Below are positions 1-64,000 of a DNA stretch of 64,000 nt, one piece after another (within the stretch, counting starts at the first letter, position 1; every line of letters starts with the position of its first letter). A program made the position numbers and the translations under genes. The notes under the pieces are model-generated. The model was given only the letters and a program-made list of their open reading frames with translations, was not told the DNA's origin and did no database searches. The DNA is from Beijerinckiaceae bacterium (lineage in GTDB: Bacteria > Pseudomonadota > Alphaproteobacteria > Rhizobiales > Beijerinckiaceae), in assembly GCA_947474545.1 (NCBI GenBank), contig CANJJI010000001.1, positions 1-64,000 on the forward strand. Reading direction: 5' to 3'.

Positions 1-178
1 CTGCCGGTCGGCCTTGTCGCGCCGGCTCGGGCGAACCGGTCGCCTCCACACGTTGCAGCAGCTTAACTGCGCAACTGTCTGACACGCCGAATTGCCGCGC
101 CGCCTCACGCCGCGAGCCACCATCCCTAACCAGAGCAACGATGCGCTCGCGCAAATCAAGAGAATAGCTGTGTCCCAT
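1..178 (-). CDS. IS630-family transposase, N-terminal part (cut by window edge)
   Basis: Not in the ORF track because it runs off the window. Reading the minus strand from the ATG at 178 gives an open frame beginning MGHSYSLDLRERIVALV and continuing through GSRREAARQFGVS into the window edge. This is the typical N-terminal helix-turn-helix of IS630/Tc1-type transposases, which bind the element ends and move the element by cut-and-paste into TA targets. The catalytic DDE domain would lie outside the window, so intactness cannot be judged. The gene points away from secA and its start lies 94 bases from the secA stop, so the element's end is probably in that gap. Confidence 0.8.
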   Translation of the reverse strand, partial: MGHSYSLDLRERIVALVRDGGSRREAARQFGVSDSCAVKLLQRVEATGSPEPARQGRPA

Positions 179-238
179 GAATCACCTCCGACAAAGGTGA
201 ATCACGTTCCCGCCAAAAGGGGAATCCCGCTCGATTCC
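178..238. repeat. Short repeats at the IS630 end
   Basis: Just upstream of the transposase start, TGAATCAC occurs twice in direct orientation (178-185 and 198-205). It is followed by the inverted pair GGAATC/GATTCC (221-226 and 233-238). Such subterminal repeats are often transposase binding sites near an element end, which is an inference here. The exact terminal inverted repeat and the TA target cannot be set because the other end of the element is outside the window. Confidence 0.35.
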
Positions 239-272
239 TTTTTCAGGTACGAGGCTCTAAAAGCTGAGGCGT

Positions 273-3092
273 TCAGACCAGAACACCGTGACAGTGCTTG
301 TACTTTTTCCCGGATCCGCACGGGCAGGCCTCGTTACGGCCCACCTTGCCCCAGGTAAACGGATCAAGTGGATCACGCGCAACTGGCGCGGGCGCTTCAG
401 CCATCAGCGCCGGAAACGGGTTGACGAGGGCAGCGGGCGAAAACTCTCCGGCAGTAATCTTCGCATTGATCTCATCGATCGAAACCTCCATCCCCGTATC
501 AGCAGTGATGCCATCACCCTGTTCCGGTGGCTGATCTTGATAAGAAACTTCAACACGCATCAATTGCTGCGTCGCAGTTTCATGCCAGCGCCCAATCAAC
601 GAGTTGAACAGTTCAAACGCTTCGTGCTTGTATTCGTTAAGTGGATCGCGTTGGCCATATCCGCGCCACCCGATGACGTTGCGGAGGTGCTCAAGCATGA
701 CAAGATGCTCGCGCCAGAAATGATCTAGGACCTGAAGCACAATCTGCTTTTCAACATATCTCATTACGTCCGGCGTATTCGCCTCGACACGGCGCGCATA
801 GGCATCATCAGCAATCTTGTGCAGGCGTTCGGACACTTCCTCTTCAGTGATGCCCTCTTCTTTGGCCCATTCGGCAATCGGAGCATCGACGGCCAGATTG
901 GCTTTGATCGCCTCGTCAAGCGCGGCCAAATCCCATGTTTCCGGATAGGAATCCTTGGGAATATTCCGTGATAAGGTATCATCAACAACGTTAGCCCGGA
1001 AATCGGCCACCGTTTGTTCGAGCGATTCCTGCGCCATCATTTCACGGCGTTGTTCGAAGACGACCTTTCGCTGGTCGTTCATGACGTCGTCATATTTCAG
1101 AATATTCTTGCGCATGTCGAAGTTACGCGCCTCAACTTTTTGTTGCGCCTTTTCAAGCGCCTTGTTGATCCAGGGATGAACAATGGCTTCATCCTGTTCA
1201 AGGCCAAGCGTCGTCAGCATCGAATCCATACGCTCGGATCCGAAGATCCGCATCAGATCGTCTTGCAGCGAAAGAAAAAACTTGGAGCGCCCGGGATCAC
1301 CTTGTCGGCCCGCACGGCCACGTAGCTGATTATCAATACGCCGGCTCTCGTGCCGCTCAGTACCCACGATGTGCAGTCCGCCGGCTGACAGCGCAATTTC
1401 CCGCAATTCCGCAACTTCCGCCCTGATGGCCCCTTCCTTGCTCTTGCGCTCTGCCTCGTCATCAATTCCCGCGCATTCCTGGGCAACGCGCATTTCGACA
1501 TTGCCCCCCAGCTGAATGTCAGTGCCCCGTCCAGCCATATTCGTTGCGATGGTGATCGCTCCGGGAACGCCGGCTTCTGCGACAATAAAGGCCTCTTGCT
1601 CATGGAAACGCGCATTGAGAATGGCAAACAATTTGGAAGTCTTGTTTGCACGGGCGGCGGCATACAACTCCTGCAATGCAGCGGACTTGTCGAAATCGAT
1701 CATTCTGTAGCCATGTGACTTCAGAATTTCGCCAAGCTGCTCGGACTTCTCGATAGATGTTGTACCAACAAGCATCGGTTGCATCCTGGCATTCGCTGAT
1801 TCGATTTCCCGGATAATCGCACGGATCTTCTCTTCGCCCGTGCGATAGACTTCATCATCTTCGTCGATACGCGAAACCGGTCTGTTGGTCGGAATTTCCA
1901 CAACATCGAGCTTGTATATTTCTGCAAACTCGTTGGCTTCCGTCGAAGCGGTACCTGTCATGCCCGCCAGCTTGTGATACAGCCGGAAATAATTCTGGAA
2001 CGTAATCGACGCCAGGGTCACATTTTCAGGTTGAACCGCAACATTCTCTTTAGCTTCGAGCGCCTGGTGCAGGCCTTCGGAAAAACGCCGCCCAGGCATC
2101 ATACGGCCGGTAAACTCGTCGATGATGACCAGCTCTCCGTTGCGGACTATATAATCCTTGTCGAGCTGGAAAAGTTTGTGCGCCTTAAGCGCCTGTTGCA
2201 CATGATGCACAAGCGTAACGTTCGCCGCGTCATAGAGCGTGCTATGCTCAGTCAGCATGCCCTCCCCGCGCATCAGTTCTTCGATATGCTCATTGCCCGC
2301 TTCCGTAAGATTGACGGTACGCTGTTTCTCGTCGAGGTCGAAATCCTCCTTCACAAGTTTAGGAATGAGCTTGTCTATTGAATTGTAAAGTTCCGACTTG
2401 TCTTCTGACGGACCGGATATGATGAGAGGCGTGCGCGCCTCGTCGATAAGGATCGAATCCACTTCGTCGACGATGGCGAAGAATTGCGGGCGCTGAACCA
2501 TTTGGCCCAATTCATATTTCATATTATCGCGCAGATAGTCGAAGCCGAATTCGTTGTTCGTTCCGTAGGTGATATCAGCGGCATAAGCCGTACGCCGCTC
2601 ATCGTCATCAAGACCATGGACAATGATGCCGACACTCATGCCCAGAAACTTGTAGACCCGCCCCATCCACTCCGCATCACGCCGAGCAAGATAATCGTTG
2701 ACCGTAACGACATGCACACCCTTGCTCGCCAGAGCATTGAGATAACAGGCAAGGGTCGCAACGAGCGTTTTGCCTTCGCCTGTTTTCATTTCCGAAATGC
2801 CGCCTTCATGCAGCACCATACCGCCGATCATCTGCACATCGAAGTGCCGCTGACCCAACACACGCTTGGCCGCCTCTCGAACAGTGGCGAAGGCCGGAAC
2901 AAGGAGATCGTCGAGTGTTTTCCCATCTTCGAGCGCCCTGCGAAATTTCGCTGTCTGCCCGAGTAGTTCTTCATCACTGAGTTTGGAAATCTCAGCTTCC
3001 ATCGCGTTGATGGCCGCCACTTTAGGGGCGTATGTTTTCAGGCGGCGATCATTGGCAGAGCCGAAAATCTTCTTCGCGAGTGCGACGAACAT
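273..3092 (-). CDS. secA: Preprotein translocase ATPase SecA
   Basis: SecA is the ATPase motor that pushes unfolded preproteins through SecYEG. The Walker A motif ([13 protein letters not shown]) is near residue 105, and [15 protein letters not shown] and the helicase-like motor 2 ([21 protein letters not shown]) follow. The protein ends with the zinc-binding SecB/lipid contact motif [13 protein letters not shown], so the C-terminus is intact despite the adjacent transposon. The ORF track starts 49 codons further upstream, but the family N-terminus [11 protein letters not shown] and an AGAAGGA sequence before it favour the ATG at 3092 (939 aa). The secB gene, whose product hands clients to SecA, is also in this window at about 54 kb. 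Confidence 0.97.
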
Positions 3093-3536
3093 CAGTATGT
3101 CATCCTTCTGCCGGTACAGACCGACATGCCAGGGTGGTAACGCAACAGGCGCCAGCACTTGCTGGCTTGTCGCGCGGGGGGTCATATCCCGGTGTGCGTG
3201 ATCGCACAGGGCGCGACCAGCGCGTAACAGGTGTTCCATACAACGCTTTTGTTAACAGCTCGCCAGATAAGACCAAACGCACCTGTCGCCAAATATCACA
3301 TGTTCATGGCTGACCGGCCCAAAAAATCTTTACTGCCGCCGTTAGGGTGGAACGGCCTGAGAGATATGATCGGAGGGCATGATTGTCAACGAAACACCGG
3401 CTTATCGCACGAAATAGAGCACCCGCGCATCCCCCGGTTCAACAGATTGAGTCAGTCCGCCCTGCTTGTCTGCCCGGCTGAATTATAGGACAAGGCCCAA
3501 TACTTATTTGCCCGCTGCACAAATCAGGAGCCGCCT
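3093..3536. promoter_or_regulatory. Divergent intergenic region between secA and ppiC
   Basis: About 440 bases without a convincing gene. It must hold the promoters of secA (minus) and ppiC (plus), but I could not pick a -35/-10 pair with proper spacing. A perfect hairpin GCCAGC-ACTT-GCTGGC (3151-3166) lies in the secA leader about 60 bases before its start and could affect translation or mRNA stability. No run of T follows it, so it is not a clear terminator. The small ORFs listed here look like chance frames. Confidence 0.4.
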
Positions 3537-4388
3537 TTGTTCAGGAAAACAACTTGCCGCATAGCGGCCATTGGTCTGGCATCCGCCACGATTTGGACTC
3601 TGATCTCCAGCACCGCTTGGGCAAAGGTCATCGCCAGAGTCGACGGTGTCGAAATCACCGAAGACGATGCTGCGATAGCTTTTGAAGATCTGGGACCGAC
3701 CCTGCCGCCCCAGATGGACCCCGGCCAAAAACGGGAATATATCGTCAATTATCTCATCGATCTGAAATTGACGGCTCGCAAGGCAGCTGCCGATAAGCTC
3801 GACAAGGGCCCCGATTTTGAACGAAAAATGGCCTATTTTCAGGAAAAGGCCCGTATGCAGGCGTTACTTGATACTATCCGCGCAAAAGCAGTGACCGAAA
3901 CCGAGATAAACCGGGTGTATACTGAGGCCGCTACTTCGCAAGGTTCTCAAACCGAAGTGAAAGCCAGTCATATCCTGGTCGAGACGGAAGAGCAGGTAAA
4001 AGAGGCCCTCAAACGGGTCCGCTCTGGAGAAGATTTTGCCAAAGTCGCCACTGAGATATCGAAAGATCCCGGATCTCCAGGCGGTGAGCTTGGTTGGTTC
4101 ACGAAAGAGAAAATGGTCCCGGAATTCGCCGAGCTAGCCTTCAAAACACCCCCGGGCCAGATTTCGGACCCAGTGAAGAGCCGTTTTGGCTGGCACATCA
4201 TCAAGGTAGAGGATCGCCGTACGCAGGAATTTCCTCCGCTGGCCGACGTTCGCGGGCAGGTGGAACAGTTTATCACGCGCAAGTCCCATACTGAAGCCAT
4301 CCAGGCCCTGCGGGGCAATGCGAAAATAGAACAATTTCAGCCTCAGGAACCGGCGCTAAAGCCGATTTCACCATCGAGCGCCAGGTAA
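3537..4388 (+). CDS. Periplasmic peptidyl-prolyl isomerase, PpiC/PrsA-like foldase
   Basis: A 283-residue parvulin-type foldase. It has a signal peptide with a likely cleavage after SSTAWA (about residue 29), an N-terminal SurA/PrsA-like helical region, and a rotamase domain from about residue 140 (KASHILVETEEQ, FAKVATEISKDPGSPGGELGWF, FGWHIIKVEDR). It should act on proteins emerging in the periplasm, which fits its place divergent from secA. The start is a TTG, supported by AGGAG seven bases upstream and by the signal peptide beginning there. The neighbouring argJ is a common Hyphomicrobiales arrangement. Confidence 0.9.
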   Translation: MFRKTTCRIAAIGLASATIWTLISSTAWAKVIARVDGVEITEDDAAIAFEDLGPTLPPQMDPGQKREYIVNYLIDLKLTARKAAADKLDKGPDFERKMAYFQEKARMQALLDTIRAKAVTETEINRVYTEAATSQGSQTEVKASHILVETEEQVKEALKRVRSGEDFAKVATEISKDPGSPGGELGWFTKEKMVPEFAELAFKTPPGQISDPVKSRFGWHIIKVEDRRTQEFPPLADVRGQVEQFITRKSHTEAIQALRGNAKIEQFQPQEPALKPISPSSAR

Positions 4389-4470
4389 CTGCCGGCCTAC
4401 CGGTTGAGAACCTGACGCTATCTGGGCTGTGTTGTCATTCTGCCCAGACTGGGCATTGGGGGCGTTTGTC

Positions 4471-4959
4471 ATGGGTCAAAGCCGTGGAGCGGTTGCTCCG
4501 GGAGATTTTTGGATCAGGATAATGTCGCTGGGCGGCTGGCTCCATGCCGATGTCACTGATTTTCCCAGGTTCGCGCGGCTGAAACGGCGCGCGACCGGCA
4601 ACGACGCACTGGCCTGCCCCTTCGAACTATGTGGGAATTTGGCAGATATACAGCCGCCAACCTATCCGGTACCGGCCACTGAACTGTTGGATAGAATTCT
4701 CACGATCGCACTTGCCGAACCACGTACTGTGCGGCGGGAGTTGAAATCCGCGAGTGCAGATTGTCAATTCAGGATGGAGTTCCAGCAGGCTTCGGCGTTT
4801 TTTCGCTTCCCGGATATCATCGCTATAGAAATCATTCCGAGCGGCCCCGATTCCTCCACCATCGCCCTTTGGTCTCGCAGCGTAGTCGGCCGCAAGGATT
4901 TCGGCATAAACCGGGCCCGCGTCGAGCGATGGCTAAATCGTCTCTCATCAGCCAATTGA
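4471..4959 (+). CDS. DUF1499 family protein
   Basis: Recognised by the DUF1499 landmarks: a central RRATGNDALACP segment, the AVPATELLDRI-like region followed by ALAEPRT, and the C-terminal ALWSRSVVGRKDFGINRARVE signature. The family is widespread in proteobacteria and its biochemical role is unknown. Many members have N-terminal membrane segments; this one has only a short, weakly hydrophobic lead. The start is uncertain: TTG 4429 (ORF track, no ribosome site), ATG 4471 (GGGGG upstream, used here) or ATG 4522 (GGA eight bases upstream). It lies between ppiC and argJ in the same direction. Confidence 0.7.
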   Translation: MGQSRGAVAPGDFWIRIMSLGGWLHADVTDFPRFARLKRRATGNDALACPFELCGNLADIQPPTYPVPATELLDRILTIALAEPRTVRRELKSASADCQFRMEFQQASAFFRFPDIIAIEIIPSGPDSSTIALWSRSVVGRKDFGINRARVERWLNRLSSAN

Positions 4960-5035
4960 AGAGCTGGCACTTGACGAAATCCGGCGCACGCCCGATTGAA
5001 GCAAATACAATTCAACAGCAGCCGGACAAGACAAA

Positions 5036-6283
5036 ATGGCCAAGGCAGCCCCTATCTCTCCTCTCGCCCCCAAAACCTATCCAGATCTGCCACCTATCGA
5101 GGGCGTAAAGTTTGCAACCGCGGCAGCAGGCATTCGCTATAAGGGCCGTACGGACCTCATGCTGGCGCTCATGGACAAGGGCACTCAGGCTGCCGGTGTA
5201 TTTACCCGGTCTAAATGCGCTTCCGCGCCGGTTGACTGGTGCCGGTCAAAGCTCAAGGGCGGCAAGGCGCGCGCTCTTGTTGTGAACTCCGGAAACGCCA
5301 ACGCCTTCACCGGAAAAACCGGTTTGCAGCAGGCGAAATTCTCGGCGGAGATTACAGCCAAAGCAACGGGTGCCCCCCTTGGTGAAATTTTTCTCGCTTC
5401 GACCGGTGTAATCGGCGAACCGCTTGATGCCAGCAAGTTCAACGGTGTCATGGACAAACTGGTCGCTTCAGTTTCCCCGAACGGCCTGCTGGATGCTGCC
5501 CGCGCCATCATGACAACTGACACATTCCCGAAAGTAGCGACCGCCCGAACCGAAATCGGTGGGGTCGAGGTGACATTGGCTGGCATGGCCAAAGGCGCCG
5601 GGATGATCGCGCCGGATATGGCAACCATGCTGTCATATGTGTTCACGGACGCACCCATATCTGCAGTGGCCCTGCAGGCAATGTTGTCAAAGTCTGTGCA
5701 GGGTAGCTTTAACTCGATCACAGTCGACAGCGACACCTCGACGTCCGACACGCTCATGCTTTTTGCCACCGGAACGGCAGCCAAACGCGGCGCTCCGAAG
5801 ATCACAGATCCTAAGGACAAAAGGCTCAAGGGATTTCGCGCTGCACTCGACGTTTTGCTGCTTGATCTTGCCCACCAGGTCGTCCGGGACGGGGAAGGTT
5901 GCCGCAAGTTTGTCGGTATTGAAGTTCAGGGCGCTGCAACGGCCTCGGCGGCTAAAAAAGTCGCGCTTTCGATAGCCAATTCCCCGCTGGTAAAAACAGC
6001 AATCGCTGGCGAAGACGCCAATTGGGGCCGTGTGGTCATGGCGGTCGGCAAAGCCGGCGAAAAGGCAGATCGGGACAAGTTGGCGATCTGGTTTGGTGAC
6101 ATCCGCGTCGCCAACAAGGGCCTGCGCGATCCGGCCTATGACGAAGACAAAGTTTCTGATTATATGAAAGGCGAACAGATCGAACTGCGCGTCGATATCG
6201 GCGCCGGCAAAGCCCGGGCGAAGGTATGGACCTGCGATCTGACCAAAGAGTACATCGCCATTAACGGAGACTACCGAAGCTGA
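5036..6283 (+). CDS. argJ: Bifunctional ornithine acetyltransferase / N-acetylglutamate synthase ArgJ
   Basis: ArgJ moves the acetyl group from N-acetylornithine to glutamate, recycling it in the cyclic arginine pathway, and in bifunctional forms also makes N-acetylglutamate from acetyl-CoA. The proenzyme cleaves itself before a threonine in the conserved [17 protein letters not shown] segment; the nucleophile is Thr197. The oxyanion-hole region [10 protein letters not shown] and the C-terminal GDYRS end are present. Length (415 aa) is normal. The cytoplasmic enzyme is followed on the same strand by a small lipoprotein gene and mutT. Confidence 0.96.
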
Positions 6284-6366
6284 ATGCGCGCGCCGCGAAC
6301 TCTCCGCTTGATTCTCGCAGAGCTGAAGTTAAATTCGACGCATTGGTTGTATTCCAGTGGTGTCTC

Positions 6367-6867
6367 ATGCGTATCCGTTTGGCTATTTTTACCGCATTCA
6401 TTCTCTTTTCTGCCTGCAGAAGCGCCCCAACTGTGGCCTTTGATCCTTCTGCAGCGGAATTCATCAATAAGCCCGGGTCAATCAAAATAGATGGGCATGC
6501 ATTCTTTCGGGCTGAATCCGGCAAGGTTATCTTTGCAGCTGGCGAATACGCTTATTTAATTCCCGTCACGCCTTATGCCGAGCAGCGCTTTTTCCAAGTT
6601 TATGGCAAGGGCAAATATATCCAGACGAAATATATGCCCTGGGACGACGCCGACGCCCAGTTCAAAAAATATATGCGCTCGACCAAAGCAGAATCAACGG
6701 GACGTTTCAGCTTTGACAAGGTTAGTCCCGGCGAATATTTCATTGCCACATCTGCCACATGGCGCCCTGAAAACTCTTTTCTCACCGTTGGCGCAGCAAT
6801 CTATGAGCGGGTCACGATCACTGGCAAAGAAACCGAAGCCGTAAAGGTGATTGTTTCGGGAAAATGA
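6367..6867 (+). CDS. Small lipoprotein of unknown function
   Basis: I do not recognise a named family. The ORF track begins at a TTG eight codons upstream. The ATG at 6367 gives a clean lipoprotein signal peptide, MRIRLAIFTAFILFSAC, with the lipid-attached Cys at residue 17. The mature part is about 150 residues, mostly short beta-prone stretches (KVIFAAGEYAYLIPVTPY, GRFSFDKVSPGEYFIATS). The FDKVSPGEY phrase resembles the carboxypeptidase-regulatory or transthyretin-like beta-sandwich fold often seen in exported proteins, but this is only a suggestion. It lies between argJ and mutT with short gaps. Confidence 0.65.
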   Translation: MRIRLAIFTAFILFSACRSAPTVAFDPSAAEFINKPGSIKIDGHAFFRAESGKVIFAAGEYAYLIPVTPYAEQRFFQVYGKGKYIQTKYMPWDDADAQFKKYMRSTKAESTGRFSFDKVSPGEYFIATSATWRPENSFLTVGAAIYERVTITGKETEAVKVIVSGK

Positions 6868-6901
6868 ACCGTAGCCTCAAAGCAGGAAAAGAAACATAAA
6901 A

Positions 6902-7303
6902 ATGAAAATCCTGCTTGTCGTCGCAGCTGCTCTTATTGATTCGGATGACCGCATTCTGATTGCCCAGCGTCCACAAGGAAAACAGCTTGCGGGCCTATGG
7001 GAATTTCCCGGCGGCAAGATCGATGCCGGCGAACGACCTGAAATGTCTCTAATACGCGAATTGCGCGAGGAGCTGGGCATAGAAGTGAAGGAAAATTGTC
7101 TGGCGCCCTTAACCTTCGCCTCTCATGCTTACGAAGATTTTCACTTGCTGATGCCGCTTTTTATCTGCAGGCGATGGGAAGGCCTCGTGTGTTCGCGCGA
7201 GGGACAGGCTCTCAAATGGGTACGCGCACAGAACTTGCGCGACTATCCGATGCCCCCCGCCGACGCGCCGCTTATTCCACACCTCATTGATCTGCTCGGT
7301 TGA
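6902..7303 (+). CDS. mutT: MutT-family Nudix hydrolase (8-oxo-dGTP diphosphatase)
   Basis: A 133-residue Nudix enzyme with a complete Nudix box, GGKIDAGERPEMSLIRELRE followed by ELGI, fitting GX5EX7REUXEEXGU. The LWEFPGGK lead and the length are those of MutT, which removes oxidised dGTP from the nucleotide pool. Placement downstream of argJ is common in Hyphomicrobiales. Its stop codon touches the stop of the convergent DUF1761 gene. Substrate is inferred from family resemblance. Confidence 0.88.
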   Translation: MKILLVVAAALIDSDDRILIAQRPQGKQLAGLWEFPGGKIDAGERPEMSLIRELREELGIEVKENCLAPLTFASHAYEDFHLLMPLFICRRWEGLVCSREGQALKWVRAQNLRDYPMPPADAPLIPHLIDLLG

Positions 7304-7702
7304 TCAGCCAAGCCACCCCAGCACAAGGCCCTGCAACAATAGAACACCAAGCCAATGCCCGCCATCAATCACGGTCAACATCGGTTTGGCCTTGCCATAG
7401 GCATGGTTTGTCACAAGCGTTGTCAGGACAAAGCCGAACCAGCAGAGGAGTCCGGTAATTAATCCAGCGGTGATGGTGACGCCGCTTTTTGCAACATGGG
7501 CAAGAATTCCTGCGAGTACAAACGCCATCACAAGTTCGGCGGCAAACGAAATGAACATAGGCACAATCGGCATTGTAGGCTTTGCGACGGGGGCCCAGCC
7601 ATGCGCTGTCATCCATTGCTTGCCAAGCAATCCATACCATAAGCCGCCAAATACAAAGGCAACCATTGCTGATATAAAAATTGCCAGATAATTGACGGTC
7701 AT
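7304..7702 (-). CDS. DUF1761 family membrane protein
   Basis: A 132-residue integral membrane protein with about four hydrophobic segments: an N-terminal one followed by FGGLWYGLLGKQWM, then AAELVMAFVLAGIL, ITGLLCWFGFVLTTLV, and a last one near GVLLLQGLVLGWLG. The FGGLWYG..LGKxWM pattern is typical of DUF1761, whose function is unknown. The ATG at 7702 is preferred over the ORF-track start because GGAGGAG lies eight bases before it. It starts 20 bases after the EVE-domain gene on the same strand, so the two are probably co-transcribed. Confidence 0.8.
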   Translation of the reverse strand: MTVNYLAIFISAMVAFVFGGLWYGLLGKQWMTAHGWAPVAKPTMPIVPMFISFAAELVMAFVLAGILAHVAKSGVTITAGLITGLLCWFGFVLTTLVTNHAYGKAKPMLTVIDGGHWLGVLLLQGLVLGWLG

Positions 7703-7722
7703 TTCTTTTACTCCTCCAAAAA

Positions 7723-8136
7723 TTAAAGACCGCCCATTTTGCAAACCAATTTCCATTCCTCAGCGGTCACGGGCTGAACCGAGAGGCGGGAATTATTCAC
7801 CAGCACCATTTTGGAAAGTTTGGATTCCCGTTTGATTGCGTCGAGAGAAACAGGCGTCTTAAATGGCTTGACGGCCTTAAAATCCACCATCCCGAATTTG
7901 CCGCTGGCGTCGCTCGGATCAGGATAGAATTTCTTGATGACTTCAACAATTCCGACGACAGCCTTGCCTTCGTTCGAATGATAAAAAAACGCCTGGTCGC
8001 CGAGCTCCATCGCCATCAATGAAAGTTTAGCGGAATGATTTCGGACTCCATCCCAATGCGTGCCCTTTGCGCCTGCGGCAACCTGCGCATCCCAGGACCA
8101 TTTGACAGGTTCACTTTTTACAAGCCAGTAAGGCAT
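7723..8136 (-). CDS. EVE domain-containing protein
   Basis: The N-terminus MPYWLVKSEP, the WDGVRNHSAK segment, GDQAFFYHSNEGKAVVGIVEV and the C-terminal LVNNSRLSVQPVTAEEW mark a single EVE domain of the thymocyte nuclear protein 1 type. EVE domains have a PUA-like fold and are thought to bind modified bases. The bacterial single-domain form is a common core gene in alphaproteobacteria near gpsA or tsaD. The ATG at 8136 (137 aa) has GGGAG six bases upstream; the ORF-track start is 18 codons longer and less likely. Confidence 0.9.
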   Translation of the reverse strand: MPYWLVKSEPVKWSWDAQVAAGAKGTHWDGVRNHSAKLSLMAMELGDQAFFYHSNEGKAVVGIVEVIKKFYPDPSDASGKFGMVDFKAVKPFKTPVSLDAIKRESKLSKMVLVNNSRLSVQPVTAEEWKLVCKMGGL

Positions 8137-8285
8137 CGTCCACTCCCGGTTCATCGCCCAAAACAGAATTTTAAACGGTTTCTCTGTCAAACCCTAGGCA
8201 GCACAAATCTTCTCCACAGAAGCCCGCCACACAAACTTAAAGTCCCCAGCCTCGTACTTTCACGCGCATGATGCTATAAATTTAC

Positions 8286-9590
8286 ATGCTTTACATTGAA
8301 CTCGGGATTGTGGTCGCTCTGATCCTCATCAACGGCCTTTTATCCATGTCAGAACTCGCGGTCGTGTCTTCGCGTCCGGCCCGTCTGAAGATCATGGTCG
8401 AGCGCGGTATCCCCGGTGCGCGCCGCGCTCTTGTGCTGGCGGCCGACCCAGGTCGATTTCTTTCAACCGTCCAGATCGGCATCACACTTGTTGGCGTCCT
8501 CTCCGGGGCGTTTTCCGGGGCCACACTTGGCCAACGGCTTTCTGAATGGCTCGCAAAAAATGGGGTGCCCGGAAGCGCCGCAGATGCACTCGGCGTCGGC
8601 CTCGTCGTTGCGTTGATCACATACGCTTCCCTAATTGTCGGCGAACTTGTCCCCAAACAGATCGCACTGCGAAATCCCGAGGGCGTGGCGGCACGTGTAG
8701 CCCCGGCCATGACAATTCTTTCACATGTCGCCCATCCCATTGTCTGGCTGCTCAGCTTTTCAGGCCGCGCACTTCTACGAATGCTGGGCCAGCACTCGCA
8801 GCGGGACGAGAAAGTCACAGAAGAAGAACTGAAAACAATCGTTGCAGAGGCGGAAAATGCCGGTGTTCTCGAATCTGAGGAGCGCCAGATGATCACCGGC
8901 ATCCTCCGTCTAGGCGACCGGGCCGTTCGCGTCGTCATGACACCACGTACCGAAGTCACCTGGATTGATCTGAGCGCCAGTGAAGCAGAAATCCGCAAAA
9001 TTCTCATTGAAACGCAGCATTCACGCCTGCCTGCCGGGGAAGGCTCCTCAGATGAAATGACCGGCGTCGTAACCGCGCGCGAAGTCCTTGCTGCACTTTT
9101 GTCGGGCCAGACTTTTGATATCAGGGCCTACGTACGCAAGGCCCCCGTCATTCACGATAATGCCGATGCGCTGGACGTTTTGAGCATGTTAAAAACGGCG
9201 ATAGTGCCGATGGCTCTGGTGCATGACGAATACGGTCACTTTGAAGGAATCGTCACGCCGGCGGATCTCCTTGAGGCGATTACAGGCGCATTCCGCACGG
9301 ATTCCGAAGAAAGCGATCCCGCTATCAAACGCGAAGATGGCTCATGGCTCCTTGCGGGCTACATGCCCGCCGATGAGATGGCCGAACAGATAGGTATTAC
9401 CCTGCCCGAGAACCGGGACTATGAAACCGTAGCCGGGTTTGTTCTCTCCCACCTTCACCACCTCCCGACCACAGGAGAATGGGTAAATGCAATTGGATGG
9501 CGCTTCGAAGTGGTCGATTTGGATGGTCGCCGGATCGACAAAGTTCTGGCATCACGCCTTCCACCTGCGCGCCGCGAGCACGTAGGATAA
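8286..9590 (+). CDS. Hemolysin-type CNNM/CorC membrane protein (DUF21-CBS-CorC)
   Basis: A 434-residue protein with the full family layout. An N-terminal DUF21 membrane domain has hydrophobic segments near residues 1-25, 60-85, 95-120 and 135-160 and contains the LIVGELVPK motif. A CBS pair occupies about 200-335 (MTPRTEVTWID, SRLP, HDEYGHFEGIVTPADLLEAI). A C-terminal transporter-associated CorC/HlyC domain includes NRDYETVAGFVLSHL. Homologues are linked to magnesium or cobalt efflux; the old TlyC haemolysin name is unproven. The gene stands alone, divergent from the EVE gene. Confidence 0.9.
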   Translation: MLYIELGIVVALILINGLLSMSELAVVSSRPARLKIMVERGIPGARRALVLAADPGRFLSTVQIGITLVGVLSGAFSGATLGQRLSEWLAKNGVPGSAADALGVGLVVALITYASLIVGELVPKQIALRNPEGVAARVAPAMTILSHVAHPIVWLLSFSGRALLRMLGQHSQRDEKVTEEELKTIVAEAENAGVLESEERQMITGILRLGDRAVRVVMTPRTEVTWIDLSASEAEIRKILIETQHSRLPAGEGSSDEMTGVVTAREVLAALLSGQTFDIRAYVRKAPVIHDNADALDVLSMLKTAIVPMALVHDEYGHFEGIVTPADLLEAITGAFRTDSEESDPAIKREDGSWLLAGYMPADEMAEQIGITLPENRDYETVAGFVLSHLHHLPTTGEWVNAIGWRFEVVDLDGRRIDKVLASRLPPARREHVG

Positions 9591-9637
9591 ATGAAATTAC
9601 GGACTGACACAGCAGCAGCCCGCATTTTCCAATTCTG

Positions 9638-10912
9638 TTATTCAGCTGCGTCGCTCAATTTGTTGCCGAAATCAGGCGGATTTTTCGTATCGAGCTCTTT
9701 CCAGTTTGTGTCTCGCGGGAACCTTATAGCAAGCGACCGTATGGCCCGGTAATCGATGCCGCTATCGGCGCCGAAAGGAAGTATGCCTTTGGCATGATCA
9801 TCCAGTGCCTTGAGCAACATACGCCGGGTGCGGACGATGACCGCATCACTCGTGCCAAGAAACTCTTGCGAGCGGTCCATAATGGGACCCATGGACTCCT
9901 CTATGATGAAATCTTCATAAACGAAGTTCTTCATGATGCCGCTGAAGTGGCCATTCTTCATGGCACTTCGATCCTGATTCCAGGCATTCGCCTCGCTTCC
10001 ACGATCTGCTGCGAAGTCATCGTGATCAGGCCCTGAGCGATCCATGGCTTGCTGGGCATACCAGTCCGGCACCGGTCCGAACGGATTCATATAATAATAC
10101 CAATGCGCGCTCCACTCATCGTCAATCGGCACGACGACAACCACGAGGCGTGGTTCCTCGTGATTGCCTGGAATCAAAGAATAATAAGGCAGAACGACCT
10201 CACGAATACGCGCATAAATGGAACCGTCAGGAAGATTGCGAAGCGCAGCTTCACGATAGCCGTAGGGCTTGTCGATGAATTCAAATCGTGGGGCTGAATC
10301 GTTCGTTACCATCGAGCCGGTAGTGTTGGGCCGCGAGCGTGGAACCGATGTCGAATGCAGAAAGTTGAGATGCGCAGAATCGAGCTGACCCTCAAACCCT
10401 TGCAGCCAGTTTCCATGCACGATAGCGCAACGCAGGAGTGAATCGGCCGGCGGGTGATGAAATTCAAAGTCGTAGAAGGGCGGCGGTGTTTCTCGCTTGC
10501 CCATATAGACCCACACAAGTCCGCCTGCTTCCTTGGCCGGATAGTGAACGACAGGCACCCGCGCCGCAAAAGCTTCCCGGCTTTCGGCAGGCTCAGTTGG
10601 CGTATCGACAACGACGCCCGAAACGTCGATTTTCCAGCCATGAAAGATGCATCGCAATCCGTTGCCCTCGTTGCGTGCAAGAGCCAGCGATGCGCAACGA
10701 TGCGGACAAGCCTTGCGCAAAATACCAACACGGCCATCAGTGGCACGAAACGCTACCAGATCTTCACCCAACAACCGGAATGTTTTCGGCGCGCCATCTG
10801 CCACCAGACTGGCCGAACGGACAGCCGGGGTCCATAGTTCACGCAACATGTCGCCCATTGGTGTTCCCGGACCAACGCGCGTGAGTCTTTCATTATCTTC
10901 TTTGGAAAGCAT
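9638..10912 (-). CDS. Rieske non-haem iron oxygenase, alpha subunit (phthalate dioxygenase-like)
   Basis: The N-terminal Rieske domain ligates a [2Fe-2S] cluster with CPHRC and CIFHGW (CxH-X17-CxxH). The C-terminal domain has the mononuclear iron motif in GQLDSAHLNFLHS (D-x2-H-x4-H). The architecture resembles phthalate 4,5-dioxygenase and related demethylases. No reductase or ferredoxin gene is adjacent, so electrons must come from a partner encoded elsewhere, and the substrate cannot be read from sequence. The ATG at 10912 (424 aa) has AAGGAGG five bases upstream, against the ORF-track start 21 codons earlier. It sits downstream of gpsA, a position held by core genes in relatives, suggesting an accessory insertion. 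Confidence 0.88.
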   Translation of the reverse strand: MLSKEDNERLTRVGPGTPMGDMLRELWTPAVRSASLVADGAPKTFRLLGEDLVAFRATDGRVGILRKACPHRCASLALARNEGNGLRCIFHGWKIDVSGVVVDTPTEPAESREAFAARVPVVHYPAKEAGGLVWVYMGKRETPPPFYDFEFHHPPADSLLRCAIVHGNWLQGFEGQLDSAHLNFLHSTSVPRSRPNTTGSMVTNDSAPRFEFIDKPYGYREAALRNLPDGSIYARIREVVLPYYSLIPGNHEEPRLVVVVVPIDDEWSAHWYYYMNPFGPVPDWYAQQAMDRSGPDHDDFAADRGSEANAWNQDRSAMKNGHFSGIMKNFVYEDFIIEESMGPIMDRSQEFLGTSDAVIVRTRRMLLKALDDHAKGILPFGADSGIDYRAIRSLAIRFPRDTNWKELDTKNPPDFGNKLSDAAE

Positions 10913-11017
10913 CCTAGCCTCCTTCGTTTCCTCAGCCAGTTGCACGGTCTCTTCGCGGACCGCGCCTGTTCGCATCTATGATGCGCCGGACTCAACGCGC
11001 CGTAAACTACTTTTCGT

Positions 11018-12019
11018 TCAATTTTCGCTGCGTTGCGGTCGCGAAAGCAGCGAGTCGATCGCGCTGGAGATATCGATATTGCCTATCAACAGAGCATTTA
11101 CAGCTTCGCAAATTGGCACTTCGACGTTTCTTTCCCGGGCCATTTCGACCAATACGCCTGTTGTGAAGGCGCCTTCCGCCAGCTTGCCGCCACCGGCTTC
11201 CGCGACAGACTTTCCCCGGCCTAGCGCGAGCCCGAAAGCGAAATTGCGGGACTGCGTCGAACCGCAAGTCAGCACGAGATCCCCAAGCCCGGACAGTCCC
11301 ATCAATGTTTCGGACTGCGCGCCATACGCTGCGCCAAACCGCCGCAATTCAGCAAAGCCCCGCGCCACCAAAGCCGCATTCGCGCTTGCCCCCAGGCCCC
11401 TGCCCGAAGCAATCCCGCAGGCGATGGCCAACACATTTTTGGCCGATCCACCGATCTCTACGCCGCGCACGTCTTCACTATGGTAAAGGCGGAACGTCGA
11501 TGTACCCAGGCTGTCCGCCAGTTTCTTAGCAACCCCCGGGTAAACCGAAGCAATCGTCACCGCCGTCGGCAATCTCTTTGCGACATCTTGGGCAAAACTC
11601 GGCCCGGAAAGAACTGCGACCGGCACGTCAGGTATAGCCTCCGTCACAACTTCCGACATAAATTGGCGCGTTTTACGTTCGATGCCCTTTGCACACACAA
11701 CAACAGGAACCCTTGCCTGAACCAGGGAGCGAATGGACTGCGCCACATCGCGCTGAGCCTGCGCAGGAACGACCAATAAAATGGCGTCCGCCCCCGCAAC
11801 GCACTGCAGATCATTCGAAAGCAAAACATTTTTCTCCAGCGCGATACCCGGCAGATAAGCTATATTTTCGCGAGCCTCGGCCATGGCTTCGATATGGCCC
11901 GCCTCGCGACCCCAAATTGTGACTTTGCGTCCCGCGCGCGCGGCAACATTGGCCAAGGCTGTCCCCCAACTACCCGCGCCCAGGACGGCAACGTGATCGA
12001 TCTGCCGGTCATCGCTCAT
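11018..12019 (-). CDS. gpsA: Glycerol-3-phosphate dehydrogenase [NAD(P)+]
   Basis: Makes sn-glycerol 3-phosphate from dihydroxyacetone phosphate for phospholipid synthesis. The Rossmann dinucleotide site GAGSWGTALA is at residues 15-24. The catalytic lysine region GGSAKNVLAIACGIA and the glycine-rich LMGLSGLGDLVLTC, typical of the bacterial enzyme, follow. At 333 aa the length is normal. It is the last gene of a minus-strand run tsaD, PLD-like, gpsA, starting nine bases after the PLD-like gene. The PlsC-like acyltransferase at 34.3 kb would act later in the same pathway. Confidence 0.95.
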   Translation of the reverse strand: MSDDRQIDHVAVLGAGSWGTALANVAARAGRKVTIWGREAGHIEAMAEARENIAYLPGIALEKNVLLSNDLQCVAGADAILLVVPAQAQRDVAQSIRSLVQARVPVVVCAKGIERKTRQFMSEVVTEAIPDVPVAVLSGPSFAQDVAKRLPTAVTIASVYPGVAKKLADSLGTSTFRLYHSEDVRGVEIGGSAKNVLAIACGIASGRGLGASANAALVARGFAELRRFGAAYGAQSETLMGLSGLGDLVLTCGSTQSRNFAFGLALGRGKSVAEAGGGKLAEGAFTTGVLVEMARERNVEVPICEAVNALLIGNIDISSAIDSLLSRPQRSEN

Positions 12020-12028
12020 GCGGAGCTC

Positions 12029-12637
12029 TTATCTTTCGGCCTGACGCGGGAACGGATCGCTCCCACTACGTGTCCACATGGACTCGAATTGCTGAAGGAA
12101 TTGCGCCACAGCGTCCTGACTTTCTATAACAATCAAGTCGTTATCCTGCCGCCTGGCCCCGGAATACGAAAAATTGGCCGACCCAGTGCGCAGCACTCGA
12201 CCGTCAATCTGATAGGCTTTCAGATGCATCAAATCATTGCCTCCGAATTTCACCCGCGTTTCAACATTCGGCAAACGCAGCAAAGTCCTGAACGGCGAAG
12301 ACGGATCGGGGTTTTTCAATGCGGGCTGATCTGGATCGAAATAAATGCGCACCTTCACACCGCGCCGGGCCGCATCGGTCAATGCGTTCATAATCGTCTG
12401 ATCCGAGAGTACATATGCGGCCATATCCACCCGCGTCCGCGCAGATGCCAGAAGCGCGCGGTCAATCTCAGCCAAATTTGTTTGCGGCGCGTAATAAAGC
12501 CGCACGCCCGCCATCGTGCGTTCCCGATCAAGTGGTCCGCGCGCTTCGACTGGCACAAGCGCTAAGAACAGAATTATAAACCCTATTCGCCATGGCATCA
12601 GGCCCGTTTGCGAAACCAGGGTCGGACGTAAACGCAT
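12029..12637 (-). CDS. Exported phospholipase D-like (single HKD) protein
   Basis: The 202-residue protein has an N-terminal hydrophobic segment (IGFIILFLALVPVEARG) and one PLD-like domain ending in an HKD motif, HLKAYQIDGRVLRTGSANFS. Single-HKD proteins of this size (Nuc/EndA type) work as dimers and cleave phosphodiesters in DNA or lipids; which substrate applies here is unknown. The start at 12637 overlaps the tsaD stop as TGATG, implying translational coupling. The ORF-track start 15 codons earlier lies inside tsaD. It separates tsaD from gpsA, which are usually adjacent. Confidence 0.8.
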   Translation of the reverse strand: MRLRPTLVSQTGLMPWRIGFIILFLALVPVEARGPLDRERTMAGVRLYYAPQTNLAEIDRALLASARTRVDMAAYVLSDQTIMNALTDAARRGVKVRIYFDPDQPALKNPDPSSPFRTLLRLPNVETRVKFGGNDLMHLKAYQIDGRVLRTGSANFSYSGARRQDNDLIVIESQDAVAQFLQQFESMWTRSGSDPFPRQAER

Positions 12638-13692
12638 CAAGCTTTCCCGTTCGACGGATGAACGTTCTTGTCGAGAGGCCACCTCGGCCGGGCGGCAAAA
12701 TCCAGACCGTCAGCCATCCCGAGGCGCAATCTTTCAATGCCGGTCCAGGCAATCATCGCACCATTGTCTGTACACAATGCCAGCGGCGGGGTGATTAGGC
12801 GAAGTCCCGATTCAATTGTCAGCCGGTGCAGCGCCCGGCAAATTGAGTCATTGGCAGCAACCCCACCGGCAACAACCAAAGCATTCGGCGAGCCAACTTG
12901 CTGCCTGAAAGCTCGCAGTCCCGCACGTGTCCGCTCAACCATGATATCGACGACGGCCGCCTGAAATGATGCACAGAGATCGGCAATATCAGTTCCCGAC
13001 AAAGGTGCTGTGCGCTCAGTTGCCAGCCGGACAGCTGTTTTCAACCCTGAAAAGGAAAAATCCGGGGTTTCACGTCCGTACATCGGTCTGGGAAATGCGA
13101 AGCGCTGGGAGTCGCCACGTATAGATTCCTTCTCAACCTGCGGACCGCCAGGATAGCTCAATCCCAGCATCTTTGCGACCTTGTCAAAAGCTTCGCCAGC
13201 AGCATCATCGATCGTCGTTCCAAGGCGCAGATAATCACCAACTCCAAGCACAGCCAGCAATTGCGTATGCCCGCCCGAGACAAGCAGAAGTAGGTAGGGA
13301 AATGGGATCCCATCGGTAAGCCGTGCCGTCAAAGCATGGGCTTCCAGATGGTTCACCGCAACAAAGGGCTTCTTGGCCGCCAGTGCGATCGCTTTGCCCG
13401 TGACCATCCCCACCATCACACCGCCGATCAGGCCAGGACCAGACGCCGCAGCGACGCCATCAAGGTCCTGAAACCCGATTTCCGCCTCAGCCATGGCGCA
13501 GGCAACTATCCGGTCAATTGCCGCGACATGCGCGCGCGCCGCAATTTCGGGAACTACGCCGCCGAAATCCGCATGTTCCGCGATCTGACTAAGAACGACA
13601 TTGGACAAAATTTCGGCTTTACCTCCGCGGCCAAGTGCCACGACCGAAGCAGCCGTTTCGTCGCAGGTGGTTTCTATTCCAAGGACTCGCAT
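12637..13692 (-). CDS. tsaD: tRNA N6-threonylcarbamoyladenosine transferase TsaD
   Basis: TsaD places the threonylcarbamoyl group on A37 of ANN-decoding tRNAs, working with TsaB and TsaE. The N-terminal [12 protein letters not shown] sequence, the metal-binding NHLEAHAL (His115 and His119), [10 protein letters not shown] and the C-terminal [12 protein letters not shown] and [12 protein letters not shown] segments are all present. Length (351 aa) is typical. It is divergent from hemC across a 71-base gap that must hold both promoters, a common alphaproteobacterial pairing. Its end is coupled to the PLD-like gene. Confidence 0.96.
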
Positions 13693-13763
13693 GCCTCTTT
13701 CTAGTCGTTCCCGCAGCCGCGCGAAAGTCTATGCCTTGAACCGATTTGGAGATAGAAGCGGCC

Positions 13764-14687
13764 ATGCAAGTTTTACCCTGGATCAGAATCGGAACGCGGG
13801 GCAGCCCGCTTGCCTTGGCTCAAGCCCACCAGATCCGTCAGCAGCTCTCTCAAGCGCACGGAATCCCTGAAGCTCGTCTCGAAGTCGTGGTCATTCGCAC
13901 CACCGGAGATATGATTCAGGATAGAGCGCTTTCAGAGGCTGGCGGCAAAGGCCTTTTCACCAAAGAACTTGATGCAGCCATGATCGAAGGGCGGATTGAT
14001 ATTGCCGTCCATTCATCCAAGGACCTACCAACAATTTTGCCCGCCGAAATTTGCGTCACCGGATATACCGCCCGAGAAGATGTCCGCGATGTCTTCATCG
14101 GAAGAAACAATCAGACGTTGATGGCCCTCGCCGCAGGCGCACGAATCGGCACCGCATCTTTGCGCCGCGCCGCGATGGTGAAGCGCCTGCGGCCCGACCT
14201 TGAAATCTCCCTTTTGCGCGGCAATGTCGAGACCCGATTGCGAAAAGTACAGGCCGGGGATGTAGATGGCACCCTGCTCGCACTCGCGGGCCTCAAACGC
14301 CTTGGTCTTGCAGCCAGTGCAACCGAAATCCTGAGTGAGGAGCAATTTCTCCCCGCCGTTGGTCAAGGCGCTATCGGAATAACCGCACGCGGCGGAGATT
14401 CGCTGACACGACAGAAAATCGAAGCGATCTGCGACATAAAAACCTTCCATGCGCTGAATGCCGAACGCGCATTTTTGCGTGTCCTTGATGGTTCCTGCCG
14501 GACTCCTATCGCCGGTCTTGCACGAGTGGGCGGCGAACAGATCTCATTTCGCGGCATGATTCTGGACAAGGATGGATCACAATGTTTTGAAATCAGCAGG
14601 GATGCGCCGGTCTCGGAGGCCGAAAATCTGGGAATAGAATGTGGGCGCACTTTGCTGGAGCGCGCTCCTCCTGATATTTTCGCCTGA
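13764..14687 (+). CDS. hemC: Hydroxymethylbilane synthase (porphobilinogen deaminase)
   Basis: Joins four porphobilinogens into hydroxymethylbilane in tetrapyrrole synthesis. Family marks are IGTRGSPLALAQAH, AVHSSKDLPT, the arginine-rich GTASLRRAA and LRGNVETRL, and GSCRTPIAG, where Cys245 carries the dipyrromethane cofactor. The ATG at 13764 gives the usual short N-terminus; the ORF-track TTG at 13746 is six codons earlier. The next gene, hemD, encodes the following enzyme. The later step HemE and the oxidase HemJ are encoded around the proposed origin at 49-50 kb. Confidence 0.95.
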   Translation: MQVLPWIRIGTRGSPLALAQAHQIRQQLSQAHGIPEARLEVVVIRTTGDMIQDRALSEAGGKGLFTKELDAAMIEGRIDIAVHSSKDLPTILPAEICVTGYTAREDVRDVFIGRNNQTLMALAAGARIGTASLRRAAMVKRLRPDLEISLLRGNVETRLRKVQAGDVDGTLLALAGLKRLGLAASATEILSEEQFLPAVGQGAIGITARGGDSLTRQKIEAICDIKTFHALNAERAFLRVLDGSCRTPIAGLARVGGEQISFRGMILDKDGSQCFEISRDAPVSEAENLGIECGRTLLERAPPDIFA

Positions 14688-14711
14688 CGAACCCGTGGCG
14701 GAGCATCTGAA

Positions 14712-15431
14712 ATGCTGGTGCTGGTGACACGACCCCAAAAAGATGCGGAGCGCTTCGCACGTTTGTTGAGGCGGGCGGGACACAACGCCATCATTTCTCC
14801 GGTTCTGGCGATCAAAGAGACAGATCAATCGATTCCCCGCGAAAATTTTCACGCCGCCTTGATCACAAGCGCGAACGCCTTGAACCTCCTGAGGGAGGAT
14901 CGGCAGAAATATGGCGATATTTTAGACCTACCGGCCTATGTTGTAGGTGCGCAAACGGCCAGCGCCGCGCGCGAAGCAGGTTTTAGGAATATTCTGGAAA
15001 TTGCACCGGATTCGCAAACTCTGCTCCACGTTGTCCCTAAACATTTCGCTGCCCCGGGACATTTTATCTATCTGACCGGCGAAGTCAGAAAACCCCTACT
15101 GGAAGACGGTTTGCGCAGTGCCGGACATCAAGTAACCGTTCTAATCCTGTATCGTTCAGTTCCAAGTGCAAGCCTAACTGATGAAGCGTACTCCGCGTTT
15201 AGGGAAGGAGCAATCGACGCGATCGTCCATTTTTCCAGGCGAAGCGCGGAGATTTTTACACGTATCATCCGGTCAGCTGGCCTTCAGGCAGAATGCAGGA
15301 CTATCCTCCATCTATGCCATTCCGACGATGTCGCAGCAGGTCTGGCAAAGCTTGTGCCTTCCCGAATTGCAATTGCAACCAGCCCAAATGTGGCCGCGCT
15401 GCTCCAATTGCTGGAGGACCCAGGCAAGTGA
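14712..15431 (+). CDS. hemD: Uroporphyrinogen-III synthase
   Basis: HemD closes hydroxymethylbilane with inversion of ring D. The protein is a weakly conserved two-domain fold of 239 aa. Recognisable parts are LVTRPQKDAERFARLL at the N-terminus, FHAALITSANAL, and YLTGEVRKPLLEDGL, with HFSRRSAEIF and a C-terminal IAIATSPNVAALL. It starts 24 bases after hemC, so the pair is an operon. In many relatives a mitofilin-like gene and hemY follow; here two Bug receptor genes follow instead. Confidence 0.9.
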   Translation: MLVLVTRPQKDAERFARLLRRAGHNAIISPVLAIKETDQSIPRENFHAALITSANALNLLREDRQKYGDILDLPAYVVGAQTASAAREAGFRNILEIAPDSQTLLHVVPKHFAAPGHFIYLTGEVRKPLLEDGLRSAGHQVTVLILYRSVPSASLTDEAYSAFREGAIDAIVHFSRRSAEIFTRIIRSAGLQAECRTILHLCHSDDVAAGLAKLVPSRIAIATSPNVAALLQLLEDPGK

Positions 15432-15515
15432 CCCGCTGTGTCTGAGTTGGTAATTTCCTGCTCCCCGGCTAAAAGCTGCCAAGCGCCGATATCGCTACTG
15501 CCAGGAAAAGACGCA

Positions 15516-16553
15516 ATGTGTCAGCCAAAGCCTATCTTGTCCTCAATTGCCGCAATTGTAATGACCGCTATCACCGCCATTATTCCGCAAAGCGTCCTGG
15601 CGGACGAAGTTGAGTTTTTCAAAGGCAAGACCGTAAGGCTCGTAGTGGGCTTTGGCGCTGGTGGTGGGTACGACATATACGCGCGTACGATTGCACCCGC
15701 CTTATCCAAACAGCTTGGCGCAACCGTGATCGTCGAGAACCAGCCTGGCGCGGGTGGCATAGCTGCGCTTAACCGCGTTTTCATTGCCGCACCGGATGGG
15801 CTGACAATGATGATAGCAAATGGAACAGGCGCCGCTCTCGCGCAATTGACAAACCAGCCAGGCGTTCGCTTTGACATCAACAAGGTCGGGCATCTCGGCA
15901 CAGTGAGTGTGGAGCCTTGGCTCTGGCTTGTCTCATCAACTTCGCAAATCAAAACAGTTGACGACGCTTTCAAGCTCGGCCGGCCTGTAAATTGGTCGGC
16001 ATCCGGCCCGCTTGATGGACTGTCTGACGGCGCACTCTTCACATGCGAGGCGATCAAGCTGAGTTGCAAGGTGATCACCGGATATAAAGGTAGCCGCGAG
16101 GCGGCTCTCGCCGTCATGCGCAATGAAATGGATTCTCTCTATATATCCGACACGTCAGCGAACAATTACACCGGTAGTGGTGAATCACGGCCTGTTGTCA
16201 TTCTCAACCGCAAAAGATCACGCTTCTATCCGGACACGCCGACAATATTTGAAGCCTATAAAGTCCCGGCGGAAAACGAATGGCTGATCGACTTTCACTC
16301 TGCAGCAGAGGATCTCAGCCGCATCCTCATTCTTCCACCTGGCATGCCACCAGAACGTCTCGCTTTCATGCAGGCCGCGGTAAAGGACGTGCTGACTGAC
16401 AAAACTTTTATCGAAGAAGGCGAACGCACACAACGCTACATCGGCTTCGTCGATGCTGAAACAACGCGCAATCTCGTTGGCAAGGTCATTGGCAATATGA
16501 GTGAAGAACAGATCAAATCTGTGTTGCGTGTGCTTGCCGGTACCGTGCAGTAA
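15516..16553 (+). CDS. Bug-family (TctC-like) periplasmic solute receptor, first of a tandem pair
   Basis: A tripartite tricarboxylate transporter-type binding protein of 345 aa. A signal peptide ends near SVLADEVEFF. The conserved lead FFKGKTVRLVVGFGAGGGYD and VIVENQPGAGG, typical of Bug proteins, follow. No TctA/TctB membrane genes are next to it, as is usual for the many orphan Bug receptors, so the ligand (probably a carboxylate) and any transporter or sensing role are unknown. The ATG at 15516 has AGGA about ten bases upstream; the ORF-track start is 26 codons longer. The next gene is a paralogue of identical length. Confidence 0.85.
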   Translation: MCQPKPILSSIAAIVMTAITAIIPQSVLADEVEFFKGKTVRLVVGFGAGGGYDIYARTIAPALSKQLGATVIVENQPGAGGIAALNRVFIAAPDGLTMMIANGTGAALAQLTNQPGVRFDINKVGHLGTVSVEPWLWLVSSTSQIKTVDDAFKLGRPVNWSASGPLDGLSDGALFTCEAIKLSCKVITGYKGSREAALAVMRNEMDSLYISDTSANNYTGSGESRPVVILNRKRSRFYPDTPTIFEAYKVPAENEWLIDFHSAAEDLSRILILPPGMPPERLAFMQAAVKDVLTDKTFIEEGERTQRYIGFVDAETTRNLVGKVIGNMSEEQIKSVLRVLAGTVQ

Positions 16554-16597
16554 AATTTGCCAGCTTGAGCGATGTGTTACGAGGTTCGGAGAAACTA

Positions 16598-17635
16598 ATG
16601 TTGAATTCTAAAGCCACCCACCTCTTTACGCTAGCGATCGCAAGTTTAGCTTCGCTTACAAGTTTCAGCATGAAAGCCGCAGCTGACGAGGCAGAATTCT
16701 TCAGAGGCAAGACTGTCAAAGTGATTGTCGGCTTTGGACCAGGCGGTGGCTATGACGCTTATGCCCGTATGCTCGCGCCCCATCTGACAAAACGGCTCGG
16801 CGCAACCGTCGTCGTTGAAAACCAACCGGGAGCAGGGAGCTTGGCTGCCTTGAACCGCCTATATGCTGCGCCGCCAGACGGTCTCCAGATGATGTTAATC
16901 AACGGCACTGCGGCTGCTCTATCGCAAATTGTAGGCGTCAGCGCGGTTCGTTACGATCTCGGCAAAATGACCCATGTCGCCACGGTCAGCGTATCCCCTT
17001 GGCTTTGGCTCGTCCCAAAGAATAACGGACTACAATCCATAGGCGAAGCGCGGAAAGTCACGAAGGACATTCTCTGGGGTTCAGGTGGCCCCATTGACGG
17101 AATGTCGGATGGCGCACAGGTAACCTGCGAAGCTCTGGCGCTCAAATGCAAAGTTGTCATGGGTTATAAGGGAAGTAACGAAGTAGCGCTCGCCGTTGCG
17201 CGTAATGAAATGGACTCTGTTTATGTGTCGGACACTTCGGCCAATAATTATGTAAAGGCTGGCGACGTGAGACCCCTTGCGAATATGTCGCGCAAACGTT
17301 CCCGATTTTTCCCTGATTTACCTACAGTATTTGAAACTGAAAAGCTTTCTTCGGAAGCCGAATGGCTACTCGATTTCCACTCTACGGTTCAGGACCTGGG
17401 CCGGATAATCGTGTTGCCTCCAAATATGCCGGCAGCACGCCTCACTCATCTTTCCGAAGCCATCAAGCTTATGTTGACCGACCGCGAAGTCGTCGAGGAA
17501 GGCGAGAAATCACAACGGTATATTGACTACGCTGATGGCGGTGCGACCACTAGAAACGTCGATAAGGTCGTCAATCAACTCACACCTGCCCAGCGCGAAC
17601 GTGTGCGCAAGATCTTGGAGATTGAAAAGAAATAA
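16598..17635 (+). CDS. Bug-family (TctC-like) periplasmic solute receptor, second of a tandem pair
   Basis: Also 345 aa and clearly a paralogue of the preceding gene: it shares the FFRGKTVKVIVGFGPGGGYD lead, VVVENQPGAG, a WLLDFHS segment, and a C-terminal EEGEKSQRYI. The signal peptide runs to about SMKAAADEAEFF. The ATG at 16598 has CGGAG seven bases upstream and is preferred over the ORF-track start. The pair lies 44 bases apart and between hemD and priA on the same strand, which looks like insertion of a duplicated module into a core gene string. Confidence 0.85.
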   Translation: MLNSKATHLFTLAIASLASLTSFSMKAAADEAEFFRGKTVKVIVGFGPGGGYDAYARMLAPHLTKRLGATVVVENQPGAGSLAALNRLYAAPPDGLQMMLINGTAAALSQIVGVSAVRYDLGKMTHVATVSVSPWLWLVPKNNGLQSIGEARKVTKDILWGSGGPIDGMSDGAQVTCEALALKCKVVMGYKGSNEVALAVARNEMDSVYVSDTSANNYVKAGDVRPLANMSRKRSRFFPDLPTVFETEKLSSEAEWLLDFHSTVQDLGRIIVLPPNMPAARLTHLSEAIKLMLTDREVVEEGEKSQRYIDYADGGATTRNVDKVVNQLTPAQRERVRKILEIEKK

Positions 17636-17662
17636 TCCGGTTTTCGCGGCTCGGCACAAGGG

Positions 17663-19939
17663 ATGCTAAAAGCGCCCATGAGCGACACTGATTCCTGTCC
17701 CAGCACGTTGAACGATGGCGAAAACGCCGTTGCGGACGTACTGATACCTGTAGCAGTCGATACTGCATATTCCTATCGCATCCCACGGGAATTGCATCTT
17801 CAAGCCGGTGATTTTGTCCAAGTCCCGTTGGGCACACGAGATGCAACAGGCATCGTCTGGGAAATCCGCAGGTCTCAATCCGGTTCAAATCTCAAGGCCG
17901 TCATCGGCAGACACGACTATCCCCGGCTCGCCGATCCATTACGCAAATTCGTCGACTGGATCGCCCGCTGGACCCTGAGCCCACGTGGCATGGTTTTGCG
18001 CATGGTTGTGCGCGCGCCAGAGAATTCCGGACCCGAACCAGTGCGCGTTGGAATCCGCCTCGCCGCCGGTGGAACCCTACCGCAACGTATGACACCGGCA
18101 CGTTTGCGCGTCATCAAGGCGGCTGAAGGTGGGCTGATACATTCCAAATCCGCCCTCGCCGCACTTGCGGCATGTTCCGGCGGGGTCGTGGACGCTCTGG
18201 TCGACGAGGGCACACTGGAAGCAATTGCCTTGCAGCCGGAACCTGCGGCTCTGACTCCGGATATAGCCTTCGCCATTACGGATCTCGAAGACGACCAGCG
18301 GGCCGCTGCCGATTCACTTTCTGCAGCCGTATCGGCCCAGACATTTTCGGTAACCTTACTCGAAGGCATAACCGGGTCAGGTAAGACCGAAGTCTATTTC
18401 GAGGCGGTCGCTGCAGCCATACGCGCAGGCAGACAGGCACTGATCCTCATGCCTGAGATTGCACTGACAGGACAATTCCTCGATCGCTTCGCTTTACGCT
18501 TCGGCGTTCGTCCCGCCGAATGGCATTCCGTTGTCCCAGCGCGAAAGCGCCAACGCATCTGGCTTGGCGTTGCATCCGGCGAGGTTAAGGTCGTCGCAGG
18601 AGCACGTTCGGCGCTTTTTCTTCCGTTCCTAAATTTGGGGTTGATTGTCGTCGATGAAGAACACGAATCGGCTTATAAACAGGAAGATGCCGTGCCCTAT
18701 CATGCACGCGACATGGCTGTCGTACGGGGACAGCTTGAGCATGCCGCTGTCGTGCTCGCTTCGGCAACTCCGTCCATAGAATCACGCGTCAATGTGCAGC
18801 AGGGACGTTACCGACACTTGCGGTTGCAAGCCCGTTTCGGCGGCCGGGTCTTGCCCGAACTCCACGCCATCAACTTGAAAGCCGCCGGTCCTGCCCGCGG
18901 AAAATGGTTATCGCCGAGACTGGCAGCGAGTGTCGAGCAGGTTGTAGCGCGCGGCGAACAGGCGTTGTTGTTTCTCAACCGCCGTGGCTATGCTCCGCTC
19001 ACTTTGTGCAACTCCTGCGGCCACAAATTCCAGTGTCCAAACTGTACAGCGTGGCTTGTGGAACACCGTTTCAGGCGGGCCCTCATGTGCCATCATTGCG
19101 GCCATATTGAACGCAGGGTCGAAACTTGCCCTGAATGCTCAGCAGTTGATTCCCTCGTTGCCTGTGGTCCCGGTGTCGAGCGTCTCGCCGACGAAGTCGC
19201 CGAACGTTTTCCGGACGCCCGCAGAGTTGTACTCTCCTCCGATTTTCCAGGTGGAACCGAACGGCTCAAAAGGGAACTCGAAGAAATTGCATCAGGTGCG
19301 TTTGATATAATCATCGGCACACAACTGGTCGCGAAGGGACACAATTTTCCCCAGCTCACTCTGGTCGGCGTGATTGACGCCGACGTAGGCCTGACCAGCG
19401 GTGATCCGCGTGCGGCAGAGCGCACGTTTCAATTATTGCAGCAGGTGACGGGACGGGCAGGCCGCGGTGATCGTCCCGGCGTCGGGCTTGTCCAGACCTG
19501 GCAACCCGACCACCCCGTGATGCAGGCGCTCATCTCAGGTGACAGCGAGCGATTTTACGAAGAAGAAATCGCACAACGCGAACGAGCGGGCCTGCCTCCT
19601 TTTGGCCGTCTGGCGGCTTTAATTGTTTCAGGAAAGGATAGGGCTGCTGCGGAAGCTCATGCAAGAGCGCTTGTGCGCGCAGCCCATGCGCTTCCGCTAT
19701 CGGAAAGGTGGAGACTGGCTAGGGCCGGGCAAATTCCCGAAGGTGGCGATACAGTTATTCTGGGACCAGCCGAGGCTCCTATTGCGGTCGTTCGCGGCCG
19801 GCATAGATTTCGCATACTTGTGAAAGCACCGCGCAACGCGGATATGCAAGGTTTTCTGCGGGCCGTTTTGGCCGGAGGCCCGCCGGAACGAGGCGGTGTT
19901 CGTGTGTATGTCGATGTCGATCCCATGAGCTTTTTCTGA
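17663..19939 (+). CDS. priA: Primosomal helicase PriA
   Basis: PriA restarts collapsed replication forks by loading the replicative helicase through the primosome. The N-terminal DNA-binding domain (VLIPVAVDTAYSYRIP) is followed by a superfamily 2 helicase core with Walker A GITGSGKTEVYFEA near residue 235 and DEEH near 330. A zinc-binding insert of paired cysteines lies near 450-490 (CNSCGHKFQCPNC, CHHCGH, CPECSA). Motifs V and VI appear as GTQLVAKGHNFP and QVTGRAGR. The start may be ATG 17663 or ATG 17678 five codons later; neither has a clearly better ribosome site. Confidence 0.95.
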   Translation: MLKAPMSDTDSCPSTLNDGENAVADVLIPVAVDTAYSYRIPRELHLQAGDFVQVPLGTRDATGIVWEIRRSQSGSNLKAVIGRHDYPRLADPLRKFVDWIARWTLSPRGMVLRMVVRAPENSGPEPVRVGIRLAAGGTLPQRMTPARLRVIKAAEGGLIHSKSALAALAACSGGVVDALVDEGTLEAIALQPEPAALTPDIAFAITDLEDDQRAAADSLSAAVSAQTFSVTLLEGITGSGKTEVYFEAVAAAIRAGRQALILMPEIALTGQFLDRFALRFGVRPAEWHSVVPARKRQRIWLGVASGEVKVVAGARSALFLPFLNLGLIVVDEEHESAYKQEDAVPYHARDMAVVRGQLEHAAVVLASATPSIESRVNVQQGRYRHLRLQARFGGRVLPELHAINLKAAGPARGKWLSPRLAASVEQVVARGEQALLFLNRRGYAPLTLCNSCGHKFQCPNCTAWLVEHRFRRALMCHHCGHIERRVETCPECSAVDSLVACGPGVERLADEVAERFPDARRVVLSSDFPGGTERLKRELEEIASGAFDIIIGTQLVAKGHNFPQLTLVGVIDADVGLTSGDPRAAERTFQLLQQVTGRAGRGDRPGVGLVQTWQPDHPVMQALISGDSERFYEEEIAQRERAGLPPFGRLAALIVSGKDRAAAEAHARALVRAAHALPLSERWRLARAGQIPEGGDTVILGPAEAPIAVVRGRHRFRILVKAPRNADMQGFLRAVLAGGPPERGGVRVYVDVDPMSFF

Positions 19940-19947
19940 AATCGAGA

Positions 19948-20832
19948 TCAGCCCTTCTTCATTACATCGAACAGCGCTTGCACCCCATGATGGCCATGAC
20001 CTGCCTGCATCGCCTTATCGAAATATGTCCGCGTCACATCCGTCAAAGGCGTTGCTGCCCCGCAAGCCGAGGCAAGATCATCAATCAGACCAAAATATTT
20101 GTTGAATACGCCCAATTCCCCTGTGAGAATTTCGGCGTATCGTTCTTGCGCCATCGCTAGCCCGTAATTTTCAAGGCTCATGGAATTACCAGCCCCTTGG
20201 GGCAAAAGTTCCGCAAGCAGCACAGGATCGAGACCGGCACGAGCGCCCAAAGCAAGCGCTTCAGCTGCAGCCATTGCATTTACACCGACCAAGAGATTGT
20301 TCACTGTTTTAACTTTGAGTGTCGCGCCAAATTCGCCCATATAACGGTGATGTGGTGTCAACGCATCAAATATGGGTTTCATTTCATCCGCGAGTATTTT
20401 ATCACCTCCAACAAATATAACTTCTTCCCTTGCCGCAACCGTCTTTCCCGCTGATCGCGCCGTAAGTTCGCAATCGAGTAACGAGCAGCCTTTCGCTTCG
20501 ATCGCGCTGCGAAGACGCGCCTTATCGTTTAGCGAATACGAACTCAACTCAATAATCACGCTTCCCGGCGACAAAGCAGATAAGATCCCATCCTCACCAT
20601 AAACTGCCGATTCCAATGCAGACGCAGCAGGCAGGCATTGCAGAATTACTTGGCAAAGCCGCGCAACATCAGCCGCGCTTGAAGCCGCTATACCTCCGGC
20701 CTCTTCAAACCTGTCCATATTCGTCAGGCTGTACCCGGTCACCTTAAAGCCGGCCCGCAACAACACGGCCGACATCGACAAGCCAATATTACCAAGACCG
20801 ATAAAGCCAGCGGAGTTCAGATCCCGGGCCAA
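19948..20832 (-). CDS. NAD(P)-dependent beta-hydroxyacid dehydrogenase (HIBADH-like)
   Basis: The layout is that of 3-hydroxyisobutyrate and tartronate-semialdehyde dehydrogenases. It has an N-terminal Rossmann motif GFIGLGNIGLSMS, the catalytic lysine region KVKTVNNLLVGVNAMAAAEA, and a helical C-terminal domain. The usual substrate-binding signature (DAPVSGG-like) is replaced by DCELTARSAGKTVA, so the substrate may differ. I moved the start to TTG 20832: GGAGG, inside the last codons of xth, is six bases upstream and the frame opens one base after the xth stop, implying coupling. Confidence 0.82.
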   Translation of the reverse strand: MARDLNSAGFIGLGNIGLSMSAVLLRAGFKVTGYSLTNMDRFEEAGGIAASSAADVARLCQVILQCLPAASALESAVYGEDGILSALSPGSVIIELSSYSLNDKARLRSAIEAKGCSLLDCELTARSAGKTVAAREEVIFVGGDKILADEMKPIFDALTPHHRYMGEFGATLKVKTVNNLLVGVNAMAAAEALALGARAGLDPVLLAELLPQGAGNSMSLENYGLAMAQERYAEILTGELGVFNKYFGLIDDLASACGAATPLTDVTRTYFDKAMQAGHGHHGVQALFDVMKKG

Positions 20833-20833
20833 C

Positions 20834-21640
20834 TCAAACCTCCAATTCAACAATAACCGGCGCGTGATCGGAGGGCTGTTCCCAGCCTCGTGCCTCTCGC
20901 AACACCATCATGCTTTTCAAACCGGGCGCGAGTTGCTTGCTGACCCAGACATGATCAAGCCGGCGGCCTTTGTCCGCAGTATCCCAGTCAGGCGAACGGT
21001 AGCTCCACCAAGTATAGAGTTTTTCATGTTCAGGAACAAAATGTCTGAGCGCATCGTGCCAGGGTCCGGCACCAAAAGCATGATTGAGCTTTTCCACTTC
21101 CACCGGCGTATGGCTGACTACTTTCAGCAATGCCTTATGGCTCCAGACGTCGTGCTCGAGGGGCGCAATATTGAGGTCACCAACAAGGATAGCATTTTCT
21201 TTCGCTAATTTGTCACTTTTGATCCACGACGCCAGTTCATCGACAAAATCAAGCTTGTGGCCGAATTTCAGATTCTGTTCGCGATCAGGAATATCACCGC
21301 CTGCGGGAATATAAAAATTGTGCAGATCAATCTTTGTCTTTCCTGCTTCCAGTTTGACGCTGATGTGCCGAGCGTCGCCCATTCCGCAAAAGTCTTGCTT
21401 GTTGACGTGCCCAAATGGCATGCGGGAAAGAATGGCAACCCCGTGATAACCTTTTTGTCCCGCTACTGCCTGATGTTCATAGCCATGCGGCCGGAATGTG
21501 CCGCCGGGAAACTCCGCATCGCGGCACTTGATTTCCTGCAGGCAGATAACATCCGGCGACTGCTCTTCAATGAGGCGTTCGACCAACCCCCTGCGCAAAC
21601 GAACGGAATTGATGTTCCAGGTGACAATTTTCAATTTCAT
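20834..21640 (-). CDS. xth: Exodeoxyribonuclease III
   Basis: A Mg-dependent AP endonuclease and 3'-5' exonuclease of base-excision repair. The exonuclease/endonuclease/phosphatase fold is visible in order: KIVTWNINSVRLR, DVICLQEIKC, GYHGVAILSR, LVGDLNIAPLEHD, and the C-terminal WWSYRSPDWDTADKGRRLDH with PSDHAPVIVEL. The length (268 aa) is standard. The stop codon is followed within one base by the TTG start of the dehydrogenase gene. It lies downstream of lolA with a 148-base gap where I saw no feature. Confidence 0.95.
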   Translation of the reverse strand: MKLKIVTWNINSVRLRRGLVERLIEEQSPDVICLQEIKCRDAEFPGGTFRPHGYEHQAVAGQKGYHGVAILSRMPFGHVNKQDFCGMGDARHISVKLEAGKTKIDLHNFYIPAGGDIPDREQNLKFGHKLDFVDELASWIKSDKLAKENAILVGDLNIAPLEHDVWSHKALLKVVSHTPVEVEKLNHAFGAGPWHDALRHFVPEHEKLYTWWSYRSPDWDTADKGRRLDHVWVSKQLAPGLKSMMVLREARGWEQPSDHAPVIVELEV

Positions 21641-21788
21641 GGGATGCCCAACGTGAGTGGATGGTCAAGGGGCCGGCACGATATTGAGCTGGCACCAAAT
21701 CTCAATGCCAATCAGCCACGTTCAGGTGACAAAAATCAACTGCCTCAACCCCGGAAATGGAACAGACGCCGGGCTGTAAACAACTTCC

Positions 21789-22481
21789 TCAATTCTGGGT
21801 ATCAAGCCGCTCATAATTGATCTTAAAATAACCTGGATCAGGCTTGGCCTGCAGGTCCACTTTTGCCAACGACACCTTGGTTTCAAAACCCTGGGGATCA
21901 AGCACTACCCAGCGCGTCAAGGCAAAAGTTTTCGCATCGAAAAACAGTTGAATTCGCGATGTGCCGCCAAATGTCGCCTTGTCCTCAATCTTGACATAGG
22001 CCTGATCGGGCCCGCTCTTGGCCTCCAGAACTTTTGTATCTTTAGCCAGATCGATCTGCGAGTTCAGCAAAAATTTGAGCGGCGTTTGACCGATGAAATA
22101 CAGGTCTTGCTTTGCCACCTTGCGATTGCGAACCGCTACGCTCTTGCCGTCGGCAATGATTTCAAGTGGGGATGGCGCATCGTAGACAAACCGCAAGCGT
22201 CCGGGTTTCTGCAAGTAAAATTTGCCACTTGTCTGCCTGCCGTCGGCCCCGATCTGGGTGAAATCAGCCGACATAGCGCGGACGCTGTTAAAATAAGCAT
22301 TGGCCTTCTGAATAATAGCTGCCGTATCCATGTTCGAAATATTCGGCGGGGGCGCAGCGCGCGTGATCGCTTGCGACGCAGGAGCCGAAGATTTCGGGCG
22401 AAGATCAAGTTGCGCTGATGCCTCACCGCTCATCGGCAGGCTAACACAAAGCAGCAAGATACAAAATTTCGTTTTCGACAT
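21789..22481 (-). CDS. lolA: Outer-membrane lipoprotein carrier protein LolA
   Basis: LolA ferries lipoproteins across the periplasm from LolCDE to the outer membrane. The signal peptide MSKTKFCILLLCVSLPMSGEASA is followed by a proline/alanine-rich linker and the LolA half-barrel: MSADFTQIGADGRQTSGKFY, RPGRLRF-like KPGRLRFVYDAP, and a C-terminal LVxxDPQGF equivalent (VVLDPQGFETKVSL). The gene lies between ftsK and xth on the same strand, the usual alphaproteobacterial order. The lipoproteins encoded here (LptE and the 6.4 kb gene) are plausible clients. Confidence 0.92.
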   Translation of the reverse strand: MSKTKFCILLLCVSLPMSGEASAQLDLRPKSSAPASQAITRAAPPPNISNMDTAAIIQKANAYFNSVRAMSADFTQIGADGRQTSGKFYLQKPGRLRFVYDAPSPLEIIADGKSVAVRNRKVAKQDLYFIGQTPLKFLLNSQIDLAKDTKVLEAKSGPDQAYVKIEDKATFGGTSRIQLFFDAKTFALTRWVVLDPQGFETKVSLAKVDLQAKPDPGYFKINYERLDTQN

Positions 22482-22558
22482 GAGGGGCGCCCGATCTCTT
22501 CACTGTGCTGTTACGCGTACCCTGTGGCAATACTTCGGCAGGAAATTAATTCTGCTGC

Positions 22559-25180
22559 CTACCTGTCATCGTCCGGCCCGAGCTCAAACGCGCCACGATC
22601 AACGCCGCCCCCTACCAGAATTTCCCGTTTCCCGGAATGATTGGAGGGACTTACAAGGCCTTCTTTTTCCATCCGTTCTACCAGCGAGGCGGCCTTGTTG
22701 TAGCCAACTGACAGACGACGCTGGATGTAGCTCGTTGAACATTTCCGGTCGCGCAACACGATTGCAACGGCGCGATCATAAAGATCGAGCCCTTCATCGG
22801 AATCAAGGTTTCCCGGGAATTCACCGCTTTCGTCGCCCCCCGCTTCGTCCTCATCGACAGTGATCGCGTCGAGATACTGGGGCTGACCTTGGGTCTTGAG
22901 ATGGGCGACGATTTTCTCGACTTCGGTATCCGAAACGAATGGACCATGGACTCGCGATATCCGGCCCCCTCCAGCCATATAAAGCATATCACCCTGGCCG
23001 AGCAGTTGCTCGGCGCCCTGCTCGCCCAAAATAGTCCGGCTGTCGATCTTTGATGTCACCTGGAACGACACACGCGTCGGAAAATTCGCTTTGATTGTAC
23101 CGGTAATCACATCGACCGACGGGCGTTGCGTCGCCATGATAAGATGGATGCCAGCTGCACGCGCCATCTGCGCCAGACGCTGGATAGCGCCTTCAATATC
23201 TTTCCCTGCGACCATCATGAGGTCGGCCATTTCGTCAACGATCACCACAATATAGGGTAAGACAGTAAGCTCAAGCGCCTCATGTTCGAAAACCGCTTCA
23301 CCGGTCTCCTTGTCGAAGCCTGTCTGCACCGTCCGTTTGATTGTTTCCCCTTTTGCCTTGGCCTCAGCAACCCGCACGTTAAAACCGTCGATATTTCGAA
23401 CGCCTATTTTCGACATCTTCTTGTAACGGTCTTCCATTTCCCGGACTGCCCATTTCAGGGCGACTACAGCCTTTTTGGGATCAGTTACGACCGGAGTTAG
23501 AAGATGCGGAATGCCATCATAAACAGACAATTCCAACATTTTCGGATCGATCATAATCAATTTACACTCGTCCGGCTTCAACCGGTAAAGCAAAGACAGA
23601 ATCATCGTGTTGATAGCGACTGACTTGCCAGAACCTGTCGTACCCGCAACCAGAAGATGTGGCATGCGCGCGAGATCGACTGTAACCGGCTCCCCCCCAA
23701 TGGTTTTCCCCATTGCAATGGCAAGACGGTGTTTCGAGCGCTCAAAATCATCCGAAGCCAGCAATTCACGCAGATAAACCGTTTCGCGAAACTGGTTAGG
23801 AAGTTCTATACCAATCGCATTGCGCCCCTGCACGACTGCTACGCGTGCTGACAGGGCTGACATGGAACGCGCGATGTCGTCAGCCAACCCAATCACCCGC
23901 GACGATTTTATACCGGGTGCCGGTTCAAGCTCATAAAGTGTTACAACCGGCCCAGGCCTCACATTGATGATTTCACCTTTGACACCGAAATCATCCAGAA
24001 CGCCCTCAAGCAAGCGGGCATTTTGTTCCAAAGCGTCTAACGAAAGCTTGTTGGTCGTAACTTTCTTGGGTTCGCTCAAAAGTAGCAGCGGAGGCAATTG
24101 ATATTTTAGTCCATCAAGCAAGGAGGGTTGCGCTTCGCGAGCCGCCCGCCGGCTTGGCTTGATTGTGGCTATCGGCAATGTGACCCGGGGTGACGCCTCT
24201 GGTTCTTCCACAAGGGTCAATTGTCTGGGCCGGGCAGCTAAACCGGCTGGCGAAACTGACTGAGATTCTACGGGCGCCGGTCTTGCCGGAGCCAATATGG
24301 GTGCTTCAACGATCTGACTACGCGGTTGAATACGTGAGCCATCCGTAGATTTTGCTTCGTCCGCCCAGACATACTCATTATCTTCCCCCTGCCTGATCGG
24401 GGATTTCTGCTTGCTGCGGATCAGAGCTGACTTCAGGCTCAAGAAGCCATGAATCACGGCGCCCACGGCGACAATCGCCCACCCAGGCTCACCATTGCTG
24501 TCAGAATCGTAGTCTGAAGCTTTGTCCTTTGCGCTCTTTCGCGCCGCAGGCTTTTCAGGCTCATCAACATCGTCAGCAAAGGGATCTTCATAGCGAGCCC
24601 GGACCGCAGCTGAAATAGCCAGCACCGAAAGCAGGCCACAAGTTACCGCCATGATGAGAGTTACTGGTTTGGAATGACCGAAAAGCATTCGTGGCACACG
24701 AATGAGCGCGTCACCGATTACTCCGCCAAGTCCGGTAGGCAATGGCCAACGGTCCGTCGTCGGTAGCAAAGTCACAAATGCACAGCCCAGAAGCGTACCG
24801 GAAATCCAGCAAACAATTCGCAAACTGATCCGGTCGAGCCGATGGGTTGACATCAACCGCCAGCCCCAAACGCCGATCGGAAAAATCAATGCAATGGCGC
24901 CTAGGCCGGCCATCTGCATCAGACAATCAGAAGCGATTGCGCCGGGAAAGCCCAACAGATTTTTGATGGATTCGCTGGATGCGTAGTTCAGAGACGGGTC
25001 CAGGGTCGACCAGGTCACGAGCGCAAGGCCGATCGCAATCGCGCCGGTGACCAGGACAGCGCCAATCACCTCTGCAATTCGCTTTGAGACGAATTCGCGA
25101 ACTGAATCAGGTATCCTATCGAGAGCGGAAGCAACAAACATGTGCATTTTACAGTTCTGCAAAGGTTTAGGCACCCACAT
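22559..25180 (-). CDS. ftsK: DNA translocase FtsK
   Basis: FtsK sits at the division septum and pumps DNA to clear the chromosome termini. About four N-terminal membrane segments (residues 35-200) are followed by a charged, proline-rich linker. The hexameric motor has Walker [15 protein letters not shown] near residue 515 and [11 protein letters not shown]. The C-terminal gamma winged-helix domain near 820 ([20 protein letters not shown]) reads the orienting DNA sequence. Length (873 aa) is typical. The start may be ATG 25180, 25147 or 25141; no clear ribosome site decides. Confidence 0.95.
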
Positions 25181-25276
25181 TCAGCGCTGAATACGCTTGT
25201 CTGCGCCGCCAGCCCCAAGCTAGGACTTGCGAGTTAAGCGACCATTAACCCTAGTCGTCCCGAATACTTCCACGTG

Positions 25277-25310
25277 CAAAAAAGAAACGGCGCCCAAAAG
25301 GACGCCGTTC
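25277..25310 (-). terminator. Rho-independent terminator of glnK-amtB
   Basis: A strong hairpin (AACGGCG ... CGCCGTT with two more C/G pairs and an AAAA loop on the plus strand, 25286-25309) lies about 20 bases beyond the amtB stop. On the minus strand it is followed by TTTCTTTTTT. It should end the glnK-amtB transcript and insulate ftsK downstream. Confidence 0.75.
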
Positions 25311-25331
25311 CTGTTTTTCAAATCCTTTGCC

Positions 25332-26825
25332 TTAGTGGTTGTACGCGCGCTCACCATGGTCGGCGAGATCCAGCCCCTCGCGTTCCTGATCAGTCGCCAG
25401 CCGCAGCCCTACTGTGAAGTCAACAATCTTGTAGATGATTGCCGAGCCTACGCCAGACCAGACGAGTGTCAGAAGAACAGCCTTCGCCTGCGCCCAGATT
25501 GCGGGACCGAACTCGTAGGCCGCAACAACTGCGCTGCCCGGTTTAGCTTCGTAATCAAGAATGCCAGTCCCGCCGAGAGCCGGATTAACCAGGATCCCTG
25601 TTGCCAGCGCACCCAAAATTCCGCCGACACAATGGATTCCGAACACGTCAAGCGAATCGTCGTAGCCCAGCTTGTTCTTGACCACTGCGACAAAGAAGTA
25701 GCAGAGAATGCCGGCGGCAAGACCAAGCACCAACGATCCCATCGGACCAGCAAAGCCAGACGCAGGCGTGACGGCGACCAGACCCGCGACGGCACCGGAA
25801 ACCATGCCGAGTAGGGACGGCTTTCCCTTCGAGGCCCATTCGACAAACAACCATGCGAGCGCAGCTCCAGCCGTGGCGACGAAAGTATTAACCAGCGCCA
25901 GAGCTGTCGTGCCATTCGCTTCAAGGTTGGAACCGGCGTTGAAGCCAAACCAGCCAACCCAAAGCAGGGAGGCGCCGATCATAGTCATAACAAGCGAATG
26001 AGGCATCATAGCTTCACGAGGATAGCCAACACGCTTTCCGATAATGAGCGCGCCCACCAAACCCGCAATACCAGCGTTTATGTGCACGACTGTGCCGCCC
26101 GCAAAATCTATTGCACCCCAGCGGAACACAAGACCAGCGTCAGCCTTGATCTCTTCGAGTTTCGCCGTAGCGGCCGCCTTCGCCGCACCATCTGCAGCCG
26201 CAGCGACCGCCTTGGCTGCATCACCGATCGCATCCGGGCCTGCCCAATACCAGACCATATGCGCGATCGGAAAATAGATGAACGTCACCCAGAGCGCCAC
26301 AAACAACATGACGGCTGAAAACTTCGTCCGCTCAGCAAAAGCGCCCACGATCAGAGCCGGCGTGATGCAAGCAAAAGTCATCTGGAACGCAAAGTATATG
26401 TATTCCGGTATCACGACTCCGTTCGAAAATGTTGCAGCATTGGAATCAGCATTCACACCATTAAGGAATATTTTTGAGAACCCACCGACGTAGTCGTTCA
26501 GGCTCCCACCGCTCGTAAAGGCCAGCGAATATCCGTAAATTGTCCAAAGTACCGCGACCAGACAGACAATCATGAAGATCTGCGCCAGAATCGAAAGCAT
26601 ATTTTTAGAACGGACAAGCCCACCGTAAAACAGGGCCAGGCCGGGAATTGACATCATGAGCACCAATCCGGTTGCCATGAGCATCCAGGCGGTATCGCCT
26701 TTGTTAGGCGTAGGCACCGCCGGTGCAGCAGTCTGCGCGAGAGCAAGACTGGTCCCCAGGGCCAAGCCTAGCAGCGATATGCCGGCCCCCTTCATCACTT
26801 TCTTTAACTTGCTGTTTATTGGCAT
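25332..26825 (-). CDS. amtB: Ammonium transporter AmtB, glnK-linked copy
   Basis: A 497-residue Amt/Mep/Rh channel with a cleavable-looking signal peptide (ending near SLALAQ) and eleven predicted membrane helices. Family landmarks are the GLALFYGGLVRSKN segment, DFAGGTVVHINAG with its pore histidine region, and the twin-histidine partner in VFGIHCVGGILGA. An unusual alanine/lysine-rich insert of about 30 residues (near AAKAVAAAADGAAKAAA) lies in the middle. The ATG at 26825 has AAGGGG six bases upstream; the ORF-track TTG is two codons earlier. It follows glnK by 31 bases, so GlnK should gate this channel. Confidence 0.95.
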   Translation of the reverse strand: MPINSKLKKVMKGAGISLLGLALGTSLALAQTAAPAVPTPNKGDTAWMLMATGLVLMMSIPGLALFYGGLVRSKNMLSILAQIFMIVCLVAVLWTIYGYSLAFTSGGSLNDYVGGFSKIFLNGVNADSNAATFSNGVVIPEYIYFAFQMTFACITPALIVGAFAERTKFSAVMLFVALWVTFIYFPIAHMVWYWAGPDAIGDAAKAVAAAADGAAKAAATAKLEEIKADAGLVFRWGAIDFAGGTVVHINAGIAGLVGALIIGKRVGYPREAMMPHSLVMTMIGASLLWVGWFGFNAGSNLEANGTTALALVNTFVATAGAALAWLFVEWASKGKPSLLGMVSGAVAGLVAVTPASGFAGPMGSLVLGLAAGILCYFFVAVVKNKLGYDDSLDVFGIHCVGGILGALATGILVNPALGGTGILDYEAKPGSAVVAAYEFGPAIWAQAKAVLLTLVWSGVGSAIIYKIVDFTVGLRLATDQEREGLDLADHGERAYNH

Positions 26826-26856
26826 ATTCAACCCCTTACTTTTCCTGTTGTTTTAC

Positions 26857-27249
<393 letters not shown>

Positions 27250-27301
27250 CTACCGACCCGCGACTGGCGGAAAGCCTGAGTGGCGGGATTGCAAACGGCA
27301 A

Positions 27302-27317
27302 TTCAAGGCACGTGCCA
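27302..27317 (-). promoter_or_regulatory. Candidate sigma-54 (-24/-12) promoter of glnK-amtB
   Basis: The minus strand reads TGGCACGTGCCTTGAA. Against the sigma-54 consensus TGGCACG-N4-TTGCW this matches everything except the C of the -12 element (A here). Spacing is correct. Transcription would start near 27290, leaving a leader of about 95 bases before glnK. glnK-amtB operons are classic NtrC/sigma-54 targets and rpoN is encoded in this window. No clear NtrC site was found upstream. The core GGCACGTGCC is itself a perfect palindrome, so chance or another regulator is possible. Confidence 0.5.
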
Positions 27318-27474
27318 GATTCAATGAATTACATAAGATTATGATTTTAGGTCAATTATAGCCATAATTGCTCAGGCGGTTCCTTGCGTCAAAAAGAATG
27401 CCATCCAAGATGCCTAAATTATGCCCGTAACGACTAATTATTGCGCAAAAAAAACTCCAATCTTTCGGCTCTGG

Positions 27475-28368
27475 TTATTTTCTCCGCACTCGAATGAGTC
27501 CTTCTTGGGCAACACTCGCAACAAGCGTCCCATCCCGGTTGAAAATGTGTCCGAAGGCAAGCCCTCGCCCCTGTCCAGCGTTCGGACTTTCCTGTGCATA
27601 TAATAACCACTCATCGGCACGAAACGCCCGATGGAACCAAAGTGCATGATCAAGGCTGGCAGGTTGAAGCGTTCCGTCTGTTACCGAAAACCCATGCGAT
27701 ACAACCGTACAGTCCAGAAGTGTCATGTCCGATGCATAAGCCAGAACACATTGGTGGACTGATATGTCGCCAGGCAACCGCTTGTTGGCCCGAAACCAGA
27801 AAGTTTGAGCCGCCGGGCGTTCCTGGAGATCCCCAATCGGAAAATACCGGCCGGGATCAATTGGTCTGAATTCTAGCGGGGATTCGTCGGCAAAATATTC
27901 GAAGATCGGGCGCGGCCTCATGGCCTGAAACTGATTCTGAAGTACTACAAAACTAGAGAGCGACTCCGGCGGCGGAACGTCCGGCATGGCAACCGAATGC
28001 TCCAGACCTGATTCTTGAGCATGGAAAGAGGCTGTGACCGTAAAAATGGTCTGCTCATTCTGCAGAGCCCTGCAATACCTCGTCGAAAAGCTTTTGCCAT
28101 CCCGCAACCTGTCGACCTTAAAATCAATCGGCGTTGAAGGGTCCCCCGGCAGAATAAAATAAGCATGTAGCGAATGCGCCGAATGTTCACTGTTTACAGT
28201 ACGGAGTGTTGCCGCGAGAGCCTGAGAAATCACAACACCCCCGTAAACCCGGGGCCACCTGGTCTTTGGTCCAAAATACCGGAAGCTGTCCCTACCTGTT
28301 TCTTCTGCGTCAAAGAGACGTTCAAACGAAATTGTCCCATGGCCCATAATTTGCTCCAGCCGCGACAT
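27475..28368 (-). CDS. tesB: Acyl-CoA thioesterase II
   Basis: TesB hydrolyses medium and long acyl-CoAs to fatty acids and CoA. The 297-residue protein has the double hot-dog layout. The first domain carries RVYGGVVISQALAA and LHAYFILPGDPSTPI; the second carries HQCVLAYASDMTLLD, SLDHALWFHRAFRADEWLLY and AGQGRGLAFGHIFNRDGTLVASVAQEG. It sits between glnK-amtB and the second amtB on the same strand; amtB-tesB linkage is frequent in Hyphomicrobiales. A second start, seven codons in, is possible. Confidence 0.93.
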   Translation of the reverse strand: MSRLEQIMGHGTISFERLFDAEETGRDSFRYFGPKTRWPRVYGGVVISQALAATLRTVNSEHSAHSLHAYFILPGDPSTPIDFKVDRLRDGKSFSTRYCRALQNEQTIFTVTASFHAQESGLEHSVAMPDVPPPESLSSFVVLQNQFQAMRPRPIFEYFADESPLEFRPIDPGRYFPIGDLQERPAAQTFWFRANKRLPGDISVHQCVLAYASDMTLLDCTVVSHGFSVTDGTLQPASLDHALWFHRAFRADEWLLYAQESPNAGQGRGLAFGHIFNRDGTLVASVAQEGLIRVRRK

Positions 28369-28456
28369 CGGACCAGGTCAGAGAACCGGCGCTTGCAAGA
28401 CCTAAAATCCCGAGTTTACCGCCCGAACCATTGAACACCTGGCGGTGAAATGACAA

Positions 28457-28472
28457 GCGCGAAGAATCGCGC
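28457..28472 (-). terminator. Possible terminator hairpin after the second amtB
   Basis: A perfect hairpin GCGCGA-AGAA-TCGCGC lies 41 bases beyond the second amtB stop. On the minus strand it is followed by TTGTCATTTC, a poor T-run, so termination would be weak or the hairpin may only protect the transcript end. Confidence 0.3.
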
Positions 28473-28512
28473 CCATCAAAATCATATAGTTCCAAAACCC
28501 GGGCAGGCCAGC

Positions 28513-29835
28513 CTATTGATGTATACTTTCTCCATGAAGGGAAAGATCCAATCCCTGACGTTCTTCTTCCACCGACACACGTAGGCCGCAAGTCAGATCA
28601 ATAACTTTGAGGCAAAGCCAAGTACCGACAATACACCAGACAATCGTCACGCCAATACCGATTGCCTGAATGACAACTTGATGCGCATTGCCTTCAAGTA
28701 GCCCGGGTAGCCCAGCGGGGGCCTCTGGTGAAACCGATAGTCGCGCTGTAGCGAACACTCCTGCCGCCAACATTCCCAGAATTCCGCCAACCCCATGAAC
28801 GCCAAAAACATCGAGTGTATCGTCGTATTTCAACCATTGCTTGAGCGCAGTACAGGCAAAATAGCAGATAGCACCGGCAAACACGCCTATTATGACACCA
28901 TGCCAAGGCAATACAAAACCCGAAGCTGGCGTAATTGTACCCAAACCAGCAACTGCGCCGGAAATAATACCGAGTACCGAAGGGCGGCCACGTTGCGTCC
29001 ATTCCAGCAGGCTCCACACGATTGCCCCAGCACATGCTGCAAGATGCGTTGACACAATAGCAAAAACTGCTCTCGAACCAGCACCGAGCGCTGAGCCCCC
29101 GTTGAAGCCGAACCAGCCTACCCACAACAACCCTGTACCGATCACGGCGAGGGAAAGATCGAATGGCGCCATATTTTCCCGGCCGTAGCCCTGACGGTTC
29201 CCGATGACTAGAGCGGCCACCAAGCCGCCTACGCCGGCGTTGATATGCACAACCGTTCCACCTGCAAAATCCAGCACATTCATTTGGCCCAGGAATCCGC
29301 CGCCCCAAACCCAGTGAGCCGATGGAACGTAAACCACAAACAACCAGATCACACAGAAGAAACAGAACGCCGAAAACTTCATCCGGTCTGCGACCGCGCC
29401 ACCCACTAGCGCGCACGTGATAACAGCAAATGTCATCTGATAGAACATAAACAATATTTCTGGGATCGTCTTGGCAAGCGGACTAACCGTTTCCATTCCA
29501 ACCCCCGCCAGAAACGCCCGCCCCATCGTCCCGAGATACATTCCGTCGCCATGGAAAGCTAACGAATACCCGGCTGCCACCCAGAGTATCGATACGATCG
29601 CTGTCGCCGCGAAGCACTGCGCCATCGTGCCCAGAACGTTTTTCTTCCGAACCATGCCAGAGTAAAACAAGGCAAGGCCTGGCAGAGTCATCAACAATAC
29701 AAGCGCCGTGCAAAGCGTGATGAAAGTCGTATCCGCTGCATCAATCTTCAGGGCATCCTGCGCAAATGCGGGTGACAAAGTCATAATTATGGGCAAAGAG
29801 ATTGTGCACATTGCAGGCAGGCGTAGCGAATTCAT
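28513..29835 (-). CDS. amtB: Ammonium transporter, second AmtB-like copy
   Basis: A 440-residue Amt channel with signal peptide (SLPIIMTLSPAFAQ), GLALFYSGMVRKKN, DFAGGTVVHINAGVGGLVAAL and VFGVHGVGGILGMLAAG. In the last motif the position held by a second histidine-flanked Cys in the other copy reads H-G, but the histidine is kept. It lacks the alanine/lysine insert of the glnK-linked copy and has no PII gene of its own. The start ATG has AGGGG upstream. Two Amt genes within 4 kb suggest duplication or a separately regulated channel. Confidence 0.92.
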   Translation of the reverse strand: MNSLRLPAMCTISLPIIMTLSPAFAQDALKIDAADTTFITLCTALVLLMTLPGLALFYSGMVRKKNVLGTMAQCFAATAIVSILWVAAGYSLAFHGDGMYLGTMGRAFLAGVGMETVSPLAKTIPEILFMFYQMTFAVITCALVGGAVADRMKFSAFCFFCVIWLFVVYVPSAHWVWGGGFLGQMNVLDFAGGTVVHINAGVGGLVAALVIGNRQGYGRENMAPFDLSLAVIGTGLLWVGWFGFNGGSALGAGSRAVFAIVSTHLAACAGAIVWSLLEWTQRGRPSVLGIISGAVAGLGTITPASGFVLPWHGVIIGVFAGAICYFACTALKQWLKYDDTLDVFGVHGVGGILGMLAAGVFATARLSVSPEAPAGLPGLLEGNAHQVVIQAIGIGVTIVWCIVGTWLCLKVIDLTCGLRVSVEEERQGLDLSLHGESIHQ

Positions 29836-30145
29836 CTGATCCCCTCGAGCATTTTTTTGTTCAAATTAGATCTCTTTCATCGGGTCAGTTTTGCCCAATG
29901 TCTGATCTATTTGATGAAAATAAATACAATTATTATGCCAAGATGCACAAGCTATAAGCATTTGATTGAACGAGGCCATATTCACCGTTGCTGCCTAGTG
30001 CGCAATTATTGAACAAGTCTATTGATTATTATTTATGCAAAATGCCTAAAAAATAGATAGTCATATATGCTGAATTTGCTTCCCCACCGCATGCAGGCCT
30101 ATGAATTGAAAAACTCGAATACAATTCCTGGTAGCTGGATGTGGC
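29836..30145. promoter_or_regulatory. A/T-rich intergenic region between amtB2 and the UbiH-like gene
   Basis: About 310 bases, visibly A/T-rich compared with the flanking genes, dividing two divergent genes. It presumably carries both promoters. I found no sigma-54 site with correct spacing, no terminator, no RNA gene and no convincing small ORF. No specific regulator site could be supported. Confidence 0.4.
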
Positions 30146-31360
30146 ATGGCAAAACGGCAATTTGATCTGGTAATCGTCGGCGCAGGCGGCGCAGGCCTGA
30201 GCACCGCGATCGCGGCAAAAATCACACTAGGCCCAACGGCCCGGATTCTCGTGTGCGCCCCGGGCAGGCACACTCAAAGGCAATCCATTCAAGCCTATGC
30301 AATTTCGGCGGCGCCTAAAAATCTTCTGGAAAGGATCGGCGTATGGAGCAAAATCGCCAGAATACAGCCCATTCACCGAATGGAGATCACAGATTCGGAA
30401 CTCGGCGACGTTGTGCGTCAAACATATCTCGAATTTGATTCAAGCGAAAATTCGTCAGGTCCGCTTGCTCACATTATCCCTCACAACGACCTTATTTCCG
30501 CGCTTGAGGAGACAGCCGGAGCAGCAGGAATAGAGGTCTGTGACCGGGAGGTAACAGGATTTCAGTCGTCAACTACGAGCGTATCAGTAAAATTAAACCG
30601 AGACGAAACCATAACTGCCGGCCTGTTAGTTGGTTGTGACGGAGCAACGTCGCAGGTCCGCAATTTGGCTAGAATTCAAGTTGTCGGCTGGAACTATGAT
30701 CGCGAGGCCATTGTCGCAACAATCGCCGCTGAGCATGATCACGGAGGTACTGCGGTCCAGCACTTCCTTCCTGCCGGAACATTTGCGTTGTTGCCAAGAA
30801 ACAACAATCATTTCTCAGTTGTATGGGTGGAAAAGCCCCAATCAGCCGCTGCACTTTGCCATCTGCAAGAGACCGCGTTTATCGCTGAATTGCAAAAGCG
30901 GGCGGGCAACGCCTTTGGAAAGTTAGAGCTACGTGAAGGACCAACGACTTTTCCCCTCCAGCTCCAGATCGCACGCCGTTTTGTCAGTTCCAGACTGGTT
31001 CTGATCGGCGATGCTGCGCACACAATGCACCCGCTGGCTGGGCAAGGGCTAAATCTTGGGCTGAGAGATGTCGGCTATCTCATGGCCTACCTAGGCAAAC
31101 AGGCGCACCTTGGACTCGACATTGGGCAGCCGGACAACCTTCATGCCTATGAACAATCAAGACGTAGCGAAACAGTGAAAATGCTCGCCGCAACTGACGC
31201 TCTCTTTCGGATTTTCACAACCGAAGGCCGCCAGACACGGCTATTCCGCCGCCTGGGGCTGGGGCTCATCGATAGGCTACCGATCCTGAAGTCCACAATG
31301 ATTGGACAGGCTGCGGGCGATATAGGCCATGTGCCGGGTCTATTAAGTGCGAGAAGTTAG
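30146..31360 (+). CDS. UbiH/VisC/COQ6-family FAD monooxygenase (ubiquinone ring hydroxylase)
   Basis: A 404-residue flavoprotein with the N-terminal FAD site VIVGAGGAGLSTAIAA, the middle DG motif VGCDGATSQVRNLA and the GD motif LIGDAAHTMHPLAGQGLNLG. These define the UbiH/UbiF/VisC group that hydroxylates the quinone ring in ubiquinone synthesis. Which ring position it modifies (UbiH, UbiI or UbiF role, or the broader UbiL/UbiM types in alphaproteobacteria) cannot be settled from sequence. It converges on the Trm112 gene with a nine-base gap. Confidence 0.88.
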   Translation: MAKRQFDLVIVGAGGAGLSTAIAAKITLGPTARILVCAPGRHTQRQSIQAYAISAAPKNLLERIGVWSKIARIQPIHRMEITDSELGDVVRQTYLEFDSSENSSGPLAHIIPHNDLISALEETAGAAGIEVCDREVTGFQSSTTSVSVKLNRDETITAGLLVGCDGATSQVRNLARIQVVGWNYDREAIVATIAAEHDHGGTAVQHFLPAGTFALLPRNNNHFSVVWVEKPQSAAALCHLQETAFIAELQKRAGNAFGKLELREGPTTFPLQLQIARRFVSSRLVLIGDAAHTMHPLAGQGLNLGLRDVGYLMAYLGKQAHLGLDIGQPDNLHAYEQSRRSETVKMLAATDALFRIFTTEGRQTRLFRRLGLGLIDRLPILKSTMIGQAAGDIGHVPGLLSARS

Positions 31361-31369
31361 CCGAGCCTT

Positions 31370-31618
31370 TCAATTCTCCAACTTCCGCGCCTCATCCAGC
31401 AACATGATGGGTATGCCATCGCGTATGGGGAAAGCCAGACCGGCCTTCCTGCTGATCAGCTCCTGGCGGACCTTGTCATACTCGAGGGTCGTCCTTGTGA
31501 GTGGACATACCAATATTTCCAACAGCCGCGCACCTGCTGCCGGATGTCCGCCGGTTCGCAAATGTGATTTGTCGGATTGTGATACGGCGGACTGATCCAC
31601 TTCTTCCATGTCGATCAC
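31370..31618 (-). CDS. Trm112-family (YcaR-like) small protein
   Basis: The 82-residue protein has the Trm112 core [17 protein letters not shown], followed by [26 protein letters not shown]. Bacterial members resemble the eukaryotic Trm112 activator of methyltransferases, and many carry zinc; here only one of the usual cysteines is evident. The GTG start overlaps the stop of the LON-domain gene (GTGA), so the pair is translationally coupled. An ATG three codons in is an alternative. Confidence 0.88.
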
Positions 31619-32283
31619 TGCAGGGTTGAGGGTGTTGTGCCCGCTCGCGCCAGTTCCATTTCTGTAATCGCGACCAGAACTTCAGCCCGGGTCTTCAGGT
31701 CTTTAGCCTCAAGCAGAGCCTGCTTTTCGCGGACCCCGAATGGGCTGATCATCGAAAGCGCATTAACCAGCATTTCTGTGTGTGTCCCTTCAATCTCCTT
31801 CCAATCAACGTGCAAATGACGCATTTCAGCAAACCTTCGCAAGGCTTCGACAACGTTTTTCCGGTCAACGACATCTTCCCCTGCTCTGTCGACCAGATCA
31901 GCAACAAACTCATCGTATTCCACCCTACACTGCCGGTAGGGCGTCATCACGCTGAGTTCCTCCGCAACCCGGAAGCGCGCGACACCCGTCAATGTCAACA
32001 TGTAACGTCCATCACCTGTTTCCGCGATCTGGGTGATCCGCCCCACGCATCCAACGTTATGAATATCGAACTGGTGAGTACCGCCATTGCTGGCGTCTTT
32101 AGGCTGCACCATCCCAATCAGACGATGAACCTTTAGCGCATCGTCAATCATAGACATGTAACGCGATTCGAAAATATTCAGCGGCATCTGCCCGCGCGGC
32201 AACAGAAGTGCCCCCGGCAACGGAAAGATTGCGATGGAATTCGCCAGTTCCGCTGTACTCTTATAGGGCCTGTTGATACTCAT
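31615..32283 (-). CDS. LON N-terminal substrate-binding domain protein
   Basis: A 222-residue stand-alone LON-N (La protease substrate-binding) domain: [55 protein letters not shown]. No ATPase or protease domain follows, so it cannot degrade proteins by itself. Such proteins are common in alphaproteobacteria, often beside a CnoX-type thioredoxin and Trm112, exactly as here. A protein-quality role is plausible but unproven. It lies 25 bases downstream of the thioredoxin gene. Confidence 0.9.
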
Positions 32284-32308
32284 GCTGACCCCGTTCTTTC
32301 AGTTGGAT

Positions 32309-33220
32309 TCAGGAAAATAGCATTCCCGACAGTTTCCGCCTCGCGGCAATCGTATCAGGATCCATCGGACCCCAGGCTTCAAAAAACTGCAGCAATTGCC
32401 TTCGCGCGCCATCATTATCCCATTTGCGATCCTGCCGGATAATTTCAAGAAGCGCATCCGCGGCAAGTTCTCTTTGGCCGCCACCGTTGTAGGCCAAGGC
32501 CAGATCGAAGCGTGCCTGATGATCAGCCGGGTTGGCGGTCACTTTTTCTTCAAGCAATCCAAAATCGCCAACTTGAGCCGCTTGCTCGGCCAAGGCGACT
32601 CCAGCTCTCGCGGCAGTCAGCTCCGGTCCTTCCTTGCCACTTACGGGCAATGCCTCAAGCACCGATTTTGCGGATATAATATCATTGTTTTCCAGATGCG
32701 CCCGGGCCAGCCCGGCAATGGCCTTGTGATTCTGTGGTTCGAATTCAAGCGCATGTCCAAATGCTTCGATGGCGGCGGCAAAATCACCGGCCTCAAGCGC
32801 TCCCTCGCCCTCCGCTATAAGCTCATCTGCCTGACCGGCAATCGGGCCAACGATTCGTTCGATAAAGCCCTTCACCTGGCTTTCTGGAAGGGCCCCTGCA
32901 AAGCCGTCAACGGGCTGACCCTTCTGGAATGCGACAACAGCCGGAATTGATTTTATACCGAGTTGCCCGGCAATCTGAGGATGTGCCTCAATGTTCATTT
33001 TGACAAGTTTCACCTTGCCAACTGCGGCGCTCACCACTTTGCGAAGTATGGGGTCAAGCTGTTTGCACGGTTCGCACCAGGGCGCCCAAAAATCTACAAG
33101 AACCGGCTGGCGCGTAGATTCAACCAGCACATCCTGTCTGAATGTTGTGGCAGTCGTCTCGATGACCCCGCTCTCCCCAACCTGACCAGCTGTAATCGGC
33201 TGACCTGATACGTCATTCAT
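32309..33220 (-). CDS. CnoX/YbbN-type thioredoxin with TPR-like C-terminus
   Basis: The 303-residue protein joins an N-terminal thioredoxin domain (DFWAPWCEPCKQLDPIL) to a tetratricopeptide-like C-terminal region (about residues 130-300: IEAFGHALEFEPQNHKAIAG, FDLALAYNGGG). This is the CnoX layout of a holdase that works with chaperonins. The active site is CEPC, not the standard CGPC of thioredoxin. The ATG at 33220 has AGGAG eight bases upstream; the ORF-track start is 24 codons longer. It heads the cnoX-like, LON-domain, Trm112 operon. Confidence 0.9.
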   Translation of the reverse strand: MNDVSGQPITAGQVGESGVIETTATTFRQDVLVESTRQPVLVDFWAPWCEPCKQLDPILRKVVSAAVGKVKLVKMNIEAHPQIAGQLGIKSIPAVVAFQKGQPVDGFAGALPESQVKGFIERIVGPIAGQADELIAEGEGALEAGDFAAAIEAFGHALEFEPQNHKAIAGLARAHLENNDIISAKSVLEALPVSGKEGPELTAARAGVALAEQAAQVGDFGLLEEKVTANPADHQARFDLALAYNGGGQRELAADALLEIIRQDRKWDNDGARRQLLQFFEAWGPMDPDTIAARRKLSGMLFS

Positions 33221-33413
33221 AACCTGTCTCCTGGCCGACCGAGGCTTCAGTTCATGCAGAAGCCTCTTGCGCCCCACACTTATGGAATGCAACCAGCTTT
33301 ACAACCGTACTTCGACACCGAAAATAATGTTTCGCATAAAGTTCGAAACAGGACGATTGCAATCCCGCGCGGTTTGCGGCATATACCGCCCGTCGCGCAA
33401 CCTGCGTGTGGAT

Positions 33414-33488
33414 GCGGGAGTAGCTCAGGGGTAGAGCACAACCTTGCCAAGGTTGGGGTCGAGGGTTCGAATCCCTTCTCCCGCTCCA
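33414..33488 (+). tRNA. tRNA-Gly (GCC)
   Basis: A full cloverleaf: acceptor GCGGGAG pairs with CTCCCGC, D arm around GCTCAGGGGTAGAGC, anticodon arm CAACC-TTGCCAA-GGTTG with anticodon GCC at 33446-33448, and the T arm GAGGGTTCGAATCCCTT. The CCA end is encoded. The minus-strand 77-aa ORF across it is an artefact. Confidence 0.97.
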
Positions 33489-33675
33489 ATACAGGTACGT
33501 GATTTAGGGACATTTTTGGTAGGGCAACCTGATAGCTTATCTGCTAAATGTCGGAGTTCATTCCAGCGGGTCCAATTTTTTGAATTTCATTGCATTTGGC
33601 TAGTCACCGAATTTTTCCGCCATTTGCGATTGCTAGTGTCTTGCGGCACAGGCGAATGCCTCATAGCATTGGTAT

Positions 33676-34182
33676 ATGGTCAGCACCCTCATCACCATCC
33701 GGAACGCACTTTCACGCGATGCAGCAGGCATTGCGGAAGTCCACGACCTGTCGTGGCGGGAGGCCTATCGCGGCATAATTCCCGGACGCGAACTGGAAAA
33801 GATGATTTCCCGGCGAGGACCTCGTTGGTGGAGCAATGCGATCTCGCGCGGTTCAAATATTCTTGTGCTGGATTTCGATGACAAGGTCGCAGGATATGCG
33901 ACATACGGCCGCAACCGTATCAGGGCCATGCCATATCGCGGCGAAATTTTCGAACTCTACTTGGCTCCCCAATATCAGGGAATAGGATTTGGGCGCCGCC
34001 TGTTCAAATCAGCGCGGGCAGATCTGGAACGGCATGGTTGCCGCGCCGCTATCGTATGGGCTCTCGAGGACAATGCACGCGCGATCTCATTTTACGAGCA
34101 TATGGGCGGACGCATACTGAGGCGGGCGCCAGAGAAGTTCGGAACCGACGTTCGTGAGCGCGTAGCGTTTGTTTTCGAATAA
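33676..34182 (+). CDS. GNAT-family N-acetyltransferase
   Basis: A 168-residue GCN5-related acetyltransferase. The N-terminal IRNALSRDAAGIAEVH helix region, ELYLAPQYQGIGFGRRLF with the acetyl-CoA pyrophosphate loop (Q-x-x-G-x-G/R), and NARAISFYEHMGG at the C-terminus are classic. The WREAYRGIIPG segment is common in small alphaproteobacterial GNATs. The acceptor substrate is unknown. It stands alone between tRNA-Gly and the PlsC-like gene. Confidence 0.88.
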   Translation: MVSTLITIRNALSRDAAGIAEVHDLSWREAYRGIIPGRELEKMISRRGPRWWSNAISRGSNILVLDFDDKVAGYATYGRNRIRAMPYRGEIFELYLAPQYQGIGFGRRLFKSARADLERHGCRAAIVWALEDNARAISFYEHMGGRILRRAPEKFGTDVRERVAFVFE

Positions 34183-34298
34183 TCCCTTGCTGTTCCTAAG
34201 GCTGGTGACGTCATCGCGATTATTTTGCTGACCTAACGGCGCACCCTGGCTAAACTAAATAACCTTAATCTCCGAACAGGCAGAACCGGCCAAACCTG

Positions 34299-35057
34299 AT
34301 GATGCTCCTGCGTTCAGCCCTTTTCAACCTACTGTTCTATGTCAATCTCATCGCCCTGATGATACTTGGCCTTCCTACCTTGCTGATGAATCGTCATGCA
34401 GTTTTTTCGCTCGCAAGGTTGTGGGCGATGTCTTCGCTCTGGTTGCTTAAGGTAATCTGTGGCACATCTGTTCAATTTCGTGGCGTTCAAAATATACCCA
34501 AGGGCGGTTACATCATTGCGCCAAAACATCAGTCAATATGGGAAACTTTCGCTCTTTGCCTTTATTTTCCGGATTTTTCGTTCATTTTAAAGAGAGAGTT
34601 AACCTGGATACCGGTGTTCGGCTGGTATCTGAAAAAGGCAGCACAGATAGCGATAAACCGATCTTCAGGATCGGCAGCCCTAACAGAAGCCAGTCAACGG
34701 TCCCGCGAAATCCTTGATGCAGGACGCCAAGTGTTCATCTTTCCGGAGGGAACGCGCAGACCGGCTGGCGCGCCGCCACTCTACAAATTTGGTGTGGCTC
34801 ACATTTATTCACAATCAAATGCGCCATGCCTTCCTGTCGCTTTGAATTCAGGTCTTTTCTGGCCCCGCCGAAGCTTCATGCGCCTGCCTGGAACAGTTCT
34901 AGTCGAGTTTCTTGAGCCTATACCAGCCGGGCTGGACAAAGCAGTATTCTTCAGATTGCTTCAGGACAAAATGGAGCAAGCAACCAATAGATTGATTAGC
35001 GAGTCTGTCCAAGCCAACCCATTACTTTTAGAGGTATTGAATCGGAAGCCATCCTGA
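34299..35057 (+). CDS. PlsC-like 1-acyl-sn-glycerol-3-phosphate acyltransferase
   Basis: A 252-residue membrane-bound acyltransferase with an N-terminal hydrophobic hairpin (ALFNLLFYVNLIALMILGLP). The catalytic motif APKHQSIWETF has H-X4-E in place of the classical H-X4-D, as in many alphaproteobacterial members. The glycerol-phosphate-binding FPEGTRRPAG is present. It would make phosphatidic acid from lysophosphatidate, downstream of GpsA. Substrate preference (glycerophosphate or ornithine-lipid type) is not certain. Confidence 0.88.
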   Translation: MMLLRSALFNLLFYVNLIALMILGLPTLLMNRHAVFSLARLWAMSSLWLLKVICGTSVQFRGVQNIPKGGYIIAPKHQSIWETFALCLYFPDFSFILKRELTWIPVFGWYLKKAAQIAINRSSGSAALTEASQRSREILDAGRQVFIFPEGTRRPAGAPPLYKFGVAHIYSQSNAPCLPVALNSGLFWPRRSFMRLPGTVLVEFLEPIPAGLDKAVFFRLLQDKMEQATNRLISESVQANPLLLEVLNRKPS

Positions 35058-35080
35058 AATCGCCTAGCCGCAGGGAACAA

Positions 35081-35536
35081 TCAGTTTTCGTGAGGCTTGT
35101 GACGCAATTGATCCAATTCAGACATGAACGCGGTCAAATGATTTTCTATGGATTGCCGCAAACGCGCGGCACTACCTGGATATTCGCGCAAGACCCGTTG
35201 AAACAAGGCACGGGGAATGCGCAACACAGTTGTCGGCTCACGTGCAATAGCAGTCACTGGATTTTCCGTAACGGCGATCATAGCCATTTCACCGAGCAGA
35301 CCGCCTGTACCAACAACCATGATCGAGCTATCTTCATATTCGGTCCGAAATAGCGCCAAAGATCCGCTCAGGACAAAAAAGCCCCCTTCGGAGCGATAGC
35401 CACGGCGGGTCAGAGTCTCCCCCGTCACAAGTGTGCGGGTATCCGTTGAAAAAGCAAGAACCCGGAGCGCCTCTTCATCCAGATCGGACAAAACGGGCAA
35501 CCTCGCCAGCATACCAATTTCATCTTCCAATGACAT
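35081..35536 (-). CDS. Stand-alone cyclic nucleotide-binding domain protein
   Basis: At 151 aa it has only a Crp-type sensor domain: EALRVLAFSTDTRTLVTGE, GGFFVLSGSLALFR, GGLLGEMAMIAVTENPVTAIARE, and a final helix with coiled-coil character. There is no DNA-binding domain. The phosphate-cassette equivalent GGLLGEMAMI...PVTAIA lacks the arginine that binds cyclic phosphate in Crp (RTA), so it may not bind cAMP. It lies 87 bases downstream of the response regulator on the same strand; a shared transcript is likely. Confidence 0.82.
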   Translation of the reverse strand: MSLEDEIGMLARLPVLSDLDEEALRVLAFSTDTRTLVTGETLTRRGYRSEGGFFVLSGSLALFRTEYEDSSIMVVGTGGLLGEMAMIAVTENPVTAIAREPTTVLRIPRALFQRVLREYPGSAARLRQSIENHLTAFMSELDQLRHKPHEN

Positions 35537-35623
35537 GAATTGACCCGATCTCCCGCCCTAAGGGTGACAGCCTGAATTGAGGGTATTGAAAAACCTATAG
35601 TCTTTGAACTCAACCCTACAAAA

Positions 35624-36310
35624 CTACGGCACTAATTTATACCCGCCCCCTTCCGTCACCAGGAGTTGCGAATTGGACGGATCCTGCTCAATTTTCTGCC
35701 GTAGGCGATAAATATGTGTCTCCAACGTATGCGTTGTAACGTTGGAATTATATCCCCAGACTTCCCGTAACAATATTTCTCTTGTTACAACCTGCATCCC
35801 GGCCCTGTATAAATGGCGTAAAATGGCCGTCTCTTTTTCGGTGAGCCTCAGCTTGGTGCCTTTTTCTGTAATGAGTTGCTTGGCGCTCGGCTTGAAGAGG
35901 TACTGCCCTATCTGAAATGACGCATCATCTGTCGATTCATGCTGCCGCAAATGAGCCCGGATACGCGCAAGAAGCACAGCAAATCTGAACGGCTTGTTCA
36001 CGTAATCGTTAGCGCCGGACTCGAGGCCAAGAACCGCATCGGCATCCGTAACCTGGCCCGTAAGCATAATAATAGGCCCTTTAAAACCGTCTTTGCGGAT
36101 TATCTTGACAGCTTCCCGGCCATCCATATCCGGCAATCCGACGTCCATGATGATGACGTCAGGCGGACTTGCCCTCACGGCCGCAACGGCCTTCGTGGCC
36201 GTATCAACTTCAGTAGTGGAAAACTCCTCATACAGCGCCAGCTGCTCAGCCAAAGTCCCACGCAGTTCATTGTCGTCGTCTGTGATGAGAATTTTACGGA
36301 CCTGGGTCAT
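35624..36310 (-). CDS. OmpR-family response regulator without adjacent kinase
   Basis: The receiver domain has the acidic pair ITDDDNE, the phosphorylatable aspartate in VIIMDVGLPDMDG, the MLTGQ switch residue and the lysine in NDYVNKPFRF. A winged-helix DNA-binding domain follows (LRLTEKETAILRHLY, TREILLREVWGYNSNVTTHTLETHI). No histidine kinase is beside it, so the partner is elsewhere. The ATG at 36310 is used; the ORF-track start is six codons longer without a ribosome site. Confidence 0.92.
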   Translation of the reverse strand: MTQVRKILITDDDNELRGTLAEQLALYEEFSTTEVDTATKAVAAVRASPPDVIIMDVGLPDMDGREAVKIIRKDGFKGPIIMLTGQVTDADAVLGLESGANDYVNKPFRFAVLLARIRAHLRQHESTDDASFQIGQYLFKPSAKQLITEKGTKLRLTEKETAILRHLYRAGMQVVTREILLREVWGYNSNVTTHTLETHIYRLRQKIEQDPSNSQLLVTEGGGYKLVP

Positions 36311-36489
36311 GAATTTCTCGCAGCTCATGTTTTGGTGTTCCCATCTAGCCGTCCCATTCCACTATACGGAATTGGCAGAAGGAATATTATTGCGGAACCT
36401 GATCGAATCCTGTCAGACACGCAACCAAATTTATCATAAACAGACTGCGATCCGGTCGTGATCTCCAGGCTTGCCCGTCTCAACCGAAC

Positions 36490-37071
36490 GTGAAATTCGA
36501 TATGCGCTCCAAACGGCAGGCTCCACGTCCGGGAACAATAAAGGAATTATTATTTTCACCTGCCTTGCGCCTCAGAACAACTTCTAAACCAATCGTCAGT
36601 GGAAAACTGTTCTGCCCCGGGTTACAGATACCCTGTTCAATCGGTAGAGCCGGAACAACGTCCCATAAAATTGAGGGGGACGGCAAGACTCCACGTGGCC
36701 GATTCAAGATCGTTTCCGGATTTTGGCGCGCCGACAGATACAAGCGACCCCGCACTTCGCTTCTTATGCGCCCAACCCGATTGAACGACGGTTGGTGCGA
36801 TGACATACGGAGTGGCCTCTATAATCGTAGGGTCTCTCTTCCATCTTTCCAAAGCCACGAGGAACTATGGCGGATCGACTGTCTATATGATTTTGTCCTG
36901 GTGCTCGACTACAATTACGCCAGGCGAAGCAAAGCTCGTGGCAGCGCTATATTTTTTCATATCTGGCGCGACAACTGCACCCCTACTGAGGGCTGCATCG
37001 CCATTGACGCCAAACATATGACGAAACTGTTGTCGCGCTTGGCGGTTGACGCATCGCTAACCATTCGGTGA
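36490..37071 (+). CDS. L,D-transpeptidase (YkuD/ErfK-like) family protein
   Basis: A 193-residue protein of the COG3786 type, shown by GDGKTPRGRFKI and the catalytic-cysteine segment GSAIFFHIWRDNCTPTEGCI, with histidine in FFHIW and the nucleophile in TEGC. Such enzymes form 3-3 cross-links or attach proteins in peptidoglycan. No signal peptide is obvious from the GTG start at 36490 or the ATG at 36502, so export and true start are open. It converges on yggS with an eight-base gap. Confidence 0.82.
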   Translation: MKFDMRSKRQAPRPGTIKELLFSPALRLRTTSKPIVSGKLFCPGLQIPCSIGRAGTTSHKIEGDGKTPRGRFKIVSGFWRADRYKRPRTSLLMRPTRLNDGWCDDIRSGLYNRRVSLPSFQSHEELWRIDCLYDFVLVLDYNYARRSKARGSAIFFHIWRDNCTPTEGCIAIDAKHMTKLLSRLAVDASLTIR

Positions 37072-37079
37072 CAGAAATT

Positions 37080-37790
37080 TCACAAAGTAACAGCTATCCT
37101 GTGGCCAAATATTGCTGTGCCTACTCTGACATGGGTGGCGCCAAGCTGAATTGCGAGCGGGTAGTCGGCGGTCATGCCCATCGACAGATTTGGAAGCGAC
37201 ATTTCGCCTGCCAATTTCGCCAGACGTGCAAAATACGGCGAAGCCTGTTGATCAGCTGGTGGAATACACATCAAACCGTCTATTTGCAGATTATATTCGT
37301 TGCGGCATTGGTCCAATAACAACGCCGCGTCGTCTGGCATGATGCCAGATTTCTGCTTCTCAGCCCCGATATTCACCTCGATCATGTATCGCAACGTCTT
37401 GTTCTGCTTCAGCTGCTCATCGGCCAGAACTTTCGCTAGCCGCCCTCTGTCGACAGTTTCAATAACATCAAATAAATGCACCGCTTCTTTTGCCTTATTA
37501 GTCTGTAACGGTCCGATGAGATGGAGCCGCACATCTGGATATCGGGCTTTGAGCGCCGACCATTTGTCCTGTGCTTCCTGCACCCTGTTTTCGCCAAAAA
37601 CCCGGTGACCGATACGAAGGAGGACTTCGATCGCGTCCACCGGCTGCGTTTTTGACGCAACCACTAGCTGCACTGACTCGGGGTCTCGATTGGCTTGCCG
37701 CGCAGCACGTGCAATGCCGTTACAAACAGCCCGATATCGTTCCTCAAGACCACTCGCTAGTGATGCTGATTCCATTGCGCTATTGTCCAT
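37080..37790 (-). CDS. yggS: YggS-family pyridoxal phosphate homeostasis protein
   Basis: A PLP-binding single-domain protein that buffers vitamin B6 and affects amino-acid pools. LVVASKTQP holds the PLP lysine, and FGENRVQEAQDKW, HLIGPLQTNKAKEAV and the C-terminal LSMGMTADYPLAIQLGATHVRVGTAIFG are standard. The ATG at 37790 gives 236 aa, the normal length; the ORF-track GTG is ten codons longer. It is divergent from lptE across about 200 bases. In many relatives leuS occupies this junction; it is absent here. Confidence 0.93.
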   Translation of the reverse strand: MDNSAMESASLASGLEERYRAVCNGIARAARQANRDPESVQLVVASKTQPVDAIEVLLRIGHRVFGENRVQEAQDKWSALKARYPDVRLHLIGPLQTNKAKEAVHLFDVIETVDRGRLAKVLADEQLKQNKTLRYMIEVNIGAEKQKSGIMPDDAALLLDQCRNEYNLQIDGLMCIPPADQQASPYFARLAKLAGEMSLPNLSMGMTADYPLAIQLGATHVRVGTAIFGHRIAVTL

Positions 37791-37993
37791 TTCGCCCGGT
37801 CGTTTGTCCGGCCTATCCACATGATTTCATTTTTACCATTATAATTCCGCCAAATCACTCAATATTCGCCGCAAAACGGGACCGTTTGAGGAATTGGATA
37901 GACCTTCAAGGCATGGTATCAGAGCCAAGTATGCAGACGAGAGTCCGCGATTCAAAGGTCTCGCGAATTCCAGTTCCGAAAGCCGGTTTCACA

Positions 37994-38500
37994 ATGGTTC
38001 CAAAGCCGAAATTCGCTATTGCGCTGATATTCTTGCCTCTCGCACTCGGTGGTTGCCTTCAGCCTATGTACGGTGGTGTTGCAGGTGACAGCCTCCGTTC
38101 GGAGCTGGCCGCGATCAAGGTTGAGCCAATTTCCGATCGGATCGGGCATTATCTTGGCAATGAACTCGTATTTGCATTAAATGGAACGGGATCAGAAGTC
38201 ACACCAAAATACCGGCTACTCATTTCCATCGCTGAAAAGGTACAAACTCCGCTGATTGATACGATCAGCGGGCGGGCAACTGCTGGCACCGTGGTCGTGG
38301 ATGCTAATTATCGTCTGCTTCCGGTGGGTACTTCAGAACCAATTGTTCAAGGTACTGCCTTTGTCGCCGCCAACTACGATCGTACAAGTCAACGATTTGC
38401 TAACGTTCGCGCGGCTCGAGATGCGGAAATCAGAACGGCAAAGGCCCTTTCGGAGCAGATACATGTCCGGATCGCCAGTGCGTTGTCAGACCGGAAGTAG
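37994..38500 (+). CDS. lptE: LPS-assembly lipoprotein LptE
   Basis: The ORF-track version overlaps yggS for 250 bases and is too long. The ATG at 37994 gives a 168-aa lipoprotein whose signal ends in the lipobox LALGGC (Cys21), followed by LQPMYGG, the alphaproteobacterial LptE signature. LptE plugs LptD in the outer membrane. The rest of the protein (AIKVEPISDRIGHYLGNEL, YDRTSQRFANVRAARDAE) matches the family. It is directly followed by holA, the usual order. The Lpt bridge genes lptC, lptA and lptB are at 57-60 kb. Confidence 0.88.
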   Translation: MVPKPKFAIALIFLPLALGGCLQPMYGGVAGDSLRSELAAIKVEPISDRIGHYLGNELVFALNGTGSEVTPKYRLLISIAEKVQTPLIDTISGRATAGTVVVDANYRLLPVGTSEPIVQGTAFVAANYDRTSQRFANVRAARDAEIRTAKALSEQIHVRIASALSDRK

Positions 38501-38507
38501 GTGACCC

Positions 38508-39548
38508 TTGGTTGCCGTAACGCACCGCGAAGCTGATAGTTTTGTTGCATCCAAAAACCCGTCTATCGATGTTTTTCTGGTGTTCGGCAGCGATTCCGGA
38601 CTCATCAGCGAACGGGCCCAAATCATATTGAAAAGCGCCGGCCTTAGTCTGGGCAATCCGGATCAAATAATAAGAATCGACGGTGATGAAATTGCCAACA
38701 ATCCAGGTTTGCTGTTTGAGGAGGCGCACGGTATCGGCTTGTTTGCCGACAAGCGCGCCATCCTGATCCGCGCTGGTGGAAAACAGATCATTTCACCTCT
38801 TGAAACGATGCTCGAAGCCCCGGCGCCCGATTGTAAGATTATCATCATGGCCGGTCCGCTCCGGAAAGATGCACCGTTGCGGGCCTTAGCAACGAGAGCC
38901 AAAAATGCCGCCGCGATTGAGTGCTACCCGGATCAAACCGGCGATCTTGAACGCCTTATTGATTCAGAACTGAACCGAGTAGGCCTGAATATTGACCCGC
39001 CAGCACGGCTCATCCTGGCCAGCTTGTTAGGTGACGACAGGCTTTCCACCCGCGCGGAATTGGAAAAACTGATTCTTTACACACATGGTACCGGGATCGT
39101 CACAGAAAGCGATGTTATAAATGCAGTCGCAGATGCATCTGTGCTTGCTTTAGATAATATCGTATTTTCAACGTTCTCCGGAGTTGTAACTTTTCTTGGC
39201 GATGAAGGCGCTCATATTTATTCGCGGACCTCAGAAACATTCGCGCTGATTTCAGCTGCCACTCGTCATTGTCAGCTCCTAAATCAAATCCGGATAGACG
39301 TTGAATCCGGAACCGCTCTTGAAAATGCGGTTGAGCGTAATGCAGGACGTATTGTATTCGGGGCTCGCCGCAAGACTTTATCCGATCAGGCTAGTTTTTG
39401 GAAAAGCGATTCGCTCACCCAATGTTATAGCGATCTCGTTCGTTCGACCCTCGAAACCCGGAGAGAACCTAATCTCTCAAATGCCATTGTAATGAACACA
39501 TTGCTCGGAATCGCCCGCCGCTATCAGACCTTGCGGCGCGCAACTTAA
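38508..39548 (+). CDS. holA: DNA polymerase III delta subunit
   Basis: HolA is the wrench of the clamp loader that opens the beta ring. The 346-aa protein shows the family's N-terminal VFLVFGSDSGLISERA, the central region FADKRAILIRAGGK, and C-terminal helical collar parts (ATRHCQLLNQIRIDVESG). The start is a TTG seven bases after the lptE stop, with AGG before it; no better start is in frame nearby. It converges on parB. dnaQ for the epsilon subunit lies at 52.9 kb. Confidence 0.88.
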   Translation: MVAVTHREADSFVASKNPSIDVFLVFGSDSGLISERAQIILKSAGLSLGNPDQIIRIDGDEIANNPGLLFEEAHGIGLFADKRAILIRAGGKQIISPLETMLEAPAPDCKIIIMAGPLRKDAPLRALATRAKNAAAIECYPDQTGDLERLIDSELNRVGLNIDPPARLILASLLGDDRLSTRAELEKLILYTHGTGIVTESDVINAVADASVLALDNIVFSTFSGVVTFLGDEGAHIYSRTSETFALISAATRHCQLLNQIRIDVESGTALENAVERNAGRIVFGARRKTLSDQASFWKSDSLTQCYSDLVRSTLETRREPNLSNAIVMNTLLGIARRYQTLRRAT

Positions 39549-39590
39549 TGATCTCAATAAGCTGAAACTTTATATGATCAGAAAAAAGAG

Positions 39591-40481
39591 CTAACTTCTC
39601 AGCCTCCGGCACAATTCATCAAGTTGTTCGAGTGACTTGTATTTAATCGCCAACTCTCCTTTTTCTCCGCGATGTTTGATTTCCACCACAAGACCAAGTG
39701 CATCTGTCAAAGCCTGTTCAAGCGACTTGGTATCAGGATCTTTCATGCTGTGAGAGGATTTTCCCTCAGGGCCGTTTGAATTAATCCCCTCACCTGAACT
39801 GTTTTGTCCAAGACGTTCGAGATCACGAACACTCAATCCCTGCTCGACTGCCCGTTTCGCCATGGAATCCATGTCGGAAAAAGCGAGCAAGGCGCGGGCG
39901 TGGCCGGCCGAAATCTCGCCGGACGCCAACAGGCTCCTGGAATATTCGGGTAGTTTCTGTAATCGTAAGATATTAGCTATATGACTCCGGCTCTTGCCGA
40001 TAATTCGGGAAAGATCAGCCTGTGTATAGCCAAACTCAGTTGCAAGCTGCTCATAAGCCCGCCCTTCATCCAAGGCGTTCAAGTCCGAGCGTTGAACGTT
40101 TTCGACGATAGCGAGTTCCAACGCCTCGCGATCCGATACATCAATAACTATAACTGGCACCTCGTGAATTCCCGCGAGTTGCGCGGCCCGCCATCGCCTT
40201 TCACCGGCAATGATTTCATATGCGTTCGTTGCGCCCTTTACGTTGCGAACGAGAATGGGCTGGATAACGCCCTTTTCTTTTATTGAATCCGCAAGCTCCG
40301 ACAACGATTCAGCATCAAAATTCCGGCGCGGATTTTTGGGATTCGCATGAACAAATTCTATGGGAACCTTGCGCTGACCCGATAGGCTTTCACTTGTGAC
40401 CTCTGTCTCAATTGAATTTTCACCCATTAGCGCCGCAAGACCACGTCCCAGCCCCAATCTTTGTTTATTTTCGTCAGCCAT
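39591..40481 (-). CDS. parB: Chromosome partitioning protein ParB
   Basis: ParB is a CTPase clamp that loads at parS and spreads along DNA. From the ATG at 40481 the protein is 296 aa and begins MADENKQRLGLGRGLAALMG, the typical ParA-contact N-terminus. The CTP-binding motifs follow (NPKNPRRNF, GERRWRAAQLAG with ENVQRSDLNALDE), then the parS-reading helix-turn-helix ADLSRIIGKSRSHIANILRL and a C-terminal dimer domain. The ORF-track start is 26 codons too long and overlaps parA. Two perfect parS sites are nearby. Confidence 0.96.
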   Translation of the reverse strand: MADENKQRLGLGRGLAALMGENSIETEVTSESLSGQRKVPIEFVHANPKNPRRNFDAESLSELADSIKEKGVIQPILVRNVKGATNAYEIIAGERRWRAAQLAGIHEVPVIVIDVSDREALELAIVENVQRSDLNALDEGRAYEQLATEFGYTQADLSRIIGKSRSHIANILRLQKLPEYSRSLLASGEISAGHARALLAFSDMDSMAKRAVEQGLSVRDLERLGQNSSGEGINSNGPEGKSSHSMKDPDTKSLEQALTDALGLVVEIKHRGEKGELAIKYKSLEQLDELCRRLRS

Positions 40482-40512
40482 AACCCATCTTTCATAAAGT
40501 TTTGCACCGTGA

Positions 40513-41310
40513 TCAGGCTGCACAAAGTGCCTTTTCCCTTTGGATAATCTCAGACGCAAGTTTCAGATAGGCCTGACTGCCAGCGCATTTGAAATCATAA
40601 AGCAATACGGGTTTACCGTGTGAAGGCGCCTCTGAAATCCGAACGTTTCGTGGTATAATGGTATCGTAAACCTTCGCACCCATATGCAAACGAACGTCAG
40701 CTACAACTTGGCTAGCAAGGTTATTGCGGGGATCGAACATCGTCAGCACGACACCATGAATTGTCAGGCCCGGGTTTAAGGTACGCTTGACTTGCTCGAC
40801 CGTGGATAGAAGCTGCGAAAGGCCTTCCAAAGCGAAAAATTCACATTGAAGTGGAACAAGGACACTGTCAGCAGCAGCAAGGGCGTTCACTGTCAGCAAG
40901 TTTAGTGATGGCGGGCAATCAACCAGGACATAAGTAAACGGACCGCCATCCAGATCCGGATCTTGATTAAGCGTATCAATTGCTTTCTTGAAGCGATAGG
41001 CCCGATCGCTGGAGGAGGCAATTTCAAGCTCCACTCCAAGAAGATCAAGCGTGGACGGGGCTATGAAGAGACCGGGAACTGACGTTGGCTTTGCGGCCTG
41101 GCGCAACGTGCCTTCGCCGACCATGACGTGATATGTGGAAAACTTGCGATTATTTTTTTCTATTCCAAGACCTGTGGATGCATTCCCTTGCGGATCGAGA
41201 TCAGCTATGAGCACTTTTTCGCCAATAGCAGCAAGTGCCGTCCCCAGATTGATGGCCGTGGTGGTCTTACCAACGCCGCCTTTTTGATTGGCCAGAACCA
41301 GAACTCTCAT
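40513..41310 (-). CDS. parA: Chromosome partitioning ATPase ParA
   Basis: A Walker-type ATPase that forms a nucleoid gradient pulling ParB-bound origins apart. The deviant Walker A motif KGGVGKTTTAINLG is at residues 10-23, and DLDPQGNASTGLG and LVDCPPSLNLLTVNAL follow. The ATG at 41310 with GAGG upstream gives 265 aa; nine ORF-track codons are dropped. It is 31 bases before parB and 38 bases after rsmG. Confidence 0.97.
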   Translation of the reverse strand: MRVLVLANQKGGVGKTTTAINLGTALAAIGEKVLIADLDPQGNASTGLGIEKNNRKFSTYHVMVGEGTLRQAAKPTSVPGLFIAPSTLDLLGVELEIASSSDRAYRFKKAIDTLNQDPDLDGGPFTYVLVDCPPSLNLLTVNALAAADSVLVPLQCEFFALEGLSQLLSTVEQVKRTLNPGLTIHGVVLTMFDPRNNLASQVVADVRLHMGAKVYDTIIPRNVRISEAPSHGKPVLLYDFKCAGSQAYLKLASEIIQREKALCAA

Positions 41311-41348
41311 GAACGTGCCTCGATTTATAGAATTCACGCCGAAGAGCG

Positions 41349-41990
41349 TCAGACCAAAGCCTCATTACCATTCCATTCAGCCTTGACGATTTTAGCCGAA
41401 GGTTCAGTAAGGCTGGGCAAAAATTCAAGTTTAACCCTACTAAATATAGGCGCATCCGTCAATTCTGATGCTACATCTTGTCCCTTTAGAAACAGCCCAA
41501 GGGCCCCATTTTTTAACAAAGGCGAACTCAGCTCCAAGAGTGATGGCAATCCTATAAGCGCCCGCGCTGTTACGATGTCGACTATTGGCAGATCATCAAT
41601 GACTGCTTCTACCCGGGCATTGTGCACCAGAGCCGGAGCTCCGGTCTCTCGAGCGACTTCCCTTAGAAAAGCACACTTTCGATGATCGCTTTCCACGAGG
41701 TGAATTTCAGTATTTTGGAAATCAGCAAGTAAAATTGCGATGACCAAACCGGGAAAACCCGCTCCAGATCCTAAATCAACCCACTTGCGCGCCTGAGGCG
41801 CCAGAGTTACCAGCTGTGCACTATCGGTAAAATGACGGGTCCATAAGCCGGGCAGTGTGGAGGGTGCTACGAGATTCTTTATTTTTTGCCATCGATGTAA
41901 TAAATTCTCATAGATTTCAAGGCGCACAATTGTTTCACGTGAAACACTGGTAATTCCTGGCAACCGGTTGCTTTTGACCTCCCAATTCAT
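41349..41990 (-). CDS. rsmG: 16S rRNA (guanine-527-N7)-methyltransferase RsmG
   Basis: Also called GidB; methylates G527 of 16S rRNA using S-adenosylmethionine. The SAM site is [17 protein letters not shown], and the N-terminal [11 protein letters not shown] and [16 protein letters not shown] segments are typical. The start ATG overlaps the mnmG stop (ATGA). A perfect parS site lies within the codons for SVSRETI, so the gene doubles as a segregation locus. Length 213 aa. Confidence 0.95.
41931..41946. promoter_or_regulatory. parS centromere site 1 (inside rsmG)
   Basis: TGTTTCACGTGAAACA, a perfect 16-base palindrome and exact match to the bacterial parS consensus to which ParB binds. It lies near the 5' end of rsmG and encodes part of SVSRETI. 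Confidence 0.95.
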
Positions 41991-43867
41991 GCGTAGTGTT
42001 GCCTTTTGTTGTTACTCTCCACCGCGCGGACGTAAGCGAGCAGGGCCGCGAGAGCAGCCGGAGTGACGCCCTCAATTCGTCCTGCCTGCCCCAAAGTCAC
42101 CGGTCGTATCTGATCAAGACGGTTCCGAATCTCTGTGGACAATCCGGCTATGTTTTCGAAACGAAGATCAGAGGGAATGATCCGGCCATCTTCCGCACGA
42201 AACGTATTTATGTCCGCCTGTTGCCGCCGCAGATAGACCGCATAAGTTGCATCGTTTTCCATCTGCCTTGATATTCTCGATTCTATTTTGCCTAACTCAG
42301 GCCAAATTTTGACCAGATCTTCCCAGCTTATTCCAGGATAGGACAATAATGTATAAGCATTCCGTGTAATGCCGTCCTGATTGACGTTGAGACCTAGAAT
42401 CCGGGCCTCGCTCGAAGTCAAACTCTTCCCTTTGAGTAAGCTTGTGGCCTCGACGAGCCCATTTGTCTTTTTCGAAAAATATTTTGCCCTCCCAGCGCCT
42501 ATGCAGCCCAGGTCGAGACCCAATGGCGTCAATCGTTGATCAGCGTTGTCAACGCGCATAGAGAGCCTGTATTCAGCGCGTGATGTGAACATGCGGTAAG
42601 GCTCACTGATTCCCCTCGTAACCAGATCATCAACCAGCACACCAATATAGGCCTGCGATCGGTCAAGCACAAAGCGGTCCCGGCCTTGAGACAACAATGC
42701 GGCGTTAAGCCCGGCTACCAGTCCTTGTGCGGCCGCTTCTTCATAACCCGTTGTTCCGTTTATTTGCCCCGCCAAAAAAAGTCCCGGCATTTTCTTGACC
42801 TCAAGAGACAGATTTAGCTCTGTGGGATCAACGTGATCATATTCGATTGCATATCCGGGCCTGAACATCTCAACGGCTTCTAGACCCGGTATCGTTCTGA
42901 GGAAACAAAGCTGAACGTCTGCCGGAAGCGACGTCGAAAGGCCATTCGGATAAATCGTCGGATCGCCCAAACCCTCAGGTTCCAGGAAGATCTGATGACT
43001 TTCCCTGTCGGAAAATCTTGTGACCTTGTCTTCGATCGACGGACAGTATCTGGGACCCCTTCCAGTTATCGATCCCGAATATACCGCTGACTTAAGGATA
43101 TTTTCCCTGATAATAGAATGCGTCTTCTCCAAAGTGCGCGTAATGTAACACAAAGCTCGATTAACCGGTGTTGTTTCACCAGTCATGCAAAATGGTTCCG
43201 GGTCCGAATCTCCAGGTTGCTGTTCAAGATTCTCCCAATTGATAGTCCTTCCATCAAGACGAGCCGGAGTCCCAGTCTTCAATCGCCCAAGGCGTAGTCC
43301 AATAGATTCAAAACTTTCGGACAGCGTATCGCAAGGAGCTTCGCCAACCCTGCCAGCTCTCATCTGTTCATTTCCGATATGAATAGTACCACGCAAAAAT
43401 GTGCCGGTTGTTACCACAATTGATCCGCACTCGAATCGCTTCCCAGCGGAGGTAGACGCACCATCCAGTCGCCCATTCCGAAATTCCAGACGAGCAATTT
43501 CCGCTTCAAGTAATTCCAAATTAGGATATGAAGAAAGTGTGTCCAGCATGGTCTCCCGGTAAAGTTTTCGATCCACTTGAACTCGCGGACCGCGAACCGC
43601 CGGCCCTTTACTCCGGTTCAATACGCGAAAATGTATACCGGCCATATCCGCCACCCGACCGATCAGTCCATCCATCGCATCGACTTCGCGAACTAGATGC
43701 CCCTTCCCCAGCCCGCCAATAGCCGGGTTACACGAGAGAGAACCGATAAGCCCAATTTTGTGCGTGAACAAAGCAGTCTTAGCGCCGAGGCGGGCGGCAG
43801 CGGCAGCGGCTTCGCAACCTGCATGACCACCCCCCACTACTATCACATCGTATCGCACAGTACCCAT
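41987..43867 (-). CDS. mnmG: tRNA uridine-5-carboxymethylaminomethyl modification enzyme MnmG
   Basis: MnmG (GidA) binds FAD and, with MnmE, builds cmnm5 at U34 of tRNAs. The FAD site [50 protein letters not shown] and the C-terminal [20 protein letters not shown] are present. The ATG at 43867 (626 aa) replaces the ORF-track TTG that lies next to parS. mnmE is directly upstream on the same strand, with parS site 2 between them. Confidence 0.96.
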
Positions 43868-43891
43868 CCTAGAGCATCTCCTTCCGATCAA

Positions 43892-43907
43892 TGTTTCACG
43901 TGAAACA
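43892..43907. promoter_or_regulatory. parS centromere site 2 (between mnmE and mnmG)
   Basis: A second perfect TGTTTCACGTGAAACA palindrome, intergenic, five bases beyond the mnmE stop and 24 bases before the mnmG start. It lies 1.96 kb from site 1 and about 6.5 kb from the proposed origin. Confidence 0.95.
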
Positions 43908-43912
43908 ATATC

Positions 43913-45238
43913 CTATTTTCCCATGCAAAATCTCGAAAAAATCGCCCCCAAAATATCCTCGGTTCCGATCCGCCCTGAGATACGCCCCAATTGTTGAGCT
44001 CCCGCCCTCAGCCATTCCAATGTAAGCTCGAGAAATTCGGACGACACCGATTCTAGCGAATTCTCGAGCATTTGCATACATTCCTCAAGCGAAGCTCGCT
44101 GACGCTCATTGACGAAAATGACTGAATTCGAATTATCCCACGCACCGCGGCCGGCCTCAAGGATCCTCTCAAAGAGAACCTCTAATCCACGACCCGTAAT
44201 AGCAGAAACTTTTATTCCAGAAAGTGAGCGTAATAAAAATTCCTCACACAAATCCGATTTGGTATATATAGGTATGACCGGTGCCCCCAAGAGACCGGCG
44301 GGTACCGCCATTTCAACACTCCCCGCTGGCAACAGCCACAAAACGAGGTCAGCAGCTTTCCCGGCTAAAAGGGCCCGTTCAATCCCGATCAATTCAACTG
44401 TATCATCGGTCTCCCGAATGCCAGCGGTATCGAAAAACCTCACCAGAAATCCACCAATATCGACAGATACTTCAATTACATCCCGCGTTGTTCCCGCAAC
44501 CTCTGTGACGATGGCAACATCACGCCTCGCCAGCAAATTGAGGAGTGATGATTTTCCTGCATTCGGAGGGCCAGCGATCACAACTTTGAAGCCATCCCGT
44601 ATGACCTCACCAGAGGAGATAGCGCCCAAATGACCTTTTATCTCTGAGCAAAGTTTTTCGATACCTAAACGAGCCTCCTCAATCACCTCCCGTGGTGCAT
44701 CACCTTCGTCAGAAAAATCGATACTTGCTTCTAGCAACGCCATGATATCCAGAAGTTGATTACGCCAGTCATTACATTGATTTGAAGCCCTGCCGTCCAA
44801 TTGTGCAACCGCCTGCCGCCGCTGCGCCTCCGTCTCTGCCTCGAGAAGATCTGCTACTCCTTCCAGCCTAGATAAATCAGTTTTCCCATTCTGAAATGCA
44901 CGGCGCGTAAATTCCCCCGGTTCGGCAAATCTGCATCCTTCAATCCGGGAAAGTGATTTCAAAAGAGCTTTCTTCACGGCACTGCTACCGTGCACATGAA
45001 ATTCCAGACAATCTTCCCCTGTGAAACTGGATGGCCCGGGATGCCAGAGCACGATCGCCTGATCAAGAAGCTCAGCCGATACTGGGTCACAAATCCTGGC
45101 AAGCGTCGCCTGCCTCGCCACGAGACTACGGCCGATCATCTTCTGAACGATCTCAGTGCAATTCGGCCCTGAGGCGCGCAATACAGCCAGCGCCGATCGC
45201 CCGTCTGGCGTTGCAAAAGCATAAATGGTCGCGTTCAT
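43913..45238 (-). CDS. mnmE: tRNA modification GTPase MnmE
   Basis: MnmE (TrmE) is a K+-activated GTPase that works with MnmG at U34. The N-terminal tetrahydrofolate-binding domain has ATPDGRSALAVLR and FTGEDCLEFHVHG. The G domain inserted near residues 215-370 has GPPNAGKSSLLNLL, TTRD and DTAGIRET, with TKSDL for guanine recognition. The helical domain ends in FCMGK, a CxGK motif with Met in the variable place. Length 441 aa is standard. Confidence 0.96.
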   Translation of the reverse strand: MNATIYAFATPDGRSALAVLRASGPNCTEIVQKMIGRSLVARQATLARICDPVSAELLDQAIVLWHPGPSSFTGEDCLEFHVHGSSAVKKALLKSLSRIEGCRFAEPGEFTRRAFQNGKTDLSRLEGVADLLEAETEAQRRQAVAQLDGRASNQCNDWRNQLLDIMALLEASIDFSDEGDAPREVIEEARLGIEKLCSEIKGHLGAISSGEVIRDGFKVVIAGPPNAGKSSLLNLLARRDVAIVTEVAGTTRDVIEVSVDIGGFLVRFFDTAGIRETDDTVELIGIERALLAGKAADLVLWLLPAGSVEMAVPAGLLGAPVIPIYTKSDLCEEFLLRSLSGIKVSAITGRGLEVLFERILEAGRGAWDNSNSVIFVNERQRASLEECMQMLENSLESVSSEFLELTLEWLRAGAQQLGRISGRIGTEDILGAIFSRFCMGK

Positions 45239-45306
45239 TTCGGTCTCATAGACCAGAATATCGAAACATGAAACAAGAAGGATAATCAGCGCAAGAGGAA
45301 TCGCCA

Positions 45307-47367
45307 GTGCCCAAAAACGAACTCGCTACAGCTGCAAGTCCTTATCTTCTTCAGCACAGGACTAATCCCGTCCATTGGCGCGAATGGTCAACAAGCGCAC
45401 TCGACGAAGCCAAAACTACCGGGAAGCCCATTCTTCTCTCCATAGGCTACGCCGCATGCCACTGGTGCCACGTAATGGCCCATGAAAGTTTCGAGGACGA
45501 ATCAACAGCGCAATTAATGAACTCTCTTTTTATAAATATAAAAGTTGATCGTGAGGAGCGCCCTGATATCGATCAAATATACATGGCTGCGTTACACGCA
45601 CTCGGCCAGCCCGGTGGCTGGCCCCTGACAATGTTCGTAACGCCCAACGGCGACCCATTTTGGGGCGGCACTTATTTCCCGAAAGAAGCATCGCACGGAC
45701 GGCCATCTTTCAGACAAGTCCTACAGGAGGTTTCCCGGGTGTATCGGGAAGCACCGGAAAGGATAACGAACAACACTGCTGCACTTAAAAAAGCTGTCAC
45801 TGAGTCCGCCCCGGCACAACCTGCTGTGATGATTACAAATATTATGCTCGACGACTTTGCCAAACGTTTATTTCCCCACATGGATATGACCAATGGCGGT
45901 ATGCAAGGCGCGCCAAAATTCCCGAATACTCAGATCCTTGAGTTTTTTCTTCGTGCAGCAAGACGAACCCACGACAAGACGTTTTTCGAGCCCGTCGCTT
46001 TGACGCTGACAAAACTGTACGAAGGCGGAATTCACGACCATATTGGTGGAGGGTTTGCGCGCTACTCTGTAGACGAGCGATGGCACGTGCCGCATTTCGA
46101 AAAGATGCTCTACGATAACGCCCAATTGCTGGAACTATATGCAGCGGCCTGGCAATTAGATTCCAAACCAGCTTTTCGCGCCGCTGCCGAATCAATTGTC
46201 ACCTGGCTTAAGCGTGAAATGATCGAACCCTGCGGCGCGTTTTCAGCTAGCCAGGACGCTGATAGCGAGGGCGTCGAAGGCAAATATTATTGTTGGACAC
46301 TGCAAGAAATCCAGACCGTTCTCGCTCCGTCAGACGCAGAGCTTTTTATCAGACACTACGATGTCCAGACCGACGGCAATTGGCAAGAATTGCACACGGG
46401 AACCCGGACCAATGTTTTGAACCGGCTGGCGAGCGTCCCTGCCGGTACCGCAACTGAAGCCAGGCTGACTTCGATAAGAAAAAAATTGCTTCAAAACCGA
46501 AAACACCGCGTTCCCCCGTTACGCGACGACAAAGTTCTCTCCGACTGGAACGGCCTGATGATTGCCGCACTGGCCAGGGCATCCTGTATATTTAATGAGC
46601 CTGAATGGATACGGCTGGCAGCACAAAGTTTTCGTTCCGTAATCGATTCAATGACCAAAGCAAACAATGATTACATGAGAATCGGACATTCACGCCACCA
46701 GGGAAAACTTGTCTGGCCCGGCATGTCCTCTGATTACGCTTATATGATACGCGCCGCGCTCATGTTAAATGAAAACGGAGCTGTATTCACTGCTTCATCA
46801 GGACAATCATATATTGATATCGCAATTCGTCTCGCTCGTGCGTTGATAACTTTCCATGCCGATTCTGAAACCGGTCTTCTCTCACTACCCGCTCAGGATG
46901 CTACCGACGTTGTTTACAGGACATATGCGACACAAGACGATGCGACCCCGAATCCAAATTCCATTTTTTTGCAAACGCTCCAAATTCTGGCCTCAGCTAC
47001 GGCCGATCCCTTGTTTATGGACCACGGCAATCTCATGCTCAAATCAATCAATACATTCGCGATCAAGAACCCCTTTGGCCATTCATCTTATCTGAATGCG
47101 CTGGATTCCAGATTCAATGCATTTGAAGCCATTGTTGTAGGTAATCAACGCCAGGAATTTTTGTCTCTGCTCCGACAGGAGCCGTTAGTGAGCCGATTCG
47201 TTATTGAACTCGACGAAACCTCGATACACCAATCCCGGCGGTTCGCGCCCGCTATGACGAAAGATAAAACCTTCGTCTTTATTTGCCACGGCGAAGTCTG
47301 TTCTCTACCGATTACACAAACCGGAGCTTTGAAAGAAACCCTGTCGAAAATGAATAACGCATCATGA
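45307..47367 (+). CDS. YyaL/DUF255 thioredoxin-fold protein
   Basis: A 686-residue protein of the YyaL/SPATA20 family. The N-terminal thioredoxin-like DUF255 domain has NPVHWREWS, GYAACHWCHVMAHESFED with a CHWC motif, and DREERPDID. A six-hairpin glycosidase-like (alpha/alpha) region follows (GGIHDHIGGGFARYSVDERWHVPHF, SASQDADSEGVEGKYY, DDKVLSDWNGLMIAAL). The function is not established. The start is GTG with AGAGGA seven bases upstream. It is divergent from mnmE and convergent with rho. Confidence 0.92.
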   Translation: MPKNELATAASPYLLQHRTNPVHWREWSTSALDEAKTTGKPILLSIGYAACHWCHVMAHESFEDESTAQLMNSLFINIKVDREERPDIDQIYMAALHALGQPGGWPLTMFVTPNGDPFWGGTYFPKEASHGRPSFRQVLQEVSRVYREAPERITNNTAALKKAVTESAPAQPAVMITNIMLDDFAKRLFPHMDMTNGGMQGAPKFPNTQILEFFLRAARRTHDKTFFEPVALTLTKLYEGGIHDHIGGGFARYSVDERWHVPHFEKMLYDNAQLLELYAAAWQLDSKPAFRAAAESIVTWLKREMIEPCGAFSASQDADSEGVEGKYYCWTLQEIQTVLAPSDAELFIRHYDVQTDGNWQELHTGTRTNVLNRLASVPAGTATEARLTSIRKKLLQNRKHRVPPLRDDKVLSDWNGLMIAALARASCIFNEPEWIRLAAQSFRSVIDSMTKANNDYMRIGHSRHQGKLVWPGMSSDYAYMIRAALMLNENGAVFTASSGQSYIDIAIRLARALITFHADSETGLLSLPAQDATDVVYRTYATQDDATPNPNSIFLQTLQILASATADPLFMDHGNLMLKSINTFAIKNPFGHSSYLNALDSRFNAFEAIVVGNQRQEFLSLLRQEPLVSRFVIELDETSIHQSRRFAPAMTKDKTFVFICHGEVCSLPITQTGALKETLSKMNNAS

Positions 47368-47444
47368 CCGCTGAGCTCACGATGCATTACGATTCGGCCA
47401 TTATCATTCAGGTGCGACCGGTTCCGAATCAATTCCCCTGAGCA

Positions 47445-48713
47445 TCAGGTATTCATCGACTCAAAGAAGCTTGAATTCCCCTTGGGGGTTTCACGCAGCT
47501 TACCCAGTAGGAACTCAATCGCGTCCACCGTGCCCATGGGATTGAGGATACGTCTCAGGACATACATTTTCTTGAGAATATCCGGCGCGACGAGCAGCTC
47601 TTCCTTTCTGGTACCAGAACGGGTGATATCGATGGATGGGAACACACGCTTGTCCGCAACCTTGCGATCAAGAATGATTTCCGAATTACCGGTACCTTTG
47701 AATTCCTCAAAGATTACTTCGTCCATGCGCGAGCCGGTGTCAATCAGCGCCGTTGCAATGATCGTCAAAGATCCACCTTCTTCGATGTTTCTGGCAGCGC
47801 CAAAAAACCTCTTCGGCCGCTGCAACGCATTGGCGTCCACACCACCAGTAAGTACCTTACCTGAAGATGGAACAACAGTGTTATAGGCGCGCCCCAGACG
47901 AGTAATTGAATCCAGCAGGATGACAACATCCCGGCCATGTTCAACCAACCGCTTGGCTTTTTCGATGACCATCTCGGCAACCTGCACGTGACGAACAGCA
48001 GGTTCGTCAAAGGTTGAAGACACAACTTCACCCCGAACAGAGCGCTGCATATCTGTGACTTCTTCGGGCCTTTCATCTATCAGCAAAACAATCAGATAAC
48101 ATTCCGGATGATTTGCCGTCACAGACTGCGCGATGTTCTGCAACAGAACAGTTTTACCTGTTCGAGGAGGCGCAACGATTAACGCGCGCTGACCTTTACC
48201 AATGGGTGAAACGATATCGATGACTCGCGACGAAAGGTCTTTCCTTGTGGGATCATCTACTTCCAGCTTCAGCCGTTCATCAGGATAAAGCGGCGTCAGA
48301 TTATCAAAATGTACTTTGTGCCGAACTTTTTCAGGATCTTCAAAATTAATCGTATTGACCTTCACCAATGCGAAATACCGTTCACCTTCCTTGGGACTGC
48401 GGATCAAGCCTTCAACAGTATCCCCGGTGCGTAGACCAAATCGCCTGATCTGTGAAGGCGACACATAGATATCGTCAGGCCCAGCCAGATAATTAGCGTC
48501 TGAAGAACGCAGAAATCCAAATCCATCCTGCAGGACCTCAACGACACCTTCACCAACAATTTCGATATCCCGGCTCGCCAATTGCTTCAAAATGGCAAAC
48601 ATCAATTCTTGTTTGCGCATGATCGAAGCGTTCTCGACCTCGTGCTCTTCAGCAAAGGCCAACAATTCTGTTGGAGACTTGCTCTTGAGCTCTTGCAGCT
48701 TGATTTCCCGCAT
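47445..48713 (-). CDS. rho: Transcription termination factor Rho
   Basis: A hexameric RNA-dependent ATPase that ends transcription. Its 422 residues include the N-terminal helix ([18 protein letters not shown]), the cold-shock-like RNA-binding domain ([19 protein letters not shown]), Walker [13 protein letters not shown] near residue 180, [10 protein letters not shown] and the Q/R loops near VHFDEP-equivalent [10 protein letters not shown]. It lies between yyaL and hemJ; rho-hemJ-hemE is a conserved origin-proximal order. Confidence 0.97.
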
Positions 48714-48738
48714 GGGGGATATTCCTTGATCGGATTAG

Positions 48739-48754
48739 CCGGGTGAAGGCCCGG
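48739..48754 (-). promoter_or_regulatory. Hairpin in the rho leader
   Basis: CCGGG-TGAAGG-CCCGG forms a short stem-loop in the untranslated leader, about 25 bases before the rho start codon. rho genes often control themselves through the leader, but no specific mechanism can be read here. Confidence 0.3.
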
Positions 48755-48915
48755 ATTTAAGGAAGGGAATTGGCTGGCGCTGGGAGCTTTTTAGCATTCC
48801 CGCCGGATCCAGAAAATCTCAGGATACCGGGCCGTCAGCAAATCAGGGATGGACCACATGAATATGATGAAATAGCGCCAATGGCAAGCACGATGTCAGC
48901 CGCGCAAAGCGCAGA

Positions 48916-49338
48916 TTAGTATGGCTTAACTATTACAAGCACTACAATTCCGATCATCAGCAAGGTCGGAACTTCATTCAATATCCTGTAAAATTTCTCA
49001 CTACGTACAGAAATCCCAGTTTCCAGTTTATGCCGTTCGGCAGATAAAAAACCATGAATGCCGCTCATGCCAATCGCGAGTAAAAATTTGGACAGAAACC
49101 AGGCCTCCCGCCAAATCTCTCCAGCGAACGCCATCCAGAGACCTGTAAACCAGACCACACACATCGCGGGATTCATGATGAATCTCAGAAGACGCCGCTC
49201 CATAATCATCAACATTTTATCGCTGCCGGAGCCCTCCTCAACCCCGGCATGATAAACAAACAATCGCGGTAGATAGAGCATTCCTGCCATCCACGAAATA
49301 ACCGATATAACGTGCAAGGCCTTGATCCAGAGGATCAT
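48916..49338 (-). CDS. hemJ: Protoporphyrinogen IX oxidase HemJ
   Basis: A 140-residue membrane protein with four hydrophobic helices. The ILWIKALHVISVISWMAGML N-terminus, LPRLFVYH, MERRLLRFIMNPAM and the second-half WFLSKFLLAIGMSGIHG identify HemJ (UPF0093), the b-haem-binding oxidase that replaces HemG or HemY in many alphaproteobacteria. It lies directly downstream of hemE, 16 bases apart, so the two are probably co-transcribed. Confidence 0.93.
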   Translation of the reverse strand: MILWIKALHVISVISWMAGMLYLPRLFVYHAGVEEGSGSDKMLMIMERRLLRFIMNPAMCVVWFTGLWMAFAGEIWREAWFLSKFLLAIGMSGIHGFLSAERHKLETGISVRSEKFYRILNEVPTLLMIGIVVLVIVKPY

Positions 49339-49354
49339 TTTCGACAGCTCCGTT

Positions 49355-50404
49355 TCAGCCCCTGATCACGCGAAGCATTTTCTCCACATGTTCGATTGGC
49401 GTCGAAGGTAGTATCCCATGTCCCAAGTTGAAAATAAAAGGACCAGCCGACAATTCATAAAGGATTCGCCGCACCTCTGATTCCAGACTATCGCCGCCGG
49501 TAAGCAGGACTAGCGGGTCCAAATTACCTTGAACAGTCTTCCGGCCCTGGATGTACTGAGCAACCCATCGTGTATTGTCTGACGTATTCAGACCAAGAGC
49601 ATCTATATCAACACAATCAAGGAATTCCATCAGATGCGTCGCAACACCTCTCGGGAAAGCGATGATTCGCGCATCTGGGCATTTTGCTTTGACCCCCTGA
49701 GCAATTTTGAGAATTGGCTCAAGCGACCATTTACGAAAAGCAGGCCCAGGCAAAACACCAGCCCAGCTGTCAAAAATCTGGACGATCTCCACCCCCGCGG
49801 CAATCTGGCGAACCAGATAGTCAATTGAAGCTGACACCAATTTGCCAATCAGTTTTTCGAAAAGCTCTGGATAACGATAGGCGAATAGCCGCGCTGGCGC
49901 CTGATCCGGCGTGCCCTTCCCCGCGATCATATAGCTCGCGACAGTCCAGGGTGCACCGCAGAAGCCTATGAAAGCTACAGCATCCGGAAGCTCACCTTTC
50001 ACCCGGTCAATAGTCTCAAAAACAGGCTCAAGCAGCTTTAAATCTATTTGATCATGAAGTCTGGATAAGCCGGCTGCGTCTCCTATCGGTTGCAAGCGCG
50101 GACCTTCACCTTGCTCGAATGAGACCTTCTGACCTAGAGCTTCGGGAATGACGAGAATATCGCTGAACAGGATGGCGGCATCAAACCCAAACCGTTCTAT
50201 CGGTTGCAACGTAGCCCGGCTAGCCAGATCAGGCGAGAAGCAAAAATGCATGAAGCTATCACTAGTGGCCCGCAGTTCCCGATACTCCGGTAGGTACCGG
50301 CCTGCCTGGCGCATGAGCCAGACGGGCGGACGCGGGAGAACCTTTCCAGCCAGAGCATCCAGTATCGGTTTGCTGTTTAAAGGCTTCGGCAGGGGAAGGG
50401 TCAC
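49355..50404 (-). CDS. hemE: Uroporphyrinogen decarboxylase
   Basis: Removes four carboxyl groups from uroporphyrinogen III to give coproporphyrinogen. The N-terminal PPVWLMRQAGRYLPEYR, AILFSDILVIPEALG, GFCGAPWTVASYMI and the C-terminal FNLGHGILPSTPIEHV are family signatures. Length 349 aa is normal. It transcribes away from the proposed origin, as in Caulobacter, where the hemE promoter is part of the origin. An A/T-rich palindrome with two GANTC sites lies 20 bases before the start. Confidence 0.96.
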   Translation of the reverse strand: MTLPLPKPLNSKPILDALAGKVLPRPPVWLMRQAGRYLPEYRELRATSDSFMHFCFSPDLASRATLQPIERFGFDAAILFSDILVIPEALGQKVSFEQGEGPRLQPIGDAAGLSRLHDQIDLKLLEPVFETIDRVKGELPDAVAFIGFCGAPWTVASYMIAGKGTPDQAPARLFAYRYPELFEKLIGKLVSASIDYLVRQIAAGVEIVQIFDSWAGVLPGPAFRKWSLEPILKIAQGVKAKCPDARIIAFPRGVATHLMEFLDCVDIDALGLNTSDNTRWVAQYIQGRKTVQGNLDPLVLLTGGDSLESEVRRILYELSAGPFIFNLGHGILPSTPIEHVEKMLRVIRG

Positions 50405-50423
50405 TCGGAAACCTATCTAATAG

Positions 50424-50437
50424 AGATTCTAGAATCT
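50424..50437. repeat. 14-base palindrome with twin GANTC sites
   Basis: AGATTCTAGAATCT is a perfect palindrome carrying two GANTC sites (50425-50429 and 50432-50436), 20 bases before the hemE start. It could be an operator or a methylation-sensitive origin element. Confidence 0.55.
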
Positions 50438-50454
50438 GTTTTTAGCGTTTAGCC

Positions 50455-50463
50455 TGTGGGAAT
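50455..50463 (-). promoter_or_regulatory. DnaA-box-like site (weak)
   Basis: Minus strand ATTCCCACA; two differences from TTWTNCACA. One of three TGTGGG cores spaced exactly 145 bases apart. Confidence 0.4.
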
Positions 50464-50599
50464 CAAACATCGAATTAATCGCAGGGAAATCAGTACACAA
50501 CCCACAAGCCAAGTTCTGGGACAACTACAATCGGGCATCTTAATATCAGAAAATAACACTTAATAACAGTAGCGTATTGAGGAAAAAAAAATCACGAAT

Positions 50600-50608
50600 T
50601 GTGGGAAA
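50600..50608 (-). promoter_or_regulatory. DnaA-box-like site beside the A/T-rich stretch
   Basis: Minus strand TTTCCCACA; one difference from TTWTNCACA. It lies at the edge of the A/T-rich stretch. Confidence 0.55.
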
Positions 50609-50720
50609 ACATTTATTTATCTTGTCCTCGCAATTCCTCTTTCACTGCAACGGTGGTGCCGCTGTTGACAAGACAGCGGGGATATCTCCTCAGTTCCCGG
50701 CATCCAGACGTTGTCGAGGA

Positions 50721-50729
50721 TTGTCCACA
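50721..50729 (+). promoter_or_regulatory. DnaA box
   Basis: TTGTCCACA; one difference from TTWTNCACA and a form often found in origins. It is paired with an opposite-strand box 24 bases away. Confidence 0.65.
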
Positions 50730-50744
50730 ACGGCCCGAGCGACC

Positions 50745-50753
50745 TGTGGGTAA
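50745..50753 (-). promoter_or_regulatory. DnaA box
   Basis: Minus strand TTACCCACA; one difference from TTWTNCACA. It lies 26 bases before the PPSR start codon. Confidence 0.6.
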
Positions 50754-50779
50754 TTCCAAGAATCCAAGAGGGTTCCAAA

Positions 50780-51613
50780 GTGAATCGCAATTACTTTCAT
50801 TTGCATCTGGTATCGGATGCGACCGGGGAAACTCTGATTGCGGTCAGCCGCGCTGTTGCAGCTCTCTTCCAGAGCGCGGCGTCCATTGAACACGTTTACC
50901 CTTTGATCCGCTCCAGGGCGCAGCTGGACCGGGCCATCGCGGAAATCTCTTCTGCCCCGGGGATAGTGCTGTTCACCCTTGTCGACGAGGAACTTTCAGA
51001 AGTCCTTCAGAATGCCTGTTCTGAGATGGGAAGCCCCTGCCTTTCTGTCTTGCAGCCCGTTCTTAGCCTTTTCCAATCCTATCTCGGCGCCGTTTCCACT
51101 TCCCGCCCGGGCGCCCAGCACATGCTCAATGCCGAATATTTCAAACGGATCGACGCTCTCAACTTCACCATGATGCATGACGACGGGCAACAGCCGGAAA
51201 ATCTGGAACAGGCGGATGTATTGCTTCTCGGAGTCAGTCGTACATCCAAAACTCCGACGAGTATTTATCTGGCCAATCGAGGCATTAAGACTGCCAATAT
51301 CCCGCTTGTGCCGGGCGTACCCCTGCCCTCCTCGGTCACAGGCCTGAAAAAGCCGCTGGTGATCGGCCTGATTGCATCGCCCGAGCGGATTGTCCAGATC
51401 CGCCAGAACCGGCTGTTGACCCTGAATGCGGATCAGGAAACGCCCTACGTCGACCGCCTGTCGGTAGCCGAGGAAATCGCTCAATCCAAAAAACTATTCG
51501 TAGCCCACGGCTGGCCGATTATCGACGTCACTCGCAGGTCCATTGAAGAGACGGCGGCTGCAATCATGGATTTTTACAAGGAGCACAAACAGCGGCTTTC
51601 AGCCGAAAATTGA
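50780..51613 (+). CDS. PPSR kinase/pyrophosphorylase (DUF299)
   Basis: A bifunctional regulator that phosphorylates and dephosphorylates PEP synthase or pyruvate phosphate dikinase. The N-terminal [14 protein letters not shown], the P-loop-like [18 protein letters not shown] and [13 protein letters not shown] are diagnostic. The ORF-track start at 50711 would cover the two best DnaA boxes; GTG 50780 with GAGGG eight bases upstream and the conserved N-terminus is better (277 aa). This is the RP001-type gene that flanks the origin in relatives. Which dikinase it controls is not shown here. Confidence 0.92.
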
Positions 51614-51627
51614 TTGGAAGACCACAG

Positions 51628-52239
51628 ATGTCTAACTTTTGGTTGGGTCAAGACCCACTCGTCCTTGCCTCTGCAAGCAAAATTCGCAGCCAGATTCTCG
51701 CTTCAGCAGGAATTCCGCACGATATAGTTCCGGCCAGTGTTGACGAGCGAAATCTTGAAAACTCAGCGCAAGGACAGGAAGGGCCAGCAATTGCTCTGAT
51801 GCTGGCGCAAGCGAAGGCTGAATCAGTGTCCGCACAAAAGCCGGGGAGGATGGTTCTCGGAGCGGATCAGACGCTGACGATAGCATCACAAATATTCCAC
51901 AAACCAGGCTGCCGTGCAAATGCACGCCGCCAGTTGCTGTCGCTCAAAGGGCAAGCCCACCGGTTGAATTCGGCCCTGGCGCTGGTGCAGGGCGGGACCT
52001 TGCTGTTCGCCACTGTAATCAGCGCCACACTCACCATGCGCAATTTTTCAGAAGCGTTTCTAGACAATTATCTGAATGCGGCAGGTCCTGATATTTTCTC
52101 CAGCGTTGGTTGCTATCATATTGAAGGAATCGGCATCCACTTGTTCGACAAGATCGACGGAGACCAATTCACTATCATGGGCCTGCCTCTGATTCCGTTG
52201 CTGGACCATTTTCGAAACCTCGGTCTCATAATAAGATGA
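51628..52239 (+). CDS. Maf-family nucleotide pyrophosphatase
   Basis: A Maf-like hydrolase of non-canonical nucleoside triphosphates, 203 aa from the ATG at 51628 (GGAAG seven bases upstream). LVLASASKIRSQILASAGI is the N-terminal signature, with VDERNLE, VLGADQTL and FSSVGCYHIEGIG. The DQT motif region fits the family. The gene follows PPSR by 14 bases and precedes coaE, a conserved origin-proximal string. Confidence 0.92.
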   Translation: MSNFWLGQDPLVLASASKIRSQILASAGIPHDIVPASVDERNLENSAQGQEGPAIALMLAQAKAESVSAQKPGRMVLGADQTLTIASQIFHKPGCRANARRQLLSLKGQAHRLNSALALVQGGTLLFATVISATLTMRNFSEAFLDNYLNAAGPDIFSSVGCYHIEGIGIHLFDKIDGDQFTIMGLPLIPLLDHFRNLGLIIR

Positions 52240-52273
52240 AACTGGCTTCCCGAAATACGTTGGACCGAAAACC

Positions 52274-52858
52274 ATGATCATCGGATTGACCGGCTCAATC
52301 GGAATGGGAAAATCAGCGACGGCCGCAATGCTTCGCGACGAAGGCATCCCCGTTCATGATTCCGATGCGTCGGTGCATTTACTCTACCGCGGGGCCGCTA
52401 TTCCGGCCATCGCTCGGCATTTTCCGGCCGCAATAGTTGATGGTATTGTCGATCGGGCCAGGCTCGGTCCCGAAGTTCTGGGCAAGCCGGAGAGGATGAC
52501 ACTGCTCGAATCCATCATTCACCCATTGGTGGGCCAAGCGCGACAGGATTTCATCAACAACAATTTAGCCGCGGGCCGTTCTATCATGGTTGTGGATATC
52601 CCGCTTCTGTTTGAAATTGGGGGGGAGAAGGATGTGGACATCGTCCTGGTGACCTCCGCTCCTGATGATATTCAGGAGCGAAGGGTTCTTGCCCGTACTG
52701 GGATGACACGCGAAAAGTTTCTTGCAATCCGCGCAAGGCAAGTTCCCAATGCTGAGAAATGCCGCCGTGCGCATAGGGTCATTGACACAAGTATTGGATT
52801 TGGTTCAGCCCAGCTTCAGGTCAGAGCATTCCTGCGGTCGATCGCGGCTTTCAGATAG
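52274..52858 (+). CDS. coaE: Dephospho-CoA kinase
   Basis: Catalyses the last step of coenzyme A synthesis. The P-loop GLTGSIGMGKSATAAML is at the N-terminus, followed by VHDSDASVHLLY and DIPLLFEIGGEKDVD. Length 194 aa is standard. The gene ends ten bases before dnaQ, and coaE-dnaQ is a common alphaproteobacterial pairing. Confidence 0.95.
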   Translation: MIIGLTGSIGMGKSATAAMLRDEGIPVHDSDASVHLLYRGAAIPAIARHFPAAIVDGIVDRARLGPEVLGKPERMTLLESIIHPLVGQARQDFINNNLAAGRSIMVVDIPLLFEIGGEKDVDIVLVTSAPDDIQERRVLARTGMTREKFLAIRARQVPNAEKCRRAHRVIDTSIGFGSAQLQVRAFLRSIAAFR

Positions 52859-52868
52859 GAATCAGTAA

Positions 52869-53567
52869 ATGGCGTTGCGCGAAATTGTTCTCGACACGGA
52901 AACGACGGGGCTCGATCCCGCTACTGGTGATCGGCTTGTCGAACTCGGCTGTGTAGAGCTTCTGAATTCGATTCCAACAGGCGAAACTTTTCATCGCCAC
53001 ATTGATCCCGAGCGTGAAGTACCCCATGAAGCGTTTCGGATTCATGGCCTTTCAACGGAATTTTTACGCGGAAAACCCAAATTTGCTGAAATTGCGAGCG
53101 ATTTTTTTGAATTCATCGGCGAATCCAAACTGATTATCCACAACGCTGAATTCGACTTAAAGTTTCTGAACGCCGAATTGCGGCGAATAGAATTTCCGCC
53201 CCTCAACAGTGATCGCGTCGTGGATACGCTCGCGCTCGCGCGGCGCAAACATCCAGGTGCGCCGGCTAGTCTTGACGCCCTCTGTGTTCGCTACGGGATC
53301 GATAATTCACGGCGCACGAAACATGGCGCGCTGCTCGACTCTGAAATTCTGGCGGAGGTCTATCTGGAACTGACAGGTGGCCGCCAGTCAGCACTACAGC
53401 TTGCGAGCGTAGGACAGACGACCCGGAAAATTCAACTTGCCGTGGTGGATCTGGTCAAAATGAGGCCCGCGCCACTGCCGCAGTTTCTGATGACTGACGA
53501 ACTCACGGCGCACGAGAAAATGCTGGAATCAATGGGCGAGAAAAGCGTCTGGCGCCAATATCGGTAG
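52869..53567 (+). CDS. dnaQ: DNA polymerase III epsilon subunit (proofreading exonuclease)
   Basis: A DEDDh 3'-5' exonuclease, 232 aa: Exo I in VLDTETTGLDPATGDRL, Exo II in IHNAEFDLKFLN, and Exo III in KHGALLDSEILAEVY with the catalytic His. It proofreads with the alpha polymerase subunit. The C-terminal tail is short, as in alphaproteobacteria. It converges on secB with a 23-base gap. Confidence 0.95.
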   Translation: MALREIVLDTETTGLDPATGDRLVELGCVELLNSIPTGETFHRHIDPEREVPHEAFRIHGLSTEFLRGKPKFAEIASDFFEFIGESKLIIHNAEFDLKFLNAELRRIEFPPLNSDRVVDTLALARRKHPGAPASLDALCVRYGIDNSRRTKHGALLDSEILAEVYLELTGGRQSALQLASVGQTTRKIQLAVVDLVKMRPAPLPQFLMTDELTAHEKMLESMGEKSVWRQYR

Positions 53568-53590
53568 CCAGACGATTTCGTACCAATATA

Positions 53591-54067
53591 TCAAGCGTTC
53601 CCGGCAGGTGCGTCTTGGGCTTGGGCTCGTTGCTGGTAAAGGCCAACAAAATCGATCGGATCAATATACAGCGGTGGAAAACCACCGTTACGCACGGCAT
53701 CTGCGATGATTTGCCGCGCAAATGGGAAAAGCAGACGTGGGCATTCAATCAAGACGACTGGCTGCAACTCCTGTTCGGGAATATTTTGGAGCCTGAAAAT
53801 CCCGCCGTAATCGAGTTCAAATTTGAACAAGGTCCCAGCGCCCTCGCCAGCTGATCCTTCGAGCACGAGGCTGACAGAATATTCCGTATCGCTGAGCTTT
53901 TGCGCATTCACATTGACCTGAATGGCGATATTGGGAGCCGTCTGCTGCTGCGAGAGCGATTGCGGCGCATTTGGGTTCTCGAACGAAAGGTCTTTCGTAT
54001 ACTGTACCAATACGTTCAATTGTGGCACGGCCTGTTGCCCTGCGACCGCGCCATTTCCTTCAGCCAT
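53591..54067 (-). CDS. secB: Protein-export chaperone SecB
   Basis: A tetrameric cytosolic chaperone that keeps preproteins unfolded and delivers them to SecA. The start at 54067 ([12 protein letters not shown]) gives 158 aa; the ORF-track start is seven codons longer. [45 protein letters not shown] and [13 protein letters not shown] are the family marks. Its dedicated SecA partner is at the window start. Confidence 0.95.
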
Positions 54068-54163
54068 AGTCAATCTCCAAACGATCAAACATTGTGAGCC
54101 AAGTCAGCCCGCCGCCTAGCATGCCGGGGGCGGGGAAACAAGAAGTCGATATGTGAAGTTATT

Positions 54164-55147
54164 TTAGCCCTGTTTCTCGATATTGGCGATTTTGACATAA
54201 TCGCCCCACGCATTGATTTCACGCCGAAAATAGGCCTGTGCATCTGCAGGACTGGAAACCCAGGGGTCACTTGCAAAACTGTTGAGAAACTTTTTACCCT
54301 CATCGCTTGCAACGATTTCGCTGAGCCACGCGCCAAGCTGATCGACAATGGTTTTCGGCGTAGCGCTTGGCACAAAACCGGCCCACCAGCTTGTGACTGA
54401 AATAGGAAAACCCGATTCCACGAAAGTCGGATAGTCGGGCGCCGCCTGCAACCGCTCCTCGGTACTCACGGCGAGAATACGCATACGTCCCGCTTTGACT
54501 TGCGAAACGGCGAGCACATTATCGGCAATTGCATAATCGAGATTGCCACTCGACAGATCGTTCAGATATTGGGCGGCAGTCTTGTATTGTACTTCAACAG
54601 CCTGAAGATTGGCCTTCTCTTTGAAAAGGGCGCCAACAACACGCGCAGACGGATTTGCCAGCGCATAGCTTGCCTTCTCGCCTTTTATCTTTATCGCTGC
54701 AACCAGTTCGGCAAGTGATTTCCAGGGCGACTCCTCAGCGACCATGATCATGTTGGGTTGTTTGTTGATGGTGCCTATAACCTGAAGATCATTGCCAACA
54801 TCCACGGTTGGGACCTTCATGACGTGTTGGTTGGCTGCAAGCGCGCTTCCACCGGTGATATAAACGACATGCCCATCAGGCTTAGAGCGGGCAACATACT
54901 CTGTGGCGATGTTTCCGAGCGCTCCGACACGATTTTGGACAACCACGTTTCGCTTGCACAAGACGCGCATTTTTTCAGCGAAAAAACGAACATAAGTGTC
55001 GGCGCCGCTGCCAGCCGCAAAGCCGCAAACAAACTGGATATCCTGAGACGGAAAGGCCTGCGCGTGCACGGTGCGTGCTCCAGCCAGATACATACCTGCA
55101 ATGGCGGCTGAACCAATTCCAAACTGGCGGCGATTGATAGCGTACAT
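54164..55147 (-). CDS. Bug-family (TctC-like) receptor with possible Tat signal
   Basis: The 327-residue protein starts MYAINRRQFGIGSAAIAG, a twin-arginine-like signal, rather than the Sec signals of the tandem pair at 15-17 kb. FVCGFAAGSGADTYVRFFAEKM and VVVQNRVGALGNIATEYVA follow the Bug pattern but differ from the other two, so it is a distant paralogue. No TctA/B genes are adjacent. The ATG at 55147 has GGAG seven bases upstream; 13 ORF-track codons are dropped. Confidence 0.85.
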   Translation of the reverse strand: MYAINRRQFGIGSAAIAGMYLAGARTVHAQAFPSQDIQFVCGFAAGSGADTYVRFFAEKMRVLCKRNVVVQNRVGALGNIATEYVARSKPDGHVVYITGGSALAANQHVMKVPTVDVGNDLQVIGTINKQPNMIMVAEESPWKSLAELVAAIKIKGEKASYALANPSARVVGALFKEKANLQAVEVQYKTAAQYLNDLSSGNLDYAIADNVLAVSQVKAGRMRILAVSTEERLQAAPDYPTFVESGFPISVTSWWAGFVPSATPKTIVDQLGAWLSEIVASDEGKKFLNSFASDPWVSSPADAQAYFRREINAWGDYVKIANIEKQG

Positions 55148-55275
55148 GTGAAGCTCCACAGAATCAGGCGACCGGAATCCAACCACAATGTCTTATGATC
55201 TGGAGGAAGCTACACTCAGCGGCAAGTAGATCCAATTGCGGCAATTCAGGCAAGCAATACGGCGAACTCTACGTT

Positions 55276-56289
55276 TTACGCACCCAAGCCGTGCGGCTTT
55301 TCAAACTGCCCCGTTTTTCGAAACCGATAGAGATAGGTTGGGACGATGGTTTCGATCGATTCCGGAGTTATTCCCAAACCAAGCAGGGTTCGGCCGTCGG
55401 CGTCAGCCGCATCGGAAACAATATTGTCGGACAGAAGAAGAGTAACCTGATCACGTGTCAGCGTTAACCATTCGGGCCAAATACCCAGACTTAGCTTGTG
55501 CGCCAATTCCAGAGCGAACGCCTGGATATTGGCGACCGGTAGCGGAATGGGGACGAAAAGCCTTCTTCTGCCGGTGATGGAGCTAACGAAACGCATGAGC
55601 TCTTCGAAGGTTTTTACCTCAGGACCGCCCAGTTCGTAAATTTTGCCCTTGGAGGCGGCGTTATCGCAAAAGCCCGCCAAAGCGCGGGCGACGTCGCCTA
55701 CATAAACCGGCTGGAATTTGGTTTGCCCGCCGCCAAATAACGGAATGAAAGGAGATATCCGCGCTATAGCGGCAAAAGAGTTAAAAAAATCATCTTCGGG
55801 CCCGAAGATCAGCGAGGGTCTCACAATTGTAGCATCAGCAAAACCATCAAGGATGCCTGCTTCACCCTGGGCTTTGCTCCTTGCGTAGGCGGAGCTGGCG
55901 TTTGCATCAGCGCCGATGGCAGAAACATGGAGCACGGTTTTAACCCCAGAATCCCGGGCTGCACGTCCGATTGTTCGGGCTCCGAAGGCATGGACAGACT
56001 CAAAACTCTGCCGTCCTTTTGGCATCCTGACGCCCACAAGGTTTACTACAGCATCCGCGCCTTTTACTGCCGCCAGAACCGACGCAGGATATCGCACATT
56101 TGCCTGGGTGGCTGAAATCTGGCCGACACGTCCCAAAGGCTGAAGATGATAGGCCAGATCGGGGCGGCGGCAGGCAACGCGAACCCGCCATCCCATCTGT
56201 GCAAAGACCCGGACTGTGTGACGGCCAACGAAACCGCTGCCACCGAAAACAGTGACAAGACGGGCCGGATTTGGCGTGATCGAAGACAT
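55276..56289 (-). CDS. NDUFA9-like NAD(P)-binding protein
   Basis: A 337-residue extended/atypical short-chain dehydrogenase-like protein. The N-terminal VTVFGGSGFVGRHTVRVFAQ binds the dinucleotide, and VLHVSAIGADANASSAYARSK retains YxxxK-like residues. Alphaproteobacterial homologues resemble the complex I assembly/accessory subunit NDUFA9, but other NAD-dependent epimerase-like roles are possible. It stands upstream of the Bug receptor on the same strand. Confidence 0.85.
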   Translation of the reverse strand: MSSITPNPARLVTVFGGSGFVGRHTVRVFAQMGWRVRVACRRPDLAYHLQPLGRVGQISATQANVRYPASVLAAVKGADAVVNLVGVRMPKGRQSFESVHAFGARTIGRAARDSGVKTVLHVSAIGADANASSAYARSKAQGEAGILDGFADATIVRPSLIFGPEDDFFNSFAAIARISPFIPLFGGGQTKFQPVYVGDVARALAGFCDNAASKGKIYELGGPEVKTFEELMRFVSSITGRRRLFVPIPLPVANIQAFALELAHKLSLGIWPEWLTLTRDQVTLLLSDNIVSDAADADGRTLLGLGITPESIETIVPTYLYRFRKTGQFEKPHGLGA

Positions 56290-56513
56290 GGTAAATTCCC
56301 GGCGTGATATCTCTGCGTATGCTGTCCTCTAATAGACTCCGGGAAGGCTGTACAGACTTGTGGCGAGGTCAAATTGTCTTCCTGAGAGTTGAATGCAGGT
56401 CCGCGAATCCGTTTCGGCGCCTATCGTAAAATTTTACCGATTCACTGCCCAAAAGACGATCCGTTGAGTTTCATTTGACAAGCACAGCCTAGCGCCCGTA
56501 TGAGACCCGCCGT

Positions 56514-56600
<87 letters not shown>

Positions 56601-56721
56601 TTTGCCTTTTCCCCGATTTTCTTACGGCGGAATGGTTGGTTGTTCTCAATATAGTAGAGTGAAACTCGCCCAGGCTTGTCATCGGTGCAACCTGGCGGCC
56701 CCCCGGGAGTTGAAACCTGTA

Positions 56722-57336
56722 ATGCCTATTCACGTCCACAAGCGCGACTTGCCGGAAGGTCTGGAATTTCAGGATTCTGTAGCGATTGATACAGAGACGC
56801 TCGGTCTTAATCCCCACCGGGACCGTCTGTGTGTCGTTCAATTGTCATCCGGCGACGGATCGGCCCATGTGGTGCAGATCGCACAGGGCCAGCCAGCGGC
56901 CCCTAATCTTGCCCGGTTGCTGGTAAATCCCAGCATTACCAAAATCTTTCATTTCGGACGATTTGACGTGGCTATGATGGCGAAAGCCTTCAACGTTATG
57001 ACGGCGCCGGTTTATTGTACCAAGATCGCCTCAAAGCTGGCGCGCACCTATACCGACCGCCACGGTTTGAAAGACCTTACCCGGGAATTGCTAGGCATCG
57101 ACATGTCCAAGCAGCAGCAATCCTCCGATTGGGGAGCCGACACCTTATCCGATGCGCAATTGGCCTATGCCGCCTCGGACGTTTTACACCTGCACGCCCT
57201 GCGCAAAGCTCTCGATGCTATATTGATTCGGGAAGGGCGCATGGATGTGGCCAAGGCCTGTTTCGAGTTCCTGCCTGTTCGGGCGCGCCTGGACTTGATG
57301 GGCTGGCCTGAAAACGACATATTTGCGCACGAATGA
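56722..57336 (+). CDS. rnd: Ribonuclease D (exonuclease domain only)
   Basis: A short DEDDy 3'-5' exoribonuclease of 204 aa: VAIDTETLGLNPHRDRL, IFHFGRFDVAMM and LAYAASDVLHLHAL. HRDC domains of the long enterobacterial form are absent, as is usual in alphaproteobacteria. The conserved start MPIHVHKRDLPEGL sets ATG 56722; the ORF-track start lies 40 codons upstream, next to tRNA-Leu. It begins the rnd-lptC-lptA-lptB-rpoN string. Confidence 0.92.
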   Translation: MPIHVHKRDLPEGLEFQDSVAIDTETLGLNPHRDRLCVVQLSSGDGSAHVVQIAQGQPAAPNLARLLVNPSITKIFHFGRFDVAMMAKAFNVMTAPVYCTKIASKLARTYTDRHGLKDLTRELLGIDMSKQQQSSDWGADTLSDAQLAYAASDVLHLHALRKALDAILIREGRMDVAKACFEFLPVRARLDLMGWPENDIFAHE

Positions 57337-57437
57337 TGAATTTGTAACAATCTGGTCTAGTATTGAGGACTGGAATTCTGCCGTACTGAACATCGGCCGG
57401 TAGCGCCCCAGAACCCGGATCTCCAATTTCGTCACAC

Positions 57438-58139
57438 ATGGCCCAAAATCTGTCGATTGATGCCGCTGATGAGCGCCGGCAGGTCCAACGGAACCGGTCA
57501 GGAGCCATTGCCGCAGCGCGCAGGCACACACAACATGTACGCTATTTCAAGCTTGGGATAATAATCGGGTCTGCTGCGGGAATTGGACTGTTGTTTGCGG
57601 TTACGTTTTTCGATCCTTTTTCAAATGTCCCATCAAACGTCTCGATAGCCAGTGCATCGCTCAATGGGACGAAAATCACCATGGAACTGCCCCGCCTGAG
57701 CGGGTTCAGGAAAGATGGGAAGCCCTATCAGGTGCGGGCCCGCTCCGGCGTACAGGACATCAGGACACCGAAAATCATCGAACTAAGTGAAGTGGAAGCG
57801 CGCATCCAAGTCGAGAATGAAAATACAGTCAATGTTATAGCGCCATGGGGCGTTTTCGACAGCGGCGCGGATTCGATGAAAATGTTCACACAGACCAGAG
57901 CTGAAACCATCACCATGAAAAGCACGTCCGGTTACACTGTGATTCTCAGGAGTGCGGATATAAACCTGAAATCCGGCGATCTGGTCTCCCCTGACAAGGT
58001 GATCGTCTTGATGCCGAGCGGGACAATTGCCGCCGATGCCGTGCAGGTAGGTGATGGGGGCAAGATCGTAACTTTTAATGGTAACGTGACATCTCTATTC
58101 AAATCAGCTGATGCCGAATCAACGACAGAGGCAAAGTAA
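57438..58139 (+). CDS. lptC: LPS export protein LptC
   Basis: LptC is the inner-membrane anchor of the periplasmic Lpt bridge. A single N-terminal membrane helix (YFKLGIIIGSAAGIGLLFAV, about residues 36-55) is followed by the beta-jellyroll, seen in the GKPYQVRARSGVQD segment and the repeated LKSGD/IRAESGD-like stretches. The 233-aa length fits alphaproteobacterial members. The lptA start is one base after its stop. Confidence 0.9.
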   Translation: MAQNLSIDAADERRQVQRNRSGAIAAARRHTQHVRYFKLGIIIGSAAGIGLLFAVTFFDPFSNVPSNVSIASASLNGTKITMELPRLSGFRKDGKPYQVRARSGVQDIRTPKIIELSEVEARIQVENENTVNVIAPWGVFDSGADSMKMFTQTRAETITMKSTSGYTVILRSADINLKSGDLVSPDKVIVLMPSGTIAADAVQVGDGGKIVTFNGNVTSLFKSADAESTTEAK

Positions 58140-58140
58140 A

Positions 58141-58779
58141 ATGGGTCTCGCGGCAAAACCTCAATCTGGATGTCTGAAACATTTTGCGCTTGGGCTGATT
58201 TTGGCTCTGGTGGCGGCCAGTGTGGCGCAGCCGTCCCTTGCCCAGCGCAAGAAGGGCAGTTCATCGCCCCTGATTCCCGGCGGCAATTCCAAAGCCCCCA
58301 TAGCCATCGATGCAGAGCGTCTCGAATACCTCGAAAAAGAACAGAAATTTATCTATTCGGGCAACGTGGTCGCCAAGCAGGGCGACGCCACGTTGAAAGC
58401 GCCGACCATGACCGTGTTTCTTGAAAGGGACGGAACAAAGAAACCTGGAACCGCCCCCACAGAAGGCGGCGTGAACGATCAAATCAAACGTATTGAAACG
58501 ACCGGGCCCGTCACCGTCACGTCAAAAGATCAATCCGGGAAGACACAGGTTGGTACGGGCGACAGGGGGCTTTACGACAAGCCGGCCAATAAGGTCTTTC
58601 TGATCGGGCATCCAGTGCTTACGCAGGATCAAAATATTGTCCGCGGCGCACCCGGTCAGACCCTAGAGTATGATTTGAATAGCGGACGTGCAAATTTCAC
58701 TGGTGCTGGCAGGGTATCAACAATCTTCGTGCCAGAAGACGACAAAAAGGGCGGGCGCAAGCCTGCACCAAAGCCTTAG
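58141..58779 (+). CDS. lptA: LPS export periplasmic protein LptA
   Basis: LptA subunits form the bridge that carries LPS across the periplasm. A signal peptide (GLILALVAASVAQPSLAQ) precedes the OstA-like domain: IAIDAERLEYLEKEQKFIYS, GNVVAKQGDATLKA. The ORF-track start is ten codons longer and overlaps lptC; the ATG at 58141 follows the lptC stop by one base with GAGG upstream. The end is rich in Lys and Pro. Confidence 0.9.
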   Translation: MGLAAKPQSGCLKHFALGLILALVAASVAQPSLAQRKKGSSSPLIPGGNSKAPIAIDAERLEYLEKEQKFIYSGNVVAKQGDATLKAPTMTVFLERDGTKKPGTAPTEGGVNDQIKRIETTGPVTVTSKDQSGKTQVGTGDRGLYDKPANKVFLIGHPVLTQDQNIVRGAPGQTLEYDLNSGRANFTGAGRVSTIFVPEDDKKGGRKPAPKP

Positions 58780-58924
58780 CGCGTCCGCTGGCTACAAAAA
58801 CGCTGTCCCGCGTGACAATCGCTCAAAATTCCTGCATTGATCCGCGGCCCCGTTCCCTGTTATTCGCGGCGTGCCAGCGGCGTGGTTCTGGCCTCTCCAA
58901 CAAACTCCACGGTCTGGTGTGGCA

Positions 58925-59716
58925 ATGAGCTGGTTTCGGGGTCTCCGGTCAGGGTCCAGTTCGGAACCCGGCAAAGCTCATGACGCCTCCCGGGAAGGTT
59001 GGCTCTGTGCTTGGAATCTCGGCAAAAGCTATCGCGGCCGTCAGGTCGTCCAAAATGTGAGCCTCGCTGTGCGCAGGGGCGAGGCTGTGGGCCTCTTGGG
59101 GCCAAATGGCGCCGGTAAGACGACTGTTTTTTACATGATCACTGGCCTTGTTCAGCCAGATAAAGGGATGATTGAACTGGACGGCAACGACGTCACCATG
59201 TTGCCCATGTATCAGCGCGCGAGACTGGGTATAGGATATTTGCCGCAAGAAGCCTCCATTTTCCGGGGACTTTCCGTCGAGGACAACATTCGAGCAGTGC
59301 TTGAGGTTGCCATCCCCGAAAAGGACCGCCAGGCTGCTGAACTCGAATCCCTCCTCGAAGAGTTTGATATCAAGCGATTGCGCAAGTCACCGTCAATCGC
59401 GCTGTCTGGTGGTGAGCGCCGCCGTTGCGAAATCGCCCGTGCTTTAGCCGGGCAGCCATCGTTCATGTTGCTCGATGAACCATTTGCAGGCATCGATCCC
59501 ATTGCCGTCGGCGATATACAGGCGCTGGTCCGGCACCTCACCCATCGCGGGATCGGGGTCTTGATCACCGATCACAACGTGCGCGAGACGCTCGGCCTGA
59601 TTGACCGCGCCTACATCATCCATTCTGGACACGTGCTCACTGAGGGTTCACCTGAGGCCATAGTGGCGGACCCAGATGTGCGCCGGTTCTATCTCGGGGA
59701 AGATTTTCGTTTATGA
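58925..59716 (+). CDS. lptB: LPS export ABC transporter ATP-binding protein LptB
   Basis: LptB powers LPS extraction by LptFG. Walker [16 protein letters not shown]-loop YLPQEASIF, signature [15 protein letters not shown], Walker [14 protein letters not shown] and the switch histidine in ITDHNVRET are all present. The ATG at 58925 (263 aa) is used; the ORF-track GTG adds 18 residues. An A/T stem-loop (TATTGAT/ATCAATA, 59725-59750) follows the gene. Confidence 0.95.
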
Positions 59717-59935
59717 GTATAATCTATTGATATTCTTGATATAATCAATAAATTCCAGACAATTGTGGATTTCGTAACCGCGTTGTCTCAGATCATCTTA
59801 ACCGACGCGAATGATAAACGCCTGTGCGGCGCAATTGTTGATCGCCACATTGAGAATTTTGATGTTATAAGCAAGAAACGGGCCGAATGGTTTCGGTCTG
59901 GTTGTTGGAATGTTTCTCGGGTGTAGCTGAAGCGT

Positions 59936-61507
59936 ATGGCAATCTCGACTCGCTTGGTAATGCGTCAGGGGCAATCCCTGGTTATGACGCCGCAACTTTT
60001 GCAGGCGATCAAGCTGCTGCAATTATCTAACCTTGAGTTGATTAACTTTGTTGAACAAGAGCTTGAGCGCAATCCTCTGCTCGAAAGGTCGGACGACGCA
60101 CCTGCGGCTCTGGAAGATCAGCCAATTTCAGAAAAAGCCAGTGAGGACTCCGCTGGCAGCGACGATTTTGATGACCCGGGGGCTGAGGCAAGCGAAGGCG
60201 ATTGGGCCAGCGAGCGGCTTGAAACCAGCCAGGCGTCTATGGAAGAAAACCTCGGCACAGAAGTCGAGAACACGTTTGATTCCGACAAGACAGTGCCTGT
60301 TTCCACATCCCCCGGAGATGATGCACAATATACCGTCTCGGCTGGATCGATGGCCGGGTCCTCAGCAGGGTCGGATGAGTCACCAAATCTTGAAGCCTAC
60401 GTAGCGGCGCAGGTTTCCCTTGCAGATCACCTAGTGGCGCAATTGGCGCTAGCCATTCGCGATCCCGTTGAACGCATGATTGGCGAGATGCTGATCGATT
60501 CCATTGATGACGCCGGGTATATGCGCGAAAACATCCAGGAAATGGCTGGCCGGTTGGGTGTAGCGCCTGTGCGTGTGGAAAAAGTTCTCTCCGTCATCCA
60601 GACGTTTGATCCCGCTGGCGTGGGCGCCCGGAATCTGGCGGACTGCCTTTCCATCCAGTTGCGCGATGCCGACCGTTTCGATCCAGCTATGCAAGCGCTT
60701 GTTGCTAATCTTCCGCTGCTCGCCAAACGCGACTTCGTACAGTTGCGCCGCATTTGCGGGGTCGATCAGGAAGATCTGAATGACATGCTGGCGGAAATTC
60801 GGCGTCTGGATCCCAAGCCAGGCAGGGCCTTCAGCAACGCTGATGTTCAGCCTGTTGTCCCGGATGTCTTGATCCGGCCAGCTTCGGATGGGTCATGGCT
60901 CGTCGAATTGAATGCCGAATGTCTGCCGCGTGTCCTGGTTAATCAGACCTATGCCGCCCGCGTATCGCGAACGGCCTCAAGTGCTGCGGACAAGTCCTAT
61001 GTGGCCGAATGTTTGCAAAACGCCAATTGGCTAACGCGCAGTCTTGAACAGCGCGCACGTACGATTCTCAAAGTCGCCACTGAGATTGTGAAACAGCAGG
61101 ATGGTTTTTTTGCGAACGGGCTTGAGCATCTAAGACCGCTGAATCTCAAAACCGTCGCAGATGCCATCGGCATGCATGAATCCACCATATCCCGGGTGAC
61201 CTCGAACAAATACCTGTCGTGTCACCGCGGTCTGTTTGAATTCAAATTTTTCTTTACCGCTTCCATACCCGCCCAAAGTGGAGGCGAAGCTCATTCTTCC
61301 GAAGCGGTCCGGTTTCGGATCAAACAGATGATCGATCAAGAGAGCCACGCAGACGTACTCTCGGACGATGCCATCGTACTGCGGCTGAAGGAATCCAATA
61401 TCAACATTGCCCGCAGAACCGTGGCAAAGTATCGAGAAAGCATGAAAATCGCCTCCTCTGTGGAACGCCGGCGTGAAAAAGTCGCTAATATGCAAGCTGC
61501 GCAATAA
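59936..61507 (+). CDS. rpoN: RNA polymerase sigma-54 factor RpoN
   Basis: Recognises -24/-12 promoters and depends on enhancer-binding proteins. Region I (RLVMRQGQSLVMTPQLLQAI) is at the N-terminus, an acidic region II follows, and the C-terminal helix-turn-helix and RpoN box (ARRTVAKYRE near the end) are intact. The length is 523 aa. It follows lptB, the conserved place, after a 219-base gap with no other gene. The glnK promoter candidate is one possible target in this window. Confidence 0.97.
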   Translation: MAISTRLVMRQGQSLVMTPQLLQAIKLLQLSNLELINFVEQELERNPLLERSDDAPAALEDQPISEKASEDSAGSDDFDDPGAEASEGDWASERLETSQASMEENLGTEVENTFDSDKTVPVSTSPGDDAQYTVSAGSMAGSSAGSDESPNLEAYVAAQVSLADHLVAQLALAIRDPVERMIGEMLIDSIDDAGYMRENIQEMAGRLGVAPVRVEKVLSVIQTFDPAGVGARNLADCLSIQLRDADRFDPAMQALVANLPLLAKRDFVQLRRICGVDQEDLNDMLAEIRRLDPKPGRAFSNADVQPVVPDVLIRPASDGSWLVELNAECLPRVLVNQTYAARVSRTASSAADKSYVAECLQNANWLTRSLEQRARTILKVATEIVKQQDGFFANGLEHLRPLNLKTVADAIGMHESTISRVTSNKYLSCHRGLFEFKFFFTASIPAQSGGEAHSSEAVRFRIKQMIDQESHADVLSDDAIVLRLKESNINIARRTVAKYRESMKIASSVERRREKVANMQAAQ

Positions 61508-61688
61508 AGTTATGGCAATTAACAATATAGAAATCAATGAGATAATATGACTTTATAAAGCTGTGGTTTCAATCTTGAACTTGCTCGAATGCACTATAAA
61601 CACAGCACAAAATTCGCTAAACACTGGTAACGTGTCGCAGAAGTATGGCTGGGAAAAAAACCAGGGCTTGGCTTGACTGGATAGACAG

Positions 61689-62153
61689 ATGACCATTCGC
61701 GTAACTGGCAAACATTTTGATCTCGGGGAGGCAATGCGGACCCATATTCTCGAGAAGATTGATGCTGCGATCGGAAAGTATTTTGACGGCCAGGTCAGCG
61801 GGCATGTTGTCGTGGACCATGAAGGCTCGGGATATAGGAGCGACTGCACCTTGCATTTGTCGTCGGGCATTACTTTACATGCTGAAGGCAGGGCGCACGA
61901 ACCTTACGCGAGTTTCGATCAGGCGTCGGAGCGTCTCGAGAAACGTCTTCGCCGGTACAAGCGCAGGCTTAAAGAACATCACGGCAGTCACAACCATGCT
62001 CCCGCACAGTCTGATGACACAATGGCCAATTATGTTCTGGAAGCGCCGAACCAGGATGCTGAAGAAACACATGATTTCAACGCGGTCATCGTCGCTGAGC
62101 AATATTCATCTCTCAAGACAATGGCCGTTGCGACGGCAACATCGGTTGGGTAG
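61689..62153 (+). CDS. hpf: Ribosome hibernation promoting factor with damaged C-terminus
   Basis: The N-terminal S30AE domain is complete (MTIRVTGKHFDLGEAMRTHI, DCTLHLSSGITLHAEG, RLRRYKRRLKEHHG). Long HPFs of alphaproteobacteria continue for a C-terminal dimerising domain that ends in an RRPDGxIGWIDP-like sequence. Here the frame stops after FNAVIVAEQYSSLKTM plus eight residues (154 aa in all), and the conserved end is found in another frame immediately downstream. Loss of about 30 codons with a frame change is inferred. The protein may still bind the ribosome but would probably not pair 70S particles into 100S dimers. Confidence 0.88.
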   Translation: MTIRVTGKHFDLGEAMRTHILEKIDAAIGKYFDGQVSGHVVVDHEGSGYRSDCTLHLSSGITLHAEGRAHEPYASFDQASERLEKRLRRYKRRLKEHHGSHNHAPAQSDDTMANYVLEAPNQDAEETHDFNAVIVAEQYSSLKTMAVATATSVG

Positions 62154-62197
62154 ATCCTGGCAACGAATCTCAGAAAGCAGTGGGAGCACGGCCTTAA
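62132..62197 (+). pseudogene. Out-of-frame remnant of the HPF C-terminal end
   Basis: Reading from 62132 gives DGNIGWVDPGNESQKAVGAR, matching the conserved last residues of long-form HPF, in a frame shifted from the hpf gene, overlapping its final 22 bases. It is evidence of an internal deletion in hpf. Confidence 0.7.
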
Positions 62198-62257
62198 GCC
62201 AATTTCGCAATTGCGATTGATCACGAATCTTACAATACACCGCGATCGGACGGACGG

Positions 62258-62734
62258 ATGAGCCAGATGATGCATCTTCGAGACTTTATAGCCCTGAATG
62301 CCATTATGCCCTCGGTGAAGGTGTCAAATAAAAAGCAGCTTTTTCAGGAGTTCAGTACGCGTGCGGCCTTGATTTCGGGTATTGGCGAGCGCGATATTTT
62401 CGACGCTCTTTGGCAACGCGAAAAATTGGGCTCAACTGGTGTAGGTAATGGAATAGCCATTCCTCATGGAAAACTTGCGAAAGCGGGCCGCATGTTTGGA
62501 TTGTTTACGCGGCTCGAAAACCCTGTCGATTTCGACGCCATGGATGGCATCCCAGTTGATCTTGCCTGCGTTCTGATCGCGCCGGAATCAGCAGGCGCGG
62601 ATCATTTGAAAGCCCTGGCGCACGTTGCCCGCACGTTGCGCGATGCGTCGTTTGTTGCTCTTCTGCGCGCTACTCGTGATGAAGTAGGTCTGTTTTCACT
62701 GCTGACAGGCGAGCCGGCATCTTATGCAGCTTAG
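62258..62734 (+). CDS. ptsN: PTS IIA-like nitrogen regulatory protein PtsN
   Basis: The 158-aa EIIA-Ntr protein has the phosphorylated histidine in GVGNGIAIPHGKL (His70), followed by VDLACVLIAPESAGADHLKALAHVARTL. It links the nitrogen phosphotransferase chain to regulation and sits in the usual rpoN-hpf-ptsN order. No HPr or EI gene is visible. It converges on glk with an eight-base gap. Confidence 0.95.
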   Translation: MSQMMHLRDFIALNAIMPSVKVSNKKQLFQEFSTRAALISGIGERDIFDALWQREKLGSTGVGNGIAIPHGKLAKAGRMFGLFTRLENPVDFDAMDGIPVDLACVLIAPESAGADHLKALAHVARTLRDASFVALLRATRDEVGLFSLLTGEPASYAA

Positions 62735-62742
62735 TTGTTCGT

Positions 62743-63747
62743 TTAAATCCAGCACCGTTTGCTGAAATCCAGATAGTAGAATTCAGGTTTTTCAGCGAGT
62801 GCACGCATGCCTTCCAATACCACTCCATCTTTTACGATCAGGTGCGTTTGAATTCTTTCCAGTAGATGTGTCATTGGCGCTTTGATGGTGAAAGCCGAAC
62901 GGAATTCACTATGCTCAAGAAACCCGGTTAATCTGGGCAATAGGCCACCGGCGAGCGTGACACCGCCTCCAGCAGAAAAAGCCAGCGCCATATCGCCGGC
63001 AAACCTTGCTGTCAGTTTCCAGAAGTGCCGGATGGCAGCGGCTTGAGCCCCGTGACTATCGGCTAGAGCAAGTCTGGTAAGGTCTTCTGGCATAAGCAGA
63101 TCAGATGAAATTGATGCGCCATGAACGATTTGCCGAGCCTTGTAAAGGCGAACAAGACCTGGCCCCGAGATCAACGTTTCGGCAGTAATTCGCCCTAGAG
63201 TCTTCTCTACCAGCGCAAAAATTTCCGCTTCTTCAGGATCTGCCGGGGCGAATTCTGTGTGGCCGCCTTCGCTCGGTAAAACAAGATAATGTTCATTCGT
63301 CTCAACCAGAGCCGCCAGCCCAAGCCCGGTTCCTGGTCCCAGAACCAGCCGGGTTTGTCCGCCTTTTCGTGCGCCACCCGCTGAACCGATCGACAGAAGC
63401 GAATCTGCGTCCAGGGTTGGAAGGGCAAGCGCGAGTGCTTCAAAATCGTTGAGCAGCAAACCCTGCTTGAGACTGAGCAAGTTCGCAATCTCGGGGCCGT
63501 TGATGTGCCAATTAGCGTTTGTAAGACGGACCTGTCTGTCCGCGACAGGCCCGGCCGCACAAACAATCAGAGACGCGGGCGATATGCCCGTGCCGGCCAA
63601 AGCACCGGTGCAAGCCGAAGCAAGGCCAGGGTGGTGTACTGTAATGGCCGGCGGCAATTGTGTAAGGGGTGCATCGGCGGCATTTGTATAGGCAAAGCGC
63701 GCATTAGTGCCGCCGATATCGCAAACTAGGATAGGGTAAGGAAACAT
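62743..63747 (-). CDS. glk: Glucokinase
   Basis: Phosphorylates glucose with ATP. The 334-aa enzyme starts MFPYPILVCDIGGTNARFA, containing the phosphate-1 loop, and continues with LLNDFEALALALP, LGPGTGLGLAAL, LPSEGGHTEFAP and GGVTLAGGLLPRL. The ATG at 63747 has AAGGA seven bases upstream; 47 ORF-track codons are dropped. It is divergent from the fumarase gene. Confidence 0.93.
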   Translation of the reverse strand: MFPYPILVCDIGGTNARFAYTNAADAPLTQLPPAITVHHPGLASACTGALAGTGISPASLIVCAAGPVADRQVRLTNANWHINGPEIANLLSLKQGLLLNDFEALALALPTLDADSLLSIGSAGGARKGGQTRLVLGPGTGLGLAALVETNEHYLVLPSEGGHTEFAPADPEEAEIFALVEKTLGRITAETLISGPGLVRLYKARQIVHGASISSDLLMPEDLTRLALADSHGAQAAAIRHFWKLTARFAGDMALAFSAGGGVTLAGGLLPRLTGFLEHSEFRSAFTIKAPMTHLLERIQTHLIVKDGVVLEGMRALAEKPEFYYLDFSKRCWI

Positions 63748-63876
63748 CGAATTATCCTTCACGTAACGGCCTTTCAACTGGACGTAGCGGGTTTGAATCA
63801 AATTCCCGGCACACACTTGGAAAGAACCTGCCAAGGGAATAAAAGCGCGGCAGTCTGCAACCGGGAGTTTTTCCTC

Positions 63877-64000
63877 ATGACGTTTCACTACGCCCCCATC
63901 TTTCCCCTTGCCAAGGATTCTACGCCTTATCGCAAACTATCCGAATCAGGCGTTCGGATGGAAAAATTTGGAAACAGGGACGTGCTTGTCGTCGAACGGG
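63877..64000 (+). CDS. Class I fumarate hydratase, N-terminal part (cut by window edge)
   Basis: Not in the ORF track. The frame from ATG 63877 begins MTFHYAPIFPLAKDSTPYRK and continues with LSESGVRMEKFG to the window end, with GGGAG upstream. This lead is typical of iron-sulfur class I fumarase. Only 41 residues are visible, so the catalytic cysteines are outside the window and the call is tentative. Confidence 0.7.
   Translation, partial: MTFHYAPIFPLAKDSTPYRKLSESGVRMEKFGNRDVLVVER

Follow-up and report, generated by a model that had tools for sequence, protein, structure and literature searches.

The window analysed here, a stretch of 64,000 nucleotides, comprises bases 1–64000 of a 77,291-bp contig from a 4.8 Mb draft genome in 286 contigs. 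Within it, hemE and the gene for the PPSR/COG1806 kinase-pyrophosphorylase diverge from a gap of 375 bp. The G+C content of this gap is 43.7%, compared with about 49–59% in 2-kb windows of the contig, so that its A/T content is above that of the genome. The named relatives of the PPSR protein are mostly from Beijerinckiaceae metagenome assemblies. We searched 36 genomes of the same genus, and compared the regions upstream of PPSR for 89 distinct genes, 30 from congeners (the same genus or close kin of it, PPSR at least 77% identical) and 59 others. The PPSR start had been placed at GTG 50780 in an earlier note on this DNA, and the comparison bears this out, since codon conservation starts precisely there and each of the 30 congener sequences has GTG, TTG or ATG at that position. 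A start at TTG 50711 was discarded because conservation begins at 50780. The features of the locus are as follows.

39591–40559, minus strand: parB (PF02195, PF17762, PF23552).
40513–41310, minus strand: parA (PF13614).
41931–41946: parS, TGTTTCACGTGAAACA, a perfect site.
43892–43907: parS, TGTTTCACGTGAAACA, a perfect site.
49355–50404, minus strand: hemE, uroporphyrinogen decarboxylase, left flank (PF01208, E 1.9e-108).
50405–50779: proposed oriC between the divergent hemE and PPSR (skew change point, box cluster, conservation).
About 50405–50453: A/T-rich segment at the hemE end, likely the DNA-unwinding element, holding the palindrome of the next line (from the stability of the congener gaps).
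50424–50437: 14-bp palindrome AGATTCTAGAATCT, which holds a pair of GANTC (CcrM) sites spaced 7 bp apart and is unchanged in the two closest relatives (loci L006 and L007).
50455–50463, minus strand: DnaA-box-like site 1, TGTGGGAAT (also given as ATTCCCACA), adjoining the likely unwinding element; CTGTGGGA is conserved in L005, L006 and L007.
50498–50506, plus strand: DnaA-box-like site 2, CAACCCACA, the weakest.
50537–50620: second A/T-rich unstable stretch, less conserved in congeners, with an A-run at about 50580.
50549–50563: putative eroded CtrA-type site GAAAATAACACTTAA, with two mismatches, at −231 from PPSR, the same place as the congener site.
50600–50608, minus strand: DnaA-box-like site 3, TGTGGGAAA (also given as TTTCCCACA).
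50662–50686: clade-conserved element CTGTTGACAA...GGGATATC, not a DnaA box (from the alignment with L006 and L007).
50721–50729, plus strand: DnaA-box-like site 4, TTGTCCACA, the best match, in the box-rich zone of the congeners at −60 to −20.
50745–50753, minus strand: DnaA-box-like site 5, TGTGGGTAA (also given as TTACCCACA), in the same box-rich zone.
50780–51613, plus strand: PPSR/COG1806 kinase-pyrophosphorylase, GTG start, right flank (PF03618, E 2.9e-90; start kept in the 30 congener sequences).

Five (T/C)CCACA cores lie in the gap, at 50455 (−), 50502 (+), 50600 (−), 50725 (+) and 50745 (−). All four of the DnaA-box-like sites listed in the earlier note, and the fifth CCCACA core (site 2), were thus located. 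With 0.4 cores expected, none of 2000 dinucleotide shuffles reached five, and the gap is the densest cluster of such cores on the 77-kb contig (5 against 0.24 expected, Poisson, P ~5e-6). All but one of the five boxes read CCCACA, which is off the family consensus; TCCACA alone, with 1 against 0.21 expected, is not significant in the window gap. A strict search for TTNYCCACA was sparse in the relatives and was replaced by unbiased k-mer counting. This motif-free count gave TCCACA as the top enriched 6-mer both in the 30 congener gaps (73 against 4.9 expected, about 15-fold) and in the 59 other gaps (100 against 10, 10-fold), these being, like the counts of CtrA-type sites below, counts over related sequences and non-independent events. 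The usual context is C/T-C/T-A/G-TCCACA-G, and the congener boxes concentrate at −60 to −20 and −300 to −240 from PPSR. The two closest relatives share the palindrome and the box CTGTGGGA next to it with the window, and most of the other boxes have turned over. The element at 50662–50686 is common to the three closest genomes, and TGTTGA recurs in other congeners as well.

An A/T-rich run and many GANTC sites had also been described for the gap; the second description holds only mildly. The run is present at 50537–50620 (70–80% A+T over 50540–50619), but the conserved unstable segment is instead at the hemE end. In 28 of the 30 congener gaps, the least stable 40-bp window starts −401 to −334 from PPSR, which corresponds to the hemE end (about 50405–50453) of the window gap. 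We suggest that this conserved A/T-rich segment is probably the unwinding element. Its likeness to the E. coli GATCTNTTNTTTT 13-mers proved slight (8.40 against 7.97 of 11 matches), and no resemblance is claimed. There are four GANTC sites in the gap, against 1.2–1.7 expected (P 0.035; 167 of 2000 shuffles have as many), a mild excess that is weak for the window gap alone. Over the whole set, the motif is enriched, with 49 against 29.5 and 42 against 25.2 in congeners. The palindrome AGATTCTAGAATCT is kept in the window genome and in the congeners G019 and G003; a GATTC-N2-GAATC arrangement occurs also in L023 and L029.

The parAB genes and parS, previously noted as lying nearby, were identified by Pfam matches and by perfect matches, respectively. 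The two parS sites lie 6.5 and 8.5 kb from the gap, and the 4.8-Mb assembly has no other perfect one. Likewise, in the congeners G021 and G023, as in the window genome, the only parS sites fall 4–9 kb from the gap.

The GC skew of the window's own genome is a contig-level result, as the draft is in 286 contigs, and whole-chromosome skew was obtained from sampled stretches of the near-complete congener G021 (two contigs, the main one of 5.94 Mb). On the window contig, the best change point is at 51534 (block-bootstrap interval 47194–53308), and none of 200 permutations was as strong. In G021, the change point is at 4,516,478 (interval 4,513,299–4,520,208), with PPSR at 4,516,504–4,517,331, and the mean skew per base is −0.010 before and +0.034 after it. 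The coarse samples of G021 are positive from 4.52 Mb via 5.92 Mb to 1.32 Mb and mostly negative from 1.60 to 4.51 Mb, apart from weakly positive values at 4.0, 4.42 and 4.46 Mb. At this coarse sampling, the opposite turn is between about 1.32 and 1.60 Mb, and the antipode is at about 1.55 Mb. A dif pattern search in G021, allowing two mismatches, gave no match, so the terminus is placed by the coarse skew alone. The fraction of genes on the plus strand is balanced on the two sides of the turn, 0.51 and 0.47; thus, the skew is not an effect of gene orientation. The skew interval of G023, 473–491 kb, contains the gap (487.3–487.8 kb), and the change point of G003, at 240795, is at the right place and poorly bounded (94–333 kb). 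G055, a single contig from another family of the order, showed no clear skew turn at hemE–PPSR or in the coarse samples. Intermediate skew was seen over about 50–100 kb on the PPSR side, towards dnaA, in G021 (contig C1, about 4.42–4.516 Mb) and G023 (contig C9, about 0.488–0.53 Mb), and the skew attains its full value only beyond this stretch.

Could the origin lie beside dnaA, the hemE–PPSR gap being merely origin-proximal? The two genes are close enough to raise the question, since dnaA is just 51–82 kb from PPSR in three congeners (in G021 at 4,464,726, 51 kb away), and the intermediate skew between PPSR and dnaA in G021 and G023 might be read in this way. However, dnaA lies away from the skew turn in these three congeners, and the strongest change point of G021 is at PPSR, with dnaA outside its interval. 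In the window genome, dnaA is on a separate contig, C7, where no skew turn is seen at the gene and its 1-kb upstream region contains no (T/C)CCACA core, so that the box cluster and skew turn expected beside dnaA are both missing there. The parS sites, furthermore, are close to hemE–PPSR. We consider an origin beside dnaA very improbable. A skew minimum and a read-depth maximum elsewhere, for example at a distant dnaA, had been named in advance as grounds for giving up the proposed origin; the skew turn is at the gap both on the window contig and in G021.

In the congeners, hemE is an optional neighbour of the gap. It no longer borders PPSR in 13 of the 30 congener gaps, which are spread over several branches of the PPSR tree (L010, L014, L023, L024, L029, L030, L044 and L063 among them); PPSR itself and the boxes have remained. 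In the cases inspected, hemJ and rho neighbour PPSR, and hemE was found elsewhere in 9 of 10 searched genomes whose gap had lost it. These gaps keep both TCCACA boxes (33 against 2.0 expected) and CtrA-type sites (7 against 0.12 expected), and their persistence without hemE speaks against a region that is simply the hemE promoter. A mere divergent promoter for hemE and PPSR, with the DnaA boxes serving transcription control, would fit the divergent arrangement of the genes, and DnaA is known to regulate transcription in Caulobacter (PMC4468827). Nevertheless, a scan of the gap 50405–50779 found no sigma-70 promoter pattern, and the skew turn at the gap is chromosome-wide, so we give this explanation very little weight. 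A chance cluster of boxes combined with a skew change caused by the orientation of nearby genes is scarcely credible, for although the boxes are off consensus and the genes diverge at the gap, no shuffle produced five boxes, and gene strands are balanced over the hundreds of kb that the skew turn spans.

Skew, box enrichment, the conserved layout and the proximity of parS locate the origin between hemE and PPSR, where the earlier note had proposed it, and the neighbouring genes agree. The gap 50405–50779 is very probably the single chromosomal origin (oriC), of the hemE–PPSR type of Caulobacter and Rickettsia. From what is established for DnaA, DnaA binding, an opening site and bidirectional firing would be expected here. 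DnaA-ATP would bind the pair of boxes on the PPSR side (50721–50753) and box 1 (50455–50463), and may then spread cooperatively over the gap via the weaker CCCACA boxes. DnaA would open the A/T-rich hemE-end element (about 50405–50453), where the helicase would be loaded, with forks departing both ways. ParB, at the two parS sites 6.5–8.5 kb off, would segregate the new origins.

The hemE–PPSR junction is the origin site in both Caulobacter and Rickettsia (PMC1914354), in agreement with what had been said of it beforehand. Cori of Caulobacter crescentus (hemE/CC_0001, COG1806) has the same flanks as the window gap and is 404 bp long as compared with 375 bp, and both contain several DnaA boxes and an A/T-rich segment (PMC1914354). 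The Caulobacter boxes are weak DnaA-binding G- and W-boxes (PMC4468827), with the sequences TGATCCACA and TCCCCA, respectively (PMC4285127), whereas those of the window gap are mostly NNNCCCACA. Cori further contains five sites for CtrA and one for IHF, while the window gap has neither consensus; the IHF consensus WATCA-N5-WTR is absent on both strands, which is weak evidence since the consensus is loose. The Rickettsia prowazekii origin (hemE/RP_001) is at the same junction and of comparable length, 384 bp, but it is far more A+T-rich, at 82.6% (PMC1914354), and here too the window gap stands apart in having no CtrA or IHF consensus. CtrA sites are variable among Caulobacter-type origins, and one Wolbachia origin and that of Ehrlichia ruminantium are without them (PMC1914354), so a CtrA site is not a required feature. 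In Hyphomonas neptunium, marker frequency peaks near hemE, parAB lies about 7 kb away from that gene and there are two parS sites (PMC6650430), a layout that resembles the window locus; CtrA binds beside that origin by ChIP-seq (PMC7200025), whereas the CtrA-type site of the window is eroded. The 30 congener gaps are like the window in the PPSR flank, the unstable segment at the far end and the box-rich zone at −60 to −20, and differ in having TCCACA rather than CCCACA boxes, a TTAA-N7-TTAA site in 16 of 30, and no hemE in 13 of 30. The window gap is thus of Caulobacter type by its position between hemE and COG1806, its dense boxes, its A/T-rich unstable segment and the skew turn (on the window contig, in G021 and in G023), and lacks the TTAA-N7-TTAA sites and the IHF site.

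What has become of CtrA control at this origin? In the 16 congener gaps with TTAA-N7-TTAA, the site is often TTAACGAANNNTTAACGA or close to it and lies −183 to −270 from PPSR, mostly −217 to −251; the background is 2–4 per 400 kb of surrounding sequence. There is no TTAA-N7-TTAA in the window gap, where TTAA repeats are found at 50540 and 50560 and the best remnant has two mismatches, and there is likewise none in the gaps of L006 and L007. These three loci form a clade with 100/100 support, and the sister clade mostly retains the site. CtrA is encoded in all four genomes tested, with 83–84% identity to a Caulobacter CtrA query, and GcrA is encoded by the window genome. Since the site is absent throughout the three-member clade and mostly kept by its sister clade while CtrA is intact, it was likely lost at the origin of replication of the window clade, which still encodes CtrA. 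The mid-gap site of the congeners and its erosion in the window clade are a new observation. Tentatively, and with the balance somewhat against it, the origin of the window genome, G019 and G003 may have escaped direct CtrA control, the boxes having drifted to CCCACA in the window genome, so that initiation would be tuned by DnaA alone, perhaps together with GANTC methylation at the palindrome.

These results fix the origin for a little-studied freshwater genus of Beijerinckiaceae. They also make hemE an unreliable origin marker, because 13 of the 30 congener loci no longer have it at the junction. The genus offers a natural experiment, with the CtrA-type site kept at one place in half of the origins and probably lost in one well-supported clade that encodes CtrA, and the congener set makes it possible to compare how CtrA control of replication is gained and lost, and with what consequence.
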